A stretch of DNA of 64,000 bases from NCBI RefSeq assembly GCF_002797575.1, contig NZ_PGTX01000001.1, positions 1 to 64,000 of the forward strand. The letters are read 5' to 3'. The notes beneath the pieces were generated by a model. That model was not told the DNA's origin. It saw only the letters and a list, made by a program, of their open reading frames with translations, and ran no database searches. Made by a program: the position numbers and the translations under genes. Source of the stretch: Polynucleobacter brandtiae (GTDB lineage Bacteria; Pseudomonadota; Gammaproteobacteria; Burkholderiales; Burkholderiaceae). Below, one piece after another: positions 1 to 64,000 of the stretch; positions within the stretch are counted from its first letter, which is position 1; each line of letters begins with the position of its first letter.

Positions 1-132
1 CAGCATTACTGGGACAGCATTAACGAAGTTCAAGAGTTCGCAACGCAATGGATGTATAAATATAACTATGAACGTCCAAATATGGCATTGGGCGGCATTA
101 CCCCAAAACAGCGACTGGCCATGGTTGCTTAA
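1..132 (+). pseudogene. IS3-family transposase OrfB, C-terminal end (cut by window edge)
   Basis: The reading frame is open from base 1 to a TAA at 130-132 and gives 43 residues that match the extreme C-terminus of IS3-family integrases. The segment has the NYERPNMALGG motif and the closing TPKQRL motif. No start or DDE residues are in view because the gene begins outside the window. The following bases to about 175 end in ...TTACCA, a plausible right end for an IS3-type element, which usually ends in CA. Whether the complete element is intact outside the window cannot be told. Confidence 0.75.
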
Positions 133-175
133 CTTACTCTACCTCTGAGAGCAGTTAAAAAGGGGAGGATTACCA
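133..175 (+). mobile_element. Putative right end of the first IS3-family element
   Basis: This short AT-rich tail follows the transposase stop codon. It contains a purine run (AAAAAGGGGAGGA) and finishes with TTACCA, and immediately afterwards the frame of a second, different transposase fragment begins. The 5'-TG...CA-3' rule for IS3 elements is established. Placing the boundary at 175 is inference, because the left end is not in the window for comparison. Confidence 0.4.
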
Positions 176-177
176 TT

Positions 178-522
178 GCAAAGCGGGGTTACCCTAAAGT
201 TTTACGAAGTGACAACGGCCCGGAGTTTATTAGTACTATCTTGTTGGAATGGGCTGTAGCCAAAGGTCTACATAACCTACATATTGAACCAGGCAAGCCT
301 TGGCAAAACGGTACTAACGAGAGCTTTAATGGCAAGTTCAGAGATGAATGTTTAGCTTTGAACTGGTTTTACAGCAGGCAGCATGCCAAGGTGATTATTG
401 AAACTTGGCGTAAGCACTACAATTTAATCAGACCGCACTCCAGTTTGGATTATCAAACCCCGCTAGAGTTCGTATCTGAATGGCGTAATAACTTAAACCC
501 TGGAGTCCATGTTTCTAAATGA
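178..522 (+). pseudogene. IS3-family transposase OrfB fragment, 5'-truncated
   Basis: The frame reads the C-terminal half of an IS3-type integrase core. It has the second catalytic Asp in SDNGPEF (codon at 211) and the catalytic Glu in the NESFNGKFRDECL region, followed by the conserved YNLIRPHSSLDYQTPLEF segment. The first catalytic Asp and the whole N-terminal half are missing, because the frame begins directly at the end of another IS3 element at about 175. A TTG at 241 could act as a start, but the catalytic frame is already open upstream, so this is best read as an inactive remnant cut by the neighbouring insertion. Confidence 0.8.
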
Positions 523-1696
523 AAATGGTCCGAAGAAACCAGACAGGTCAGGTCTGATAACCCTATATAAAAGACCCGCTAGCAATCGTTGGCAATGTCG
601 ATTTAAGTTATCAACGGGATCTTGGCATGCGGCATCAACTAATCATATTAATATTGATGAGGCCAAACACCAAGCTGGAATAATCCATGCCACAGTTCAG
701 GCAAAGGTAGCCGCTGGATTGTCCGTAACGCAAATCAGCTTTGCCCAGCTGGCCAGAGAAGAGCTGGAAAACATCAAACAAGCTATTCGGGTACATAAGG
801 CTAAACGCACATATGGCAACTATCCTGCCATCATTGATCGTTACCTAATTCCATTCTTTGGTCGCTATGCCATTACCGATATCACCCAAGAATTAGTAGA
901 TGACTTTGAGGCTTGGCGAGAAAGCCAAATGGGCAGAAAACCCGCAGCTAGTACTAAACGTTATCACTTGTCCGCATATAGGCGAATCATCAATCTAGCC
1001 CAGGCCAAGGGTTTATTAAATAACACCCGAAGCGTTCCAATGCTATCTGCCACAGGCGATAAAGGGCAAGCAAGACCAGCCTTTACAGATCAAGAGATTG
1101 CCCACCTAGTAAATTTTATGAAAAGCTGGGAGCAGCAAGGTTATCGACCTCAAAATACCTTAATGAGGCGCTTATTGCGTGTGTATGTGGAGTTCTTGCT
1201 CTATACAGGTATCAGGCAGGGTACGGAGTCTTGGCCTATTAGATGGCGGCATCTACAGTGGCATTACATTGGGGAGGAGCGATATCTACGCATCTGGGTG
1301 TCTGGTAAAACAGGCCCCAGGTATCTTATTGCCAAACACACATTGATTACCAGTCTTGATAGACTGATTGCTTGGCAGGGCATGGCTTATCCAAACTTAA
1401 ATGCCGTTATCGAGGCAAGGTTAGATCGAAGGATCTTTGTATTTCCCGATGGAACTTATCCCTATAGTCTGGATGGCACCTTTGCCAACTTGCTACGCGA
1501 TTGCCACTTACTGAAAGATAGTGCTGGTAAAAATCGCACTTTATATAGCCTAAGACATACCTACGCTACGCAGGCTCTAGCAGAGGGGATTGATATCCAT
1601 ACCTTAGCAAGGCAGATGGGCACTAGCGTAGGAATGATTGAGCGGCATTACAGTAAATTAACAGCAATGATGGCAGCTCATAAGTTGGCGGGGTAG
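509..1696 (+). CDS. Tyrosine recombinase / site-specific integrase
   Basis: This 395-residue protein is of the lambda-integrase type and would cut and rejoin DNA at attachment sites. An N-terminal arm (about 15-70) and a core-binding SAM-like domain (about 75-185) precede the catalytic domain. Visible catalytic residues are R236 in TGIRQG, K267 in VSGKTG, R349 in YSLRHTYAT and the nucleophile Y381 in IERHYSK. The usual first box-II His is Tyr (Y346), and the His of the usual LGH motif is Thr (372). Both substitutions occur in some families, so activity is plausible but not assured. The ATG at 509 overlaps the end of the preceding transposase remnant by 14 bases, so the original N-terminus may have been altered. 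It lies among IS elements, not beside a tRNA. Confidence 0.85.
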   Translation: MFLNENGPKKPDRSGLITLYKRPASNRWQCRFKLSTGSWHAASTNHINIDEAKHQAGIIHATVQAKVAAGLSVTQISFAQLAREELENIKQAIRVHKAKRTYGNYPAIIDRYLIPFFGRYAITDITQELVDDFEAWRESQMGRKPAASTKRYHLSAYRRIINLAQAKGLLNNTRSVPMLSATGDKGQARPAFTDQEIAHLVNFMKSWEQQGYRPQNTLMRRLLRVYVEFLLYTGIRQGTESWPIRWRHLQWHYIGEERYLRIWVSGKTGPRYLIAKHTLITSLDRLIAWQGMAYPNLNAVIEARLDRRIFVFPDGTYPYSLDGTFANLLRDCHLLKDSAGKNRTLYSLRHTYATQALAEGIDIHTLARQMGTSVGMIERHYSKLTAMMAAHKLAG

Positions 1697-1703
1697 AGCA
1701 TGC

Positions 1704-1725
1704 GGTGTCGGTTTAAACCGACACC
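1704..1725. terminator. Perfect 22-bp palindrome after the integrase
   Basis: The half-site GGTGTCGGTTT is followed directly by its exact reverse complement. It starts 8 bases after the integrase stop codon. No T-run follows, so a rho-independent terminator is only one option. A recombination or protein-binding site is equally possible. Confidence 0.4.
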
Positions 1726-1761
1726 ATATAACGCAGCCGCATATCAATTAATATTTGGTGA

Positions 1762-2810
1762 ATTCAACTACGAAGTGCAACTTTGAACAACTAGGGCTAG
1801 TGGCTAAGGATGTTTTAGTATCCAAAGCTTAGGGGCCGGTAAGTCAAAGTAGCCATGACCTATCAACACCTTAGCCAAACTGAACGATATCAGATTTATA
1901 TCCTTATGAAAGACGGAAAAACCCAAAGCCAGATAGCCCAGCTCCTGGATCGACATAAGTCGACCATTAGCCGAGAGCTTGCTCGCAATACTGGTAATCG
2001 GGGTTACCGTCCCAGGCAAGCCTGCCTGTTAGCAGAGGAACGTTCCCAAGGCTCTCGTAATGCCGCCCAAATCACCCCATCTGATTGGGATCAGGCTGTG
2101 GAGCGCCTAAAGGACCAATGGAGCCCCGTCCAAATTGCCAATCAGGTTGGTATTAGCATTGAAACCATCTACCGCCATGTGTACGCCGATAAGGCCGCTG
2201 GTGGCAGCCTTTACCAGCAGCTGCGCTGCCAAAAGAAACGCAAAAAGCGCTATGCCAGTGGCCGTGACCGGAGGGGTCAGATCGTCGGTAGAAGGCCCAT
2301 CAGCGAGCGTCCCCAGCACATTGAAGCCAGATCCCAAATCGGCCACTGGGAAGGCGATACCGTCATTGGCGCTGCCCATAAGCAAGCCATCGTGACCTTA
2401 GTCGAGCGCAAGAGTGGTTATGCCTTAATAAGCAAAGTGAACAATAAAACCTCAGAGCTTGTCAGTAATGCCATCATTACCAAAATGAATCCCTTAAGCC
2501 GACTAGTTAAAACACTGACTTTTGACAACGGAAAAGAATTTGCCGAGCATGCCCGAATTGATGAATCGCTGCAATCAACCACCTACTTTGCAGATCCGTT
2601 TGCGAGTTGGCAACGCGGATCCAATGAAAACTTCAATGGTCTGCTGCGTCAATACATCCCTAAAAAGAGACCGCTATCTACTGTGACAGACAAGGAGCTT
2701 AGAATGATTGAAACTAAACTGAATAATCGTCCTCGCAAGAGGTTGGGATTTAAAACCCCGAATGAAGTGTTTATGCAGTCCTTAAACCGTGTTGCACTTC
2801 GTGTTTGAAT
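1762..2810 (+). mobile_element. IS30-family insertion sequence
   Basis: Imperfect inverted repeats flank the transposase. The left copy at 1762-1781 reads ATTCAACTACGAAGTGCAAC. The right copy at 2791-2810, when reverse-complemented, reads ATTCAAACACGAAGTGCAAC, so 18 of 20 positions match. The right repeat overlaps the transposase stop codon. The outermost bases and target duplication could not be fixed, and the true ends may lie up to about 10 bases further out. The element looks complete. Confidence 0.75.
1855..2808 (+). CDS. IS30-family transposase
   Basis: The 317-residue protein has the IS30 layout. An N-terminal HTH (about 1-45, with the SQIAQLLDRHKSTISREL helix-turn-helix) is followed by a basic linker and a DDE integrase core with D168 (GHWEGD), D224 (LTFDNG) and E258 (GSNENFNG). 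The C-terminal block ends in the usual LNNRPRKRLGFKTPNEVF. Length and motifs are typical of an intact, potentially active transposase. The coding strand is the same as that of the integrase upstream. The stop codon lies inside the right inverted repeat. Confidence 0.93.
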   Translation: MTYQHLSQTERYQIYILMKDGKTQSQIAQLLDRHKSTISRELARNTGNRGYRPRQACLLAEERSQGSRNAAQITPSDWDQAVERLKDQWSPVQIANQVGISIETIYRHVYADKAAGGSLYQQLRCQKKRKKRYASGRDRRGQIVGRRPISERPQHIEARSQIGHWEGDTVIGAAHKQAIVTLVERKSGYALISKVNNKTSELVSNAIITKMNPLSRLVKTLTFDNGKEFAEHARIDESLQSTTYFADPFASWQRGSNENFNGLLRQYIPKKRPLSTVTDKELRMIETKLNNRPRKRLGFKTPNEVFMQSLNRVALRV

Positions 2811-3086
2811 CTACGATCTACTGCAATTGACCAATTTTTATTAACATCTATTGATGGTCAAAAAGGGGGATTAGATGTAGATGCCAATTTTTCTGCAGGC
2901 TCTGGCGGCGAGATTCGTTCTTTTAACCCCAGCATCACTTTTTATACAGTAGGTATATCTGGATATGATTTACAGGCAAACTATGGCGGTACTTTATATC
3001 TTGTTGATCAACAATTAAATAATGCTAGCGTGTTAAAAGATATAAACGCCAAGGCAAGTAATTACCAGGCTAAAAAACCAAACTAG
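2811..3086 (+). pseudogene. 3' fragment of an unrecognised gene cut by the IS30 element
   Basis: The frame is open from the right end of the IS element to a TAG at 3084-3086 and encodes about 90 residues rich in Gly, Asn and Ser, with no start codon or ribosome site of its own outside the IS. I recognise no family. The composition resembles the tail of an exported or surface protein, but this is only an impression. No matching 5' part is visible on the other side of the IS, where only 36 bases separate it from the integrase palindrome. Confidence 0.45.
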
Positions 3087-3257
3087 AGAGCCGAACGAAT
3101 AAATCCTGCGTTGTTATATTTAATTTTTTTCCTTGAATTTAATTAAGCAATTTCGTGAGTATGATCTCTACTTTAAAAGCGCTACTCTGGGTTTAATCTG
3201 TGCGTATAGCTGGCGTTGTGATAAAAGAATCCGTAATCAAATCTTGATAGGGAAAAA

Positions 3258-3737
3258 ATGAAACACAAACTATTTGCAGCAATGTTGATTATTTTTTCTA
3301 CGGCATCTCATGCTCAGATTCTGGATGCCATTACTGGCCATGCTCGTGATATTCGCTCTCGCTTTACTGAGCATCAGGTAATTAAGGGGGCAGTCCTTAA
3401 GAAGGGGGATATTGACGTTTTGGCAAAGGGCCAGGACATGATTCACAGCTCGTCAGGTACATGGAGCGTGATTCGAGTGGGCAATGATCTCTTTTTGCAA
3501 TCTGGAGAAAACTTCCGATCAAGTCCAGGACCAGATTATCACGTCTACGTTAGCAAAGACCCTGCTATTAAAGATAATGAACAGTTTAGTAAAGCGCAAA
3601 TTGAGGTCGGTAGACTGCTTAAGCCCAATGGTGCGGCGTATTACAAGCTCACGACAGATGATCTCGATAGCATCAATAGCGTTTTAATTTGGTGCAAGCA
3701 ATTTAAAGAGTACATTGGCTCCGCTGATTTAAAGTAA
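3258..3737 (+). CDS. DM13-domain exported protein
   Basis: The 159-residue protein begins with a signal peptide (about 1-19, ending SHA before QILD). Residues about 40-155 form a DM13-like domain, with the sequence pattern GPDYHVYVS in the middle and a final VLIWCKQFKEYIGSADL containing the single conserved Cys near the end. DM13 domains are suspected redox or electron-transfer modules of the cell envelope, but no reaction is proven. A GGG-containing ribosome site lies just before the ATG. It is followed by a MAPEG gene 64 bases downstream. The family call is good and the function is unknown. Confidence 0.75.
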   Translation: MKHKLFAAMLIIFSTASHAQILDAITGHARDIRSRFTEHQVIKGAVLKKGDIDVLAKGQDMIHSSSGTWSVIRVGNDLFLQSGENFRSSPGPDYHVYVSKDPAIKDNEQFSKAQIEVGRLLKPNGAAYYKLTTDDLDSINSVLIWCKQFKEYIGSADLK

Positions 3738-3801
3738 TAAAAATAGGTTGCGCTAAATTTTTCATGTCAGCAAAACCTCATTCATTTTTCAGGAGGTATC
3801 C

Positions 3802-4200
3802 ATGTTGATAGTCACATCAATAATTGCCGCTGTTTTAACCATCATCTTTATCAAGTTATCCTTTGCCGTCATTAAATGGAGAAGAAAGCACAAAGTTGCA
3901 TTAGGAAATGGCGGCTTTGACGACCTAGAGAGGGCGATTCGGGCTCAAGCCAACTTCTCGGAGTATGTACCGCTAGGCATCATTTTAATTGCTTGCTTAG
4001 AGCTTAATGGTGCACCATGGTGGCTAGTAAGCGCACTAGGCATTACCTTAATCGTAGGGCGCTTAATTCATGCTGTGGGTATTCAGACACCACCCCCAGA
4101 TTTCAGTAAGCGTGTACTAGGCATGCAATTTACTTTCAATACTTTAATAGCTCTAGTAGTAGTAAATCTAGGTTGGTCTTTTTACTTATTTATTCAGTAA
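3802..4200 (+). CDS. MAPEG-family membrane protein
   Basis: The 132-residue integral membrane protein has four predicted hydrophobic segments (about 2-24, 54-70, 75-95, 110-130) and the family pattern RAQANFSEYVPL after the first cytoplasmic loop. MAPEG proteins include glutathione S-transferase-like enzymes of the membrane. In bacteria the substrate is usually unknown. A strong AGGAGG lies 7 bases before the ATG. Length is normal for the bacterial branch. Confidence 0.85.
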   Translation: MLIVTSIIAAVLTIIFIKLSFAVIKWRRKHKVALGNGGFDDLERAIRAQANFSEYVPLGIILIACLELNGAPWWLVSALGITLIVGRLIHAVGIQTPPPDFSKRVLGMQFTFNTLIALVVVNLGWSFYLFIQ

Positions 4201-4409
4201 GACGCTTATTTATCGACCATGCATTTAGTGATGTCAGTAGAACCCATCTAGTACGTCGTTCATTTGATGTTAGGCCAATCGTTACTACACAAATCTCGAC
4301 TCAGGAGTTAATTTTGCCTAAGCCGGTGAGCTTAGTAGGCACTCCATCAGCAAGTTCTTTGTGCTCAATGCTATTGAAATCGTGCGGAGTAGCTTAAGAG
4401 CTTTCACAT
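4201..4409. other. Intergenic stretch without recognisable gene
   Basis: These 209 bases lie between the convergent MAPEG gene and the regulator gene. A 74-codon open frame that starts inside the MAPEG gene has no ribosome site and no recognisable product. I see no terminator with a clear stem and T-run. Confidence 0.4.
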
Positions 4410-5429
4410 TTACGGCTTGTATCTATTTCGCAATTTAAGCTGTGAGTAGCCAATAGTGTCACCAGCATGGTTACGAATATTTTTTATCAAGGCAGCAACA
4501 GCAGATTGCTTTGCTAGCCCGGTAGGCATGGCCAGAAAAAAGGTTTCAATATTCAGTGGGATAAAATGTAATTTGTATTCTTTAGCAACATGATGAAGTC
4601 CTAAACCCGCATCAGCAATATTTGCCAAAATTGCGGTAGCTACGGCGCTATGGGTAAACTCTTCGTGTTGATAGCCTTTAATTTGTTTACTAGCAATTCC
4701 TTGGGCCTCCAATAAATTATCAAGCATAAGCCTTGTTCCAGCCCCTTTTTGGCGATTAATAAACCTCACCTCAGGCCGTGCTAAATCACGAATGGTCTTT
4801 ATTTTGTGGGGATTTCCCTTGGCAACAATTAATCCTTGCTCTCGTTTCATGACGGGTATGGCATCTATTCCTTGCTGCTTCAGTTCTAGGTAGATAGCCT
4901 TGATGCTTCCCTCATCAGGAACATGAAATCCAGCAATATCAGATTTACCGGCAATCAGGCTCTCAAGAGATTGTCCGGATCCCATAGTCCTTAGTTCAAA
5001 ATTAGCTGATTTGCTAATGAGCTTCTCTATGATGGGGTCACTACTAGCAGCTATTTTCCACTTACTATTCAGTTGATTGGTAATGGTCATTAACTGTTCT
5101 TGAAGTTTTATCGCCTCACTAGGGAAGAGGGCGCTAAATCTATCCTCTAATTGCTTTGTGGACCCTAATAGCAGTTCGCCTGCTGCTGATAACTTACTTC
5201 CATGGCCTTTAACGGAATCGAGAAGCGCGATCCCCAATTCTTTTTCAGCTAACTTGAGATGATTCCATATCGTTCGATAGGAAATTCCTGCGGATTGGGC
5301 GGCAATAGTCATACTTTTACCCTCTTTAATGCCACTTAATAGCTCAATGACCCAAGCGAGGTCAATGGATGAGGGCTTGCCCCCGACAGTACTTATCAGA
5401 GAGATGCTGGGCTTGATCTTAATTCGCAT
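4410..5429 (-). CDS. ModE-like HTH regulator with periplasmic-binding-protein-like sensor domain
   Basis: The 339-residue protein has an N-terminal LysR/ModE-type winged helix (about 18-85, with IAAQSAGISYRTIWNHLKLAE as the HTH) and a C-terminal type-2 substrate-binding-like domain (about 125-325). This architecture is known for regulators of molybdate, tungstate and related oxyanion or molybdoenzyme genes. The gene is divergent from two tungstate-type binding-protein genes, with a 72-base shared control region, so it probably senses the same oxyanion and controls them. No signal peptide is present, as expected for a cytoplasmic regulator. The ligand is inferred from context only. Confidence 0.8.
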   Translation of the reverse strand: MRIKIKPSISLISTVGGKPSSIDLAWVIELLSGIKEGKSMTIAAQSAGISYRTIWNHLKLAEKELGIALLDSVKGHGSKLSAAGELLLGSTKQLEDRFSALFPSEAIKLQEQLMTITNQLNSKWKIAASSDPIIEKLISKSANFELRTMGSGQSLESLIAGKSDIAGFHVPDEGSIKAIYLELKQQGIDAIPVMKREQGLIVAKGNPHKIKTIRDLARPEVRFINRQKGAGTRLMLDNLLEAQGIASKQIKGYQHEEFTHSAVATAILANIADAGLGLHHVAKEYKLHFIPLNIETFFLAMPTGLAKQSAVAALIKNIRNHAGDTIGYSQLKLRNRYKP

Positions 5430-5458
5430 ATGTAATTATTTGCATATTGAGTAATAAC

Positions 5459-5476
5459 TATCAAACATGGATGATA
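5459..5476. promoter_or_regulatory. Candidate operator in the divergent regulator/tupA intergenic region
   Basis: The inverted repeat TATCA-N8-TGATA sits midway between the two divergent start codons. A dyad of this kind is expected for a dimeric winged-helix regulator, but it does not clearly match the E. coli ModE box. Support is weak. Confidence 0.3.
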
Positions 5477-5501
5477 ACAATCTTATTAATAAGGGACTGC
5501 C

Positions 5502-6332
5502 ATGCTTAAAACATCTTTCTTGCGCCATGTAACTGCTTCGCTAGCTTTTGCATGCATTGCTACTACTTCTACCTATGCTATTGCTCAAAAGAACATCATT
5601 GTTTCTTCTACAACTTCGACTGAACAGTCTGGGCTATTTGGACACATTCTGCCTCCTTTTGAAAAGAAAACTGGCATTTCGGTCAAGGTGGTAGCGGTTG
5701 GTACCGGTCAGGCGCTGGATATCGGCCGTCGTGGTGATGCTGATGTCGTGTTTGTGCACGATAAGGTGGCCGAAGAAAAGTTTGTGAACGAAGGTTTTGC
5801 AGACAAGCGTATTGAGGTCATGTACAACGACTTTGTTCTTATTGGACCAAAGTCTGACCCCGCCAAAATTGAAGGTGGTAAGGATATTAAAGTGGCTCTT
5901 CAAAAAATTGCTGATAGCAAGTCCACTTTTGCTTCAAGAGGCGATAAGAGTGGCACTCATGCAGCAGAATTGCGCTACTGGAAAGATGCTGGTGTAGATA
6001 TTGCTCCCGGATCTGCTTGGTATAAAGAAACAGGCTCTGGCATGGGCCCAGCATTAAATACTGCTTCTGCTATGAATGCGTACATTTTGAGTGATAGGGC
6101 AACCTGGCTGACCTTCAAAAATCGAGGTGATTTAGCCATTTTGGTTCAAGGCGACCCTAAGTTATTTAATCAATATGGCGTGATGTTAGTTAGCGCTGCC
6201 AAGTATCCGCAGGTAAAGAAAGCAGAAGGACAGGCATTTATTGATTGGCTGATATCAAAAGAGGGTCAAGATACGATTGCATCTTATAAAGTTGCTGGTG
6301 AGCAATCGTTCTTTCCTAATGCCAAGAAGTAA
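5502..6332 (+). CDS. tupA: Tungstate-type ABC transporter substrate-binding protein (TupA-like)
   Basis: The 276-residue protein has a signal peptide (about 1-28, cleaved near AIAQ) and a PBP-like fold. It carries the TupA signature SSTTSTEQSGL at the mature N-terminus, which contributes oxyanion-binding Ser/Thr residues, plus the FASRGDKSGTHAAEL motif in the middle of the protein and MNAYILSDRATW further on. It would bind tungstate (or molybdate) in the periplasm. AAGGGA precedes the ATG. The next gene is a paralogue 12 bases downstream. The partner permease (TupB) and ATPase (TupC) are not in this cluster. Confidence 0.88.
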   Translation: MLKTSFLRHVTASLAFACIATTSTYAIAQKNIIVSSTTSTEQSGLFGHILPPFEKKTGISVKVVAVGTGQALDIGRRGDADVVFVHDKVAEEKFVNEGFADKRIEVMYNDFVLIGPKSDPAKIEGGKDIKVALQKIADSKSTFASRGDKSGTHAAELRYWKDAGVDIAPGSAWYKETGSGMGPALNTASAMNAYILSDRATWLTFKNRGDLAILVQGDPKLFNQYGVMLVSAAKYPQVKKAEGQAFIDWLISKEGQDTIASYKVAGEQSFFPNAKK

Positions 6333-6343
6333 TTAATAAATAA

Positions 6344-7213
6344 ATGCTCATTATGACAATATCTATACGAATCGGCCTTATTGCTTTACTTTCTTTATTT
6401 GGATTGCATGCTATGGCGCAAACAGAGATAAAACCATTTGCTGTCTATGGTAATGGCTCTAATGTATTTAAATTAGCTACCGGTAGTCCAGGGGAATTAG
6501 GTTTGCTAGAAAAACTAGGCGATGCGTTTGGTAAAAAAGAGAATGCCAAGATGGAGTGGATTAAAGCTGGTAGTGGTGCGTCCTTAAATATGCTCAAGAA
6601 TAAGCAAGTAGATATGATCATGGTTCATGCTCCTGAAGCAGTTAATAAAGCCTTAGCGGAAGGGTGGGCTAGTAATAGAACTTTGATTGGCTCTAATGAG
6701 TTTTATATTGTCGGCCCTAAAAGTGATCCAGCAAAAATTAAAACGGCTCGTAGCGGAGCGGATGCTTATGCCAAGATTGCCAAAGCACAGGTAAATTTTA
6801 TTTCTCGTGGTGATAAGAGTGGAACGCATGTAAAAGAAATGGATATATGGAAAAAGGCTGATATCACTCCATCGGGTAATTGGTACATCGTAACCAATGA
6901 TTTTATGACTGCCTCATTGAAAAGAGCAAACGATGAAAATGCTTACTTCATGACTGATAGCAGTACTTGGGTGGCTGAAAAGGCTATAGCACCAAAACTA
7001 GAAATCCAATATCGAGGCGATAAGTTCTTGGTCAATACTTATGATGCTTTGGTAGCTCCGGCAGGCAGTACTTCAGGTAGGGACACTGCCGCTAAATTTG
7101 TTCAGTTTGTCGCATCTCCTGAAGGGCAAAAGATTATTCATGACTATGGCAAAGATAAGTATCCTGAGCCACTTTATAATGATGCAGTCTATGCAAAGCA
7201 GTATATCTATTAA
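6344..7213 (+). CDS. Second TupA-like substrate-binding protein
   Basis: The 289-residue protein is a divergent paralogue of the preceding gene. It keeps the FISRGDKSGTHVKEM motif and the ENAYFMTDSSTW motif, and has a signal peptide ending at AMAQ (about residue 26). The N-terminal oxyanion loop reads YGNGSNVFKLATGSPG instead of SSTTSTEQSG, so ligand preference may differ. The start may be the ATG at 6344 or the one at 6353 (MTIS). It is followed 9 bases later by the molbindin gene, so the three genes probably form one transcript. Confidence 0.82.
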   Translation: MLIMTISIRIGLIALLSLFGLHAMAQTEIKPFAVYGNGSNVFKLATGSPGELGLLEKLGDAFGKKENAKMEWIKAGSGASLNMLKNKQVDMIMVHAPEAVNKALAEGWASNRTLIGSNEFYIVGPKSDPAKIKTARSGADAYAKIAKAQVNFISRGDKSGTHVKEMDIWKKADITPSGNWYIVTNDFMTASLKRANDENAYFMTDSSTWVAEKAIAPKLEIQYRGDKFLVNTYDALVAPAGSTSGRDTAAKFVQFVASPEGQKIIHDYGKDKYPEPLYNDAVYAKQYIY

Positions 7214-7221
7214 GGAAACGT

Positions 7222-7437
7222 ATGAAACTCAATGTCGCTCTTAGCGCCCGCAATCAACTCCAAGGCACTATTAAAGTAATTAAGATGGGTCAAACCACAT
7301 CCCATTTAAAGATTGATATCGGCGGTCATATTGTTACTTCATCTGTAACTAATGAGGCGGTCGAAGAATTGGCGCTAAAGGTTGGTGATACTGTTTGGGC
7401 AATTATTAAAGCCTCCGATGTGATGATTGCGAAGTAA
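7222..7437 (+). CDS. Molbindin (Mop/TOBE domain) molybdate/tungstate-binding protein
   Basis: The 71-residue protein is a single TOBE/Mop domain: LSARNQLQGTIKVIKMG at the N-terminus, then the VTNEAVEELALKVGD motif and the closing VWAIIKASDVMIAK. Molbindins bind molybdate or tungstate in the cytoplasm as hexamers and buffer or store the oxyanion. AAGGAAACGT precedes the ATG. Its place after two binding-protein genes supports tungstate/molybdate handling as the role of the cluster. Confidence 0.9.
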   Translation: MKLNVALSARNQLQGTIKVIKMGQTTSHLKIDIGGHIVTSSVTNEAVEELALKVGDTVWAIIKASDVMIAK

Positions 7438-7550
7438 ACCACTTCAATATCTTCCTGTTTTCTGTGCTGTGCTTGTCATTAGACTGGCTCTGCCCCGGAG
7501 TTGTTCGATTGGTTATTTATTAATTTATAAATATAAGTAAGCAAGCTTTG

Positions 7551-7760
7551 TCTTTACTACTTTTTGAGATTGCACACTATGGCGCAATCAGAGATTAAAA
7601 CTATTTTCTTTTTATGGTGATTGATCGTAGCTATCTAACATGGCTACTAGAAATCTAGAGGAATTAGATTTGCTAAAAATGCCAAGATGAATTGGATTAC
7701 AGCACTCGATGGAGTCTTCCAAATAGGCTCAAGAGAAAGCAAGCAAATAGGATCATGAGT
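7551..7760 (+). pseudogene. Decayed copy of the second TupA-like gene
   Basis: Several stretches match the 5' part of the gene at 6344 in order: TTTACT, TTGCA, CTATGGCGCAA, CAGAGAT, TTTAT/TATGGT, GGGGAATTAG-like GAGGAATTAGATTTGCTA, ATGCCAAGATG, TGGATTA, and GCTCAAGA...AAGCAA. Small deletions and stop codons break the frame throughout. This is a relic of a tandem duplication of the binding-protein gene, placed after molbindin. It explains most of the otherwise empty 7438-7934 interval. Confidence 0.75.
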
Positions 7761-7934
7761 TCTGTCTTGTGCACTGTAATTTTTCAAGTGCTAAATTCGT
7801 ATGTGGTATTGTTGTTTTTTATCAGCAATCATTAGTCTTGCTCTGCAAGCATCATCGATCATCCATCATTAAGCTAGCAGGTGTTCAATCTAGCAATAAC
7901 TCCTCAGCGTTGTTAATTTTTTTAGGAGGTAGGT

Positions 7935-8765
7935 ATGAAAGTAGGCCTTATTGGTTTTGGAAAAACAGGTCGAGCAGTTGCCACTGTTTTGCTCGAATCG
8001 AAATCTACAAACTTACAGTGGGTTGTCAGGCAATCGACCACACTCGAGCATCGTTCTGTTCCTGAGTTTTTAGGAATACAGTCTGACGAACCTGGACTTA
8101 TCTATTCTAAGGATGAATTTACTGCAGATCAGCTGCTAGACCACATGCCAGTAGATGTCATTATTGACTTTTCTCACGAAACGGGAATTGATTACTACGC
8201 ACAAGCTGCTGCCAAGCGCGGCATCACAATCGTTAGTGCGGTTTCGCAGTATGAGCCTGCCGCGCTTGCAAAGCTCAAAGATCTCAGTGATAAAACGATT
8301 GTGATGCATTCACCGAACATCACCCTAGGCATTAACTTTCTGATGATTGCTGCAAAGATACTAAAAAATATTGCACCTTATACCGATATTGAAATCATTG
8401 AAGAGCACTTCAAGAATAAATCCGAAGTCTCCGGTACCGCTAAGGTCATAGCGAGAGAGCTTGGTTTAGCGGAGGATGCGATTAAGACAGTCAGAGCAGG
8501 TGGCATTATTGGTACTCATGAAATCTTATTCGGCTTTCCGTATCAAACTGTTCGACTCAAGCATGAGGCCATTTCACGCGAAGCTTTTGGTAATGGCATT
8601 TTGTTTGCCGTTGAGCAGCTCAACGGAAAGTCAAAAGGCTTTTACTCCATGGAGGATTTATTGCTACCTTACTTCAAGCTTCAGGAAAATGAAGAGCAAA
8701 ATATCTTGGAGAATAGAAGGCCTTGGTGGAAATTTTGGATTGAAAATGAGCAACGCTCAAAATGA
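7935..8765 (+). CDS. DapB-like dihydrodipicolinate reductase paralogue
   Basis: The 276-residue protein has an N-terminal Rossmann NAD(P)-binding fold (GFGKTGRAV at 7-15) and the DapB C-terminal catalytic domain. The active-site region reads EEHFKNKSEVSGTA, compared with E(A)HHRHKVDAPSGTA in classical DapB. The catalytic His and Lys positions are kept, while the second His is Phe and one residue is missing. A C-terminal tail of about 30 residues ending RPWWKFWIENEQRSK is unusual. AGGAGGT lies 5 bases before the ATG. A reductase related to DapB is well supported. True lysine biosynthesis is uncertain, since the altered site suggests a paralogue with another substrate. Confidence 0.75.
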   Translation: MKVGLIGFGKTGRAVATVLLESKSTNLQWVVRQSTTLEHRSVPEFLGIQSDEPGLIYSKDEFTADQLLDHMPVDVIIDFSHETGIDYYAQAAAKRGITIVSAVSQYEPAALAKLKDLSDKTIVMHSPNITLGINFLMIAAKILKNIAPYTDIEIIEEHFKNKSEVSGTAKVIARELGLAEDAIKTVRAGGIIGTHEILFGFPYQTVRLKHEAISREAFGNGILFAVEQLNGKSKGFYSMEDLLLPYFKLQENEEQNILENRRPWWKFWIENEQRSK

Positions 8766-8805
8766 AGTGTTAATACATCTGACTACTGCCGATAACACTC
8801 ATCAT

Positions 8806-8976
8806 CTAATCTAATGAGGCTCCAGATTGTTTAACAATCTTTGCCCAACGCGTAATGTCTTCCTGTAGCAGCTTTCCAAATTCGCTCGGCGTCATATTAG
8901 AAAGCTCTACACCAGATGCTTGAAGCTTCTCCTTTGAATCGGGATTAGCTAAAGTAGTTTGTAATTTGCTTGTCAT
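8806..8976 (-). pseudogene. C-terminal remnant of a Bug/TctC-family substrate-binding protein
   Basis: Reading the minus strand from 8976 gives 56 residues ending in a TAG. It contains NPDSKEKLQASGVELSNMTP, EFGKLLQEDITRWAKIVKQSG and a final SGASLD, the characteristic C-terminus of tripartite tricarboxylate transporter (Bug) receptors. These are normally about 320 residues with a signal peptide, and everything before is gone. An ATG happens to open the fragment, but a functional protein is very unlikely. Confidence 0.8.
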
Positions 8977-8987
8977 ATTTTTGCAAC

Positions 8988-9011
8988 ATATTTCGATATA
9001 ATTGGAAATAT
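8988..9011 (+). promoter_or_regulatory. arsR promoter/operator with possible leaderless start
   Basis: The inverted repeat ATATTTC-N10-GAAATAT covers the -10 box TATAAT (8997-9002) and runs into the arsR start codon at 9010. A transcript starting about 7 bases after this -10 box would begin at or next to the ATG, so the arsR mRNA may lack a leader. The overlap of the dyad with the promoter fits ArsR autorepression. A -35 box is not clear. Confidence 0.5.
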
Positions 9012-9339
9012 GAAGAATATTGAGGCAATTTCCGCATTCCTTGCGCTAGGGCAAGAATCCCGCTTAAATGTATTTCGTTTAATAGTGCAGCGAGGAGAGT
9101 CTGGACTGACTCCTAGTCAAATCATTAAAAAATTAGGTATTCCGAATGCTACGCTGAGCTTTCATTTAAAAGAATTAACCCAAGCTAATTTACTGATAGT
9201 TGAGCGCCAAAGTCGAAATCTTATTTATAGGCCTAATGCCGAGTTGGTGCAAAGCTTGAGTAGTTTTTTACTCGAAAACTGTTGTGGAGGGAAGTCTTGC
9301 TTGCCCGAGAAAAAACGCAAGAAAGTAAAAGTAATATGA
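9010..9339 (+). CDS. arsR: ArsR-family metalloregulator
   Basis: The 109-residue protein has the ArsR winged helix (HTH about 33-60, with ATLSFHLKELTQANLL as recognition region). Three cysteines lie near the C-terminus, C90, C91 and C96 (ENCCGGKSC), a layout like the As(III)-binding C-terminal sites of some arsenic-responsive ArsR proteins. It should repress the operon until arsenite binds. The stop codon overlaps the next start in ATGA (9336-9339), so it is co-transcribed with the arsC-like/aquaporin frame. Confidence 0.88.
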   Translation: MKNIEAISAFLALGQESRLNVFRLIVQRGESGLTPSQIIKKLGIPNATLSFHLKELTQANLLIVERQSRNLIYRPNAELVQSLSSFLLENCCGGKSCLPEKKRKKVKVI

Positions 9340-9725
9340 AATGCTACAACATCCGCTTTGTATATACCCATCATTCAGCGCGCTCTATTTTAGGCAAGTC
9401 ATTGGCGTCTACTCAACCAAGCGACAGGTTTGTGGGTTTTTTAGCCGAGACCTCGCCAGGTACCTCTGTTAATCCTATTGCATCGCAAATGGATTTTATG
9501 GTTACTGTTTGTGATGATGCAGCAGGTAGGCAATCCCCATGGCCTCGTCCTAATGTAACAGCGCATTGGGGATTTCCTGATCCTTTAAAAGTACAGGGTT
9601 CTGAATTCGAAAAAAAGACTGCCTTTGTGGATGCGATGAACAGTTTAAAAATGAGTAGATATTTTGGCCTCAATGACTTTGGAGAGATTAGATTCCTTGA
9701 GTTTAAAAAATACTCATGCAATAGT
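9336..9725 (+). pseudogene. Degenerate arsenate reductase (ArsC, LMW-phosphatase type), fused in frame to the aquaporin
   Basis: About 130 residues recall thioredoxin-coupled ArsC: SARSIL after the P-loop, QMDFMVTVCDDAAGR, and NVTAHWGFPDPLKVQGSE. The P-loop reads YTHHSARS, so the essential nucleophilic Cys of CTxNSARS is Tyr. The later resolving Cys-Pro is Ser-Pro, and about 30 residues between VNPIA and QMDF are absent. The frame is free of stops and continues into the aquaporin. Arsenate reduction by this polypeptide is therefore not expected. Either it is a recently decayed gene whose frame survived, or the domain has a non-catalytic role. Confidence 0.75.
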
Positions 9726-10391
9726 ATGAAAAATATTATTAGTGAATTTATTGGAACCGCTTTATTGCTCGCCATTGTTGCCGGCTCAGGATTAATGGGT
9801 GAGTCTCTAGGCGCGGGTAATGATGCTGTCGCTTTGCTGGGTAATAGTATTGCGACTGGCGCTGGTTTGTATGTGCTCATAACATTACTGGGGCCCATTT
9901 CAGGGGCACACTTTAATCCAGTGGTATCTGCTATGTTTTGGCAGTTAGGCTACATCAAAACCAGTCAAATGCTAGCCTATTGGTTGCGGCAGTTGACAGG
10001 GGCTGTAATTGGTATTTGGGTGACGCATTGGATGTTCAGTCTACCGATCATGCAGGTTTCTAGCAATATCAGAACTGGTAGCGGCATGTGGGTAAGTGAA
10101 TTTATCTCCACATTAGTATTATTGGTGGTAATTCGACTTGGGGATCAGGGGGCTAAGGATAAAGTTCCCATGCTTGTGGCATTAACGGTAGTGGCGGGGT
10201 ATTGGTTTACCTCATCTACCTTCTTTGCAAACCCTGCTGTAGCGATTGCCAGAAGCTTAACCAATACCTTTGTTGGCATTGCTCCCGCGGATGTCAGTGG
10301 TTTTATTGTTGCTGAAACGCTAGCAGCTATTATTTTTATCGCTTTATTTTGCCGCAAAGTAGGAAGAACAAAACCGAACCGCAGCATGTGA
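9726..10391 (+). CDS. MIP-family channel, AqpS-like arsenical aquaglyceroporin
   Basis: The protein is 221 residues if started at the ATG at 9726 (MKNIISEFIGTALL), which matches the normal family N-terminus. Six membrane segments and the two pore half-helices are present, with motifs SGAHFNPVVSA (NPV in place of NPA) and FFANPAVAIAR. The frame is open further upstream into the arsC-like segment, so a 351-residue fusion (from 9336) is also possible. Position after arsR and arsC fits a channel that lets arsenite or methylarsenicals out, as described for AqpS operons. The substrate is inferred from context. Confidence 0.85.
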   Translation: MKNIISEFIGTALLLAIVAGSGLMGESLGAGNDAVALLGNSIATGAGLYVLITLLGPISGAHFNPVVSAMFWQLGYIKTSQMLAYWLRQLTGAVIGIWVTHWMFSLPIMQVSSNIRTGSGMWVSEFISTLVLLVVIRLGDQGAKDKVPMLVALTVVAGYWFTSSTFFANPAVAIARSLTNTFVGIAPADVSGFIVAETLAAIIFIALFCRKVGRTKPNRSM

Positions 10392-10461
10392 TCAATTCAC
10401 ATCTGTGCGTATCCATTGTCACCAGCAGCCACCAGAGTGATCTAGGGTGCCGATAAAAAAC

Positions 10462-10956
10462 TTAATCTTCTAATAAGCTCCTTAGCATCCACGCTGTTTT
10501 TTCATGGATATCTAAACGTTGAGTGAGTACATCAGCAGTTGGCTGATCATTGGCAATAGCGACTACCGGAAATAATTTACGTGCTGTCTTGGCAGTAGCC
10601 TCTTGTGCTTTTACCAAGTGCCTTATCATTTCTTCAGCTTTGGGGACACCCTTGATCTCTTTAATGGTGGCACGTTTTACAAATTCACCATAAGTACCAG
10701 GTGCAGGGTAGCCTAGCGCCCGAATTCTTTCGGCAATCGTATCTAATGCTATCCACTGTTCGCTGTACTGCGCCATAAACATATTGTGCAGGGTATTAAA
10801 TTGTGGACCCTTCACATTCCAGTGAAAGTTATGTGTCATTAGATAGAGCGTATAGCTGTCAGCGAGCAGGTTACAAAGACCTTCTGCAATCTTTTTTCTA
10901 TTTAACTCTGATATACCAATGTCGATGCCCATACTTTTGTTCTTCATAGTTGCCAT
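10462..10956 (-). CDS. dps: Dps-family DNA-protection / ferritin-like protein
   Basis: The 164-residue protein forms the Dps four-helix bundle. The inter-subunit ferroxidase residues are visible: H45 (HNFHWNVKGPQF), H57, D72 and E76 (ALDTIAERIRALG). Dps dodecamers store iron, use up hydrogen peroxide and shield DNA in stationary phase. The N-terminus MATMKNKSMG offers several starts (MKNK, MGID). The gene is monocistronic and convergent with the arsenic operon. Confidence 0.93.
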   Translation of the reverse strand: MATMKNKSMGIDIGISELNRKKIAEGLCNLLADSYTLYLMTHNFHWNVKGPQFNTLHNMFMAQYSEQWIALDTIAERIRALGYPAPGTYGEFVKRATIKEIKGVPKAEEMIRHLVKAQEATAKTARKLFPVVAIANDQPTADVLTQRLDIHEKTAWMLRSLLED

Positions 10957-11130
10957 ATATAGCCCTTGATCTTGTCTTCATTCATCTTAACAACTAAAGG
11001 CCATTAAAAGTGGCTCATTCACTAACAACCCTCAGGTTAAGGACCTTTATCTCTATATATCAATTAATGTATAAAGAAAACACTTTTAAGTATTTGGTGA
11101 AATATAGATTGCCTTTGACAATCAGAGGCT
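10957..11130. other. Divergent intergenic region between dps and cysI
   Basis: The region is AT-rich, with TATA-like runs at about 11054-11075, and presumably carries both divergent promoters. No convincing operator or hairpin was seen, and no ribosome site stands out before 11131. Confidence 0.3.
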
Positions 11131-12834
11131 ATGTACAAATATGACAGCATTGACCAAACCCTTGTGGACCAACGAGTTTCCCAATTTCGCGAGCAGGTTG
11201 GCCGTCGCTTAAATGGTGCTTTGGGTGAGGATGAGTTCAAGCCACTGCGATTACAGAACGGCCTGTATCTTCAACGCCATGCCTATATGCTGCGTGTGGC
11301 CATTCCTTACGGCTTGCTCAGTAGTGATCAGTTAAGAGCATTAGCAGCGATCTCTGAAAAGTACGATCGTGGGTATGGCCACTTTACGACCCGTCAAAAT
11401 ATTCAATTTAACTGGGTCTCCTTGGAAGAGACTCCGAATATATTGGCTGAGCTTGCCAAGGTAGAGATGCATGCCATACAGACCTCAGGAAACTGCATTC
11501 GTAATATTACAAGCGATGCATATGCAGGCGTTGCGGCTGATGAATATGTTGACCCGCGTCCTATTTGTGAGCTGTTACGTCAATGGTCAACACTACACCC
11601 TGAGTTCGCCCATTTGCCTCGCAAATTCAAGTTTGCTATTAATGGTGCGAAAGAGGACCGAACAGTTTTGCTCTGTCATGACGTCGGGATTGAATTAAAC
11701 ATCAACGCAGCTGGCGAGCTATTAGTGGATTTATATGCTGGTGGTGGTATGGGTCGAACACCTATTTTAGGTGCTCTGATTAAGCAGGGTTTGCCATGGC
11801 AACTGCTACCAAGTTATCTCACGGCCTTACTAAGAACATACAACCGCTTTGGACGTCGCGATAATTTATATAAAGCACGCATCAAAATATTAGTTAAAGC
11901 CCTGGGGCCAGAGGAGTTCGCGCGGCAGGTAGAGACAGAATGGAGTCACATTAAACATGGTGATGATCACTTTACTATTGCTGAATGGGACCGAGTAGCC
12001 CAGTACTTTACAAAACCTGCTTACAAAACACTCACTCAAGTTCCGCTCAATGATGTAATCGACATTGCTCCTGATCAGGATCGAGCACATTTTACGCGCT
12101 GGTTAGAGCGTAATATCAGGCCACATCAGGTGCCGGGTTATGTCAGCGTCTTGCTCTCTTTAAAGCCTCATGGCACTGTTGCACCAGGAGATGCAACTAC
12201 CGCGCAGATGCTAGCAATAGCGGACTTAGCGGATCTATATAGTTTTGGCGAGTTACGGGTAACGCATGAACAGAATCTGGTACTTGCTGACGTTGAGCAA
12301 AGTCAGTTATTGAGTTTATGGCAGGCTGCTAAAAACCACTTCATCGCATTGCCGAATATTGGTTTACTCACCGATATCATTGCTTGTCCTGGTGGCGACT
12401 TTTGTTCTTTAGCGAATGCTAAGTCATTGCCTATTGCAAAGGCCATACAGGAGCGTTTTGATGATCTTGATTATCTCTTTGATTTGGGGGGGATTTCTTT
12501 AAATATTTCCGGGTGTATTAATTCATGTGGTCATCACCATGTGGGTAATATTGGCATTTTGGGGGTCGATAAAGATGGTCAAGAGTGGTATCAAATCACG
12601 CTTGGTGGCGAGCAAGGATATGCTGCAGCCATTGGAAAGGTGATCGGCCCCGCCTTTAGCGCCGATGACATCCCAGACGTTATTGCACGCATTATTAACT
12701 CCTATGTTGATCAAAGATTGGATGGGGAGACTTTCATTCAAGCCTTTAGCCGACTGGGAATGCCGCCTTTTAAGGAGGCGGCATATCAGCAGATAAGTAA
12801 GCTCAAGATTGCTAGCCAGGAGCGTGGGGCATGA
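11131..12834 (+). CDS. cysI: Nitrite/sulfite reductase hemoprotein
   Basis: The 567-residue protein is built of two ferredoxin-like/siroheme-[4Fe-4S] half repeats. The four cluster-binding cysteines are visible as C419 and C425 (CPGGDFC) and C462 and C466 (SGCINSCGHHH). It carries out the six-electron reduction of sulfite to sulfide (or nitrite to ammonia). The length matches CysI-type hemoproteins. It heads an operon with a DUF934 gene (4-base overlap) and siroheme-synthesis cobA, the usual Burkholderiales sulfite-assimilation order, but cysH, cysD and cysN are absent from the cluster. Sulfite is favoured over nitrite by DUF934, not by sequence proof. Confidence 0.88.
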   Translation: MYKYDSIDQTLVDQRVSQFREQVGRRLNGALGEDEFKPLRLQNGLYLQRHAYMLRVAIPYGLLSSDQLRALAAISEKYDRGYGHFTTRQNIQFNWVSLEETPNILAELAKVEMHAIQTSGNCIRNITSDAYAGVAADEYVDPRPICELLRQWSTLHPEFAHLPRKFKFAINGAKEDRTVLLCHDVGIELNINAAGELLVDLYAGGGMGRTPILGALIKQGLPWQLLPSYLTALLRTYNRFGRRDNLYKARIKILVKALGPEEFARQVETEWSHIKHGDDHFTIAEWDRVAQYFTKPAYKTLTQVPLNDVIDIAPDQDRAHFTRWLERNIRPHQVPGYVSVLLSLKPHGTVAPGDATTAQMLAIADLADLYSFGELRVTHEQNLVLADVEQSQLLSLWQAAKNHFIALPNIGLLTDIIACPGGDFCSLANAKSLPIAKAIQERFDDLDYLFDLGGISLNISGCINSCGHHHVGNIGILGVDKDGQEWYQITLGGEQGYAAAIGKVIGPAFSADDIPDVIARIINSYVDQRLDGETFIQAFSRLGMPPFKEAAYQQISKLKIASQERGA

Positions 12835-13421
12835 TGGCACAGTCCAAACACATCCTCTCTTTTCCAAAAGATGGAAAACCGGCACTGATACCCAATGAGT
12901 GGCAAATTTGTTATGCGGGTGCAGAAAATGAGGACTTACTACATTCTGATTGGGGTGTTCATAAAGTATTACTACCATTTTCGTGGTGGCAAGCACACTT
13001 TAATTCAGGCAATACGAGCTCTGCGCTAGTAGCAAAAGTGAAGCAAGGCCATATAGGTGTTTGGTTTTCTGCTGAGGAGGATATTTTGCAGCACTCAGCA
13101 TTAATCGAAACCGGTAAGTCACTATGGCCTATTGTGGCTTCACACTTTCCTATTTTTAGGGATGGAAGAAGTTTTAGCACTGCAGCCTTACTACGAGAGC
13201 GCTTTCAATGGCAGGGCGAGGTTCGGGCAATTGGCGATGTATTGATTGACCAACTAATACAGGGTGCGCGAGTAGGGTTTGATGCTTTTGACTTGCGCCC
13301 AGATCAGAGCCTGGATACTGCCTTACAACAACTTAATGTATTCCCCGTAAGCATGCAGAACAGTTGGCGCAATAAACGCACATTAATCGAAGCGCATGCC
13401 GATCGGTTTTTGAAATCATGA
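12831..13421 (+). CDS. DUF934-family protein of the sulfite-reduction operon
   Basis: The 196-residue protein of the DUF934 family is regularly encoded next to cysI in proteobacteria. It overlaps cysI by the ATGA at 12831-12834 and cobA by the ATGA at 13418-13421, so the three are translationally coupled. The C-terminal part has the family block RFQWQGEVRAIGDVLIDQL and the motif GFDAFDLRPDQSL. Its biochemical role is not established. It has been proposed to help electron delivery or assembly of sulfite reductase, which the sequence does not decide. Confidence 0.85.
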   Translation: MMAQSKHILSFPKDGKPALIPNEWQICYAGAENEDLLHSDWGVHKVLLPFSWWQAHFNSGNTSSALVAKVKQGHIGVWFSAEEDILQHSALIETGKSLWPIVASHFPIFRDGRSFSTAALLRERFQWQGEVRAIGDVLIDQLIQGARVGFDAFDLRPDQSLDTALQQLNVFPVSMQNSWRNKRTLIEAHADRFLKS

Positions 13422-14263
13422 GCACCAATAAAAATGACTTAGCAACCCTGGGTAAAGTATTTCTTGTTGGCGCTGGGCCTGGCGCGGCAGATCTGATTAC
13501 GGTTCGCGGTGCCAAATTATTAGCTCAAGCGGATATCGTATTTTATGATTCTTTGGTTGAACCTGAAATGCTAGCACTTTGTCCTCAGGCTATCTTAGTA
13601 CCAGTAGGCAAACGTTGTGGCAAGCTATCCTCGGCGCAGTATTTTATTAATAAGCGGTTGGTAGATGCGGCTCATCAATATTCCATGATCGTTAGACTAA
13701 AGGGAGGCGATCCGATGCTTTTTGGCAGGGCTGACGAAGAGCTTAGCGCTTTAAAAAATGCCGGTATCGAAGTTGGGGTAGTGCCCGGTATTACTGCTGC
13801 ATTGGCAGCCGCAGCGTCGCTTGGGCAGTCTTTAACCTTACGTGGAGTCAGTAGAAGCGTTGCTTTTGTTACCTTAGCGCAAGGGGAGGACAGTACACCA
13901 TCTGTCCAACCCATCAGCACTCCTGCCGCAGATACACTGATTTATTACATGGGCCGAAAGGATGCTGTAAAGATTGCCCACCAATTGATTGAGCATTCCT
14001 CCAATCAAACTCGAGATACTCCTGTATTTATTTTGGAGTCCGTCAGTACGACCAGAGAGCGGAAATGGTCTGGCACTCTAGGAGAATTGGCGATTGGAAA
14101 AGCTGGCCCTTGGTTTAATAGCGCCTCACCGGCATTAATTATGATTGGATCCGCTTTTAGCAAAGCCGACCAGTGCGTAGAAAACTTAGAGGTGCTTGAT
14201 ACCAAACTTGACAATCGCTTGCAGGACAGTTTCACTCTCACCAACAGCCGGCGTTGCGCTTAA
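13418..14263 (+). CDS. cobA: Uroporphyrinogen-III C-methyltransferase (SUMT)
   Basis: The 281-residue protein has the SUMT signature blocks: FLVGAGPGAADLITVRG near 15-31, RLKGGDPMLFGRADEE near 93-108, and GVVPGITAALAAAASLG. It methylates uroporphyrinogen III twice to precorrin-2, the first step to siroheme needed by the reductase encoded upstream. No CysG dehydrogenase/ferrochelatase domain is attached, and those steps may be covered by the convergent CbiX-like gene and another enzyme. The C-terminal 26 codons overlap that convergent gene. Confidence 0.92.
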   Translation: MSTNKNDLATLGKVFLVGAGPGAADLITVRGAKLLAQADIVFYDSLVEPEMLALCPQAILVPVGKRCGKLSSAQYFINKRLVDAAHQYSMIVRLKGGDPMLFGRADEELSALKNAGIEVGVVPGITAALAAAASLGQSLTLRGVSRSVAFVTLAQGEDSTPSVQPISTPAADTLIYYMGRKDAVKIAHQLIEHSSNQTRDTPVFILESVSTTRERKWSGTLGELAIGKAGPWFNSASPALIMIGSAFSKADQCVENLEVLDTKLDNRLQDSFTLTNSRRCA

Positions 14264-14548
14264 GCTTATATCTGGGTATTGACGTCTACAAGCCTCCAGA
14301 AGGACTGGAAAATCATTGCGTAAATGCCCGCCTTGACCAAAAAATACAGGCACGATTGTGATGCTGGTCGCTCCTTTGGCGCAAAGTAATCCTATTGCAT
14401 TCTCGAGGGAGGGCTCCATCAACTCTAAAAAGGCAAGCTCTACGGGGGTGCTAGGAATCTGTTGGCTCCATAGCGCTGCTAAACGATCAAAGGGTTCGCG
14501 CCAACGCATATCACGTGCGCCATGTCCAAATAAGATGAGTGCTTTCAT
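14186..14548 (-). CDS. cbiX: CbiX-type sirohydrochlorin chelatase
   Basis: The 120-residue short CbiX protein keeps the two metal-binding/catalytic histidines, H9 (LILFGHGARD) and H75 (VPVFFGQGGHLRND). Such small homodimeric enzymes insert Co2+ or Fe2+ into sirohydrochlorin. In this context the product would be siroheme for CysI. The gene is on the opposite strand to cobA and their 3' ends overlap by 78 bases. Both products keep normal ends for their families, so the overlap seems real. Confidence 0.88.
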   Translation of the reverse strand: MKALILFGHGARDMRWREPFDRLAALWSQQIPSTPVELAFLELMEPSLENAIGLLCAKGATSITIVPVFFGQGGHLRNDFPVLLEACRRQYPDISLSATPAVGESETVLQAIVKFGIKHL

Positions 14549-14648
14549 AAGATATCGTTATTTTAGGGTGAATTTGGTATTTAAAGACCTGTTTGTATTT
14601 ATACTGACTTTTGATAATGTTATGGTTAATTTTTAATGGGAGACGTTT

Positions 14649-15557
14649 GTGAATAGTCAATTGACCAAAAGCTGTTTTGTTGCCGCCACCATTTTGTTCG
14701 GCGCTGCCAATGTGAGCGCTGCTAGTCCAACACTTGATAAGATCAAGTCGTCAGGCACGGTGACCATGGGTGTGCGCGAATCCTCTATTCCAATGTCTTA
14801 TACAACCGGTGATAGCCGCTTCGATGGTTACCATGTTGAAATCTGCCGCATGATTTTGGCGGACATTAAATCAAACTTAGGCCTCAGCACTTTACGGATT
14901 AATTATCAGCCAGTCACTTCTCAAAATCGCGTACCTTTAGTTCAAAATGGCACTGTTGATATTGAGTGCGGTACGACAACCAATAATACTGCGCGCGCCA
15001 AAACTGTTGGCTTTGCTAATACGCTTTACGTTGAAGAGGTCCGAATTGCCGTAAGGGCCAACTCGGGTATTACGTCGATTGCGCAGTTGAACGGAAAAAA
15101 AGTAGCCACCACTACTGGCACGACATCCGTTCAGTTATTGCGCAAGAATGAAAAAGCGACCGGCGTTAACTTTGATGAAGTGTTTGGCAAGGACCATGCA
15201 GACAGCTTTTTATTACTTGAGTCTGGTCGTGCTGATGCATTTGTGATGGATGGTTCCATTTTGGCTGGCAACATCGCTAATTCCAAAAATCCAAAGGATT
15301 TCAAAATTGTTGGTGAAGTACTAGCAACAGAGCCTATTGCAATTATGGTGCCTAAAAATGATCCAGAATTTATGGCTGCCGTAAATGCATCTATTGCAAA
15401 AATAGTTGCTAACGGCAATATGCCCAAGCTGTGGGATAAGTGGTTCTTAAAGCCTATTCCACCTAAGAATATTGTGGTTGGACTCGAGTTATCTCCTGCA
15501 ACTAAAAATGCTTGGGCGAACCTCAATGACAAGCCTGCGGAAGATTATCAAAAGTAG
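14649..15557 (+). CDS. gltI: Glutamate/aspartate ABC transporter, periplasmic binding protein
   Basis: The 302-residue type-2 amino-acid binding protein has a signal peptide (cleavage near VSAA, about 23-26). It shows the family pattern GTVTMGVRESSIPMSY and SRFDGYHVEICR, with the VDIECGTTTNNTARAKTVGFANT block typical of GltI. The start is a GTG preceded by GGGAG at a 6-base spacing, and the ATG at 14636 is out of frame. It is the first of four genes gltIJKL in the standard order. Confidence 0.92.
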   Translation: MNSQLTKSCFVAATILFGAANVSAASPTLDKIKSSGTVTMGVRESSIPMSYTTGDSRFDGYHVEICRMILADIKSNLGLSTLRINYQPVTSQNRVPLVQNGTVDIECGTTTNNTARAKTVGFANTLYVEEVRIAVRANSGITSIAQLNGKKVATTTGTTSVQLLRKNEKATGVNFDEVFGKDHADSFLLLESGRADAFVMDGSILAGNIANSKNPKDFKIVGEVLATEPIAIMVPKNDPEFMAAVNASIAKIVANGNMPKLWDKWFLKPIPPKNIVVGLELSPATKNAWANLNDKPAEDYQK

Positions 15558-15580
15558 TAATTTTAAAATAAGCGCCTTAT

Positions 15581-16369
15581 ATGTCTTTAGATTTAGGTAT
15601 TTTTTGTAAAAATACCTTGGATGGAGAAGCGGTAGAACACTGCTTCTCCGCTGTTTTTGGCCTTGCTCAAAACAGTGATCCTAGTTACCTGGATTGGTTG
15701 TTAAAAGCCTGGGGTTGGACCTTAGCGGTCGCCGGCCTTGGTTTAGTGATTGCCTTGATTTTGGGCGCACTCATGGGTACACTGCGCACCCTTCCCAATA
15801 GCAGTAATTTGAATAACGTATTAGTGAGACTTTCTACAGCCTGGGTAGAGCTATTTAGAAACATCCCTATTCTGGTTCAGGTATTTCTCTGGTACCACGT
15901 GATTCCAGCTTTCATCACTCCTCTTAAAGAGCTGCCATCGTATTGGTTGGTCAGCATTGCGCTTGGGTTTTTTACTTCGGCGCGCATTGCAGAGCAGGTG
16001 AGGGCTGGTATTGGTGCATTGCCCAGCGGTCAGAGGGCAGCTGCTACCGCACTCGGTTTAACCACGGCGCAAAGTTATCGCTTCATCATTTTGCCTATGG
16101 CGCTGCGAATTATCATTCCGCCTCTGACATCAGAGTGTATGAATCTAGTGAAGAATTCTTCGGTGGCCTTTGCAGTTTCGGTACCCGAGCTCACATTATT
16201 TGCCATGCAGGCACAAGAGGAGACCTCTAAAGGAGTAGAGGTCTACTTGGCTGTCACACTACTGTATGCGTTGACCGCCTTCTCAGTAAACCGGGTAATG
16301 GCATATATTGAAAAAAGAAGCCGCGTTCCAGGATTTATTGTTTCCAACGATGCGAGTTTGGCTCATTAA
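15581..16369 (+). CDS. gltJ: Glutamate/aspartate ABC transporter permease
   Basis: The 262-residue inner-membrane permease of the His/Glu/Gln family has several hydrophobic segments and the EAA-loop region (AATALGLTTAQSYRFIILPMALRIIIPPL) that contacts the ATPase. It starts 23 bases after gltI, and its stop codon shares a base with the gltK start, so it is translationally coupled. Confidence 0.92.
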   Translation: MSLDLGIFCKNTLDGEAVEHCFSAVFGLAQNSDPSYLDWLLKAWGWTLAVAGLGLVIALILGALMGTLRTLPNSSNLNNVLVRLSTAWVELFRNIPILVQVFLWYHVIPAFITPLKELPSYWLVSIALGFFTSARIAEQVRAGIGALPSGQRAAATALGLTTAQSYRFIILPMALRIIIPPLTSECMNLVKNSSVAFAVSVPELTLFAMQAQEETSKGVEVYLAVTLLYALTAFSVNRVMAYIEKRSRVPGFIVSNDASLAH

Positions 16370-17049
16370 TGGATGGCACTTTATTTAGCCTAGATCTTAG
16401 TTTTTATAACTGGGAGCTGTTTACCAATTACATTCTCAAGGGCCTGTTATTTAGCTTGCAGTTGACACTTTTTGCTACGGTGGGCGGGATTATATTTGGG
16501 ACATTTCTGGCTTTAATGAGGTTATCTGGCCGCTCAGTATTGGTTTATCCAGCCACCTTTTATGTCAACACTATGCGGTCCATCCCGCTAGTCATGGTGA
16601 TTCTTTGGTTTTTCTTGCTCATTCCGCTTTTGATTGGCCGGCCGATAGGTGCAGACCTTTCGGCTACGATCACCTTTATTGCTTTTGAGGCAGCGTTTTT
16701 TTCAGAAATTGTGCGTGCTGGCATCCAGTCGGTACCCAAGGGCCAGACTTATGCTGCTCAAGCGATGGGGATGTCTTACAGTCAAAATATGCGATTTATT
16801 GTGTTGCCACAAGCATTTAGAAATATGATTCCGGTATTCATGACGCAGACCATTATTTTGTTTCAAGACACTTCGTTGGTTTATGCGATTGGTGCCTATG
16901 ACTTGCTCAAGGGATTTGAGATTGCCGGTAAAAATTATGGTCGTCCTATTGAGACTTATATCTTGGCTGCGGTAACTTATTTCTTGATTTGCTTTTCTTT
17001 GTCGAAATTGGTGCGCAGAATGCAGGCTAAAGTCGCCATCATTCGTTAA
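16369..17049 (+). CDS. gltK: Glutamate/aspartate ABC transporter permease
   Basis: The 226-residue partner permease has the EAA loop AAQAMGMSYSQNMRFIVLPQAF at about 130-151 and five to six membrane segments. It starts on the last base of the gltJ stop codon. With GltJ it forms the membrane channel through which glutamate or aspartate is imported. Confidence 0.92.
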   Translation: MDGTLFSLDLSFYNWELFTNYILKGLLFSLQLTLFATVGGIIFGTFLALMRLSGRSVLVYPATFYVNTMRSIPLVMVILWFFLLIPLLIGRPIGADLSATITFIAFEAAFFSEIVRAGIQSVPKGQTYAAQAMGMSYSQNMRFIVLPQAFRNMIPVFMTQTIILFQDTSLVYAIGAYDLLKGFEIAGKNYGRPIETYILAAVTYFLICFSLSKLVRRMQAKVAIIR

Positions 17050-17075
17050 ATATTTTTTAAATGGTCTAGATCATT

Positions 17076-17810
17076 ATGATTGAACTTCAACACGTCTCTA
17101 AATGGTATGGCGCTTTTCAGGTGCTTACTGACTGTACGACCACAATTAATCAGGGTGAAGTGGTGGTCATTTGTGGCCCCTCCGGATCTGGTAAGTCCAC
17201 CCTGATTAAAACCATGAATGCCCTAGAGCCATTTCAGGAAGGCGAAATTACGGTTGATGGTGTGAATTTGCACGATCCCAAAACTAAGCTACCAAAGCTC
17301 CGGGCAAGAGTGGGTATGGTGTTTCAGAATTTTGAACTCTTTCCGCATCTCAGCGTTACTGAAAATTTGACGCTTGCCCAAATTCAAGTGCTCAATAGAT
17401 CGGCTGACGAGGCCAAGGTACAAGGCTTAAAGTATCTGGATCGAGTTGGGCTTATTGCTCAAAAAGATAAATTCCCAGGTCAGCTTTCGGGTGGTCAGCA
17501 GCAACGGGTTGCAATTGCCCGTGCCTTAAGTATGGATCCCATCGTGATGTTATTTGATGAGCCAACTTCAGCCCTAGATCCCGAGATGGTTGGCGAGGTC
17601 TTGGATGTCATGGTAAATCTTGCTAATGAAGGAATGACAATGTGCTGTGTAACCCATGAGATGGGTTTTGCACGCAAGGTTGGAAATCGAGTCATTTTCA
17701 TGGATCACGGTCGCATCATCGAAGACTGTACTAAAGAAGAATTTTTTGGCAACCCAGATGCGCGCTCACCAAGAGCAAAAGATTTTTTGTCTAAGATACT
17801 GGCGCATTAA
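17076..17810 (+). CDS. gltL: Glutamate/aspartate ABC transporter ATPase
   Basis: The 244-residue ABC ATPase has Walker A at 34-41 (GPSGSGKS), the Q-loop in VFQNFELF, the signature [15 protein letters not shown], Walker [15 protein letters not shown] and the switch His in [10 protein letters not shown]. It powers uptake for GltIJK and lies 26 bases after gltK. The sequence is typical of polar-amino-acid importers. Confidence 0.94.
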
Positions 17811-17828
17811 TTCAGGGCTTTTTAACTT

Positions 17829-18206
17829 TCAGATACCCATCTCTGTAAATACCTCTTTGGCGCAACGAAAGCTATCGATTGCTGCGGGCACTCCACAATA
17901 AATAGCTGTTTGTAAAAAGATCTCTTGAATATCTTCCTTGCTTAAGCCGTTATTGATAGCGCCCTTGATATGAAGTTTGAGCTCATGAGGGCGATTTAAT
18001 GCGGTAATCATTGATAAATTGATAATGCTGCGGGTACGGCGATCTAAGCCAGGACGATTCCAAATTTCATTCCAGCAGTACTCTGTCACCAATTCTTGCA
18101 TTGGCATATTAAATGCATCTGCATTTTCAATGGACTGATCAACATACTCGGCCCCCAATACTTCACGACGGGTTTTTAAGCCCTTTTCAAATGCCTCTTT
18201 GTTCAT
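17829..18206 (-). CDS. Carboxymuconolactone decarboxylase family protein
   Basis: The 125-residue all-helical protein is close in length and pattern to PcaC-type 4-carboxymuconolactone decarboxylases. It has the blocks NADAFNMPMQELVTEYCWNEIWNRPGLDRRTRSIINL and ELKLHIKGAINNGLSKEDIQEIFLQTAIYCGVPAAIDSFR. PcaC acts in protocatechuate degradation, but no other pca genes are near, so the substrate is open. There is no CxxC AhpD motif, so it is not a peroxidase of that type. It is convergent with gltL, 18 bases apart. Confidence 0.85.
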   Translation of the reverse strand: MNKEAFEKGLKTRREVLGAEYVDQSIENADAFNMPMQELVTEYCWNEIWNRPGLDRRTRSIINLSMITALNRPHELKLHIKGAINNGLSKEDIQEIFLQTAIYCGVPAAIDSFRCAKEVFTEMGI

Positions 18207-18291
18207 GAATTTCTCCTTTATTTCTTGCGTGTTATGGATACCTCAATATTGCCACTATTCATAGAGGATTGTTTGCCATAAAATTCGATAC

Positions 18292-18645
18292 ATGAATATT
18301 ATTAATCTGCCTGCATTATTACTATCCGTTTTTACTTTGCTAGGACTATCAGCGTGTAGCACTGATAAGCTAGAGGCTCGACTTCAGGCGGATCCTCAAT
18401 GTAAATCTGTGATGAATCAGAAAACAGGAGCTCTGATGCCTTGTCCTGGATCAGATAAGGCATTCTATAAGTCAATTCCTTCGCTTAACCCAGTGCCGCC
18501 CAAGACAGCGGTAGTGCTTACTTCTGGCTCTCAGGCTTCACCCAACTTGCAGTCAGATTCTGCAAAGCCCAGCGCGATGCCCCTTGAGTGCAAGCCTCAG
18601 TTACACCAAAAATCTGGGAGCTTGATGCCTTGCCCAGCTCCTTAG
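18292..18645 (+). CDS. Small lipoprotein with a duplicated Cys motif
   Basis: The 117-residue protein has a lipoprotein signal peptide with lipobox LSAC (Cys near 22). I recognise no family. It contains two copies of the pattern CK-x4-QK-[TS]-G-[AS]-LMPCP, once at about 37-52 and once at the very C-terminus (about 100-116), separated by a Ser/Pro-rich linker. Each copy has two cysteines, so two small disulfide loops or metal sites are possible. The gene seems to stand alone. Confidence 0.6.
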   Translation: MNIINLPALLLSVFTLLGLSACSTDKLEARLQADPQCKSVMNQKTGALMPCPGSDKAFYKSIPSLNPVPPKTAVVLTSGSQASPNLQSDSAKPSAMPLECKPQLHQKSGSLMPCPAP

Positions 18646-18753
18646 CCTTTGTCGAGGGGTATGATGGTCTGTCTGACTTTATTGGCAGGCCAATTTTTAT
18701 TGTCAATCCTTATCAGTAAGCTTCCTTAGCAATCTATTCCACCGGATCCCCTT

Positions 18754-19452
18754 ATGAAAATACTTCGCACCTCCATTGCAGCAGTAACAACGGTAATACT
18801 GGTAACAGCGTGTAGTAATACGCCTAAATTAGCTAGTCAGCCAATGCCCAAATCAGGCTTTCTACCAAACTATGCTCTTTTAGTGCCGATGGCCACCAGT
18901 GAGTCAGATACGCGCATCTGGAGATATCGTAAAGAGGGTGTCAATCCTGGAATGTACAAGGCGGTGATTCTCGATCCGATCTATCTAAATCAAGGCGCTA
19001 CTAAAGAAGTGACTGCTGAGGCAATCAATCAGGCAAAAGTTGCACTACAAGCCTCCATGGTCGAGGCTGTCAGTAGTCGCGGCAATATCCAAATTGTCAG
19101 TCAGCCCGGCCCAGGTGTAGCCCGTATTTCAGTGGGTATTACGGGTGCCGAGAGTTCGACGGACAGTTTGCAGCCTTGGAGCTTCACTCCGGTAGGCCTG
19201 GCCTTAAATGCTGCCGCCTTTGCGGGCGGTGTTAATTCTAAGACTCCTGCCATGTTAGTAGAAAGCAAAATTACCGATAGCCAATCCAAAGAAGTTATTG
19301 GTGAGGGCCTAGTGACCATTCAGGGCGAATCTTTCAGAACGGGTGGGGGTTCAGTAGAGTCATTTGTAGCAATGGCTAAAAAGGTGGTTCGCGTTGCTAT
19401 GGAGACTGCAGCCAATACAAGTGCTACTAACGCTTCCGCTACCTCTAAATGA
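18754..19452 (+). CDS. DUF3313-family lipoprotein
   Basis: The 232-residue protein has a lipoprotein signal (lipobox VTAC, Cys about 20) and the DUF3313 pattern: GFLPNYALLVPM, the DTRIWRYRKEGVNPGMYKAVILDPIYL segment, and the GARISVGITGAE-like beta region. The C-terminus is a short Ala/Thr/Ser tail. Its function is unknown, and cell-envelope location is expected. Confidence 0.75.
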   Translation: MKILRTSIAAVTTVILVTACSNTPKLASQPMPKSGFLPNYALLVPMATSESDTRIWRYRKEGVNPGMYKAVILDPIYLNQGATKEVTAEAINQAKVALQASMVEAVSSRGNIQIVSQPGPGVARISVGITGAESSTDSLQPWSFTPVGLALNAAAFAGGVNSKTPAMLVESKITDSQSKEVIGEGLVTIQGESFRTGGGSVESFVAMAKKVVRVAMETAANTSATNASATSK

Positions 19453-19519
19453 ATCCACAGACATTGCGGTAATGGCGAACAGCTAGTCAGTTCAATTTCT
19501 ATTTTTTAGGGTATTCGAG

Positions 19520-20428
19520 ATGACTTTTATCATTCCGGGATTTCATGAGCAAATTATGACCGTGCCGTCCTCTGATGGCCCGATCAATATTGCCTGCCAA
19601 ACTGCTGGCTCAGGACCTGCTCTATTGTTGTTGCATGGATTTCCTCAAACAAAAGCCATTTGGCATCGAGTAGCCCCTGAGCTGGCAAAGTCTTTTTCAG
19701 TAGTAGTGGCCGATCTTCGCGGCTATGGGGCTTCATCTAAGCCCGAGGGTCAAGAAGACCACTCCACCTACTCAAAAAAGGCTATGGCAGGAGATCAGCA
19801 TGCCCTCATGCAATCATTGGGTCATGCTAAATTTTTCTTGTTAGGCCATGATCGCGGGGGTAGGGTGGCGCATCGCTTAGCAGTAGATTTTCCAGATAGC
19901 GTTGAGCGCTTAATGTTGCTTGATATTTCTCCTACGCTGACAATGTATGAGAATACGTCGATGGCCTTTGCCAAAGGTTACTGGCATTGGTTTTTCCTGA
20001 TTCAGCCTTATCCTGTGCCAGAGACTTTAATTGGCGCTAATCCAGAGTATTGGCTAAAAAATCATATGGGACGTCATGGAGGCACCCAGATATTTGACCC
20101 ACAGTGTTGGGCTGAATATCTGAAGGGTGCTAGCGATCCTGAATCAATGCACGCGATGTGCGAAGATTATCGGGCTGCCGCTACCATTGACCTAGTTCAT
20201 GATCGAGCAGATCGCTTGTTGGGTAAAAAGTTATTGATGCCACTGCGAGTAATTTGGGGTAGTAATGGTTTAGTCAATCAATGTTTCTCGCCGCTGGATG
20301 ACTGGAGGATAGTCGCAGAAGATGTTTCTGGCACGACCTGCGATTGCGGACATTACATCCCAGAAGAGCTTCCTGAAATGCTGATCAAAGAGGTTAAGCA
20401 GTTTTTTGTAGCTCGGCCTGAAGTCTAG
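19520..20428 (+). CDS. Alpha/beta hydrolase, fluoroacetate/haloacetate dehalogenase type
   Basis: The 302-residue hydrolase carries an Asp nucleophile (D111 in GHDRGGRVAHR), followed by the carboxylate-binding arginines R112 and R115, the acid D135, the halide-pocket residues H156 and W157 (GYWHWFFL) and Y217 (EDYRA), and the base H278 (DCGHYIP). This is the full residue set described for fluoroacetate dehalogenases (FAcD/DehH1). It would convert a haloacetate to glycolate plus halide. Close relatives without defluorinase activity share the pattern, so activity is inferred. It is convergent with ppk2 with no gap between the stop codons. Confidence 0.82.
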   Translation: MTFIIPGFHEQIMTVPSSDGPINIACQTAGSGPALLLLHGFPQTKAIWHRVAPELAKSFSVVVADLRGYGASSKPEGQEDHSTYSKKAMAGDQHALMQSLGHAKFFLLGHDRGGRVAHRLAVDFPDSVERLMLLDISPTLTMYENTSMAFAKGYWHWFFLIQPYPVPETLIGANPEYWLKNHMGRHGGTQIFDPQCWAEYLKGASDPESMHAMCEDYRAAATIDLVHDRADRLLGKKLLMPLRVIWGSNGLVNQCFSPLDDWRIVAEDVSGTTCDCGHYIPEELPEMLIKEVKQFFVARPEV

Positions 20429-21202
20429 TCACTTTGCTAACTTTGGAAGATTTTTAGAGTGCGCCGGCCATCGGAATGCAATATGAGGGTCAAGCTTTAA
20501 AAGCGACTGGTCCTTACCCTCATAATGAACTCGCGACAAGAGATCTCGAATAAGATTCAGATGGGTTAATTTTTTATCGTTAGCGTCAATAATGGTCCAA
20601 GGCGCATCTTCGCTATTGGTCTTTCTTAACATTTCATCGCGTGCATCGGAATAGGCATCCCATCTTTGCTGAGCTTGCTGATCTATGGGGCTAATTTTCC
20701 ACTGTTTGAGAGGATCCTGAGCGCGCTCCAGTAGGCGAGCTGATTGCTCTTCCTTAGTGATGTCTAGGTAATATTTAATAATCTGAATATCGGATTGAAC
20801 CAAGAGGGATTCAAATGTATTAACGGTGGACATGAATTGCTGATGTTGATCAGCCGTACAAAATCCCATAACCTTTTCAACCCCAGCCCTGTTATACCAA
20901 CTACGATTGAACAGTACGCACTCTCTAGCCAATGGTAATTGCGCTACGTATCTTTGAAAATACCACTCATCTGCTTCGCGAGAGGAGGGTTTGTTGAGGG
21001 CGACTACTCTAGTATCGCGTGGACTCAAATGTTCAGTAATCCTTTTAATGCTGCCATCTTTGCCGGCGGCATCCCTTCCTTCGAGGATAACTAATAGGCG
21101 AGTACCTTGATGAATGATTTCTCGCTGGAGTTTGACGAGCTCAATTTGCAACAACCGTAAATCTGCCTCATAAGCGTTCCCCTTGCTTGGGTTTTTACTC
21201 AT
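20429..21202 (-). CDS. Polyphosphate kinase 2 family protein
   Basis: The 257-residue PPK2 protein has Walker A GRDAAGKDGS (42-51), the lid region with RWDAYSDARDEML, and the Walker B-like block ECVLFNRSWYNRAGVE. It transfers phosphate between polyphosphate and nucleoside mono- or diphosphates. Subclass (AMP-, ADP-preferring) cannot be decided by eye. Polyphosphate and ppGpp metabolism (relA, below) often interact. Confidence 0.9.
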   Translation of the reverse strand: MSKNPSKGNAYEADLRLLQIELVKLQREIIHQGTRLLVILEGRDAAGKDGSIKRITEHLSPRDTRVVALNKPSSREADEWYFQRYVAQLPLARECVLFNRSWYNRAGVEKVMGFCTADQHQQFMSTVNTFESLLVQSDIQIIKYYLDITKEEQSARLLERAQDPLKQWKISPIDQQAQQRWDAYSDARDEMLRKTNSEDAPWTIIDANDKKLTHLNLIRDLLSRVHYEGKDQSLLKLDPHIAFRWPAHSKNLPKLAK

Positions 21203-21229
21203 GGGCAGTTTTACTCAATACCCTACTAA

Positions 21230-21520
21230 TTATGTGGCGCTTGTATTTACGATTGCTTTATTAGCCACCGTCTTTTTAGCCGTAACCTTTTTAGCAGGTG
21301 CTTTCTTAGCTGCCACCTTTTTAGCCGCTACTTTTTTCACCGGCGCTTTTTTTGCCGCCACTTTTTTAGCTGCTATTTTTTTGACGGGAGTTTTTTTCGC
21401 AGGCGATTGCGCTTCTAGCTTATCAAGTGCCTTGGCTAATTTATCGATGAGTTTTTCTCTATCAGACTCTAGTTTGTCGAGTTTTTTTAATAGTTGTTTT
21501 ACTAATTTCTTTTGGCTCAT
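21230..21520 (-). CDS. Histone H1-like Lys/Ala-rich DNA-binding protein
   Basis: The 96-residue protein has two parts. An N-terminal amphipathic coiled-coil-like helix (about 1-40, KKLVKQLLKKLDKLES...) precedes a C-terminal tail of repeated AAKK-V / AAKK-AP-VKK units (about 41-85), like eukaryotic H1 tails and bacterial Hc1/AlgP/BpH1 proteins. It should bind and compact DNA non-specifically. The repeats are also visible as DNA repeats, so copy number may vary between strains. The complementary strand encodes a meaningless hydrophobic frame. Confidence 0.82.
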   Translation of the reverse strand: MSQKKLVKQLLKKLDKLESDREKLIDKLAKALDKLEAQSPAKKTPVKKIAAKKVAAKKAPVKKVAAKKVAAKKAPAKKVTAKKTVANKAIVNTSAT

Positions 21521-21629
21521 GATTTATTCCTATTCTTGAAGTTCAATATAGTCAGTTGTTTTCCGACTCAAGATCATCCTACGTTTTATTGTGGATACTT
21601 TCAAGCATTTGTGACAGATTTAGATACTT

Positions 21630-21752
21630 TTAGATACTTTGTTCTGGCCAGCTGTCAGAAAGATTTAGCTCATAGCGACGCATCAATCGGCGATGATTTT
21701 CAGTATTTTTGATTGCGACATCAAAAGCAGCTTGGGCTCGTAGGGCCCCCAT
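21630..21752 (-). CDS. Possible 40-residue protein
   Basis: An ATG at 21752 (minus strand) opens a 40-codon frame ending at a TAA. The product is charged, MGALRAQAAFDVAIKN at the start and RRLMRRYELNLS further on, with no recognised family and no clear ribosome site. It lies between the histone-like gene and a terminator. It may be chance or the remnant of a larger gene. Confidence 0.25.
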   Translation of the reverse strand: MGALRAQAAFDVAIKNTENHRRLMRRYELNLSDSWPEQSI

Positions 21753-21770
21753 GAAAACATTCACAATAAA

Positions 21771-21803
21771 AAAACTCCAGATAAAACGCTAGTCTGGAGT
21801 TTT
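21771..21803. terminator. Bidirectional rho-independent terminator
   Basis: A 10-bp stem (AAAACTCCAG / CTGGAGTTTT) encloses a 13-base loop, with A-run and T-run on the two flanks. It can end transcription of the minus-strand gene at 21836-22024 and anything coming from the left. Confidence 0.75.
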
Positions 21804-21835
21804 GCTATGAAAGAGAAGATCTCTCTACAAGAAAT

Positions 21836-22024
21836 TTATTCTGGATGGAAATTATTGCTCGCCATAAAACTAATAGTCCGTTCAAAACCGAGAATACGGA
21901 TATAGCGCCAAGCGATATCTCGATATTTTCTATCTAAATAAGCTATTGCGACTTCAGGATCATTCCCCTTGGATAAGTCGATCTCTTGAATTGCGCGGGC
22001 CCAGCGTTTTAGTCTTGTTGACAT
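21836..22024 (-). CDS. Small conserved-looking hypothetical protein
   Basis: Started at the ATG at 22024 the product has 62 residues, beginning MSTRLKRWARAIQEIDL and ending with SNNFHPE. GGAGG sits 8 bases before this ATG, which decides against the longer frame beginning at 22096. I do not recognise a family. The terminator at 21771-21803 lies directly downstream, which supports a real gene. Confidence 0.55.
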   Translation of the reverse strand: MSTRLKRWARAIQEIDLSKGNDPEVAIAYLDRKYRDIAWRYIRILGFERTISFMASNNFHPE

Positions 22025-22130
22025 GATTGTTGCCTCCATGAGCATACAACGCCTACAAAAGTGGCTGAGATGACAGGAAATACGATTATTTTTCAATATT
22101 TGACAAAAACAGCGCTAAAAGGCGGTTATT

Positions 22131-24014
<1,884 letters not shown>

Positions 24015-24089
24015 ATCTGCCTGTTTCCGCCTTGATTCTGCCAAGGCTTGAGCATATATTGTATTAATAGACTGTTATCTGGAGATTAA

Positions 24090-24548
24090 ATGAAAGTTCA
24101 TGACATATTGCGTCTAAAGGGCAGTACGCTCTTTACAGTGGCTCCTGATACTGCCCTCCAGACTGCTGTCTTGGTGATGAGTGAGCATGACATTGGTTCA
24201 TTAGTGGTGATGGATTACGACAGGCTGGCGGGAATTCTGACTTTTCGCGAGGTAATTGCTGCCTTAGCTCGGCACCATGGCAAGCTGGATGACATCAAAG
24301 TGCATTCGGTGATGAACGCTAATCCGCTCACTTGCAATATGGAAACTGAGATAGATGAAGTTCGGCGCATGATGCTGGTTGATCATGCCCGCTATCTGCC
24401 GGTCATTGACCAAAAAATGTTGATGGGCGTCATTTCTTTTTATGACGTCGCTAAATCGGTAGTTGAAGCACAGGACTTTGAAAACTCGATGCTCAAGGCC
24501 TACATCCGTGATTGGCCTGAAGATACTGAAAAAGCCCCAGCTCAGTAG
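24090..24548 (+). CDS. CBS-domain pair protein
   Basis: The 152-residue protein consists of two CBS domains (about 8-62 and 72-130), with LVVMDYDRLAGILTFREVIAAL in the first and YLPVIDQKMLMGVISFYDVAKSV in the second. CBS pairs bind adenosine nucleotides and act as energy sensors. No effector domain is attached. It is followed after 52 bases by aroC. Confidence 0.88.
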   Translation: MKVHDILRLKGSTLFTVAPDTALQTAVLVMSEHDIGSLVVMDYDRLAGILTFREVIAALARHHGKLDDIKVHSVMNANPLTCNMETEIDEVRRMMLVDHARYLPVIDQKMLMGVISFYDVAKSVVEAQDFENSMLKAYIRDWPEDTEKAPAQ

Positions 24549-24600
24549 GCACTCATCCGTCTCTGGCCAGCTTCCCTCTGACAGATGACATAATGTCAAT

Positions 24601-25716
24601 ATGTCAGGAAATTCACTAGGCCTTCTCTTTACTGTCACCACTTTTGGTGAATCCCATGGTCCCGCGATTGGCGCTGTTGTCGATGGCTGCCCCCCGGGTA
24701 TGGCCCTTTGTGAGGCGGACTTACAGTTTGACTTAGATCGTCGTAGGCCAGGCACGTCACGTCACGTCACCCAGCGTCAAGAGGCTGACACCGTTGAAAT
24801 TCTATCTGGTGTCTACCAAGGAAAAACAACCGGTACACCCATTGCGCTATTGATTCGCAATACCGATCAGCGCAGTCAAGATTACGGCAATATTTTAGAA
24901 ACGTTTAGACCTGGTCATGCTGACTATGCCTATCACTACAAGTATGGTTTGCGCGATCCACGCGGCGGCGGCCGCTCTTCTGCACGACTTACTGCACCGG
25001 TAGTAGCGGCTGCGGCCATTGCAAAAAAATGGCTACTGGAGCAATATGGCACGCAAATTTATGGCTACATGAGTCAGCTTGGGGAAATTGATGTTCCCTT
25101 TGAGGATGCGACATTCATTGCGGATAACCCTTTTTTTGCTGCGAATGCGCAGATCATTCCTGAGCTTGAGGCTTATATGGATAGCCTTCGTAAGGCGGGA
25201 GATTCATGCGGGGCGCGGATTGAGGTGCGAGCACGCAACGTACCTATTGGCTTAGGTGAGCCCTTATTCGATAAATTGGATGCCGACATTGCACATGCCA
25301 TGATGGGTATTAATGCAGTTAAGGGTGTCGAAATTGGCTCTGGTTTTAAGTCTGTTACGCAACGCGGTAGCGAGCATGGAGATGAGCTTCACCCAGATGG
25401 CTTTGCTACGAACCATTCTGGTGGCACCCTCGGCGGTATTAGTACGGGCCAAGACTTACGTATCTCTATTGCCATCAAGCCAACATCCAGTATCTTGAGC
25501 CCCAAAGAGTCGGTAGATTTAGAGGGCAAGCCAATGACCGTACAAACCAAGGGGCGCCATGATCCTTGTGTTGGCATTCGTGCCACTCCAATCGCGGAAG
25601 CGATGTTGGCTTTAGTCTTAATGGATCATGCCTTGCGGCACCGCGCTCAATGTGGTGATGTGCATCATGCTTTTCCATCGATTCAGGCTGCGCGTCCTGG
25701 TTCAGCTGCAGACTGA
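24601..25716 (+). CDS. aroC: Chorismate synthase
   Basis: The 371-residue enzyme shows all three family signatures: [18 protein letters not shown] near the N-terminus, [27 protein letters not shown] in the middle, and the [17 protein letters not shown] block. It makes chorismate from 5-enolpyruvylshikimate-3-phosphate with reduced FMN, the last common step to aromatic amino acids. Near codon 55 a CGTCA unit is repeated three times in the DNA, without disturbing the frame. Length is normal. Confidence 0.96.
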
Positions 25717-25797
25717 GCTCGGCGAAGTTCAGGACATCACTAACATCAATCAATCGCATTAATCTATAACAAGTAATACCTAAAGAGAAACAAGATC

Positions 25798-26955
25798 ATG
25801 ACCTCCTCAGTGCGGTGGGCCTTTGGGGCCTTTTTCTTTTTATACTTTGCGTATGTTGGTTTAGTTTCCCCTTATGCCAGTCTATTTTTTTTAGACCGTG
25901 GCTTCAGTGTCATGGAGATTGCAATCCTGATGTCGATGTTGCAAATTACGCGCATCATAGGGCCTTTCTCTTGGGGCTGGCTGTCAGATTACCTCTCTAA
26001 CCGAATTGGCATTATTCGCTTTAGCGCTTGCTTAGCTGCTGCAGTCTTCTTATCCATCTTTTATCTACAGAGCTACACCGCTTTCTTCATATGGATGTTT
26101 GTTCTTCATACGATCTTAAGTAGCCTGATGCCTTTGGGTGAGTCTGCAACCGTTCATGCTTTATTTAAAGACAATTCATTTGATCAGCGTTATGGTCGCC
26201 TGCGTTTATGGGGCTCTATTGGCTTTATTGTGATGGTGCTTTTTGCAGGTGAGTTTTTTCAGCGCCAGGGTATTGAGTTGTATCCCATAGTGGGCGCCGT
26301 TGTACTCTTAGCGCTAGCTTTGGTGACTTTCCGTTTACACGAGCCCAAGATGGAGCGCCGCAAGATGGTCAAGGGCGAGCTCTTAGTGGTTTTATTTAAT
26401 CCTGATGTACGCTGGTTTTTATTATCAGGATTTTTTATGATTTTTGCGCATGCGGCGCTCTATGTCTTTTATTCTTTATATCTCTCAGACCTGGGCTACA
26501 ACAAGTTTCAAATTGGATTGTTCTGGGCTTTGGGTGTCTTTGCTGAAGTGATCTTCTTTTATTTCCAAAGCAAAGTGTTGAGTCGACTAGATGCTGAGGT
26601 GGTATTACAGGTGGCATTTGGTATTGGAGTAATTCGTTTTGCCTTAATTGCCTTTTATCCTGTTACTTGGGTATTGGTTTTTGCGCAGTTAATGCATGCT
26701 GGTACATTTGGGGCTCATCATAGCGCCGCAACAAAACTGCTACAGCGCTGGTTTACTGGTCCCTTGCAGGCACGTGGTCAAGCGCTGATGGCCACGATCT
26801 CTTATGGTCTTGGTGGAACGCTAGGGGGCTTACTAGCCGGATGGTTATGGGAAAGTACTCAACCCCGCAATGTTTTTGTGACGTCTGCCTTAGCTTGCGG
26901 TTTGGCTGGCATGGCGATTCAAAAACTGAGACCAAGGCACTACGCATCAGCCTAA
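25798..26955 (+). CDS. MFS transporter, HcaT/phenylpropionate-permease-like
   Basis: The 385-residue protein has about 12 hydrophobic segments and the MFS_1-like/HcaT layout: YVGLVSPYASLFFLDRGFS at the first loop, RLRLWGSIGFI, and LQRWFTGPLQARGQALMATISYGLGGTLGG near the C-terminus. The substrate is unknown, and the HcaT name is by family only. It starts 81 bases after aroC and is convergent with the ETF-QO gene, only 1 base apart. Confidence 0.82.
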   Translation: MTSSVRWAFGAFFFLYFAYVGLVSPYASLFFLDRGFSVMEIAILMSMLQITRIIGPFSWGWLSDYLSNRIGIIRFSACLAAAVFLSIFYLQSYTAFFIWMFVLHTILSSLMPLGESATVHALFKDNSFDQRYGRLRLWGSIGFIVMVLFAGEFFQRQGIELYPIVGAVVLLALALVTFRLHEPKMERRKMVKGELLVVLFNPDVRWFLLSGFFMIFAHAALYVFYSLYLSDLGYNKFQIGLFWALGVFAEVIFFYFQSKVLSRLDAEVVLQVAFGIGVIRFALIAFYPVTWVLVFAQLMHAGTFGAHHSAATKLLQRWFTGPLQARGQALMATISYGLGGTLGGLLAGWLWESTQPRNVFVTSALACGLAGMAIQKLRPRHYASA

Positions 26956-26956
26956 T

Positions 26957-28627
26957 TTACATGGATGCGTAGTTTGGTCCCCCGCCACCCTCTGGCGTAA
27001 TCCAAACAATATTCTGACTTGGATCCTTAATGTCACAGGTTTTGCAATGGACACAATTTTGGGCATTAATTTGCAAGTGGGATTGCCCATCTTTTTCAAC
27101 ATACTCATAAACCCCGGCAGGGCAGTAGCGTTGCTCTGGTCCGGCATACGTTTTGAGATTTAGACTGACCGGAACCGAGGCATCTTTCAGCGTTAAATGT
27201 ACTGGCTGATTCTCGGCATGGTTGGTATTGGAAATAAATACCGAAGAGAGTCGATCAAATGTAATCTTCCCATCTGGCTTTGGGTAGTCAATGGGCTGAT
27301 GCTGAGCAGCGGGCTCTAAACACTCATGGTCAGCATGGCGGTTATGAATGGTCCAGGGAACCTTGCCCCCAAAGAGTTTTTGTTCTATTCCTACCATCAG
27401 CGTGCCAACATAAAGCCCCTTAGACATCCAAGATTTGAAATTACGCGCCTGACTTAATTCTGTATGTAGCCAGCTATTGTTAAAAGCCAGCGGATAGGCT
27501 TCCAATACATCAGCGGAACGATTGGCATTGATCGCAGCAACTGCGGCTTCGGCTGCCAGCATGCCAGTCTTGATAGCAGCATGACTTCCCTTGATGCGTG
27601 AAGCGTTTAAAAAGCCTGCGTCACAACCAATTAATGCCCCGCCGGGGAATACCGTTTTAGGCAAACTATTTAGCCCTCCAGCTGTCAGCGCACGCGCTCC
27701 ATAAGCAATACGCTTGCCACCCTCAAAAGTATCTCGAATTTTAGGGTGTAACTTATAGCGTTGAAATTCTTCAAAGGGGGAGAGGTAGGGGTTCTTATAA
27801 GCAAGACCTACCACCAACCCAACAGCAACTAGGTTGTCACCCAAGTGATAGAGAAAAGAACCGCCGTAGGTATCACTTTCTAGCGGCCAGCCTGCGGTAT
27901 GCACCACTAAGCCAGGCTTACTTTTAGAGGGCTCGACTTCCCACAGTTCTTTAATGCCCAAGCCATAGCTTTGAGGGTCTGCATCGGCATCTAAGGCAAA
28001 GCGATTCATGAGTTGTTTGCCTAAATGCCCACGAGAACCTTCAGCAAACAAAGTGTATTTGGCTCGCAATTCCATGCCCAGTTGAAATTGATCCGTTGGC
28101 AGACCTTCTTTATCAAGGCCCATCGATCCTGTAACGACTCCACAGACGGCGCCTTGATCGTTGTATAAGATTTCTGCTGCTGGAAAACCAGGGAAAATTT
28201 CTACGCCCAGGTTTTCAGCTTGCTGCCCAAGCCAGCGGGTAACGTTTGCAAGGCTGACAATATAGTTGCCTTCATTTTTAAAGCAGTGGGGCAGCATCCA
28301 GTTGGGCACTTGATACCCACTGTCTTTTGTGAGAAATAAGAACTGATCTTGAGTGACTGGCGTATTTAAGGGCGCGCCTAATGCTTTCCAATTAGGAAAA
28401 AGCTCAGTAAGTGCTTTGGGGTCCATGACGGCGCCTGACAAAATATGGGCGCCGATTTCTGATCCTTTTTCGAGAATGCAAACGCTGATCTCCTGGCCAG
28501 CAGTTTGTGCGAGTTGTTTTGCTTTAATGGCAGCAGATAAGCCCGCAGGGCCGCCTCCAACGATGACGATGTCATAGTCCATGGATTCTCTGGGGCCAAA
28601 TTGCTCGATTAGTTCTTGGGAATGCAT
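26957..28627 (-). CDS. Electron-transfer flavoprotein-ubiquinone oxidoreductase
   Basis: The 556-residue enzyme has an N-terminal FAD-binding Rossmann motif (YDIVIVGGGPAGLSAA at 18-33), a quinone/membrane-binding middle, and a C-terminal [4Fe-4S] site with C-x-x-C in NCVHCKTCDIKDP plus the upstream CPAGVYEY Cys. It passes electrons from ETF (acyl-CoA and amino-acid oxidation) to ubiquinone at the inner membrane. It stands alone, divergent from the CoA-transferase genes with 193 bases between. Confidence 0.95.
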   Translation of the reverse strand: MHSQELIEQFGPRESMDYDIVIVGGGPAGLSAAIKAKQLAQTAGQEISVCILEKGSEIGAHILSGAVMDPKALTELFPNWKALGAPLNTPVTQDQFLFLTKDSGYQVPNWMLPHCFKNEGNYIVSLANVTRWLGQQAENLGVEIFPGFPAAEILYNDQGAVCGVVTGSMGLDKEGLPTDQFQLGMELRAKYTLFAEGSRGHLGKQLMNRFALDADADPQSYGLGIKELWEVEPSKSKPGLVVHTAGWPLESDTYGGSFLYHLGDNLVAVGLVVGLAYKNPYLSPFEEFQRYKLHPKIRDTFEGGKRIAYGARALTAGGLNSLPKTVFPGGALIGCDAGFLNASRIKGSHAAIKTGMLAAEAAVAAINANRSADVLEAYPLAFNNSWLHTELSQARNFKSWMSKGLYVGTLMVGIEQKLFGGKVPWTIHNRHADHECLEPAAQHQPIDYPKPDGKITFDRLSSVFISNTNHAENQPVHLTLKDASVPVSLNLKTYAGPEQRYCPAGVYEYVEKDGQSHLQINAQNCVHCKTCDIKDPSQNIVWITPEGGGGPNYASM

Positions 28628-28820
28628 TTTGTTTCTCCGACGTGGCTTAGGTGCGTATGCGGCAACTTCCTGCTCACTTAACGTTAAATCATTGCATTAG
28701 TGTAAATCCCCGAGCCAAAACCGGCTTATCAGCCTGGGACTAATCGTTTTTAAGGGGCTAAAGCGTTATGATCACGTATGACCCATTTTTATTGATTCTT
28801 GGCAATATTAGGACGAATGT

Positions 28821-29522
28821 ATGAATAAAACTTACCCATCCGCAGTCGAGGCCCTCAAAGACATTTTAAAGGACGGTCAAAAACTGGCTGTCGGCGGTTT
28901 TGGCCTTTGTGGTATCCCAGAAGCATTAATTCAGGCAGTGAAAGATTTGGGTGCTCAGAACCTGACTGCTATTGCCAATAATGCCGGAGTTGATGGTTTT
29001 GGACTTGGCCTTTTGCTCAACTCTAGGCAGGTCAAAAAAATGATCGCCTCTTATGTGGGTGAGAACAAAGAATTTGAACGTCAATACTTGGCAGGCGAGC
29101 TGGAATTAGAATTTACTCCGCAAGGCACTCTAGCTGAAAAACTCCGCGCTGGTGGCTGCGGCATTCCTGCTTTTTATACTAAAACAGGTGTGGGCACTTT
29201 GGTGGCTGAAGGTAAAGAGGTCAAGGAATTTGATGGCGAAAAATACATCATGGAGCGTGCGCTTATTTCAGACATTTCCTTAGTAAAGGCTTGGAAAGCG
29301 GATCGCTCCGGTAACTTGATCTATCGCTACACCGCACGCAATTTCAATCCAGTAGTAGCGATGGCGGGCAAGATTACCGTAGCAGAGGTAGAAGAAATCG
29401 TAGAAAACGGCACACTAGATCCTGACCAAATCCACACCCCAGGTATTTATGTCCACCGCTTAGTGCTCAACACGACACCAGAAAAACGCATTGAGCAGCG
29501 CACTTTAACAACAGTGGCGTAA
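28821..29522 (+). CDS. scoA: 3-oxoacid CoA-transferase, subunit A
   Basis: The 233-residue alpha subunit has the CoA-transferase glycine-rich motif [14 protein letters not shown] at 22-35 and the [19 protein letters not shown]-like segment, and [15 protein letters not shown] in the C-terminal half. With the next gene it would transfer CoA from succinyl-CoA to acetoacetate or a related 3-oxoacid. It is probably co-transcribed with scoB 36 bases downstream. Confidence 0.92.
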
Positions 29523-29558
29523 AAGCCTAAACACAATAGCAATTTTAGGAAGATCAAT

Positions 29559-30209
29559 ATGCCTTGGAATAGAGATGAAATGGCGGCACGAGCTGCCAAG
29601 GAACTAAAGGACGGCTACTATGTTAACTTGGGAATCGGTATGCCAACCTTGGTGGCTAACCATGTTCCTAAGGACATGGAAGTGTGGCTTCAATCTGAAA
29701 ATGGTTTGTTGGGTATCGGGCCCTTCCCGACGGAAGCAACAATTGATGCCGACTTAATTAATGCTGGTAAACAAACGATTACCACTTTGCCAGGCTCATC
29801 CATCTTCTCTTCAGCAGATTCCTTTGGGATGATTCGAGGCGGAAAAATCAATATTGCCATTTTGGGTGCAATGCAAGTGAGTGAGCACGGAGACCTAGCC
29901 AACTGGATGATCCCAGGAAAAATGGTGAAAGGCATGGGCGGTGCAATGGATCTAGTTGCCGGCGTAAAACATGTTGTTGTCTTGATGGAGCATGTAGCCA
30001 AGAAAAAAGACGGCACTGAAGAAATTAAAATACTGCCCAACTGCACATTACCGCTAACAGGAGTTGGCGTTATCAGTCGTATCATTACCGACCTTTGTGT
30101 TTTAGACATTACTCCAAAGGGGTTGAAGTTAGTTGAATTAGCGCCAGGCGTAAATAAAGATGAGGTCTTGGCTAAAACAGGTGCGCCTGTTGATACCGCG
30201 GGCTTCTAA
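29559..30209 (+). CDS. scoB: 3-oxoacid CoA-transferase, subunit B
   Basis: The 216-residue beta subunit contains the catalytic Glu in the conserved [14 protein letters not shown] motif (near residue 48), and the [24 protein letters not shown] and [19 protein letters not shown] blocks. The enzyme allows ketone bodies, possibly including those from polyhydroxybutyrate, to be used as carbon source. AGGA precedes the ATG. Confidence 0.93.
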
Positions 30210-30250
30210 TGCTTTGTATCCCACTATCCTCAATAGGATAGGGATCTTCT

Positions 30251-32125
30251 ATGTCTGATTCTGCTCATTCTCAATCATTGCACGCCCATAAGAAGGGCGA
30301 TGCCAAGCATTCTCACAGTAAAGAAACGGCTAATCAGAACTTATTACTGATTGCTCTGATCTTGACCTTAGGATTTGCTGGGGTTGAAGCCACTGCTGCT
30401 TATTTTGCGGGCTCTTTAGCATTAATTTCAGATGCAGGGCATATGGTTACCGATGCAGCTGCATTAGGGCTTGCTCTATTGGCGCAAATGATTGCAAGAC
30501 GCCCACCGTCGGCTAAACACTCTTTTGGCTTTGGTCGTGCGGAAGCACTGGCAGCGTTTGTAAATGGTATTGCCATGTTGGCCCTTGTGGCCTGGATTGT
30601 GGGAGAGGCGCTTACCCGTTTCTTTACCCCACATCAAGTAGACGGCCTAACGGTATCCATAGTTGCAGCCGTTGGTTTGCTGATGAATATTTTAGTAGCC
30701 TGGGTGCTGTCGCATGATCTTAAGAGCGTCAATACCCGTGCAGCCTTAGTGCACGTCATGGGCGACCTCCTTGGTTCAGTCGGGGCACTCGTTGCCGGTT
30801 TAGTGATTCAATTTACCGGATGGATGCCCATTGATGCGTTGCTATCTATTTTTGTTTCCCTACTTATTTTAAAGTCCACTTTTTCGATCTTGCGTGAGTC
30901 TTATCACTTTCTTATGGAAGGTGTTCCTTTGCACATTGATTATCTTCAAGTGGGCAGTGATTTAAAAAAGATACCTGGTGTTTTAGCGGTTCATGATTTG
31001 CACGTTTGGGAAATGACTCCTAGTTTCCCGGCCCTTATTGGGCATATTGAAATTGAGAAAATGCAGGATTGGCCAGAGATCATGGCTCGTATTAATGTGA
31101 TGCTACTCGATCAGCATGGTATTGATCATGTGACTTTGCAGCCAGAGACTGATGCTGATACTAGTGCTGAGATAGCTAGTCCAATGGGATCAAATAATCT
31201 GCCAGTACGCAGGGAAGCCAAGGAGCCCAAGGAACCCAAGGCACCATTAGCTGCTCAAGCTCAATCAAGCCATCAGGGCAATACATTCTTTGTTGGCTGT
31301 ACTAGTCCTGACGGCCCTCATCAGATGGCTTATCACGTGTGGGGCGATCCTAGCAATCCTGTCCTCATGTGTGTGCATGGCCTGACTCGACGCGGAAGTG
31401 ATTTCACAAGCCTGGCACAAGCGATGTGCGACCAATACTATGTTGTGTGCCCTGACATTGTTGGACGTGGTGATTCAGATCATTTGCATAATCCAATGTT
31501 GTATGCCGTTCCACAGTATGTAGCCGATATTGATTGTTTAGTTAAAGCATTGGGTGTGAAGCAAATCGATTGGTTTGGTACTTCGATGGGGGGCTTGATC
31601 GGTATGGTGTATGCCTCGATGCCCAATAATCCGATTCGACGCATGCTGATTAACGATGTTGGTCCTACGATTGAGCCTGAGGCTATTGAACGACTTGGCG
31701 CTTATGTTGGGCAACCTTTTGCCTTTGCGCAACGTGCCCAAGCACTCTCTCGTTTGAATACTATATGTGCAACGTTTGGCGAGCACACATCAGAAGAGTG
31801 GGAGATCTATAACGGTCCTATGTTGATTCAAAAAGATGGCTTATGGCTTATGCACTACGACCCTAATATTGCAGTGCCATTTGCTTCGGTCAATCCCGTG
31901 ATGGCAAAAGTAGGTGAGATGGCGTTGTGGCATGCGTTTAAGCAAATTCATATTCCGATGCTGATTGTGCGCGGGGGTGATTCTGATTTGTTATCAGCAA
32001 AAACGGTAGCGCGGATGTGCAAGGACAATCCTTACTTGCGCAGTATCGAGATCCCAGGTGTAGGGCATGCACCTGCCTTTGTTAAAGCTGAGCAGATTGC
32101 TTTGGCCAAAGAATTCTTTAGTTAA
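30251..32125 (+). CDS. Fusion of a CDF metal-cation exporter and an alpha/beta hydrolase
   Basis: The 624-residue single frame joins two families. Residues 1-295 are a CDF (CzcD/ZnT) exporter: a His-rich N-terminus (HSHSK), six membrane segments, metal-site residues D61, H64 and D68 (SDAGHMVTDA) and H168 and D172 (HVMGD), and a cytoplasmic ferredoxin-like domain to HVTLQPE. Residues about 300-345 form a charged linker with EPKEPKAP. Residues 345-624 are an alpha/beta hydrolase with oxyanion HG at 376-377, nucleophile S445 (GTSMGG) and His H606 (GVGHAP). The frame shows no break. The hydrolase would face the cytoplasm. Its substrate is unknown. A sequencing-type frame fusion of two adjacent genes cannot be excluded. 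Confidence 0.85.
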   Translation: MSDSAHSQSLHAHKKGDAKHSHSKETANQNLLLIALILTLGFAGVEATAAYFAGSLALISDAGHMVTDAAALGLALLAQMIARRPPSAKHSFGFGRAEALAAFVNGIAMLALVAWIVGEALTRFFTPHQVDGLTVSIVAAVGLLMNILVAWVLSHDLKSVNTRAALVHVMGDLLGSVGALVAGLVIQFTGWMPIDALLSIFVSLLILKSTFSILRESYHFLMEGVPLHIDYLQVGSDLKKIPGVLAVHDLHVWEMTPSFPALIGHIEIEKMQDWPEIMARINVMLLDQHGIDHVTLQPETDADTSAEIASPMGSNNLPVRREAKEPKEPKAPLAAQAQSSHQGNTFFVGCTSPDGPHQMAYHVWGDPSNPVLMCVHGLTRRGSDFTSLAQAMCDQYYVVCPDIVGRGDSDHLHNPMLYAVPQYVADIDCLVKALGVKQIDWFGTSMGGLIGMVYASMPNNPIRRMLINDVGPTIEPEAIERLGAYVGQPFAFAQRAQALSRLNTICATFGEHTSEEWEIYNGPMLIQKDGLWLMHYDPNIAVPFASVNPVMAKVGEMALWHAFKQIHIPMLIVRGGDSDLLSAKTVARMCKDNPYLRSIEIPGVGHAPAFVKAEQIALAKEFFS

Positions 32126-32140
32126 GATATTGATTGATCT

Positions 32141-34186
32141 ATGTCAAATGCGGCTAATGCATCTGAGAAATTTAAAATAGTAGATGGCTGGTATGGTGAG
32201 CCTGCTCAAGATCATGCTATCGGCGTATTACAAGTTCTGACGAGTTTGCATTTAGACGAGTCGACCCTAACGGCAGCTAGTAACATTGCCCGCACCCATG
32301 GCAAAGAAGCGTTAATCAAGTTAATTGGTGAGGAGCCAGCAAAGCTATTAATTGGATATCGAGGGCTAAGACAGGCGCAGGGAAAGTTGGTACGTGATGA
32401 TGGCGGCCTCACCATTTCCGGACAAGAAGAAATGCTCCGAAAAATGCTATTGGCCTTTGGTGATGATTTGCGAGTGGTATTAATTTATCTTGCTTCGCGC
32501 TTGCAAACCTTGCGTTGGATTACCCAGGAGGGGATTGTCATGCCCGTCTCCTGGGCACAAGAGATTCTGAATATCGATGCCACGCTTGCGAATCGATTGG
32601 GTATTTGGCAGATGAAATGGGAGATGGAGGATTTAGCCTTTCGGACGCTTTCTCCAGATACGTATCGTGATATTGCGAAGATGCTGGATGAAAAGAGGGT
32701 AGAGCGAGAATCTTTTATTGAGCACATTGTTACTCAGCTCAAAACAGAATTGAGTAGTTCAAATATCGTAGGTGAAGTGCAGGGTCGCCCTAAGCACATC
32801 TACAGCATCTGGAAAAAGATGCAAGGCAAGTCTTTAGACTTTGCTAATCTTTATGACGTCAGAGCGTTTAGAGTCTTGGTGGATGACGTCAAATCTTGTT
32901 ATGCGGTTTTGGGTTTAGCTCATAATATTTGGCAACCTGTGCCGCGCGAGTTTGATGACTACATCGCCAGGCCAAAGCTAAACGGATATCAATCTTTGCA
33001 TACGGTAGTGATGGATGAGCATGGCGCCGCTTTTGAAATTCAGGTGCGTACGCATGAGATGCACCAACAAGCGGAGTATGGTTTGGCGGCTCACTGGCGC
33101 TACAAAGAGGGGGCTTACACCGGCGAGGCTACCCCTCGTAAACAAAATAAATTGCCCAACACGCATGCTGATTTAGCAAAGTCTGCGCATCAATCAGGAA
33201 CGCACAGCGCTGCAGTAGCTTATGAGCGTCAAATTGCATGGGCTAGGCAGCTGATTTCTTGGAAAGAGGATGCTTGGGAGCAGCTCAAACATCATGAGAT
33301 TGACGACCATATTTATGTGCTTACCCCATTAGGAAAAGTGATTTCTCTTGAGAAGGGTTCAACGCCGATTGATTTTGCTTATGCAGTCCATACCGATTTA
33401 GGGCATCGTTGTCGTGGGGCGAGGGTGGATGGTGCTATGGTGCCTTTAGAGACAGCATTAAAAAACGGTCAGACTGTTGAGGTCATTGCCGTAAAGCATG
33501 GCGGACCATCCCGCGATTGGATCAGTCCAAGCCACCAATATTTATCCTCTCAGCGTGCCCGTACTCGGGTGCGGGCCTGGTTTAATGCCGTAGACGATGA
33601 GGAGGCTGGCGTTGGAGCTAAGTCGACTGAGCTTAAGCATGACCTGAAGCTGGAAAGTAAGGTCGGCACAGCAGAGCCTGAGATTATTCTCAAGCAGAGC
33701 ACGCGCAAGCAAGGTCAAGCTGGGGATGTTTTGGTTGTTGGAGTCGACTCTTTAATGACACAGTTAGCACGCTGTTGCAGGCCCGTACCCCCGGATGGCA
33801 TTGCTGGTTTTGTGACGCAAGGTCGCGGCATATCGATTCATCGACGCTCCTGTAAGACCTTCAGAGGCCTTCTAGAGCGGGCACCTGAGCGCGTTATTCA
33901 GACATCATGGAATGGAACCTCTCCAGAAAAGTCTACCGGTGGTGATCCCCAAAAGGTCTTTCCTGCAGATTTGGCCATTACAGGTGTTGACCGTCCTGAG
34001 CTCATGCGGGAGCTATTTGAGATTTTGACGAGGCAGGGCATCCATGTGATTGATCTACGTAAGTCAGCTAAGCGAGGCATGACTCAAATATTGCTGACAG
34101 TCGAAATTCAGGACTCTGATGCCTTAAGATTCATTCAAAATAGCCTCGAAGAGGTCAAAGGGGTGACACAGGTACGCCGCCGGTGA
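32141..34186 (+). CDS. relA: RelA-type (p)ppGpp synthetase
   Basis: The 681-residue long RSH protein lacks the HD/ED hydrolase motifs in its N-terminal domain (about 20-190). The synthetase domain carries the acidic motif E270-F-D-D273 followed by YIARPKLNGYQSLHT, which marks RelA as opposed to SpoT (RFKD). TGS (near 385-450, HIYVLTPLGKVISLEKG), a Cys-containing zinc-finger-like region (RCCRPVPPDGIAGFVTQG) and an ACT domain at the end are all present. It makes (p)ppGpp on stalled ribosomes. It follows the CDF-hydrolase gene by 15 bases. Confidence 0.92.
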   Translation: MSNAANASEKFKIVDGWYGEPAQDHAIGVLQVLTSLHLDESTLTAASNIARTHGKEALIKLIGEEPAKLLIGYRGLRQAQGKLVRDDGGLTISGQEEMLRKMLLAFGDDLRVVLIYLASRLQTLRWITQEGIVMPVSWAQEILNIDATLANRLGIWQMKWEMEDLAFRTLSPDTYRDIAKMLDEKRVERESFIEHIVTQLKTELSSSNIVGEVQGRPKHIYSIWKKMQGKSLDFANLYDVRAFRVLVDDVKSCYAVLGLAHNIWQPVPREFDDYIARPKLNGYQSLHTVVMDEHGAAFEIQVRTHEMHQQAEYGLAAHWRYKEGAYTGEATPRKQNKLPNTHADLAKSAHQSGTHSAAVAYERQIAWARQLISWKEDAWEQLKHHEIDDHIYVLTPLGKVISLEKGSTPIDFAYAVHTDLGHRCRGARVDGAMVPLETALKNGQTVEVIAVKHGGPSRDWISPSHQYLSSQRARTRVRAWFNAVDDEEAGVGAKSTELKHDLKLESKVGTAEPEIILKQSTRKQGQAGDVLVVGVDSLMTQLARCCRPVPPDGIAGFVTQGRGISIHRRSCKTFRGLLERAPERVIQTSWNGTSPEKSTGGDPQKVFPADLAITGVDRPELMRELFEILTRQGIHVIDLRKSAKRGMTQILLTVEIQDSDALRFIQNSLEEVKGVTQVRRR

Positions 34187-34204
34187 TAAACTCTAAGTCG
34201 AAAT

Positions 34205-34281
34205 AGGCTCGTAGCTCAGCTGGTTAGAGCACCACCTTGACATGGTGGGGGTCGTTGGTTCGAGTCCAATCGAGCCTACCA
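34205..34281 (+). tRNA. tRNA-Val (anticodon GAC)
   Basis: A full cloverleaf with encoded CCA: acceptor AGGCTCG/CGAGCCT, D-arm GCTCAGCTGGTTAGAGC, anticodon stem CCACC/GGTGG around loop TTGACAT, and T-arm with GGTTCGAGTCC. The body is nearly the same as E. coli tRNA-Val(GAC). It lies 18 bases after relA and directly before the structured thrS leader. Confidence 0.97.
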
Positions 34282-34290
34282 ACGAATAAA

Positions 34291-34339
34291 GACCAAAGAG
34301 CGCGGTTGCCGAAATGCTTCCGCGCTTTCTTTTTTGGTC
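34291..34339 (+). terminator. Nested hairpin with T-run before thrS (terminator or attenuator)
   Basis: An inner stem AGCGCGG (34299-34305) / CCGCGCT (34320-34326) is followed by TTCTTTTTT, the form of a rho-independent terminator. An outer perfect 7-bp stem GACCAAA (34291-34297) / TTTGGTC (34333-34339) encloses it. Only 21 bases separate it from the thrS start codon, leaving no room for a full promoter, so the thrS operon must be transcribed through it, or start inside it. Confidence 0.65.
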
Positions 34340-34360
34340 AGTAAATAAGATGGGGTTGTC

Positions 34361-36283
34361 ATGCTTGTAGTTACTCTGCCAGATGGATCCAAACGTGAGT
34401 TTGATGCCCCTGTACGCATTCTTGATGTTGCCCAAAGCATTGGTAGCGGCCTCGCTAAGGCTGCGTTGGGCGGCATTATTGATGGCAAGATAGTGGATGC
34501 CAGTTATGTCATCGACAAAGATAGTCAACTCTCCATCATTACGGACAAAAGCCCAGAGGCTTTAGAGATTGTTCGTCACTCTACCGCACACTTATTGGCC
34601 TATGCCGTCAAAGAATTGTTTCCGCAGGCTCAGGTCACTATCGGGCCAGTGATTGAAAACGGCTTTTATTACGATTTCTCGTTTCATCGCCCATTTACAC
34701 CTGAAGACTTGGTAGCGCTTGAGAAGAAGATGGCTGAGCTTGCCAAAAAAGATGAGCCAGTCATTCGTACTGTGATGCCGCGAGATGCTGCAGTACAGTT
34801 TTTCAAGGATCAAGGCGAGCACTACAAAGCAGAAATTATTGCCAGCATTGCACAAGGTGAGGATGTTTCTCTCTACACAGAGGGCAAATTTACCGACTTA
34901 TGTCGCGGCCCCCATGTCCCGTCCACTGGGAAGCTTAAGGTATTTAAGCTGTTGAGTGTTGCTGGCGCTTACTGGCGTGGCGATAGCAAAAATGAGATGT
35001 TGCAGCGGATTTACGGCACTGCCTGGCTTCGAAAAGAAGATCAAGAAGCCCATTTGCATATGCTCGAAGAAGCTGAGAAGCGTGACCATCGTCGCCTTGG
35101 TAAGTTTTTGGATCTTTTCCATTTTCAGCCCGAAGCCCCAGGCCTCATTTTTTGGCATCCTAAGGGTTGGTCCATTTGGCAAGAAGTAGAGCAGTACATG
35201 CGCCGCGTATACCAACAAGAGGGTTATCAAGAGGTTAAAGCCCCACAGATTTTAGATCGTGGACTTTGGGAAAAGTCAGGCCACTGGGATAACTATAAAG
35301 AGAACATGTTTACGACAGAGTCGGAGAATCGTGCTTATGCATTAAAGCCGATGAACTGTCCTGGGCACGTGCAAATTTATAACGCTGGCTTGCATAGCTA
35401 CCGTGAGCTGCCATTGCGCTTCGGTGAGTTTGGTCAGTGTCACCGCAATGAGCCATCAGGCGCCTTGCATGGCTTGATGAGGGTGCGAGGGTTTACCCAA
35501 GATGACGGTCATATTTTCTGTACAGAAGATCAAATTCAATCAGAAGTTGCTGCATTCGATAAAGCGGTTCGTGCTGTTTATCAAGATTTCGGCTTTACCG
35601 AGGTAGCTGTAAAGCTGGCTCTTCGTCCTGCAAAACGCGTTGGTGATGATGCTATTTGGGATAAAGCGGAATATGCGCTCAGAGGGGCTTTGACTGCCTC
35701 AGGTCAAACTTGGGATGAATTGCCAGGTGAAGGTGCATTTTATGGCCCAAAAATTGAATACCACCTCAAGGATTCGATTGGGCGTACTTGGCAGTGCGGC
35801 ACTATCCAGGTGGATTTCTCAATGCCGGCGCGTTTGGGTGCTGAATACGTCACAGAAGACAATACTCGCAAGACTCCTGTAATGCTCCACAGAGCAATAG
35901 TGGGCTCTTTAGAGCGCTTTATTGGTATTTTGATCGAAAATCATGCTGGAAACATGCCTGTTTGGCTTGCTCCAACTCAGGCAGTAGTACTCAATATCTC
36001 TGGTAATTCTGCTGCTTATGCACAGAAAGTTCAGCAATTGCTGAAAAAACAAGGGTTTAGAGTCGAATCTGATTTGCGAAATGAGAAAATTACGTATAAA
36101 ATACGCGAGCACGCATTACAGAAGATTCCTTTTTTATTGGTTGTAGGTGATAAAGAAGCTGAAAGTAATACGGTGGCCGTTCGTGCCCGTGGCGGAGTTG
36201 ATTTAGGTGTAATGCCTCTCGATGACTTCGTTGCCCGACTCCAGCAGGATATTGCCCATAAGGTCGGACCCGAGCAAAGCTAG
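34361..36283 (+). CDS. thrS: Threonyl-tRNA synthetase
   Basis: The 640-residue class-II synthetase has an N-terminal TGS domain (1-62), the editing domain with the SAD motif ([16 protein letters not shown]), the catalytic core with zinc-binding C333 (MNCPGH) and [13 protein letters not shown], motif 3 in [17 protein letters not shown], and a C-terminal anticodon-binding domain. Start ATG at 34361 with GGGG 5 bases before. It leads the operon thrS-infC-rpmI-rplT-pheS-pheT-ihfA-merR. Confidence 0.97.
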
Positions 36284-36325
36284 GGGCGGAATGGTTTTGA
36301 TTGTTTTTTTAAGGGAATTAAGAAG

Positions 36326-36850
36326 ATCGCTACTGATAAATCGCAGCGCATAAATCGGGAGATTACTGCTCCTGAAGTGCGTCTGGTTGGACTAGATGGG
36401 GAGCCCATCGGTGTAGTAAGTTTGAGTGAAGCCCTGGCTTTAGCAGAAGAGAAAGAAACCGATTTGGTTGAAATTGCTCCGACAGCTGTGCCACCTGTAG
36501 TCCGTATCATGGACTTCGGCAAATTCAAGTACCAAGAAGCCAAACGTTTGCATGAAGCGAAGCTCAAGCAAAAAGTGATTCAGGTGAAGGAAGTTAAATT
36601 TCGTCCCGGCACAGATGATGGTGACTATGGTGTGAAACTACGCAATCTAATCCGCTTTTTGGAAGATGGCGATAAGACAAAGATTACGCTGCGGTTTCGG
36701 GGTCGTGAAATGGCACACCAAGAAATCGGAGTTCGAATGTTGGAGCGCTTAAAGGTTGACCTGATTGAGTTTGGTCAAGTTGAGCAGTTTCCAAAGATGG
36801 AAGGTCGCCAGATGGTGATGGTTTTGGCCCCCATTCGCAAGGTTAAGTAA
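36326..36850 (+). CDS. infC: Translation initiation factor IF-3, non-AUG start
   Basis: The 174-residue IF-3 begins at the ATC at 36326 (reads [18 protein letters not shown] after the start). The frame is open back to the thrS stop region but holds no ATG, GTG or TTG before codon 18. The in-frame candidates are ATC at 36326, with AAGGG 10 bases upstream, or ATT at 36317. Rare infC starts (AUU in E. coli) are how IF-3 limits its own synthesis. N-domain (to about 75), linker helix ([17 protein letters not shown]) and C-domain with [13 protein letters not shown] are present. Confidence 0.92.
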
Positions 36851-36988
36851 TTAGCGATCTCTATAGAGTTTGCTGGTTGTTAAGTAGTGAGGAGTCGAAA
36901 GACTCTGGTTGTCAGAAGTGCTTCTAGGTACAGGAAGCGTAACCGTCGGTTACCACCTATGTCGCACATGCAGAAGAAGGGGTGCTTT
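36851..36988 (+). promoter_or_regulatory. Structured leader between infC and rpmI
   Basis: Three small hairpins follow each other: GAGTC-GAAA-GACTC (36892-36905, GNRA tetraloop), AGAAG-TG-CTTCT (36914-36925), and GTAACC-GTC-GGTTAC (36939-36953). Such a leader before rpmI-rplT fits autogenous control by L20, known in other bacteria, but the structure is not one I can name. Confidence 0.5.
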
Positions 36989-37186
36989 ATGCCCAAGATG
37001 AAGAGCAAGAGTAGCGCCAAAAAGCGCTTCACGGTTCGCGCAGGCGGAACGATTAAACGAGGTCAGGCTTTTAAACGCCATATCCTTACCAAAAAGACTA
37101 CCAAGAGCAAGCGTCAATTGCGTGGTACTACTGAAGTTTCGAAAGCGGATGTTAAATCTATCCGTTCGATGCTTCCATACGCTTAA
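36989..37186 (+). CDS. rpmI: 50S ribosomal protein L35
   Basis: The 65-residue product begins [14 protein letters not shown] and ends SMLPYA, standard for bL35. I chose the ATG at 36989 because it gives the exact family N-terminus and has AAGGGG 7 bases before it. A longer in-frame opening to 36887 runs through the leader hairpins and is not coding. Confidence 0.97.
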
Positions 37187-37211
37187 CCTCAGACTAGATT
37201 AGGAGAAATAA

Positions 37212-37577
37212 ATGCCAAGAGTCAAACGTGGGGTTACAGCAAGAGCCCGTCATAAGAAAATCACCGATGCTGCAACAGGCTATCGTGGACGTCGTAAAAA
37301 CGTATTCCGTGTTGCTAAGCAAGCAGTTATGCGTGCTGGTCAATATGCCTATCGTGACCGTCGCAATAAGAAACGTGTATTCCGTGCATTGTGGATTGCC
37401 CGTATCAATGCGGCAGTTCGTCAGCATGACATGACCTATAGCGTATTCATGAATGGCATGAAGAAGGCTGCGATCGAACTTGACCGCAAAGTGCTTTCCG
37501 ATATGGCAGTTAGGGACAAGCCGGCTTTTGCCGCCTTGGTTACTCGGATTAAATCCGTAGTAAACGCTGCAGCTTAA
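37212..37577 (+). CDS. rplT: 50S ribosomal protein L20
   Basis: The 121-residue bL20 has the typical N-terminus [17 protein letters not shown] and the globular C-domain. L20 binds 23S rRNA early in assembly and in many bacteria also represses its own operon. AGGAG precedes the ATG. It follows rpmI by 25 bases. The stop codon lies inside the hairpin that precedes pheS. Confidence 0.97.
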
Positions 37578-37606
37578 TTTTTAGCTTATCTAAAAAACTA
37601 AGCTGC
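37569..37606 (+). promoter_or_regulatory. Long hairpin across the rplT/pheS junction
   Basis: GCAGCTTA (37569-37576) pairs with TAAGCTGC (37599-37606), and inside this TTTTTAG (37578-37584) pairs with CTAAAAA (37590-37596) around the loop CTTAT. The structure covers the rplT stop and ends 1 base before the pheS ATG at 37608. No Shine-Dalgarno sequence is seen outside it. Confidence 0.55.
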
Positions 37607-37607
37607 A

Positions 37608-38654
37608 ATGGTTTCTCTCGACCACATTGTCGAGGATGCTAAACGCGATTTCCTCGGAGCTGCAGATGCTGCAGCTCTGGAGGACGCGAAAGCCAAGTAT
37701 CTCGGTAAATCAGGTGTTCTCACTGAGCGTCTCAAAGCGCTTGGTGGAATGTCGCCTGATGAACGCAAGAGTACTGGCGCCCAAATAAATCAAATCAAAA
37801 CTCAGGTAGAAGCTGCACTACAAGAGCGTCGCCAAGCCTTGGCTGATGCGGTATTGCTCAATCGCCTTGCTGCTGAATCTATTGATGTTTCTTTGCCAGG
37901 GCGTGGTCAGGCAGTTGGTAGTTTGCATCCAGTGATGCGAACCTGGGAACGCGTTGAAGAAATTTTCCGCTCCATTGGTTTTGATGTGGCTGACGGCCCT
38001 GAAATAGAGACGGACTGGTTTAATTTCACAGCTTTAAACAGCCCTGAGAATCATCCTGCTAGATCAATGCAGGACACGTTTTACATCGACGGCAATGATT
38101 CCTTAGGGAAGCCTTTGTTATTGCGCACACATACCAGCCCCATTCAGGTTCGCTATGCTAGTGAGCACGTTAAAAAATATGCGCATGCTGGTGTCATGCC
38201 GCCAATTAAAGTGATTGCACCTGGTAGAACCTACCGTGTAGATAGTGATGCCACCCATTCGCCGATGTTTCATCAGGTTGAAGGCCTATGGATTGCCGAG
38301 AGCGTTTCTTTCGCTGATCTCAAAGGGGTTTATACAGACTTTTTGAGAACCTTTTTTGAGACTAATGAGCTGCAGGTTCGTTTTCGTCCCTCCTACTTTC
38401 CATTCACAGAGCCCTCTGCTGAAATCGATATGGCTTTTGGCAGTGGAAAACTGGCGGGCCGTTGGCTAGAAATTTCTGGTGCAGGCCAGGTGCATCCCAA
38501 CGTACTACGTAATATGGGTATCGATCCCGAGCGCTACACTGGCTTTGCCTTTGGATCTGGTTTGGAGCGCCTTTCAATGTTGCGTTATGGCATTGATGAT
38601 TTGCGCCTCTTCTTTGAGAATGATCTGCGCTTCTTGGCACAATTTCCAGCTTAA
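37608..38654 (+). CDS. pheS: Phenylalanyl-tRNA synthetase alpha subunit
   Basis: The 348-residue class-II catalytic subunit has an N-terminal coiled-coil arm (about 1-85), motif 2 in [20 protein letters not shown], the [16 protein letters not shown] block and motif 3 [18 protein letters not shown]. It pairs with PheT encoded 18 bases later. The start codon directly follows a 38-base hairpin and lacks an evident ribosome site, which is unusual for such an abundant protein. Confidence 0.97.
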
Positions 38655-38672
38655 GAAAGTCACAATAAGACG

Positions 38673-41132
38673 ATGCAATTTTCTGAATCCTGGTTACGCC
38701 AGTACGTCAATCCAGACTTAGATAGCAAGGCCCTTGGTCATGCAATGACGATGGCTGGACTCGAAGTAGAGGAGCAGCATGCCGTTGCTCCTGCCTTTAC
38801 TCAGATTGTGGTGGCGCAGATTCTGTCTGCAGAGCAGCATCCAGACGCAGATCGTTTGCGCGTTTGTAAGGTTGATGTTGGAACTGGTGAAGCTTTACAA
38901 ATAGTTTGCGGCGCACCCAATGCACGTGCCGGGATCAAGATTCCATGCGCATTAGTAGGTGCGGTATTGCCCCCCTCTGAGGCTGGTGGAAAACCTTTTC
39001 AGATCAAAATAGGTAAGCTACGCGGCGTTGAAAGTCAGGGCATGTTGTGCTCTGGCCGTGAACTTGGCTTGGGTGATGATCATGAGGGCATCTTGGAATT
39101 ACCACTAGATGCCCCAGTCGGAAAAGACATTCGGGCATTTTTAGATCTTGACGATCAAATTTTTGTGATTAAGCTAACGCCCAATAAGGCAGATTGTTTA
39201 TCTCTGCTTGGTATTGCCCGTGAAGTTTCTGCTATTACTGGCGCTGTTTTATGTAAGCCACAGTGGACTAATGTCAGTAGCTCTATTCAAGACAAGCTGA
39301 AGGTTACTGTTGAGGATATAGACTTATGTGGTCGCTTTGCTGGCCGCGTCATTCGCGGCGTCAATCCGCAAGCAAAAACACCTGAACACATTGTGCAGCG
39401 TTTAGCTCGCGCAGGTCAGAGAAGTATTTCAGTATTAGTCGATTTATCTAATTACGTCATGCTGGAGATGGGGCAGCCTACCCATGTATTTGATATTGAT
39501 CAACTGAACGGCGACCTTGCTGTTCGCTGGGCAAAGCCTGGAGAAAGTTTAGTGCTTTTAAATGGCCAAACAGTGACTCCAGTCCCTGTTGATCCGATTG
39601 GTAAAGTGCTGGCAGTCGGTGTTGTGGCCGATCAATCTGGCCCAGTCGCATTGGCCGGTGTGATGGGTGGAAACCATTGCGCTGTTACTGACAACACCCA
39701 AAATATTTATGTTGAGGCAGCCTTTTGGAAGCCCTCCGCCATACAGGGACGTGCTCGATCCTTTAATTTTAGTACTGATGCAGCCCATCGTTTTGAGCGA
39801 GGAGTGGATCCTCAAAATACGGTTCACTGTCTTGAGTATTTAACGGCATTGATTGTAGAAATTTGCGGTGGTGCTGCGGGCCCAATTGACGACCAGGTAT
39901 TAGCATTGCCAGAAGAAAAGCCTGTGAGTATGCGTTTAGCGCGGGCCGTGAAGGTCATTGGCATTCCACTAACAAATACGATTGTGAGTGATGTTTTTAA
40001 TCGTCTTGGTTTTCAATTTAAGCTTGAAGCAAACGATGTTTATGTAGTGACCCCACCTAGTTATCGCTTTGATATTGAAATTGAAGAAGATTTAATAGAG
40101 GAAGTCGCTCGGATGTATGGCTTTGAAAACATTCCAGATACACCGCCAAGAGCCTCATTAAAGATGAGTGCTAAAGCTGAGGCAAAACGAGGCGTGCATC
40201 TATTACGTCAACGTTTTGCCCTGCAGGGTTACCAAGAGGCAGTGAACTTTGGATTTACGGATTTAGAAAGCGAGCAGCGTTTAGCTGGTGCAACGGAGCA
40301 AGACATCATTGCTGTAGTAAACCCGATTGCCAATCAATATGGTGTGATGCGCAGTAATCTTTGGGGTGGTTTGTTAGCGAACTTAAAAAGCAATCTAAAC
40401 AAAGGTGCCGCTCGTGTTCGCTTGTTTGAAGCGGGGCGCGTTTTTAAGCGTCATGCTGCTATTGAAGAGGCGGCCGGTCAGGTTGCCGGTTTCTATCAGC
40501 CTCAGCAAGTGGGTGGCTTAGCTTATGGCTCCTTTGTTCCTGAGCAGTGGGCTAGCATTAATCGACTCGTTGATTTTTTTGATGTGAAGGGTGATTTACA
40601 GCGAGCGCTAGATCCTTTATCTTTTACAACTGAGGTGGCGGTACATCCTGCATTGCATCCAGGCCGTAGTGCCCAGATTTTGCTGCACACAACCAAGGGT
40701 AGAGCGCCTATTGGTTGGATTGGTGAGTTGCACCCCGGTCTTCAGCAGGTGTATGAGTTGCCACAAGCCCCCGTGTTATTTGAATTAGATTTAGAAGCTA
40801 TTTTGAACCTCGGACTTCCTCAACCAGAGGAGCTCAGCAAATTTCCTGCGGTGCAGCGAGATTTGGCAGTAGTGGTCAAACAGTCTGTTTCAGCGCAGTC
40901 TCTATTAGATGCGATGGCGGCAAGCCGCCAACAATTAGTTACTGATGTCGTGCTTTTTGATGAGTTTAAGCCTAAGGCCGGCTCTAGCAGCATGAGTGAT
41001 GATGAAAAGAGCTTGGCTTTTCGGGTGACTTTGCTCAGTAAAGCGGAAACACTGCAAGAGGCTCAAATTGAAATAGTAATGAAGTCTTTGCTAGGGGCGC
41101 TTGAAAAAAATTGCGCAGCTCGACTTCGCTAG
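38673..41132 (+). CDS. pheT: Phenylalanyl-tRNA synthetase beta subunit
   Basis: The 819-residue subunit has the tRNA-binding OB domain (about 39-150, with HPDADRLRVCKVD and GVESQGMLCSGRELGL), the B3/B4 editing domain, B5 domain (RVFKRH region after GFENIPDTPPRASL), and the C-terminal anticodon-binding FDX-ACB domain (LSKFPAVQRDLAVVV). Full length, no anomalies. Confidence 0.97.
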   Translation: MQFSESWLRQYVNPDLDSKALGHAMTMAGLEVEEQHAVAPAFTQIVVAQILSAEQHPDADRLRVCKVDVGTGEALQIVCGAPNARAGIKIPCALVGAVLPPSEAGGKPFQIKIGKLRGVESQGMLCSGRELGLGDDHEGILELPLDAPVGKDIRAFLDLDDQIFVIKLTPNKADCLSLLGIAREVSAITGAVLCKPQWTNVSSSIQDKLKVTVEDIDLCGRFAGRVIRGVNPQAKTPEHIVQRLARAGQRSISVLVDLSNYVMLEMGQPTHVFDIDQLNGDLAVRWAKPGESLVLLNGQTVTPVPVDPIGKVLAVGVVADQSGPVALAGVMGGNHCAVTDNTQNIYVEAAFWKPSAIQGRARSFNFSTDAAHRFERGVDPQNTVHCLEYLTALIVEICGGAAGPIDDQVLALPEEKPVSMRLARAVKVIGIPLTNTIVSDVFNRLGFQFKLEANDVYVVTPPSYRFDIEIEEDLIEEVARMYGFENIPDTPPRASLKMSAKAEAKRGVHLLRQRFALQGYQEAVNFGFTDLESEQRLAGATEQDIIAVVNPIANQYGVMRSNLWGGLLANLKSNLNKGAARVRLFEAGRVFKRHAAIEEAAGQVAGFYQPQQVGGLAYGSFVPEQWASINRLVDFFDVKGDLQRALDPLSFTTEVAVHPALHPGRSAQILLHTTKGRAPIGWIGELHPGLQQVYELPQAPVLFELDLEAILNLGLPQPEELSKFPAVQRDLAVVVKQSVSAQSLLDAMAASRQQLVTDVVLFDEFKPKAGSSSMSDDEKSLAFRVTLLSKAETLQEAQIEIVMKSLLGALEKNCAARLR

Positions 41133-41216
41133 TTTAGTATTGACCCATTGCGCATCTTTGTATCTCAGTTTTATTCAAATAATTAGTAGTAAATATCGCA
41201 CGAAAAGAGTGACAGC

Positions 41217-41540
41217 ATGACTGAATTAGCCATCAACGATACGGTTACTAAAAATGAGCTATCGGAAGCGCTCTTTGATCAGGTTGGCCTGAATAAGCGA
41301 GAAGCTAAAGATATGATTGACGCTTTTTTTGATCATATTGGCCAGTCCCTTGAGGCTGGTGTGGAAGTAAAAATCTCTGGGTTTGGTAATTTTCAGCTGC
41401 GAAATAAGTCTGCCCGTCCAGGCAGAAATCCCAAAACAGGTGAGATGATTCCGATTGCAGCCCGTCGTGTAGTGACATTCCACGCTAGTCAAAAACTGAA
41501 GGATGTAGTGGAGTCACATGCTAGACAAAACCCTATTTGA
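41217..41540 (+). CDS. ihfA: Integration host factor alpha subunit
   Basis: The 107-residue HU/IHF-family protein has the DNA-bending arm motif [22 protein letters not shown] and [14 protein letters not shown] at the end. IHF-alpha/beta heterodimers bend DNA at specific sites. It follows pheT by 84 bases in the same operon, as in most proteobacteria, and its 3' end overlaps the merR-like gene by 23 bases. Confidence 0.95.
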
Positions 41541-41868
41541 GGCTGGCTCGGCATTGCTGAGCTCACAACTTCCGCCTATTCCGGCTAAGCGATATTTCAC
41601 AATAGGTGAAGTAGCTGACCTTTGCGGAGTCCGGTCACACGTTTTGCGTTACTGGGAGCAGGAGTTTTCCCAGCTAAGCCCGCAAAAGCGCCGTGGTAAT
41701 CGTCGCTACTATCAGCATCATGAAGTCGTTCTAATCCGCAAGATTAGGGCACTTTTATATGAAGAGGGCTTTACTATCAGCGGTGCACGTAATCGCCTTG
41801 AAGAGGCTCGAGGGGAGTTACGCTTGCGCGATGAACTTCAAGCGGTGTTGCAAATTCTGTCCCAATAG
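41518..41868 (+). CDS. MerR-family regulator next to ihfA
   Basis: The 116-residue protein carries a MerR-type winged HTH ([41 protein letters not shown], about 23-63) and a helical dimerization segment. No C-terminal effector or cysteine site is present. This short MerR form downstream of ihfA is common in betaproteobacteria, and its target is unknown. The ATG lies within ihfA, so it is translationally coupled. Confidence 0.88.
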
Positions 41869-41893
41869 TTGCTGATACAATTTTCTATTCCGT

Positions 41894-41970
<77 letters not shown>

Positions 41971-41995
41971 TTTTCTTCTGATTTATGGAAATCCA

Positions 41996-42400
41996 ATGCT
42001 CATGGACTCAACTCCAAACACGCTCTATTTTGGTCTTAATATTCCTTTCTTGGCGCATTTAGGGGTAGTTCCTGAATTTGCAGCAGGTGGTAAATCCCAG
42101 ATAAGCCTGGAAATCAAGCCCGAGTTCGAGAACAGCTTTCATATTGCCCATGGTGGTGTAGTGATGACTCTATTAGATTTTGCAATGGGTGCTGCAGCTA
42201 GGAGCGTCTCAAATGAGCCCCTAGGAGCCATGACTATTGATATGAACGTTAGTTTCTTGCGTCCCAGCGTAGGAAAAATTATTGTGCAGGGCAGCGTCCT
42301 CAAGTCTGGCAAGACGATTCATTATTGTGAGGCTGTTGTTTTGAACGAGGCTGGTGAGGTTACCGCTAAATCTAGTGGCACCTTTATGCTCAGAAAGTAG
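41996..42400 (+). CDS. PaaI-family hotdog thioesterase
   Basis: The 134-residue hotdog-fold protein has the FHIAHGGVVMTLLDFAMGAAA motif of PaaI-type acyl-CoA thioesterases (about 48-68). It probably hydrolyses a short or aromatic acyl-CoA. The start may be the ATG at 41996 or at 42002. Starts 25 bases after tRNA-Pro. Confidence 0.85.
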   Translation: MLMDSTPNTLYFGLNIPFLAHLGVVPEFAAGGKSQISLEIKPEFENSFHIAHGGVVMTLLDFAMGAAARSVSNEPLGAMTIDMNVSFLRPSVGKIIVQGSVLKSGKTIHYCEAVVLNEAGEVTAKSSGTFMLRK

Positions 42401-42592
42401 CCTTAAACAGTGGTATTAAATATATTATTTATAATGATTATATAATCTATTTTATCTATTAACCTTTGTTTAGAAAAGGTTTTTTAGAAATATCAACTTT
42501 ATTGCTCATTATTTAATATCGATTTATAATAAATATCAGTAATTCTCATGGATTACTTGTTCATAACATTTATTATTGGAAAAATATTAACC
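42401..42592. promoter_or_regulatory. Very AT-rich region upstream of the H-NS-like gene
   Basis: The stretch is mainly A/T with repeated ATTTATAA and TATTTAT-like runs. Such curved DNA is a typical H-NS target, so autoregulation of the next gene is plausible. No single promoter can be picked with confidence. Confidence 0.4.
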
Positions 42593-42877
42593 ATGTCATC
42601 CTATCAAGACCTTCTAGCTCAACGTGAACAATTAGATAAGCAGATTAAAGAGGCTATTGCCCATGAAAAGGCAGATGGCATTGCAAAGGCCAAGCTGATT
42701 ATTGACCAATATAAACTGACAGCGTCAGATTTGTTTAGCCGTAAATCAGGTTCTCGTGACCCGGGCGGCAAGGTTGCCCCAAAGTACCGCAATCCCAATA
42801 CCGGCGATACCTGGACTGGTCGAGGTAAGGCTCCTAAGTGGATTGAAGGTAGAGATCGCAGTAGCTTTCTGATTTAA
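42593..42877 (+). CDS. H-NS-family nucleoid protein
   Basis: The 94-residue protein begins MSSYQDLLAQREQLDKQIKEAI, an N-terminal coiled-coil oligomerization helix. It ends with the H-NS DNA-binding motif KVAPKYRNPNTGDTWTGRGKAPKWI. The ATG at 42593 gives this standard N-terminus, so the upstream in-frame ATG at 42548 is not needed. H-NS proteins silence AT-rich, often horizontally acquired DNA. Confidence 0.92.
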   Translation: MSSYQDLLAQREQLDKQIKEAIAHEKADGIAKAKLIIDQYKLTASDLFSRKSGSRDPGGKVAPKYRNPNTGDTWTGRGKAPKWIEGRDRSSFLI

Positions 42878-42913
42878 GCTATTGAATTAAATCAATTTAT
42901 TTAAAAAATAATG

Positions 42914-42943
42914 GGCCGATTGGTAAAAACGAATCGGCCTTTA
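42914..42943. terminator. Rho-independent terminator
   Basis: The stem GGCCGATT / AATCGGCC with a 10-base loop is followed by TTTATT and preceded by an A-rich run. It lies between the convergent H-NS and HTH-regulator genes and can serve both. Confidence 0.82.
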
Positions 42944-42949
42944 TTGCTA

Positions 42950-43651
42950 CTAGTTACACTTTTTACTGAGGGCGTCAATAAAGAGATGCTCTAGTAGTCG
43001 GTATCGTTGGCTTCCGCCCAGCGATGTCTCCATTTCAGGGTTGGTTGCTGGATAGCCAATAATCAATGGGTTTTGATCAATTAAGCCATTTTCCAGCTCT
43101 TCTTGAAGTATTTCCGGGTATTTCGATTTCATGCCAATCGTATTTTCATCTGCTAAGCCCATCACTCCGGGGTGAAGCTTAATAAAACCTTCATCTACTA
43201 AAATAGGAATACGCTGCGTGTCATTGTTTTTGCTCAGATAATGAATTAAATGAACCTGTTCAACTGGCGGTATTAAGGCATCCAGAAAGATTAAGTCCGG
43301 GGTGATAGAAACGGCTTTCATTAAGCCTTCAAGGCTATCAATGGAGACCTCCATATCTACCTTGAGTTGCCATAACTGCATAGATTCTAGTAAATCATGA
43401 CTGTTTTCTACTCTTCTGAATATTCCCATGGCGATACAGTTTTGAGTAGTTTTTTGACGCATAGACCGTTTTCGACGGGCTAATTGCTGATCTAAAGAGC
43501 TTGCTAGGATTCGGCGATGCCCGCCACGTGTTTTCCAGGCGATTAATTCCCCCAATTCAACCATTTTCTGAACGGTTCCAAGGGAGACCTGCAAAACCTG
43601 AGCGCTTTGACGGGTACTCAAATACTCCATTTCTGGGGTGATTGCTTTCAT
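42950..43651 (-). CDS. HTH (excisionase-type) regulator with degenerate receiver-like domain
   Basis: The 233-residue protein starts with a MerR/excisionase-type HTH (about 9-58, YLSTRQSAQVLQVSLGTVQKMVELGEL then WKTRGGHRRI). The C-terminal 160 residues resemble a response-regulator receiver: PDLIFLDALIPP with D124 at the phospho-acceptor position and a helical alternation around it. Other receiver signatures are unclear, so phosphorylation is doubtful. It is divergent from the 2-oxoglutarate dehydrogenase operon, 308 bases away, and could regulate it. That is inference. Confidence 0.7.
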   Translation of the reverse strand: MKAITPEMEYLSTRQSAQVLQVSLGTVQKMVELGELIAWKTRGGHRRILASSLDQQLARRKRSMRQKTTQNCIAMGIFRRVENSHDLLESMQLWQLKVDMEVSIDSLEGLMKAVSITPDLIFLDALIPPVEQVHLIHYLSKNNDTQRIPILVDEGFIKLHPGVMGLADENTIGMKSKYPEILQEELENGLIDQNPLIIGYPATNPEMETSLGGSQRYRLLEHLFIDALSKKCN

Positions 43652-43864
43652 ATACTCTTGGTTTCCTTAAACTTATTAATTCATTTGAAGATTTAGAGAA
43701 TACGAATCAACTTTGAGAGAATCTGTCGGGAGGTACTTAAACCTAGGTAGGAAAATTCTTATTTAGATGAATATGAAGGGGAATTTGCCTTTTATCCCGC
43801 CAAGCTATGAAAAGTCCTTTATCTGGCCAAGGTTAATCGTGTTAAATTAGATGGGTACTATTTG

Positions 43865-43959
43865 AATTCGCACAGATCAATTCGCTCGGCGGTGAAGCCG
43901 TAGGGTGAATGGTTATAACCACAGTTTTGATTCGGGAAACCCGATGAAAGGTGAGCATC
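43865..43959 (+). ncRNA. Likely sucA RNA motif (5' leader of odhA/sucA)
   Basis: Consecutive short hairpins lie before the start codon: CGGC-GGTGAA-GCCG (43887-43900), the palindrome GGTTATAACC (43911-43920), and TCGGG-AAA-CCCGA (43932-43944), directly followed by the ribosome site AAAGGTGAG. The sucA RNA motif is a described candidate cis-regulator in Burkholderiales, always before sucA. Position and taxon fit, but I cannot run the covariance model. Confidence 0.6.
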
Positions 43960-46818
43960 ATGATGCAGGATCAAAGAGATAGTTCCTATCTCTTCGGCGG
44001 AAACGCACCCTACGTAGAGGAACTCTACGAATCCTACTTGCACGATCCTGCTTCGGTGGCAGATCACTGGCGAGACTATTTTGATAATGTGAAGCAGGTT
44101 CCAGCGGCTGATGGCTCGTCTAGGGTGGATATTGCCCACGCGCCTATCGTCGCCTCTTTTGCTGAGCGAGCCAAGCAAGGACCTATAAGAACAGTTTCAG
44201 CAGATTCCGCAGATTCAGAAATGGGTCGTAAGCGAGTTGCAGTTCAGCAGCTCATTGCCGCTTATCGCAACGTTGGTAATCGTTGGGCTGACATTGATCC
44301 CTTGAAGCGCCAAGAGCGCCCAGACATTCCTGAGCTGGATCCTGCTTTTTATGGCTTTACTGATGGCGATATGGATATCGTCTTTAATACCAGCAACACT
44401 TTTTTTGGCAAGAATCAAATGTCCTTGCGGGATCTACTGCAAGCCTTGCGAGAAACGTACTGCGGCACCTTGGGTGCAGAGTACATGTTTATTGCCGACC
44501 AGAAGATCAAAAAATGGTGGCAAGAAAAATTAGAATCTATTCGCTCAACAGGGCACTTTAATGTTGAGCAAAAGCGCGTCATTCTCGATCGTGTTACTGC
44601 TGCTGAAGGCTTAGAGCGTTACTTGCAAGCAAAGTATGTTGGCCAGAAACGATTTTCTTTGGAGGGTGGTGAGAGTTTCATTGCCTGTATGGATGAGTTA
44701 ATTAGTGAAGCAGCTGCAAAGGGCGTGCAGGAGATTGTTATTGGCATGGCACACCGTGGCCGCCTTAACGTGCTTGTAAATACCCTGGGCAAAATGCCGA
44801 CGGATTTATTTGCAGAGTTTGAGCATAAGGGCCCAGAAACACTGCCTGCTGGTGATGTGAAATACCACCAAGGTTTTTCAAGTGACATCTCGACAGCAGC
44901 GGGCCCAGTGCATCTGTCATTGGCTTTTAATCCATCGCATTTAGAAATCGTAAACCCAGTAGTTGAGGGATCTGCGCGAGCCCGTATGGAGCGTCGCGGC
45001 GATCTACTGGGTGAGCATGTCTTGCCAGTATTGGTGCATGGTGATGCCGCAATTGCTGGGCAGGGCGTCATGCAGGAAACGCTGATGATGGCCGAGGTGC
45101 GGGGTTACTCCACTGGCGGCACTATCCATATAGTGATTAATAACCAAATTGGCTTTACAACCTCCGATCCGCGCGATTTACGCTCTAGCCTTTATTGCAC
45201 TGATATCATGAAAGTGATTGATGCGCCGGTATTGCATGTCAACGGCGATGATCCTGAGGCGGTGGTATTGGCAACTAAACTAGCGGTCGAGTTCCGCAGT
45301 CAATTTCATAAAGATGTGGCGATTGACATTGTGTGCTTCAGAAAGCTGGGGCATAACGAGCAAGATACCCCTGCGATGACTCAGCCATTGATGTACAAAA
45401 TCATCGCCGCCCATCCAGGTACTCGCAAACTCTATGCCGATAAGTTAGAGGCTCAAGGTGTACTGCCTGCAGGTACTGGCGATTTGATGGTCAAGGAATA
45501 TCGCGCAGCAATGGATGCCGGTAAACAAACCTCAGACCCAGTATTGAGTAACTTCAAAGGAAAGTTTGCGATTGATTGGTCCCCATTTTTAAATAAAAAG
45601 TGGACTGACGAGGCCGATACTGCCATTCCGCTAACAGAGTGGAAGCGATTGGCCGAGAGAGTGACCTCAGTTCGCGAAGGATTTAAAGTACACCCATTGG
45701 TTGAGAAGGTGTTGAAAGACCGCTCCGCCATGGGAAGGGGCGAGGCCAATATCGATTGGGGTATGGGAGAGCACATGGCTTTCGCGTCCTTGGTGGCTAG
45801 TGGTTACCCAGTACGCCTATCTGGTGAAGATAGTGGTCGCGGAACTTTTACCCATCGGCATGCTGTTTTGCACAACCAGAATCGAGAAAAGTGGGATTCT
45901 GGTATCTATATTCCTCTGCGCCATATAGCAAAGGATCAGGCGCCATTTGTGGTGATTGACTCGATTCTGTCAGAGGAGGCGGTACTCGGCTTTGAATATG
46001 GGTACGCAGCTGCAGAGCCAAACACACTAACTATTTGGGAAGCGCAGTTTGGTGATTTCGCAAACGGTGCCCAAGTAGTTATTGATCAATTTATTGCCTC
46101 TGGTGAAGTGAAGTGGGGCCGTGCAAATGGTCTAGTGATGATGTTACCTCACGGTTATGAGGGGCAAGGCCCAGAGCATTCCTCCGCGCGCTTGGAGCGT
46201 TTTATGCAGTTGTGTGCTGATACAAACATGCAAGTGATTCAGCCAACAACTGCGGCACAGATTTTCCATGTGCTGCGACGTCAGATGATTCGTCAATTTC
46301 GCAAGCCATTGATTTTGATGACACCAAAATCGTTGCTTCGTAATAAGGAAGCGGCATCACCGTTAATTGAATTTACCAAGGGTGGCTTTCAAACGATTCT
46401 GCCTGAACGAGATGCTGCAATTGATGCCAAAGAAGTTACGCGCTTAATTATGTGTTCGGGTAAGGTTTTCTACGATCTAGCTAAAGCACGTGTAGAGAAA
46501 AAACAAAACGAAGTTGCGATTATTCGTCTGGAGCAGTTATATCCATTCCCTCACAAAGCCTTAGCAGCGGAGATGAAGAAGTATCCAAAACTAGCGGAAG
46601 TAGTGTGGTGTCAGGATGAGCCGCAAAACCAAGGTGCCTGGTTCTTCGTTCAGCATAATATTTTAGAGAATATGTCTGAAGGAATGAAGATGGCTTATGC
46701 GGGTCGTCCTGCATCTGCTTCTCCTGCATGCGGATATGCTCACCTTCACCAAGAACAACAAAAGTCACTTCTTACAGCAGCATTTGCAAAACTTAAGGGT
46801 TATGTCATTACGAAGTAA
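43960..46818 (+). CDS. odhA: 2-oxoglutarate dehydrogenase E1 component
   Basis: About 952 residues (SucA). The N-terminal segment MMQDQRDSSYLFGGNAPYV fits the betaproteobacterial family, so I start at the ATG at 43960, 8 bases after AAAGG. A GTG at 43951 is also in frame. The thiamine-diphosphate binding regions (GMAHRGRLNVLVNTLGK, FNPSHLEIVNPVVEG, NGDDPEAVVLATKLAVEFR) and the transketolase-like C-terminal half are intact. It decarboxylates 2-oxoglutarate in the TCA cycle, forming the complex with OdhB and LpdA encoded next. Confidence 0.96.
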   Translation: MMQDQRDSSYLFGGNAPYVEELYESYLHDPASVADHWRDYFDNVKQVPAADGSSRVDIAHAPIVASFAERAKQGPIRTVSADSADSEMGRKRVAVQQLIAAYRNVGNRWADIDPLKRQERPDIPELDPAFYGFTDGDMDIVFNTSNTFFGKNQMSLRDLLQALRETYCGTLGAEYMFIADQKIKKWWQEKLESIRSTGHFNVEQKRVILDRVTAAEGLERYLQAKYVGQKRFSLEGGESFIACMDELISEAAAKGVQEIVIGMAHRGRLNVLVNTLGKMPTDLFAEFEHKGPETLPAGDVKYHQGFSSDISTAAGPVHLSLAFNPSHLEIVNPVVEGSARARMERRGDLLGEHVLPVLVHGDAAIAGQGVMQETLMMAEVRGYSTGGTIHIVINNQIGFTTSDPRDLRSSLYCTDIMKVIDAPVLHVNGDDPEAVVLATKLAVEFRSQFHKDVAIDIVCFRKLGHNEQDTPAMTQPLMYKIIAAHPGTRKLYADKLEAQGVLPAGTGDLMVKEYRAAMDAGKQTSDPVLSNFKGKFAIDWSPFLNKKWTDEADTAIPLTEWKRLAERVTSVREGFKVHPLVEKVLKDRSAMGRGEANIDWGMGEHMAFASLVASGYPVRLSGEDSGRGTFTHRHAVLHNQNREKWDSGIYIPLRHIAKDQAPFVVIDSILSEEAVLGFEYGYAAAEPNTLTIWEAQFGDFANGAQVVIDQFIASGEVKWGRANGLVMMLPHGYEGQGPEHSSARLERFMQLCADTNMQVIQPTTAAQIFHVLRRQMIRQFRKPLILMTPKSLLRNKEAASPLIEFTKGGFQTILPERDAAIDAKEVTRLIMCSGKVFYDLAKARVEKKQNEVAIIRLEQLYPFPHKALAAEMKKYPKLAEVVWCQDEPQNQGAWFFVQHNILENMSEGMKMAYAGRPASASPACGYAHLHQEQQKSLLTAAFAKLKGYVITK

Positions 46819-46860
46819 TCGTAGACATCATCCATCACAAAACATTTAATAGGATTCCTC

Positions 46861-48075
46861 ATGGCCATTTTCGAAGTTAAAGTTCCCCAACTCTCTGAGT
46901 CCGTAGCAGAAGCTACTTTGTTGCAATGGAAAAAGAAAGTAGGCGATGCTGTTAGTCAAGATGAGATCTTGATTGAAATTGAAACTGATAAGGTGGTTAT
47001 GGAAGTTCCTGCTCCGTCCGCTGGTGTGATCACTGAGATTCTGATGGGTGATGGTGACACTGTTATTGCTGAGCAATTAATTGCAAAGATCGACAGTACT
47101 GCAGTAGCCTCAGCTGCTCCAGCAGCAGCTTCCACCGCGCCTACAGCAAAAGCAGCGCCAGCTCCAGCTCCAGCTGCAGCCGTTGCTCCCGCTGCTAAAG
47201 TAGCCGCACCTGCTGCCCCTTCAGCTGCCAAGTTAATGGCAGAAAGTAATGTCAGCGCTGCCCAAGTTGCAGGCACTGGCCGGGATGGTCGGATTACCAA
47301 AGGGGATGTAATTAGTGCAGTAGCCGGCGGCACAAAATCAGCAGCATTACCCATGGCTGCATTGCCATTGGGCGACCGCCCAGAAGAGCGTGTACCCATG
47401 AGTCGTTTGCGCGCTCGTATTGCTGAACGTTTGTTAGAGTCCCAGGCAAACAACGCCATCTTGACCACATTTAATGAGGTTAACATGGCCCCTGTTATTG
47501 CAATGCGCAATAAGTACAAAGATCAATTTGAAAAAGTGCATGGCGTGAAGTTGGGCTTTATGTCCTTTTTTGTGAAGGCAGCCACGCACGCATTAAAGAA
47601 GTTCCCACTACTGAATGCCTCAGTCGATGGTAACGATATCGTGTACCACGGTTATTTTGATATTGGTATCGCAGTAAGTTCACCGCGCGGTTTAGTAGTC
47701 CCCATTTTGCGTGACGTTGATCAAATGAACCTAGCAGACATTGAGAAAAAAATTGCCGAGTACGGCGCAAAAGCACGTGATGGTAAGTTGTCTATCGAAG
47801 ACTTAACCGGTGGTACCTTCTCAATTTCTAATGGCGGTGTATTTGGCTCAATGCTGTCTACGCCTATTATTAATCCACCGCAATCCGCTATTTTGGGCAT
47901 TCATGCGACCAAAGAGCGTGCCGTAGTTGAGAATGGGCAGATTGTGATTCGCCCAATTAATTATTTGGCTTTGTCTTATGACCATCGCATTATTGATGGT
48001 CGTGAAGCGGTGCTGGGTTTAGTTGCAATGAAGGATGCTTTAGAAGATCCTTCACGCCTCTTGCTTGACTTGTAA
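46861..48075 (+). CDS. odhB: Dihydrolipoamide succinyltransferase E2
   Basis: The 404-residue E2 has one lipoyl domain (lipoylated K44 in [10 protein letters not shown]), an Ala/Pro-rich flexible linker (about 80-120), a peripheral-subunit-binding domain ([30 protein letters not shown]), and the catalytic domain with the HRIIDGR motif near the C-terminus. The linker is low-complexity in DNA too. It is 42 bases after odhA. Confidence 0.96.
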
Positions 48076-48087
48076 GAAGGAAAAATC

Positions 48088-49524
48088 ATGAGTCAATCAT
48101 TTGATGTTTTAGTTATTGGTGGTGGTCCTGGCGGCTACATTGCTGCTATCCGTGCAGCTCAGTTGGGTTTTAAGGTAGCCTGTGCAGAATCCAATGCCTA
48201 CGATGATCCAAAGGGCGATGTACGCCTGGGCGGCACTTGCTTAAACGTTGGCTGCATTCCTTCTAAAGCCTTGCTCGCCTCATCTGAAGAGTTTGAAAAA
48301 ATTAGTCACCATGTAGCTGATCATGGCATTACTGTTGGCTCTGTTAAGTTAGATTCAAACAAAATGATTGCGCGTAAAGATGCAATTGTGAGCAAGATGA
48401 CAGCTGGTATTCAGTTTTTATTTCGCAAAAATAAAATTACCCTCCTCAAAGGGCACGCTTCATTTCTTCCTAAGAGTGTTGATGGTTATCAGGTGCAGAT
48501 TGATGGTAAAGAGCAGTCGGTAGTCATCGCTAAAAATGTCATTATTGCCACCGGATCAAAGGCGCGCCATTTGCCTAATATTCCTGTGGATAACGTCCTC
48601 ATCAGCGATAACGAAGGCGGATTAAAATTTGATTCGATTCCAAAAAAATTAGGCGTGATTGGTGCCGGTGTCATTGGTCTTGAGCTTGGCTCAGTATGGC
48701 GACGCGTAGGTTCAGAAGTTACTATTCTGGAGGGTTTACCAACATTTTTGGGCGCCGTTGATCAAGGCGTTGCCAAAGAAGCGCTCAAGCTGTTTACCAA
48801 GCAAGGTTTAAATATCAACTTAGGCGTTAAGATCGGCGAAGTCAAGGCTGATAAAAAAGGGGTGGTGGTTCACTACACAGATAGTGCTGGTAAAGCTCAG
48901 AAATTAGAGTGTGACCGCTTAATTATTTCAGTTGGTCGTGTGCCCAATACGGATAAGTTAGGTTTAGATCACATTGGTCTGAAGGTAGATGAGCGCGGTT
49001 TTATTCCTGTCGATGATCACACCTGTCAAACCGCGGCGCCTGGTGTGTACGCAGTAGGCGACGTAGTTCGTGGCCCGATGTTGGCACATAAGGCCGAAGA
49101 TGAGGGTGTTTTAGTTGCTGAGGTGATTGCTGGTCAAAAGCCCCATATTGATTACAACTGTATTCCTTGGGTAATTTATACCGATCCAGAAATTGCCTGG
49201 GTAGGGAAAACTGAGCAGCAATTAACCGAGGCCGGCATCGCTTATAAAGCGGGTCAGTTCCCATTTGCTGCGAATGGCCGGGCTTTAGGAATGGATCGCT
49301 CTGATGGCTTTGTCAAAATATTGGCCGATGCCAAAACAGATGAAATCTTAGGGGTACATATTATTGGTGCAAATGCATCTGATTTAATTGCGGAGGCTGC
49401 TGTAGCAATGGAATTTAAGGCTGCTGCTGAAGACATCGCCCGTATTTGTCATCCACATCCGAGCTTGTCGGAAGTGATGCGCGAAGCAGCATTGGCAACG
49501 GACTCACGTGCATTAAATATGTAA
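48088..49524 (+). CDS. lpdA: Dihydrolipoyl dehydrogenase E3
   Basis: The 478-residue flavoenzyme has an FAD motif (VIGGGPGGYIAA at 9-20), the redox disulfide C51/C56 (GGTCLNVGCIPSK), the NAD motif (VIGAGVIGLELGSVW), and the dimer-interface catalytic His-Glu in CHPHPSLSEVMREAA. It re-oxidises the lipoyl groups of OdhB. It is 12 bases after odhB. Confidence 0.97.
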   Translation: MSQSFDVLVIGGGPGGYIAAIRAAQLGFKVACAESNAYDDPKGDVRLGGTCLNVGCIPSKALLASSEEFEKISHHVADHGITVGSVKLDSNKMIARKDAIVSKMTAGIQFLFRKNKITLLKGHASFLPKSVDGYQVQIDGKEQSVVIAKNVIIATGSKARHLPNIPVDNVLISDNEGGLKFDSIPKKLGVIGAGVIGLELGSVWRRVGSEVTILEGLPTFLGAVDQGVAKEALKLFTKQGLNINLGVKIGEVKADKKGVVVHYTDSAGKAQKLECDRLIISVGRVPNTDKLGLDHIGLKVDERGFIPVDDHTCQTAAPGVYAVGDVVRGPMLAHKAEDEGVLVAEVIAGQKPHIDYNCIPWVIYTDPEIAWVGKTEQQLTEAGIAYKAGQFPFAANGRALGMDRSDGFVKILADAKTDEILGVHIIGANASDLIAEAAVAMEFKAAAEDIARICHPHPSLSEVMREAALATDSRALNM

Positions 49525-50628
49525 TTGAAAGCATTAGAGTACTACCATCAAGAATTAATAGCGCGCGGGTATCAAAGCGATCCCGCGCAGCTTGTTGCTA
49601 TTGAGCGCTTACAGCACTGTGAAGATGAGTGGATTGCTTACAAAGAAATTCGTAGCAATAGTTTAAAAAAGAAATTCTTTAAGCCAAGACTTCCCCGCGG
49701 TATTTATTTGTGGGGTGGGGTGGGTCGGGGTAAGTCTTTCCTGATGGATTGTTTTTTTGCCGCCTCTCCTTTAGAAAAGAAGATCCGGATTCACTTTCAT
49801 GAATTCATGCGCGAGGTCCATCGAGAATTGCATGAGTTATCTGGCATGGCTGATCCATTAGATGAACTCTCCAAACGCATTGCTGAGCGTTATCGCCTCA
49901 TTTGTTTTGATGAATTTCACATAAACGATATTGCTGATGCGATGATTTTGTATCGCTTGTTGACGGCACTATTTAAAGATCGTGTTCAATTTGTGATGAC
50001 ATCCAATTACGCACCTAGCCAGCTTTATCCAAATGGCTTGCACCGCGATCGTTTGTTGCCAGCAATTAAATTATTAGAAGAACAGTTGGATGTACTGAAC
50101 GTCGACGCTGGCAGCGACTACCGTAAATTGCAGATGGCCCAAGTGCAAGCTTACCTGACTCCGTTAAATTCAGGAACACATCTGGCGTTAATGCAGATGT
50201 TTCAGCGGCTTATTGGCAATCAGAAAGAGACAAAAAGACCGGTGTTGCGTATTGAGTCTCGAGAACTAAGGCCTCTACATATGGCCGAGGGGGTGGTGTG
50301 GTTTGACTTTCAGACACTCTGTTGTGGTCCCCGCTCTCAAAATGATTATCTAGAGATTGCCAAACTGTTCCATACAGTAATCCTATCTGAAGTGTCCTAT
50401 ATGCCTATGAGTAAGACGAATGAAGCGCGCCGTTTTATATGGTTAATTGATGTCCTGTATGACCATAAGATCAAATTAATCATCTCTGCAGAGGTCCCTG
50501 CGGTCGATTTGTACACTGAAGGCCAAATTATCAGTGAGTTTTCTAGAACCGTGTCTAGGTTGATTGAAATGCAGTCTCGAGATTATTTAGATGCGCCTCG
50601 TCGGGTAATTGACGCCAGCTTGACCTAA
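49525..50628 (+). CDS. zapE: ZapE/AFG1-like ATPase
   Basis: The 367-residue AAA-like P-loop ATPase has Walker A GGVGRGKS at 64-71 and Walker B-like LICFDEFHINDIADAM. ZapE interacts with FtsZ under stress in E. coli. The start is a TTG directly after the lpdA TAA, with a weak ribosome site, suggesting translational coupling. Residency in the odh operon is seen widely in betaproteobacteria. Confidence 0.9.
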   Translation: MKALEYYHQELIARGYQSDPAQLVAIERLQHCEDEWIAYKEIRSNSLKKKFFKPRLPRGIYLWGGVGRGKSFLMDCFFAASPLEKKIRIHFHEFMREVHRELHELSGMADPLDELSKRIAERYRLICFDEFHINDIADAMILYRLLTALFKDRVQFVMTSNYAPSQLYPNGLHRDRLLPAIKLLEEQLDVLNVDAGSDYRKLQMAQVQAYLTPLNSGTHLALMQMFQRLIGNQKETKRPVLRIESRELRPLHMAEGVVWFDFQTLCCGPRSQNDYLEIAKLFHTVILSEVSYMPMSKTNEARRFIWLIDVLYDHKIKLIISAEVPAVDLYTEGQIISEFSRTVSRLIEMQSRDYLDAPRRVIDASLT

Positions 50629-50636
50629 AATAGGAC

Positions 50637-51485
50637 ATGAACTCATTTTCCAGTCTGAACGCTGACTTGCACTGCCACTCTGTGGTGTCAGATGGTACGT
50701 TAACGCCTGAGGCGCTGGCAGAGCGAGCCCATGCCAATGGAGTGCATTTGTGGGCATTAACTGATCACGATGAGCTAGGCGGACAGGAGAGGGCACGCAG
50801 TGCCGCTAGCGTACTGGGCATGCAATATGTTTCGGGCGTGGAGATTTCAGTTAGCTGGATGGGTCAAACAATACATATTGTGGGCCTGGGAATTGATGCA
50901 TTCCATGCTGGTATTTTGGAGGGATTGCGGCGGACGCGGGATGGACGCAGTAATCGAGCCAAGCTGATGGCCGAGCAATTATTGAAAGTGGGCATCCCTG
51001 GAGCTTATGAGGGCGCTCTGGTTTTTGCTGGCAATCATGATCTGATTTCGCGTACTCACTTCGCCCGTTTTTTAGTGGAGCAGGGGGTTTGTCGCAATAC
51101 TGAGCAGGTATTTAAAAACTACCTCATCGATGGCAAGCCCGGCTATGTACCTCATGTTTGGGCAACCTTGGACGATGCTGTTGCTTGGATTACCGAAGCA
51201 GGTGGTGTTGCTGTGATTGCTCACCCCGGCCGCTATAAGTTGAGTGCTATGCAGATGGATGAGCTCTATAAGCACTTTAAGGAAATCGGTGGCCTAGCTA
51301 TTGAAGTTATTACCGGTAGCCACAGTCCAAGTCAATATCAAACCTATGGCAAGATTGCCCAGCACTATGGATTTTTAGCTTCTCGCGGATCCGACTTTCA
51401 TGATCCTAAAGAAAGTTATATTGATCTTGGTACGTTGCCCCATTTGCCCGATCATTTAACGCCGGTATGGTCACTGTTTCATTAA
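50637..51485 (+). CDS. PHP-domain phosphoesterase (RNase AM / TrpH-like)
   Basis: The 282-residue PHP protein carries the metal-binding HSH motif (DLHCHSVVSDGTLTPE at 10-25), the TDHDELGG motif, the GVEISVSW segment, HPGRY near residue 200 and the final SDFHDP. Homologues are 5'-3' exoribonucleases or 3',5'-nucleotide bisphosphate phosphatases. It starts 8 bases after zapE and is probably co-transcribed with it. Confidence 0.9.
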   Translation: MNSFSSLNADLHCHSVVSDGTLTPEALAERAHANGVHLWALTDHDELGGQERARSAASVLGMQYVSGVEISVSWMGQTIHIVGLGIDAFHAGILEGLRRTRDGRSNRAKLMAEQLLKVGIPGAYEGALVFAGNHDLISRTHFARFLVEQGVCRNTEQVFKNYLIDGKPGYVPHVWATLDDAVAWITEAGGVAVIAHPGRYKLSAMQMDELYKHFKEIGGLAIEVITGSHSPSQYQTYGKIAQHYGFLASRGSDFHDPKESYIDLGTLPHLPDHLTPVWSLFH

Positions 51486-51536
51486 GCTCTGATATATTTC
51501 CAAACTTGCCCTTACCCTTAAAGAATAGATATTAAG

Positions 51537-52739
51537 ATGTTTGCTGAACGCGTTCTCTCTGGCATGCGACCTACGGGCCATTTACACTTAGGTCACTACC
51601 ACGGTGTCTTAAAGAACTGGGTGCGACTGCAGTCTGAGTATCCCTGTTTCTTTTTTGTGGCTGACTGGCATGCGCTCACCACTCACTACGAAACCCCTGA
51701 TGTGATTGAGCAATCCGTATGGGATATGGTGATTGACTGGCTTGCTTGTGGTGTGGATCCCAATCAAGCAACTTTATTTATACAAAGTAAGGTACCTGAG
51801 CATTCAGAACTATTTTTGCTTTTGGCGATGGGTACGCCATTAGGTTGGCTTGAGCGTGTGCCGACCTACAAAGATCAAATTGAAAAGCTAAAAGAAAAAG
51901 ACCTGCAAACCTACGGTTTCTTGGGTTACCCCTTGCTGCAGGCCGCTGATATTTTAATTTACCGTGCACAGTTTGTTCCCGTTGGAGAAGATCAAGTGCC
52001 GCACGTAGAGATGACGCGTGAGGTAGCGCGGCGTTTTAACTATCTGTATGGCCGTGAACCTGGCTTTGAGGAAAAGTCGCTTGAGGCGGTAAAAAAATTA
52101 GGCAGTAAGCGTGCAAAAATGTATGCAGAATTGCGGGTGGCATTTCAGGAGCGCGGAGATGATGAGGCTTTAGAACAAGCCAAAGCTTTGCTGCAGGATG
52201 CCCAAAGCCTCTCTATGGCAGATCGCGAAAGATTGTTTGGTTTCTTGGAGGGTGCTCGAAAGATCATTCTTCCTGAGCCGCAAGCCTTACTTACTTCAGC
52301 TTCGCGGATGCCTGGTATTGACGGTCAAAAAATGTCTAAGTCGTATGGCAATACGATTGATATTCGTGAAAAGCCAGAAGAAGTGACTCGCTCTATTCGA
52401 ACGATGCCTACTGATCCAGCCCGCGTGCGTAGAACTGATCCAGGAGATCCGGCACGGTGCCCTGTATGGCAATTGCATACGGTCTACTCCGACGAAGATA
52501 CGAAAGCTTGGGTGCAAAAAGAATGTCAGTCAGCTGGTATTGGTTGCCTAGAGTGTAAGCAACCCGTGATTGACGCTATTCTGGCTGAGCAGCAACCGAT
52601 GTTTGAGCGTGCGCAGATGTATTTGGATGATCCAAGCTTGTTGCGTTCCATCATTGCTGATGGTAGCGATAAGGCACGCAAGGTTGCCCAAGAAACTATG
52701 CGCGAGGTCCGTGAGTCGATGGGCCTAGCTTACGATTGA
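51537..52739 (+). CDS. trpS: Tryptophanyl-tRNA synthetase
   Basis: The 400-residue class-I synthetase has the HIGH-type motif TGHLHLGHY at 13-21 and KMSKSYGN near 264. At 400 residues it is longer than the common ~335-residue form. Much of the difference is an insertion of about 50-60 residues between EARRFNYLYG-like sequence and the KMSKS loop (AELRVAFQERGDDEALEQAKALL...), a type seen in betaproteobacteria. Confidence 0.95.
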   Translation: MFAERVLSGMRPTGHLHLGHYHGVLKNWVRLQSEYPCFFFVADWHALTTHYETPDVIEQSVWDMVIDWLACGVDPNQATLFIQSKVPEHSELFLLLAMGTPLGWLERVPTYKDQIEKLKEKDLQTYGFLGYPLLQAADILIYRAQFVPVGEDQVPHVEMTREVARRFNYLYGREPGFEEKSLEAVKKLGSKRAKMYAELRVAFQERGDDEALEQAKALLQDAQSLSMADRERLFGFLEGARKIILPEPQALLTSASRMPGIDGQKMSKSYGNTIDIREKPEEVTRSIRTMPTDPARVRRTDPGDPARCPVWQLHTVYSDEDTKAWVQKECQSAGIGCLECKQPVIDAILAEQQPMFERAQMYLDDPSLLRSIIADGSDKARKVAQETMREVRESMGLAYD

Positions 52740-52743
52740 GTGG

Positions 52744-53295
52744 GTGTTACAGGCTCCTCTGATGCATGACGTAATCCTGGATTCATCCGCATGGGTAAGA
52801 CGTTATGCGCCCCTGATTTCTGATTCAGGGGCGGTGTTGGATTTGGCTTGCGGGTCTGGTCGCCATAGTGGTTTGTTGGCCTCTATGGGGCACTCCGTTT
52901 TGGCGGTGGATCAAAATATCCCTTCAGCAGATATATTTAACACCTCCTTCATTGAATTCTTAAAGATGGATTTAGAAGGGGAGATCTGGCCTTTAGAGGG
53001 GCGGATGTTTTCCGCTATCGTGGTTACTAATTACCTTTACCGTCCCTATTTAAATAGATTACCGCAGATGCTTCTTGATGGGGGTATTCTGATCTACGAA
53101 ACCTTTGCCCAGGGTAATGCCCAATTTGGCAAGCCATCTAACCCTGATTTTCTTTTAAATCCTGGTGAATTGCTGGTTCTTGCCGCCCAACATGACCTAA
53201 GGGTACTCGGCTATGAGGATATTCGTCTTGAAGAGCCTAAACCAGCCATGGTTCAGCGTATCTGTGCTGTAAAAGGGCAGCTGAAGGGCAACTGA
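52744..53295 (+). CDS. Class I SAM-dependent methyltransferase
   Basis: The 183-residue protein has motif I VLDLACGSGRHSGLLASMGHSVLAVD (about 31-56) and later FSAIVVTNYLYRP. It resembles small TehB/tellurite-type methyltransferases, but the substrate is not known. The start is a GTG 4 bases after the trpS stop codon. The family call is firm and the function open. Confidence 0.82.
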   Translation: MLQAPLMHDVILDSSAWVRRYAPLISDSGAVLDLACGSGRHSGLLASMGHSVLAVDQNIPSADIFNTSFIEFLKMDLEGEIWPLEGRMFSAIVVTNYLYRPYLNRLPQMLLDGGILIYETFAQGNAQFGKPSNPDFLLNPGELLVLAAQHDLRVLGYEDIRLEEPKPAMVQRICAVKGQLKGN

Positions 53296-53377
53296 AGGGT
53301 AGCCAAAGCCTAGTTAAAGCCTAGTTGCGGTCAAGTTAGGGGATTATCAAAACAATAGTAAAAAGGGCGCATTCCGT

Positions 53378-53408
53378 TACAATTTCAAGGTAGTGCAGTC
53401 AATGCACT
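53378..53408 (+). promoter_or_regulatory. Possible dapA promoter and hairpin
   Basis: A TACAAT -10-like box at 53378-53383 is followed by the hairpin AGTGCA-GTCAA-TGCACT at 53392-53408, about 30 bases before the start of dapA. The gap from 53296 also holds a direct repeat AAAGCCTAGTT. No good -35 is visible. Confidence 0.35.
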
Positions 53409-53439
53409 GAGATCCAACTAACGCACAATTGGTAACCAC

Positions 53440-54366
53440 TTGGTGACAAATACAACACAAGCTCAAGGTAGTAAAAAGCCCATCGCTGGAAGCATGCCTG
53501 CGATAGTGACTCCAATGCATGAGGATGGCAGCCTAGATTTTCCCGCCCTACGTTCTTTATTGGACTGGCATGTTGCAGAGGGCTCTGATGGCATTGTGAT
53601 TGTAGGTACTAGCGGTGAATCCCCAACAGTGTCGGTTGATGAGCATTGTGAATTAATTCAGGTCACAGTCGAGCACATCGCAGGGCGTATTCCTGTTATT
53701 GCGGGCACGGGCGGAAACTCAACTGCTGAGGCTATTGCACTGACGCAATTTGCAAAGTCAGTCGGAGCAGATGCCAGCTTGCAGGTAGTTCCTTATTACA
53801 ACAAGCCAACGCAAGAGGGTATGTATGCCCACTTCAAAAAAATTGCTGAAGCGGTCGATCTTCCGGTGATGCTGTACAACGTGCCCGGCAGAACCGTAGC
53901 CGACTTAGCTGGTGAGACTACAGTCCGCTTAGCGGGAGTCCCTGGGATTATTGGTATTAAAGATGCCACCGGCAGTATGGAGCGAGGCACCCTTTTGCTA
54001 GCGGATTTAAAACGGGCTGGTCATGAAGATTTTGCTGTATTTTCGGGTGACGATTTGAGTGCTGCCATGTTGATGCTGATGGGCGGTAAAGGCAATATTT
54101 CGGTGACTGCCAATATTGCTCCGCGCCTCATGCATGAATTATGTTGTGCTGCGATGTCAGATGACGTCATCAAAACACGCGCTATTCAATACCAATTACT
54201 GGACGTTCATAGAGCCATGTTCACTGAAGCAAACCCAATTCCCGTCAAATGGGCACTCCATGAAATGGGTAAGATCACTTCAGGTATTCGTTTACCCTTA
54301 ACCCCTTTAAGCGTTTCCTTGCGTGAACCTTTAAAGATTGCAATGAAACAGGCCGGCTTACTATGA
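53440..54366 (+). CDS. dapA: 4-hydroxy-tetrahydrodipicolinate synthase
   Basis: The 308-residue TIM-barrel aldolase family protein has the [14 protein letters not shown] signature, [14 protein letters not shown] (Tyr of the catalytic triad) and the Schiff-base Lys in [15 protein letters not shown]. It condenses pyruvate and aspartate semialdehyde in lysine synthesis. The start is TTG at 53440 or GTG at 53443, both non-ATG. Its stop overlaps the bamC ATG (ATGA at 54363-54366). Confidence 0.94.
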
Positions 54367-55511
54367 TTAATTTTATGCAATCTTTGCGCCGCTACTGCGC
54401 AGCATCCTTGATTCTTGCTACTGCAACCTTCGTTTTAGTTGGATGCAAAACAGTTACTTCAAACGATACGGTTGACTACAAGTCGGCTGGGGCAGTTCGC
54501 GGTCCTAATTTATCGTATCCACCAGATCTCATTACCTCTCAGGCAGATCGCCGCTATATTGTTCAAGACGGTTCTGCAACGATGTCTGAATACAATGCGG
54601 CAGTAAAAAAATCAGTCCAGACTCGCAAGAATGTCATGACCGGTATTCCCGGAATGCGGATTGCACGTGATGGTGAGCGTCGTTGGTTAGTTGTTGAGAA
54701 GCCCGCGCCTGAACTCTACCCACAGGTAAAGGATTTTTGGCAGGAAAATGGTTTTCTGTTGGTAACGGATTCACCATCAACCGGCATTATGGAGACGGAC
54801 TGGGCTGAGAATCGCGCTAAGATTTCTCAGGACTTCATTCGTTCAATCGTTGGTAGTGCATTAGATTCCATTTACGATACCGGCGAGCGCGATAAATATA
54901 AAACCCGTCTAGAAGTTAGTAAGCCTGGCGAAACAGAGATTTATATTACTCAGCGTGGCGCTATTGAAAAATGTACAACAGATTCGACGGGTGCTTGTAT
55001 TTCTACAATTTGGACGGCTCGTCCAAACGACCCAGAACTTGAAGCTGTCTTTTTGGCGCGCTTAATGGAGCGATTGGGAATGACGCAAGAGCAGGCTAAA
55101 GCTCAAGTGGCTGCTCCATTGGGTCCAAAGACACCGAAGGCTAAGTTGGTTCAAGAGGGTGTAAACACGGCTCACATTGTTATTGCTGCTAGTTTTGATC
55201 GCGCATGGCGTGACACTGGGCTAGCGCTAGATCGCTCTAACTTTACCGTGGAAGATCGCAATCGCACAAATGGTGTTTACTACGTTCGCTATGTCAATCC
55301 AAAAGATCTCGGTGATACCAAAGGATTCTTTACGAATCTCTTTAGCAGCAAAGATGACTCAAGCTTGAAAGCGAAAAAATACAGTGTGGTCGTCAAATCT
55401 ACTGGTGAAAATAGCGCTAGCGTCTACGTACAGGATGCAGATGGAAAGCCTGAAAATACCGCCGCTGGTCTACAACTACTAACGTTATTAACAGAGCAGT
55501 TGTCTAGGTAG
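54363..55511 (+). CDS. bamC: Outer-membrane assembly lipoprotein BamC
   Basis: The 382-residue lipoprotein has a signal peptide with lipobox LVGC (Cys about 28), the unstructured N-terminal segment (PNLSYPPDL), and two helix-grip domains. It is part of the Bam complex that inserts outer-membrane proteins. It is coupled to dapA by a 4-base overlap, the arrangement known in proteobacteria. Confidence 0.9.
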
Positions 55512-55540
55512 GTTCAGCGTTCTCAAAATTAGGGTAATAA

Positions 55541-55569
55541 AAAAGCCGCTTTTCAGCGGCTTTTTCTCT
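55541..55569. terminator. Bidirectional rho-independent terminator
   Basis: The stem AAAAGCCGCT / AGCGGCTTTT with tetraloop TTTC and T-run ends bamC transcription, and in the other direction serves the small lipoprotein gene on the minus strand. Confidence 0.92.
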
Positions 55570-55581
55570 TCAAAGAGAAGA

Positions 55582-55764
55582 TTACTTCTTAGCGTCAGCA
55601 GCAGGAGCAGCAGCAGGTACAGCAGGAGCAGCAGCAGGTGCATCAGCAGCAGGAGCAGCAGCAGGTGCCATTGGAGCAGCTTCAACTGGCTTAGCTTCTT
55701 CTTTCTTACCGCAAGCTGCCAAAACGATTGCTAACATTGCTACTAGGGCTAGTGATTTCTTCAT
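55582..55764 (-). CDS. Small Ala/Pro-rich lipoprotein
   Basis: The 60-residue product has a lipoprotein signal (lipobox LAAC, Cys 18) followed by a low-complexity tail of APAAAPAAD-like repeats. The repeats are visible in the DNA as GCAGCAGGAG/GGTGC units, so length may vary. AGGAAA precedes the ATG and a terminator follows. I do not recognise a function. Similar short lipoproteins with Ala-rich tails are common in betaproteobacteria. Confidence 0.72.
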   Translation of the reverse strand: MKKSLALVAMLAIVLAACGKKEEAKPVEAAPMAPAAAPAADAPAAAPAVPAAAPAADAKK

Positions 55765-55852
55765 TTGTAATTTCCTCTTTAAAAAATATTAATTACCGGT
55801 AATGGATCCATGAAATGCAAAGGGAAACCCCTTAAGTACATCCCATGATTGA

Positions 55853-57106
55853 TTATAGCCAACCTGGAGCAAAACCCTCAAATATTAACCAGCCATCCTG
55901 ATAGGCCTGATAAAGACTATTTTCAGTATTTATTGCGTCAATTTGGACCTTATTGAGAGATTTTTTTGCAGCAATGCACTGCCAGGCTTTTTGGGTTGCC
56001 AGCGTTTGCTTGCCAGTCATTTCCTCGCCATTGCAAAAAACACATTTTTTGAGTGTCAGCAGTCGTGTTTGGGGGTGGGGCACTAATACGAATTTGGATA
56101 GTGCGACTGAAAATTGAGCGGGGGTCAGATTGGACGACGAGCCATCAAAAATGGCCTGAGGTTTTGGTTCGCTTAAGTAGGCAGTGATTCCGGGTAGGAA
56201 TGTATCAATCTGATCTAACCGTAACTCTTTAAGTTTGCGCCCGAGTTGCTCTGTCATTTCATGGGGAAGCTCCTGGGCTTTATTGCTTGCCGCTTGTTTT
56301 GGATCGGCAAAGTGTTTAGCTAGCCCAGGGATCTCTTCGAGTGACTCCGCAAGACGCCACAAGCCCTCTTGTAAGAGCTCTTTATAACTTGGTGAGCGGA
56401 ACCCCACCGACCAGGTTTGACATCCTGCGTCTAACGCGATGCCATCGTGGGCAACTTGAGGCGGAAGATACAGCATGTCTCCCGGCTCTAAATCCCATTC
56501 TTGCTGAGCCTGAAAGTTTTGTAATATTTTAAGGGGCATTTTTGGCTTGAGGCTCAAGTCAGATTGATCTGAGATGCGCCAGCGCCTTCGTCCAGACATT
56601 TGAATTAAAAATACATCGTAAGAGTCGAAGTGTGGGCCAACGCCACCGCCTATGCTGGCAAGACTAATCATGAGATCGTCTAAACGGGCATCTGGGATAA
56701 ATCGAAACCATGACAAGACTGTTGCAGCGGCAGGATGCTGTGCCTCCATGCCCTGAAGTAGGAGGGTCCAGTGACGCGCCTTCGAAGTGGGGATATCTTT
56801 TTTCTTAAATGGGCCCTCAATAAAGCGCCAGGGTTTAGCTTGGATTAGCCTGGATTGGACGGCATCATCGCCCGCCAATTTAATGAGTGTCTCAGCTGAA
56901 ATGGGGCTTTGCAGCGGATTACCAGCTATGTTGGCTAGCTTGAAAGCGGGGATGGCGCCACGAACCAGCAAGGGCTTTTTATGCCAGTGGGTTTTCATGA
57001 ACTGTACTGGGCTCATATTGCCCAATAAAGCCCAGGGCAGCTCTAGCGGAAGGGTTTGTGGTGCCTGAGGCGGCTGATAGGGATTGCTCAAGTAAAATGC
57101 AGTCAT
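55853..57106 (-). CDS. JmjC/cupin-fold ribosomal oxygenase (RoxA/YcfD-like)
   Basis: The 417-residue protein has the 2-oxoglutarate/Fe(II) oxygenase triad H159, D161 and H220 (GPHFDSYDVF and PPQVAHDGIAL) in a JmjC-type cupin fold. YcfD in E. coli hydroxylates an Arg of ribosomal protein L16. The N-terminal MSPVQFMKTHWHKKPLLVRGAIP segment is typical of this family. It is divergent from the SlyD-like gene. Confidence 0.85.
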   Translation of the reverse strand: MTAFYLSNPYQPPQAPQTLPLELPWALLGNMSPVQFMKTHWHKKPLLVRGAIPAFKLANIAGNPLQSPISAETLIKLAGDDAVQSRLIQAKPWRFIEGPFKKKDIPTSKARHWTLLLQGMEAQHPAAATVLSWFRFIPDARLDDLMISLASIGGGVGPHFDSYDVFLIQMSGRRRWRISDQSDLSLKPKMPLKILQNFQAQQEWDLEPGDMLYLPPQVAHDGIALDAGCQTWSVGFRSPSYKELLQEGLWRLAESLEEIPGLAKHFADPKQAASNKAQELPHEMTEQLGRKLKELRLDQIDTFLPGITAYLSEPKPQAIFDGSSSNLTPAQFSVALSKFVLVPHPQTRLLTLKKCVFCNGEEMTGKQTLATQKAWQCIAAKKSLNKVQIDAINTENSLYQAYQDGWLIFEGFAPGWL

Positions 57107-57132
57107 AAATGTAAAAAGCTATCTAAAACACT

Positions 57133-57792
57133 ATGTTGAATGAATTGCGCATGAAGATCGAAAAAAACACTGTTGTATCTCTACGTTATAAATTAACGGA
57201 TGCCCAGAATAATGTTATCGAGGAGCCGGACTCCCCGATGGTATACCTGCACGGCGGTTACGAGGGTACTTTTCCGAAGATTGAGTCCTTGTTGGATGGT
57301 CAGGATATTGGATATGAAGCCAGTATTCAGTTGGAGCCTAGTGAAGCCTTTGGTGAATACGACCCTGAATTACTCAAGATTGAACCCCGCGGCCGCTTCC
57401 CTGAGCCACTCGAGGTGGGCATGCAATTTGAGGGCGTTCCCGACGCTCAAGAGGGGGATGCGGACGAAGACGGGGAGAGGCAAGAGAGCACTCTGGATGA
57501 TGATGCCTTGATTTACACCGTAACGGATGTTGCTGATAGCCAAGTGATTTTGGATGGCAACCATCCACTCGCAGGCATGGCCTTACGCTTCTGGGTGCAG
57601 GTAGAAGATATCCGTGCGGCAACAGAAGAAGAGATTGAAAATCGCTATCCCGAAAGTGGCCAGGGGTTTGCGTTTGGTATGCCTCATCTCGATGATGATG
57701 ATGATGGTGATGGTGACGAGGGTGATGAAGTTGGTGGAGATAGCTGTGCTCATCAAACGCATTTAGGTGGCGCTAACCCAACATTGCATTGA
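57133..57792 (+). CDS. SlyD-like FKBP-type peptidyl-prolyl isomerase
   Basis: The 219-residue protein has the FKBP/SlyD fold: the VVSLRYKLTDAQNNVIE strand, YLHGGYEGTFPKIESLLDGQDIG, and EAFGEYDPELL, with the inserted chaperone flap interrupted by an acidic insert (about 102-122, EGDADEDGERQ). The C-terminus is a low-complexity Asp/Gly stretch (DDDDDGDGDEGDE) and a possible metal-binding tail with Cys and His (DSCAHQTH). The start may be the ATG at 57133 or at 57151. Confidence 0.85.
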   Translation: MLNELRMKIEKNTVVSLRYKLTDAQNNVIEEPDSPMVYLHGGYEGTFPKIESLLDGQDIGYEASIQLEPSEAFGEYDPELLKIEPRGRFPEPLEVGMQFEGVPDAQEGDADEDGERQESTLDDDALIYTVTDVADSQVILDGNHPLAGMALRFWVQVEDIRAATEEEIENRYPESGQGFAFGMPHLDDDDDGDGDEGDEVGGDSCAHQTHLGGANPTLH

Positions 57793-57866
57793 ATTGGTCT
57801 GTAGAGCTAACTATAGATCGATTTCTTTATTCCTTGATTATTTTTTGTAATCCCTAGTAATTCTCA

Positions 57867-58631
57867 TCATTCCTTAAGCCATTCCTTCAAGGCGCCCAGA
57901 TCACGTTGGGTGTCGCTGGTAACCCCTATATTTTGTGGTGTATTGCTTAATCTAGCCAACGCTTTTTCAAGTGCTACGATCTTTGCCTCTTGCTCGAGGG
58001 TGGCATCAATCAAACCTTTCAGAGCCATCGATACTGGGTCATCTACATTGGGCGTCACACCATAAGCAGAGAAATATTCTTTTGCCTTGCTATCAGCGCT
58101 GGCAATCTGCGGTAAATCTGGGTGCAAGACACGGGCTGGTATTCCAACAGCAGTAGCCCCAGCAGGGATTTCTTTGAGCACGACTGCATTGGATCCAACC
58201 CTGGCACCATCGCCGACAGTAAATCCACCTAATACTTTTGCACCAGCGCTGATCACAACACCTTTGCCTAATGTGGGGTGACGTTTGACGCCTTTGTAAA
58301 GGGAGGTTCCGCCCAGCGTAACGCCCTGATAGATGGTGCAGTCATCACCGATTTCAGTGGTTTCACCAATGACGATACCTAAGCCATGATCTAAAAAAAC
58401 GCGACGACCGATGATCGCACCTGGATGAATTTCAATGCCTGTAATAAAGCGGGCCAGCATTGACAGTAAACGAGCAATCCATTTAAGACCGGCATTCCAA
58501 AGGGCATGTGAAATCCGGTGAATCCAAACAGCATGTAAACCTGGGTAGCAGGTAATGACCTCAAGACGATTGCGGGCCGCAGGATCACGAACAATGATGG
58601 AGTCGACTTGGTCGAAAAGTGAATTAAACAT
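57867..58631 (-). CDS. cysE: Serine O-acetyltransferase
   Basis: The 254-residue left-handed beta-helix acetyltransferase has an N-terminal helical part and hexapeptide repeats from about 65 ([40 protein letters not shown]). It makes O-acetylserine for cysteine synthesis, linking to the sulfite reductase cluster at 11-14 kb. It lies 24 bases after trmJ in a minus-strand pair. Confidence 0.94.
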
Positions 58632-58655
58632 ATACCCAATTTTAACGGCAAACGT

Positions 58656-59405
58656 CTAGGCAGATTTCTTAAGGAGCATTTGCTTGGCAATACCGCGTAG
58701 TAGGTCAATCTCTTCCTTATGAAGACGACTTCTAGCGAATAGGGCTTGCAGGCGTGGCATGAGCTTTTTAGGGTTGGCAGGGTCAAGATAGCCAATGGAC
58801 TCAAGACCCTCTTTCAGGTGATCTAGCATCGCAGCTACAGCTGCAGGGTCTGCATAACCCTTTAAATCTACGCTGATATCGCTTTCAGTGAGTTTATTGC
58901 CCAAGGTCTCCCTTAGGGTGTAGGCGCAGACCATGACCGCTTGAGCGAGATTTAAAGAGGGGTAGAGCGGATTGGCATCTAGCCAAACTCTGTGCGTGCA
59001 CAGCGATAAATGCTGGTTGTCTAGCCCAGTCCGCTCTGGGCCAAATAGTAAGGCTACCTTTTGCCCACCCTGAATTGCGGCCCCGACCAACAGGCGTGCT
59101 GCATTCCAGTCTAGGGCGGGCGGACCAAATTCACGATCACGGCTAGTAAGCCCCAATACTAGGGAGCATTCTTGAACACTGGATTCCAGTGATAGAGATT
59201 CTTGACAGGCCCCTAAAACATCGCCTGCACCACTGGCAAGCGCAATTGCTTCTGCTTGATGGGCAACACCCGGTATCTTGGGGTCAACTAGACGTAGATC
59301 ACCAAATCCCATTGTTTTTAATGCACGCGCTGCTGAACCCACATTTCCGGGATGACTAGTCTGGACAAGGACCCAGCGTAAGAGTTGAGCTTGGTTTGCA
59401 TTCAT
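58656..59405 (-). CDS. trmJ: tRNA/rRNA methyltransferase of the SpoU/TrmJ family
   Basis: The 249-residue SPOUT methyltransferase has motif 1 TSHPGNVGSAARALKTMGF near 17-35, the VALLFGPERTGLDNQHL block and YPSLNLAQAVMVCAY with the trefoil knot. TrmJ 2'-O-methylates position 32 of tRNAs. The C-terminal helical part is typical of the TrmJ subfamily. Family firm, substrate by analogy. Confidence 0.9.
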   Translation of the reverse strand: MNANQAQLLRWVLVQTSHPGNVGSAARALKTMGFGDLRLVDPKIPGVAHQAEAIALASGAGDVLGACQESLSLESSVQECSLVLGLTSRDREFGPPALDWNAARLLVGAAIQGGQKVALLFGPERTGLDNQHLSLCTHRVWLDANPLYPSLNLAQAVMVCAYTLRETLGNKLTESDISVDLKGYADPAAVAAMLDHLKEGLESIGYLDPANPKKLMPRLQALFARSRLHKEEIDLLRGIAKQMLLKKSA

Positions 59406-59534
59406 AGAGGGCGAGCTTATCGTATTTAGTGAGGACTTGGGAGACGATCGTTTAGAATCAGGGTGTTAGCTCCATATTGTCACGCAGTTCGCAATCTGGT
59501 GAGCTTGTTCTTATTTAATTTGTCCATCAAAACT

Positions 59535-60323
59535 ATGCATCCCATGTTAAATGTGGCCGTTAAGGCTGCCCGTCGTGCCGGAACCGTGATTAATAGAGCT
59601 TCTCTTAATTTAGAGCGCCTTCAGGTTGACCGTAAACAACATAATGATTTCGTAACTGAGGTGGACAGACAGGCTGAAGCAGCCATCATCGAGACGTTGA
59701 GCGAAGCTTATCCTACGCACGGATTTTTAGCAGAAGAGACGGGCGCTCAAAACATTGAGGCGGAGAATGTTTGGATTATTGATCCGCTAGATGGCACCAC
59801 CAACTTCATTCATGGCTTTCCGCAGTATGCAGTGTCCATTGCACTGTCCGTTAATGGCGTAACTCAACAGGCAGTTGTTTACGATCCAACCCGTGATGAG
59901 TTGTTTACAGCCACTCGTGGTGCTGGCGCCTACTTAGATCGTCGGCGTTTACGTGTAGCCACTCAAGACCGTTTATTTAATTGCTTGCTTGGCACAGGCT
60001 TCCCCTATCGTGAAGATCAAGACTTAGAGAAATATTTAGAGATCTTCGCCGATATGTCGCGCCAGTGTGCTGGCTTACGCCGCCCTGGTGCAGCATCTTT
60101 GGACTTAGCCTATGTTGCGGCTGGTCGCTACGATGGATTTTTTGAGAGTGATCTTAAGCCATGGGATATGGCGGCGGGCGCGCTGTTGCTCACGGAAGCT
60201 GGCGGATTGATTGGCAACTACCGCGGCGAAGAGGGGTTCTTGCAAAGCGGCGAAGTGATGTGCGCTAATCCGCGTATTTTTGCTCAGATGGTGCAATGCC
60301 TATCCAAATACTCTAATTGCTAG
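59535..60323 (+). CDS. suhB: Inositol monophosphatase family protein (SuhB)
   Basis: The 262-residue protein has the Mg-binding motif [17 protein letters not shown], an EETGA motif, and the C-terminal [17 protein letters not shown] motif. I start at the ATG at 59535 ([16 protein letters not shown]), the normal family N-terminus. The frame runs 24 codons further upstream without support. SuhB in bacteria is also part of the ribosomal RNA antitermination complex. Confidence 0.94.
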
Positions 60324-60347
60324 AGATTCATTAGACCCTAAACTAGA

Positions 60348-61136
60348 TTAGGCTTTGACAAGGCTCACGTAGCGCAAACCTGCCTTGTCAATCTGCAGAG
60401 CACTTGCTCTAGGGAGCGTACTTTCTGGGTGATCTAGATCCCAATCCGATAATACCCAACGTTGCCACGTTTGGGCATCTAGGTTTTCTTGATGATGCGC
60501 AGGTAAGTGGGTATGGCCATGTATCAACCGGTCTGTATTTTGGTCTCTCAAAACCGCAGCGCAGGCCGCGAGCGTTACATTAGTTTTCATTCGCGCAAAC
60601 TCTGAAGACTGTTGAGCGCTACGTTGGTACTGTATGCCGCTATTACTGCGTAAGTGATTGGCGATTGAGCGACGCCAATTCAGTGGCATTGCTAAAAATA
60701 ACTTCTGAACCCATGGCTTACGAACCCAGGTTCTAAATACTTGATAGCCTACATCCGCAGTGCACAGAGAGTCCCCATGACACAAAACGTAGTCATGTCC
60801 AGCAATCTTTACCTTGCTAGGGTCTGATAGTAGAGTCAAACCCGTTCTACTGAGAAATTGCTTACCAATCAAAAAGTCACGGTTGCCGTGGAGGTAATAC
60901 GTTTTCACTTTAGTCGAAAGCGTTGCGAGCGCACGCTGCACCTCTAATTGAAACGGAGAGTGCAACGCTGCATCATCGCCAACCCAATACTCAAATAAAT
61001 CACCCATAATAAACACCGCCTCTACTTTTGGCGCCTCTTTTTCACAAAAGTCGAAAAAGCGTTGCGCCGTTAAAGGCATCGATGGAGTGAGGTGTAGATC
61101 AGAGATGAGCAGAGCGCTCGCGTATTGCGCGATCAT
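60348..61136 (-). CDS. lpxH: UDP-2,3-diacylglucosamine diphosphatase
   Basis: The 262-residue calcineurin-type phosphatase has the metal-site blocks [38 protein letters not shown] and GHTHLPAHH. It hydrolyses UDP-2,3-diacylglucosamine in lipid A synthesis at the inner membrane. The start overlaps the ppiB stop by ATGA (61133-61136), so it is coupled. Confidence 0.95.
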
Positions 61137-61636
61137 TCTTCGAGAACAGTTGCCTTCTCAATCAGTACATCTTCCGCTGGAACATCCTGATGAAAACCAG
61201 AGCTAGCAGTTTTTACTTTGCGGATCTTATCAACGATGTCCAAGCCATCAGTTACTTTGCCAAAAACAGCATAGCCCCAACCCTGGGCATTTGGTGCCGT
61301 ATGGTTTAGAAAGTCATTGTCATTGACGTTAATAAAGAACTGAGCTGTTGCTGAATGCGGGTCGCTAGTACGTGCCATTGCTACTGTACCGCGCTCATTT
61401 TTGAGGCCATTGTTAGCCTCATTTTCAATAGAGGCGCCAGAAGATTTTTCTTTCATACCTGGGCTCATACCGCCACCCTGAATCATAAAATTATCAATAA
61501 CGCGATGGAAGATAGTCCCATCATAGTGGCCACTTTTAACGTACTGTAAAAAATTAGCAACACTTTTAGGTGCTTTGACAGCATCTAAAGTAAGGGTGAT
61601 ATCACCATGATTGGTTTTGAGTAAGACTTTAGCCAT
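61133..61636 (-). CDS. ppiB: Cyclophilin-type peptidyl-prolyl isomerase
   Basis: The product is 167 residues from the ATG at 61636 ([17 protein letters not shown]). Cyclophilin blocks [40 protein letters not shown] and [19 protein letters not shown] are intact. I chose this start because it gives the normal family N-terminus; the 25-residue longer form starting at 61711 ([10 protein letters not shown]...) is hydrophobic-poor and without family support. It lies between the TPR lipoprotein gene and lpxH on the same strand. Confidence 0.94.
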
Positions 61637-61714
61637 GATTGAATTTACTTTCTGATTGGTTGGGAGTTGGTGAGTAGTTAGCAGTAAGTGCTGTATGGAG
61701 TTTAGTTTCAATAT

Positions 61715-62593
61715 TTATTTTGCAATAGGGGCAATATTCGTTTGCACAGGCTTCTTAGGAGGCTTGAGAATTTCCAATAGGGCTTTTGCTTTGTTGCTGT
61801 ATTGGCGTTGATTAATTGGCGCGTCTTTTGCAGCATTGTCATATGCCTGTGCACCAAGGCGTATGTACACCTCACCTAAATTTGCAGACGCAATTACATA
61901 GCTGGGCCTTAATTTGAGGGCAAGCTCTAAATAGTCTCGTGCCTCAATCCAATTCTTTTGATTTGCGGCCAAAGCCGCTAAATTGTTGTAAGGCTCTGGT
62001 AATTCAGGAAATTGCTGAGTAATTTCAATTAATGTTTTTTTCGCTGGTTCCCACTGCTGCATTTCAATTTGCATGCGGGCTTTTACATAGCGTAACTGCA
62101 CATTACCAGGAGTCTTTTTAAGGCGTTGATTGATGAGCTCTATAGCCTCAGGGTATTGCTTGGCTTTGACTAGCCTTTCAATGTCTGCTGGAACGCCATT
62201 CTTGGTCACTGGATCAGGTTCTATGATCAAAAAGGACAAAAAGGGGACGCCAATAGAGTCCGAAAGCTCGGAGTTGAATGGGTCATACCCAGAGCTATTT
62301 GACGTCATTCTGGGCGGGTCATTCGGTCCATATGAGCCAATATAGGGAGCTGGGCGCTCCACTTGTGCCCCAGCAGTGCTGGAAGTATTGGCTGCAGAAG
62401 TTGCAGAAGCCACATTCATACTATTGAGCGCCTTAATTTCCGCATCCGCCAGCTGCTGGCCTGGAGTACTGCAAGCACCAAGTAGAAAAGTCAGCATGGC
62501 GTAGCTTAAGACCCTCAATAGGGTGGTACGGCTAGTTAGAGTCTTAGCAAGGGGGTTGGCTGGCATAGGAGATGGGGTAAGAAACGGACTCAT
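61715..62593 (-). CDS. TPR-repeat lipoprotein
   Basis: The 292-residue exported lipoprotein has lipobox LGAC (Cys about 41), a Ser/Thr/Ala-rich linker, and tetratricopeptide repeats at about 135-240 (AIELINQRLKKTPGNVQLRYVKARMQIE, WEPAKKTLIEITQQFPELPEPYNNLAAL, YLELALKLRPSYVIASANLGEVYIRLG). It is probably a periplasmic scaffold. The start may be any of several Met codons before the signal region (the one at residue 10 is plausible). Divergent from cysS, 60 bases apart. Confidence 0.85.
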   Translation of the reverse strand: MSPFLTPSPMPANPLAKTLTSRTTLLRVLSYAMLTFLLGACSTPGQQLADAEIKALNSMNVASATSAANTSSTAGAQVERPAPYIGSYGPNDPPRMTSNSSGYDPFNSELSDSIGVPFLSFLIIEPDPVTKNGVPADIERLVKAKQYPEAIELINQRLKKTPGNVQLRYVKARMQIEMQQWEPAKKTLIEITQQFPELPEPYNNLAALAANQKNWIEARDYLELALKLRPSYVIASANLGEVYIRLGAQAYDNAAKDAPINQRQYSNKAKALLEILKPPKKPVQTNIAPIAK

Positions 62594-62653
62594 TAGATAT
62601 ACTCAGCGCTCAGTCTAACAAATTAGCAACACTTGCCCCTTTAAAGCCCCCCT

Positions 62654-64000
62654 ATGCTGCAAATCTATAACACTCTGAGTCGTTCAAAACAGGTCTTTAA
62701 GCCTATCGAGCCTGGCAAGGTCAAGATTTACGTCTGTGGCATGACGGTTTATGACTTTTGTCACATAGGTCACGCCCGGGTGATGATCGTATTTGATATG
62801 GTGGTACGGTGGCTTAGGGCTACCGGCTTTGAGGTAACGTATGTTCGCAACATTACGGATATAGACGATAAGATCATTAAGCGGGCAATTGAAAATGGGG
62901 AGCCCATTGCCGCCCTAACGCAGCGTTTTATTGATGCCATGCATGCCGATTCAGATGCGTTAGGCCTCATCTACCCCGATGAGGAGCCTCGGGCTACTGA
63001 CTTTATTGCGCAAATGCAGGGCATGATTGGCAAGCTCATCGAAAAAGAGCTGGCCTACCAAGCGGAGGATGGCGATGTGAACTTTGCCGTGCGTTTATTT
63101 CCAGAATATGGTCGTCTGTCTGGTAAATCGATTGATGAGTTAAATGCCGGTGAGCGGGTTGCGGTTGGTGGTGTCAAAAGAGACCCGCTGGACTTTGTTC
63201 TTTGGAAAAGTGCCAAGCCAGAAGAGCCAGCAGATACGCGCTGGAATTCTCCTTGGGGTGAGGGTCGCCCGGGCTGGCATATTGAGTGTTCTGCGATGTC
63301 ATGTGACTTGCTTGGTAAGCATTTTGATATTCATGGCGGTGGCGCTGATTTACAGTTCCCTCATCACGAAAATGAAATTGCGCAAAGCGAAGGTGCCCTA
63401 TATGGTCAACAACATACTGCTGCGGACCAGCCCTTTGTAAATTACTGGATGCACAACGGCCACATCCGAGTCAATGAAGAAAAGATGTCCAAATCATTGG
63501 GTAATTTTTTCTTAATTCGGGATGTTTTAACGCGCTTTGATCCAGAGGTACTCCGCTTTTTTATATTGCGCGCCCATTATCGCAGCCCTATTAACTATAG
63601 CGATGTACAGTTAGAAGAAGCGCGTGCCGGCTTAGTTCGCTTGTATACCGCTTTGCTACAAGCTTCACCAGCTCAGGTTATCCTTTTGGATCCTAACTCT
63701 GCCTTAGTAAAACGTTTTTCTAGTGCGATGAATGATGACTTCAATACTTCTGAAGCCATTGCAGCCTTGTTTGACCTTGCTACTGAAGTGAATCGTGCAG
63801 AGGGTGCGGAAAAAATTCAACTAGCAAGTACCTTAAAAACATTAGCAGCGACCTTAAATTTTCTTCAGCGAGACCCAACATCGTTTTTACAATCTACCGT
63901 TCCCAGCCACGAGAGTGGCCTAACAAATGAATTGATTGAAGAGCAGATTGCAGCACGGTTAGCGGCTAAGCAAGCGAAAGATTTTTCGAAGTCAGACCTC
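62654..64000 (+). CDS. cysS: Cysteinyl-tRNA synthetase, 5' part (runs off the window)
   Basis: 449 codons are visible from the ATG at 62654 to the window edge, open throughout. The enzyme has the zinc-site Cys and His ([17 protein letters not shown] near 26-42, HIGH motif), the GWHIECSAM motif with the second zinc Cys, the [11 protein letters not shown] zinc region, and the KMSKSLGN loop. It charges tRNA-Cys. The last part of the anticodon-binding region lies outside the window. Confidence 0.96.

Follow-up and report, generated by a model that had tools for sequence, protein, structure and literature searches.

A CDF metal exporter fused in frame to an alpha/beta hydrolase in most sampled Polynucleobacter genomes: a candidate membrane tether for a PhaY2-like enzyme

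Why should a metal exporter and an alpha/beta hydrolase be encoded as a single protein, and does either half serve the other? The question is raised by a gene at positions 30251-32125 (+ strand) of the Polynucleobacter brandtiae DNA analysed here (a stretch of 64,000 nucleotides, called the window), which reads as one ATG-started, stop-free frame of 624 aa. A first-pass annotation had described it as a single-frame fusion of two complete halves, and both parts of that description stand: the frame recurs at full length and free of stops in 126 of 186 genomes of the genus, and each half carries Pfam domains over their cut-offs together with conserved residues of the metal site and of the probable triad (D61, H64, D68, H168 and D172 in the exporter; S445, D579 and H606 in the hydrolase). 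We favour, as a moderately probable account of the whole, a membrane-tethered PhaY2-type hydrolase carried on a Zn-type CDF exporter, the two activities being most likely independent of each other.

The exporter half (aa 1-299; 30251-31147, + strand) is recognised by PF01545, PF16916, TIGR01297, the structure model and Foldseek, and consists of a His-containing N-terminus followed by six transmembrane helices and a C-terminal dimerisation domain. Matches over the curated Pfam cut-offs place Cation_efflux at aa 32-222 and ZT_dimer at aa 228-299, the latter marking the exporter dimer domain (PF16916), and the CDF family profiles are passed by wide intervals (PF01545, 145.7 bits against a cut-off of 26.6; TIGR01297, 266.5 bits against 82.35). 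The best profile for this half, the ZitB equivalog NF002923, scores 269 of 408 bits and so does not reach its cut-off. The five metal-site residues are present and conserved: H64 and D68 are found in 62 of 65 aligned fused rows and H168 and D172 in 64 of 65, the remainder being gaps, and N replaces H168 in one of the 29 unfused and outgroup rows. CDF proteins of the Zn(II) type are marked by an HxxxD motif in helix 2 and another in helix 5; the exporter half would thus belong to that type, with zinc as its likely substrate, metal export as its predicted activity and, probably, a homodimer as its working form.

The hydrolase half (aa 346-624; 31286-32122, + strand) is an alpha/beta hydrolase over aa about 351-618, the Pfam families of that superfamily matching between aa 370 and 610 and all above curated cut-offs, with PF00561 at 58.7 bits (cut-off 25.8) and the superfamily criterion passed; its nearest solved structures are 4ose and 3bwx. 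S445, D579 and H606 are invariant (65/65 fused rows and 29/29 other rows) and align with the corresponding residues of 3bwx, and they probably form the catalytic triad of the hydrolase. Both halves are under strong purifying selection, with median dN/dS of 0.023 for the CDF half and 0.031 for the hydrolase half over 39 pairs of moderate divergence. Between them runs a linker (aa 300-345; 31148-31285, + strand) that is predicted to be disordered, with pLDDT below 50, and that varies in length by multiples of three in relatives. An AlphaFold2 model of the full protein, built on 22 aligned sequences, begins with six long helices, followed by a small mixed domain, then by disorder (pLDDT <50 over aa 293-339) and last by a hydrolase fold; with a mean pLDDT of 67.7 and a pTM of 0.43 it lets each half be recognised but does not fix how the two are placed relative to each other. 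The hydrolase half modelled alone reaches a mean pLDDT of 72.2, and a Foldseek search with the full model returns 4ose, 3bwx and human ZnT1, ZnT3 and ZnT4 among its top matches. Judged by its sequence, the product is a true two-domain membrane protein with a complete CDF exporter and a complete alpha/beta hydrolase.

The gene lies in a putative operon whose order is kept in relatives. Upstream are scoA (3-oxoacid CoA-transferase subunit A, 28821-29522, + strand, TIGR02429 over cut-off) and scoB (subunit B, 29559-30209, + strand, TIGR02428 over cut-off); downstream is rel, encoding a RelA/SpoT-family protein (32141-34186, + strand), with PRK10872 and spoT_relA matches that are both below cut-off. 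The spacings are short: 36 bases from scoA to scoB, 41 from scoB to the fusion and 15 from the fusion to rel. Other Burkholderiaceae (L176 and L177) show scoA-scoB-hydrolase-rel and have no exporter among these genes. Because of that order, and by its length and family (an assignment made by neighbourhood), the hydrolase is probably an ortholog of PhaY2, which we take to be the same protein as PhaZc.

In the available text of the sources, the PhaY2 of Ralstonia eutropha H16, a 3-hydroxybutyrate-oligomer hydrolase, is H16_A1335 (PMC3430594, PMC3734047), and the CoA-transferase subunit A of that strain is H16_A1331 (PMC4008487), so that PhaY2 stands four locus tags after the transferase subunit, as the gene order here predicts. 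An Azohydromonas relative matched to PhaY2 is described in the portion seen as an 870-bp alpha/beta hydrolase (PMC11767486), and the oligomer hydrolases, or PhaYs, are there said to cut 3-hydroxybutyrate oligomers during polymer use (PMC3556143). In Polynucleobacter, CoA-transferase genes lie upstream in those loci that reach that far, and a 3-hydroxybutyrate dehydrogenase gene lies beside the hydrolase in 14 genomes of the genus, as it does in L179 and L180 outside it. A PHA synthase (PhaC) domain occurs in 178 of 186 genus genomes (143 of the 144 good ones), so the genus is equipped to make the polymer, and the genome of the window itself holds a PhaC_N match, a PHB_depo_C match and a 3-hydroxybutyrate dehydrogenase elsewhere. 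Against orthology by gene order counts locus L180, which has no scoAB match beside its hydrolase, and none of the equivalog models listed for the hydrolase half was passed: intracellular PHA depolymerase (NF050089) scored 48.9 of 300 bits, far below its cut-off, and MenH (TIGR03695) and PcaD (TIGR02427) stayed under theirs at 54.8 of 208.55 and 45.6 of 255.85 bits.

The spread of the fusion was scored by hand from two match searches, with the sum rechecked, over 186 Polynucleobacter genomes, window included. Besides the 126 full-length matches, nine genomes in which the search had split the gene have one open frame when the DNA is read (G002, G011, G078, G107, G109, G163, G181, G187 and G208), and in six others the fusion is seen as far as the contigs extend (G022, G080, G104, G167, G179 and G196), so that the frame across 31130-31320, which the first-pass annotation had wanted checked, is no sequencing slip. 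The tally is 141 genomes with the fusion, 27 in which the two genes stand unfused at the corresponding position in the operon (14 with a 3-hydroxybutyrate dehydrogenase gene between them and 13 without), 7 with broken copies and 11 that could not be scored. The hydrolase piece occurs alone in two genomes (G150 and G188); nine genomes, all at most 87% complete, gave no match at the first search threshold, and a looser threshold, run on eight of these nine, recovered a short exporter piece in G180. Named isolates with the fusion include P. aenigmaticus, P. sphagniphilus and P. yangtzensis, and 26 of 28 named-record loci match on both sides of the junction, the other two (L153, from Rhodocyclaceae, and L155, on a cut contig) matching the exporter alone.

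Beyond the genus, no match to both halves is found among the matches listed for 392 genomes from the same order and 368 from the same class (searches of 399 genomes, seven of them Polynucleobacter, and of 369, the window's own included, with at least three genomes in both); up to three candidates were scored per genome and the best rows listed, so a very divergent fusion might escape. Among the listed matches outside the genus none on the exporter side runs past aa 357, and those that extend beyond aa 310 cross stops or stop in the linker. Broken fusion copies were seen in seven genomes, G017, G023, G084, G086, G087, G088 and G100, at loci L040, L046, L173 and L184-L187; in at least three of these genomes (G017, G100 and G087) the neighbours scoA, scoB or rel are broken as well. 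These may be ciliate endosymbionts with decaying genomes.

A tree was built from the two halves laid end to end, with 94 rows: 65 fused, 14 separate with the dehydrogenase gene, 13 separate without it and 2 outgroup. Of the 141 fused genomes the tree thus represents 65 (53 full-length, 9 search-split and 3 contig-cut); the seven broken copies were left out, as were 27 of the 28 named-record loci, L128-L154, which are possible doubles of the other genomes and are out of the counts too. The fused rows group together in a single clade, for which one change suffices (SH-aLRT 91), and the separate-gene rows, 27 in all, fall into two further clades, one for each arrangement; the sister of the fused clade is the one with adjacent genes (SH-aLRT 92). 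These values are moderate and come from a rapid search that included two long outgroup rows. The first-pass annotation had allowed for a stop or frame break between the parts in other strains, and none of the separate-gene rows among the 94 falls inside the fused clade. The join thus seems to have arisen once in Polynucleobacter and to have been kept.

Gene order in relatives suggests how the join came about. Besides the two exporter-free loci already described, other Burkholderiaceae include L179, with an opposite-strand 3-hydroxybutyrate dehydrogenase gene ahead of the hydrolase, and L178, with 3.6 kb from scoB to the hydrolase. In another family of the order, L174 has scoA-scoB, 1.3 kb and then hydrolase-rel, with an exporter past rel on the other strand, and L180 has rel, hydrolase, dehydrogenase and exporter close together. 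The free-standing exporters near rel and the hydrolase lie on the opposite strand in both (L174, 8082-8963, 67% identity; L180, 4723-5619, 63%), so these genes are near neighbours outside Polynucleobacter too. In unfused Polynucleobacter a CDF gene lies between scoB and the hydrolase. Because other Burkholderiaceae lack an exporter there, the exporter is most likely the newcomer, which entered the space between scoB and the hydrolase in the line leading to Polynucleobacter and was then fused. In one adjacent-gene genome (G173; L175, about 3302-3480) the exporter ends in TAG and the ATGATG of the hydrolase follows directly in the same frame, which leaves the two genes a single codon away from joining, a picture of the state just short of fusion, outside the fused line itself. 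Likely forerunner states therefore survive in relatives: no exporter between, exporter between, genes side by side, and fused. The dehydrogenase gene between exporter and hydrolase (3817-4596 in L031, and in 13 further loci) occurs in one Polynucleobacter clade, and its nearest relative in the window's genome (76%) lies elsewhere, at G000:C1:361272-362045. Two long open frames, 926 and 951 aa, from G032 and G027 had been taken for a triple fusion of CDF, middle gene and hydrolase; they were rejected, since the DNA shows stops and an ordinary separate 3-hydroxybutyrate dehydrogenase gene.

Is the hydrolase made only as part of the fusion? Measured from exporter residue 299 to hydrolase residue 1 in the 65 fused loci, the linker is a multiple of three in all 65, with 17 lengths from 63 to 165 nt and at least 30 length changes on the tree. 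A hydrolase with a start of its own would have left such changes free to leave the frame; at a chance of one third per change, the frame would have been kept about once in 10^14, a rough estimate that ignores the choice of rows. There is some circularity here, since being in frame is what made a row count as fused, to which the counterpoints are that the fused rows form one clade without separate-gene rows and that the linker is in frame and without a stop in six of the seven broken copies (the six that could be measured, G017 being the other). An in-frame start with an SD-like site ahead of the hydrolase, a feature that the first-pass annotation had wanted looked for, is lacking in the window; 5 of the 65 fused loci have one, at four different places. 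Given the kept frame and the rarity of such starts, the hydrolase is almost certainly made, as far as these patterns can tell, as part of the fusion.

A gene of this kind might still yield two products, through an internal start or through cleavage in the linker that frees the hydrolase. The predicted disorder of the linker would suit the second route, and in-frame ATG, GTG or TTG codons near the junction in 64 of 65 fused loci (GTG, TTG and, at aa 312, ATG in the window), as possible starts that have no SD-like site, would suit the first. The scarcity of SD-like starts speaks against internal initiation, and frame retention shows that translation begun in the exporter continues into the hydrolase; the two points say nothing about post-translational cutting. 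We regard two products as rather unlikely.

In the tethering model, which we prefer, a flexible linker would attach the hydrolase to the exporter's C-terminal domain in the cytoplasm; the cytoplasmic placement, already suggested in the first-pass annotation, follows from membership of the CDF family. An exporter dimer would then have two hydrolases attached on the inner side of the membrane, where the serine hydrolase half would most likely cleave 3-hydroxybutyrate oligomers released from stored polyhydroxybutyrate. The fusion would fix the place and the ratio of the two activities, and coupling between them would be unneeded and is presumed absent. Surface attachment may be older than the fusion. 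The outgroup hydrolases (six) have an ATG 7-20 residues ahead of the domain; in the separate Polynucleobacter hydrolases, whose start codons are a choice made in this analysis, an ATG lies 43-76 residues ahead in 24 of 27 and is missing there in the other three. The separate Polynucleobacter enzymes bear a basic N-terminal segment and a loose stretch that the outgroup enzymes lack, and it is for this reason that we guess, on weak numbers, at an earlier anchor that the exporter later replaced. Where the dehydrogenase gene is present, in one clade, this segment has an amphipathic look, and there shuffles reached its hydrophobic moment at frequencies of 0.03-0.13 (8 segments); the corresponding range is 0.04-0.79 in the adjacent-gene clade (7 segments). 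An amphipathic helix as ancestral membrane anchor is accordingly a weak hint, exceeding shuffles weakly and mostly not in the adjacent-gene clade.

The composition of the linker raises the alternative of metal coupling, in which the hydrolase responds to metal bound at the C-terminal domain of the exporter or along the linker, so that storage-polymer use is tied to the status of Zn or a similar metal. Pooled, the 65 fused linkers hold 13.6% His and 23% Asp plus Glu, against His backgrounds of 2.5% in window ORFs of at least 200 aa and, for 24 separate hydrolases, 1.7% in their extensions at the N-terminus, and these fast-varying His/acidic linkers are a possible metal-binding stretch. The Lys/Glu/Pro linker of the first-pass annotation is therefore not general: 51 of 65 fused linkers have at least 10% His and 26 at least 15%. 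In L012, L013, L138, L141 and other fused loci the linkers are His runs with Asp or Glu, unlike the window's. Eight of the 65, however, have less than 5% His, and the window's has one His in 40 (2.5%), so that enrichment is no general rule; near copies count many times in these statistics, His-rich stretches are common in CDF proteins anyway, and the model leaves the positions of the domains relative to each other unfixed. Because the window's linker holds that single His, plain tethering is ranked above metal control, which we consider distinctly unlikely, and the link between metal export and a metabolic reaction, or metal regulation of the hydrolase, that the first-pass annotation had proposed receives no direct support, the hydrolase adjoining rel without an exporter in other genera. 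Still bolder, and in our estimation highly improbable, is that exporter half and His-rich linkers make up a metal gauge that switches a 3-hydroxybutyrate-oligomer hydrolase and has been kept through most of the genus; if true, zinc status would, within one operon, govern the use of the carbon store together with ketone-body CoA transfer and (p)ppGpp signalling.

We think it very unlikely that the fusion is a neutral accident, in which a lost stop joined two operon neighbours and the join persists solely since the hydrolase has lost its own start. Such an accident would fit the single origin on the tree, the adjacent separate genes of 13 genomes, with the TAG-ATGATG junction of L175 in the same frame, and the occurrence in other genera of either half without the other adjoining; the lack of any separate-gene row in the fused clade, despite frequent changes of linker length, tells against it, weakly, because re-splitting would need a new start and a ribosome site. 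A sequencing or assembly artefact is practically refuted by the same frame in the 126 full-length genus matches and in the genomes of named isolates. Tethering on the exporter remains the account that we prefer. The locus is a clean example of a transporter joined to an enzyme, with its frame under constraint in most of the genomes sampled from a common freshwater genus.

How does the protein compare with what is known? The first-pass annotation named no standard family with this architecture, and no listed match lies outside the genus, but the fusion of one CDF protein had been noted in 2010 in a strain of the same genus, Polynucleobacter sp. QLW-P1DMWA-1 (PMC2894845). In the accessible part of that paper the fusion takes up one sentence, only six-helix CDF proteins being analysed further, and its distribution, origin, gene context and function are not treated there; a search of open-licence papers, as far as their text was available, found no further literature on it. 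This analysis adds the genus-wide spread, a single origin for the fused genes, the constraint on their frame, a history of the operon and a likely identity for the hydrolase. The nearest solved structures to the hydrolase half, 3bwx of Novosphingobium aromaticivorans and 4ose of Rickettsia typhi (33% and 29% identity), are chains of 285 and 298 residues without an exporter part, and their titles give no function. With ZitB-type CDF exporters and ZnT proteins the fusion shares six helices, HxxxD in helices 2 and 5 and a C-terminal dimerisation domain; to our knowledge, their C-termini bear no hydrolase. PhaY2, to which the hydrolase is likened by neighbourhood and not by sequence, is in the source text seen listed as a free-standing enzyme, unlike the fused hydrolase here; the fusion thus offers a membrane-bound form of an otherwise free-standing enzyme, and a testable link between metal export and the use of storage carbon.
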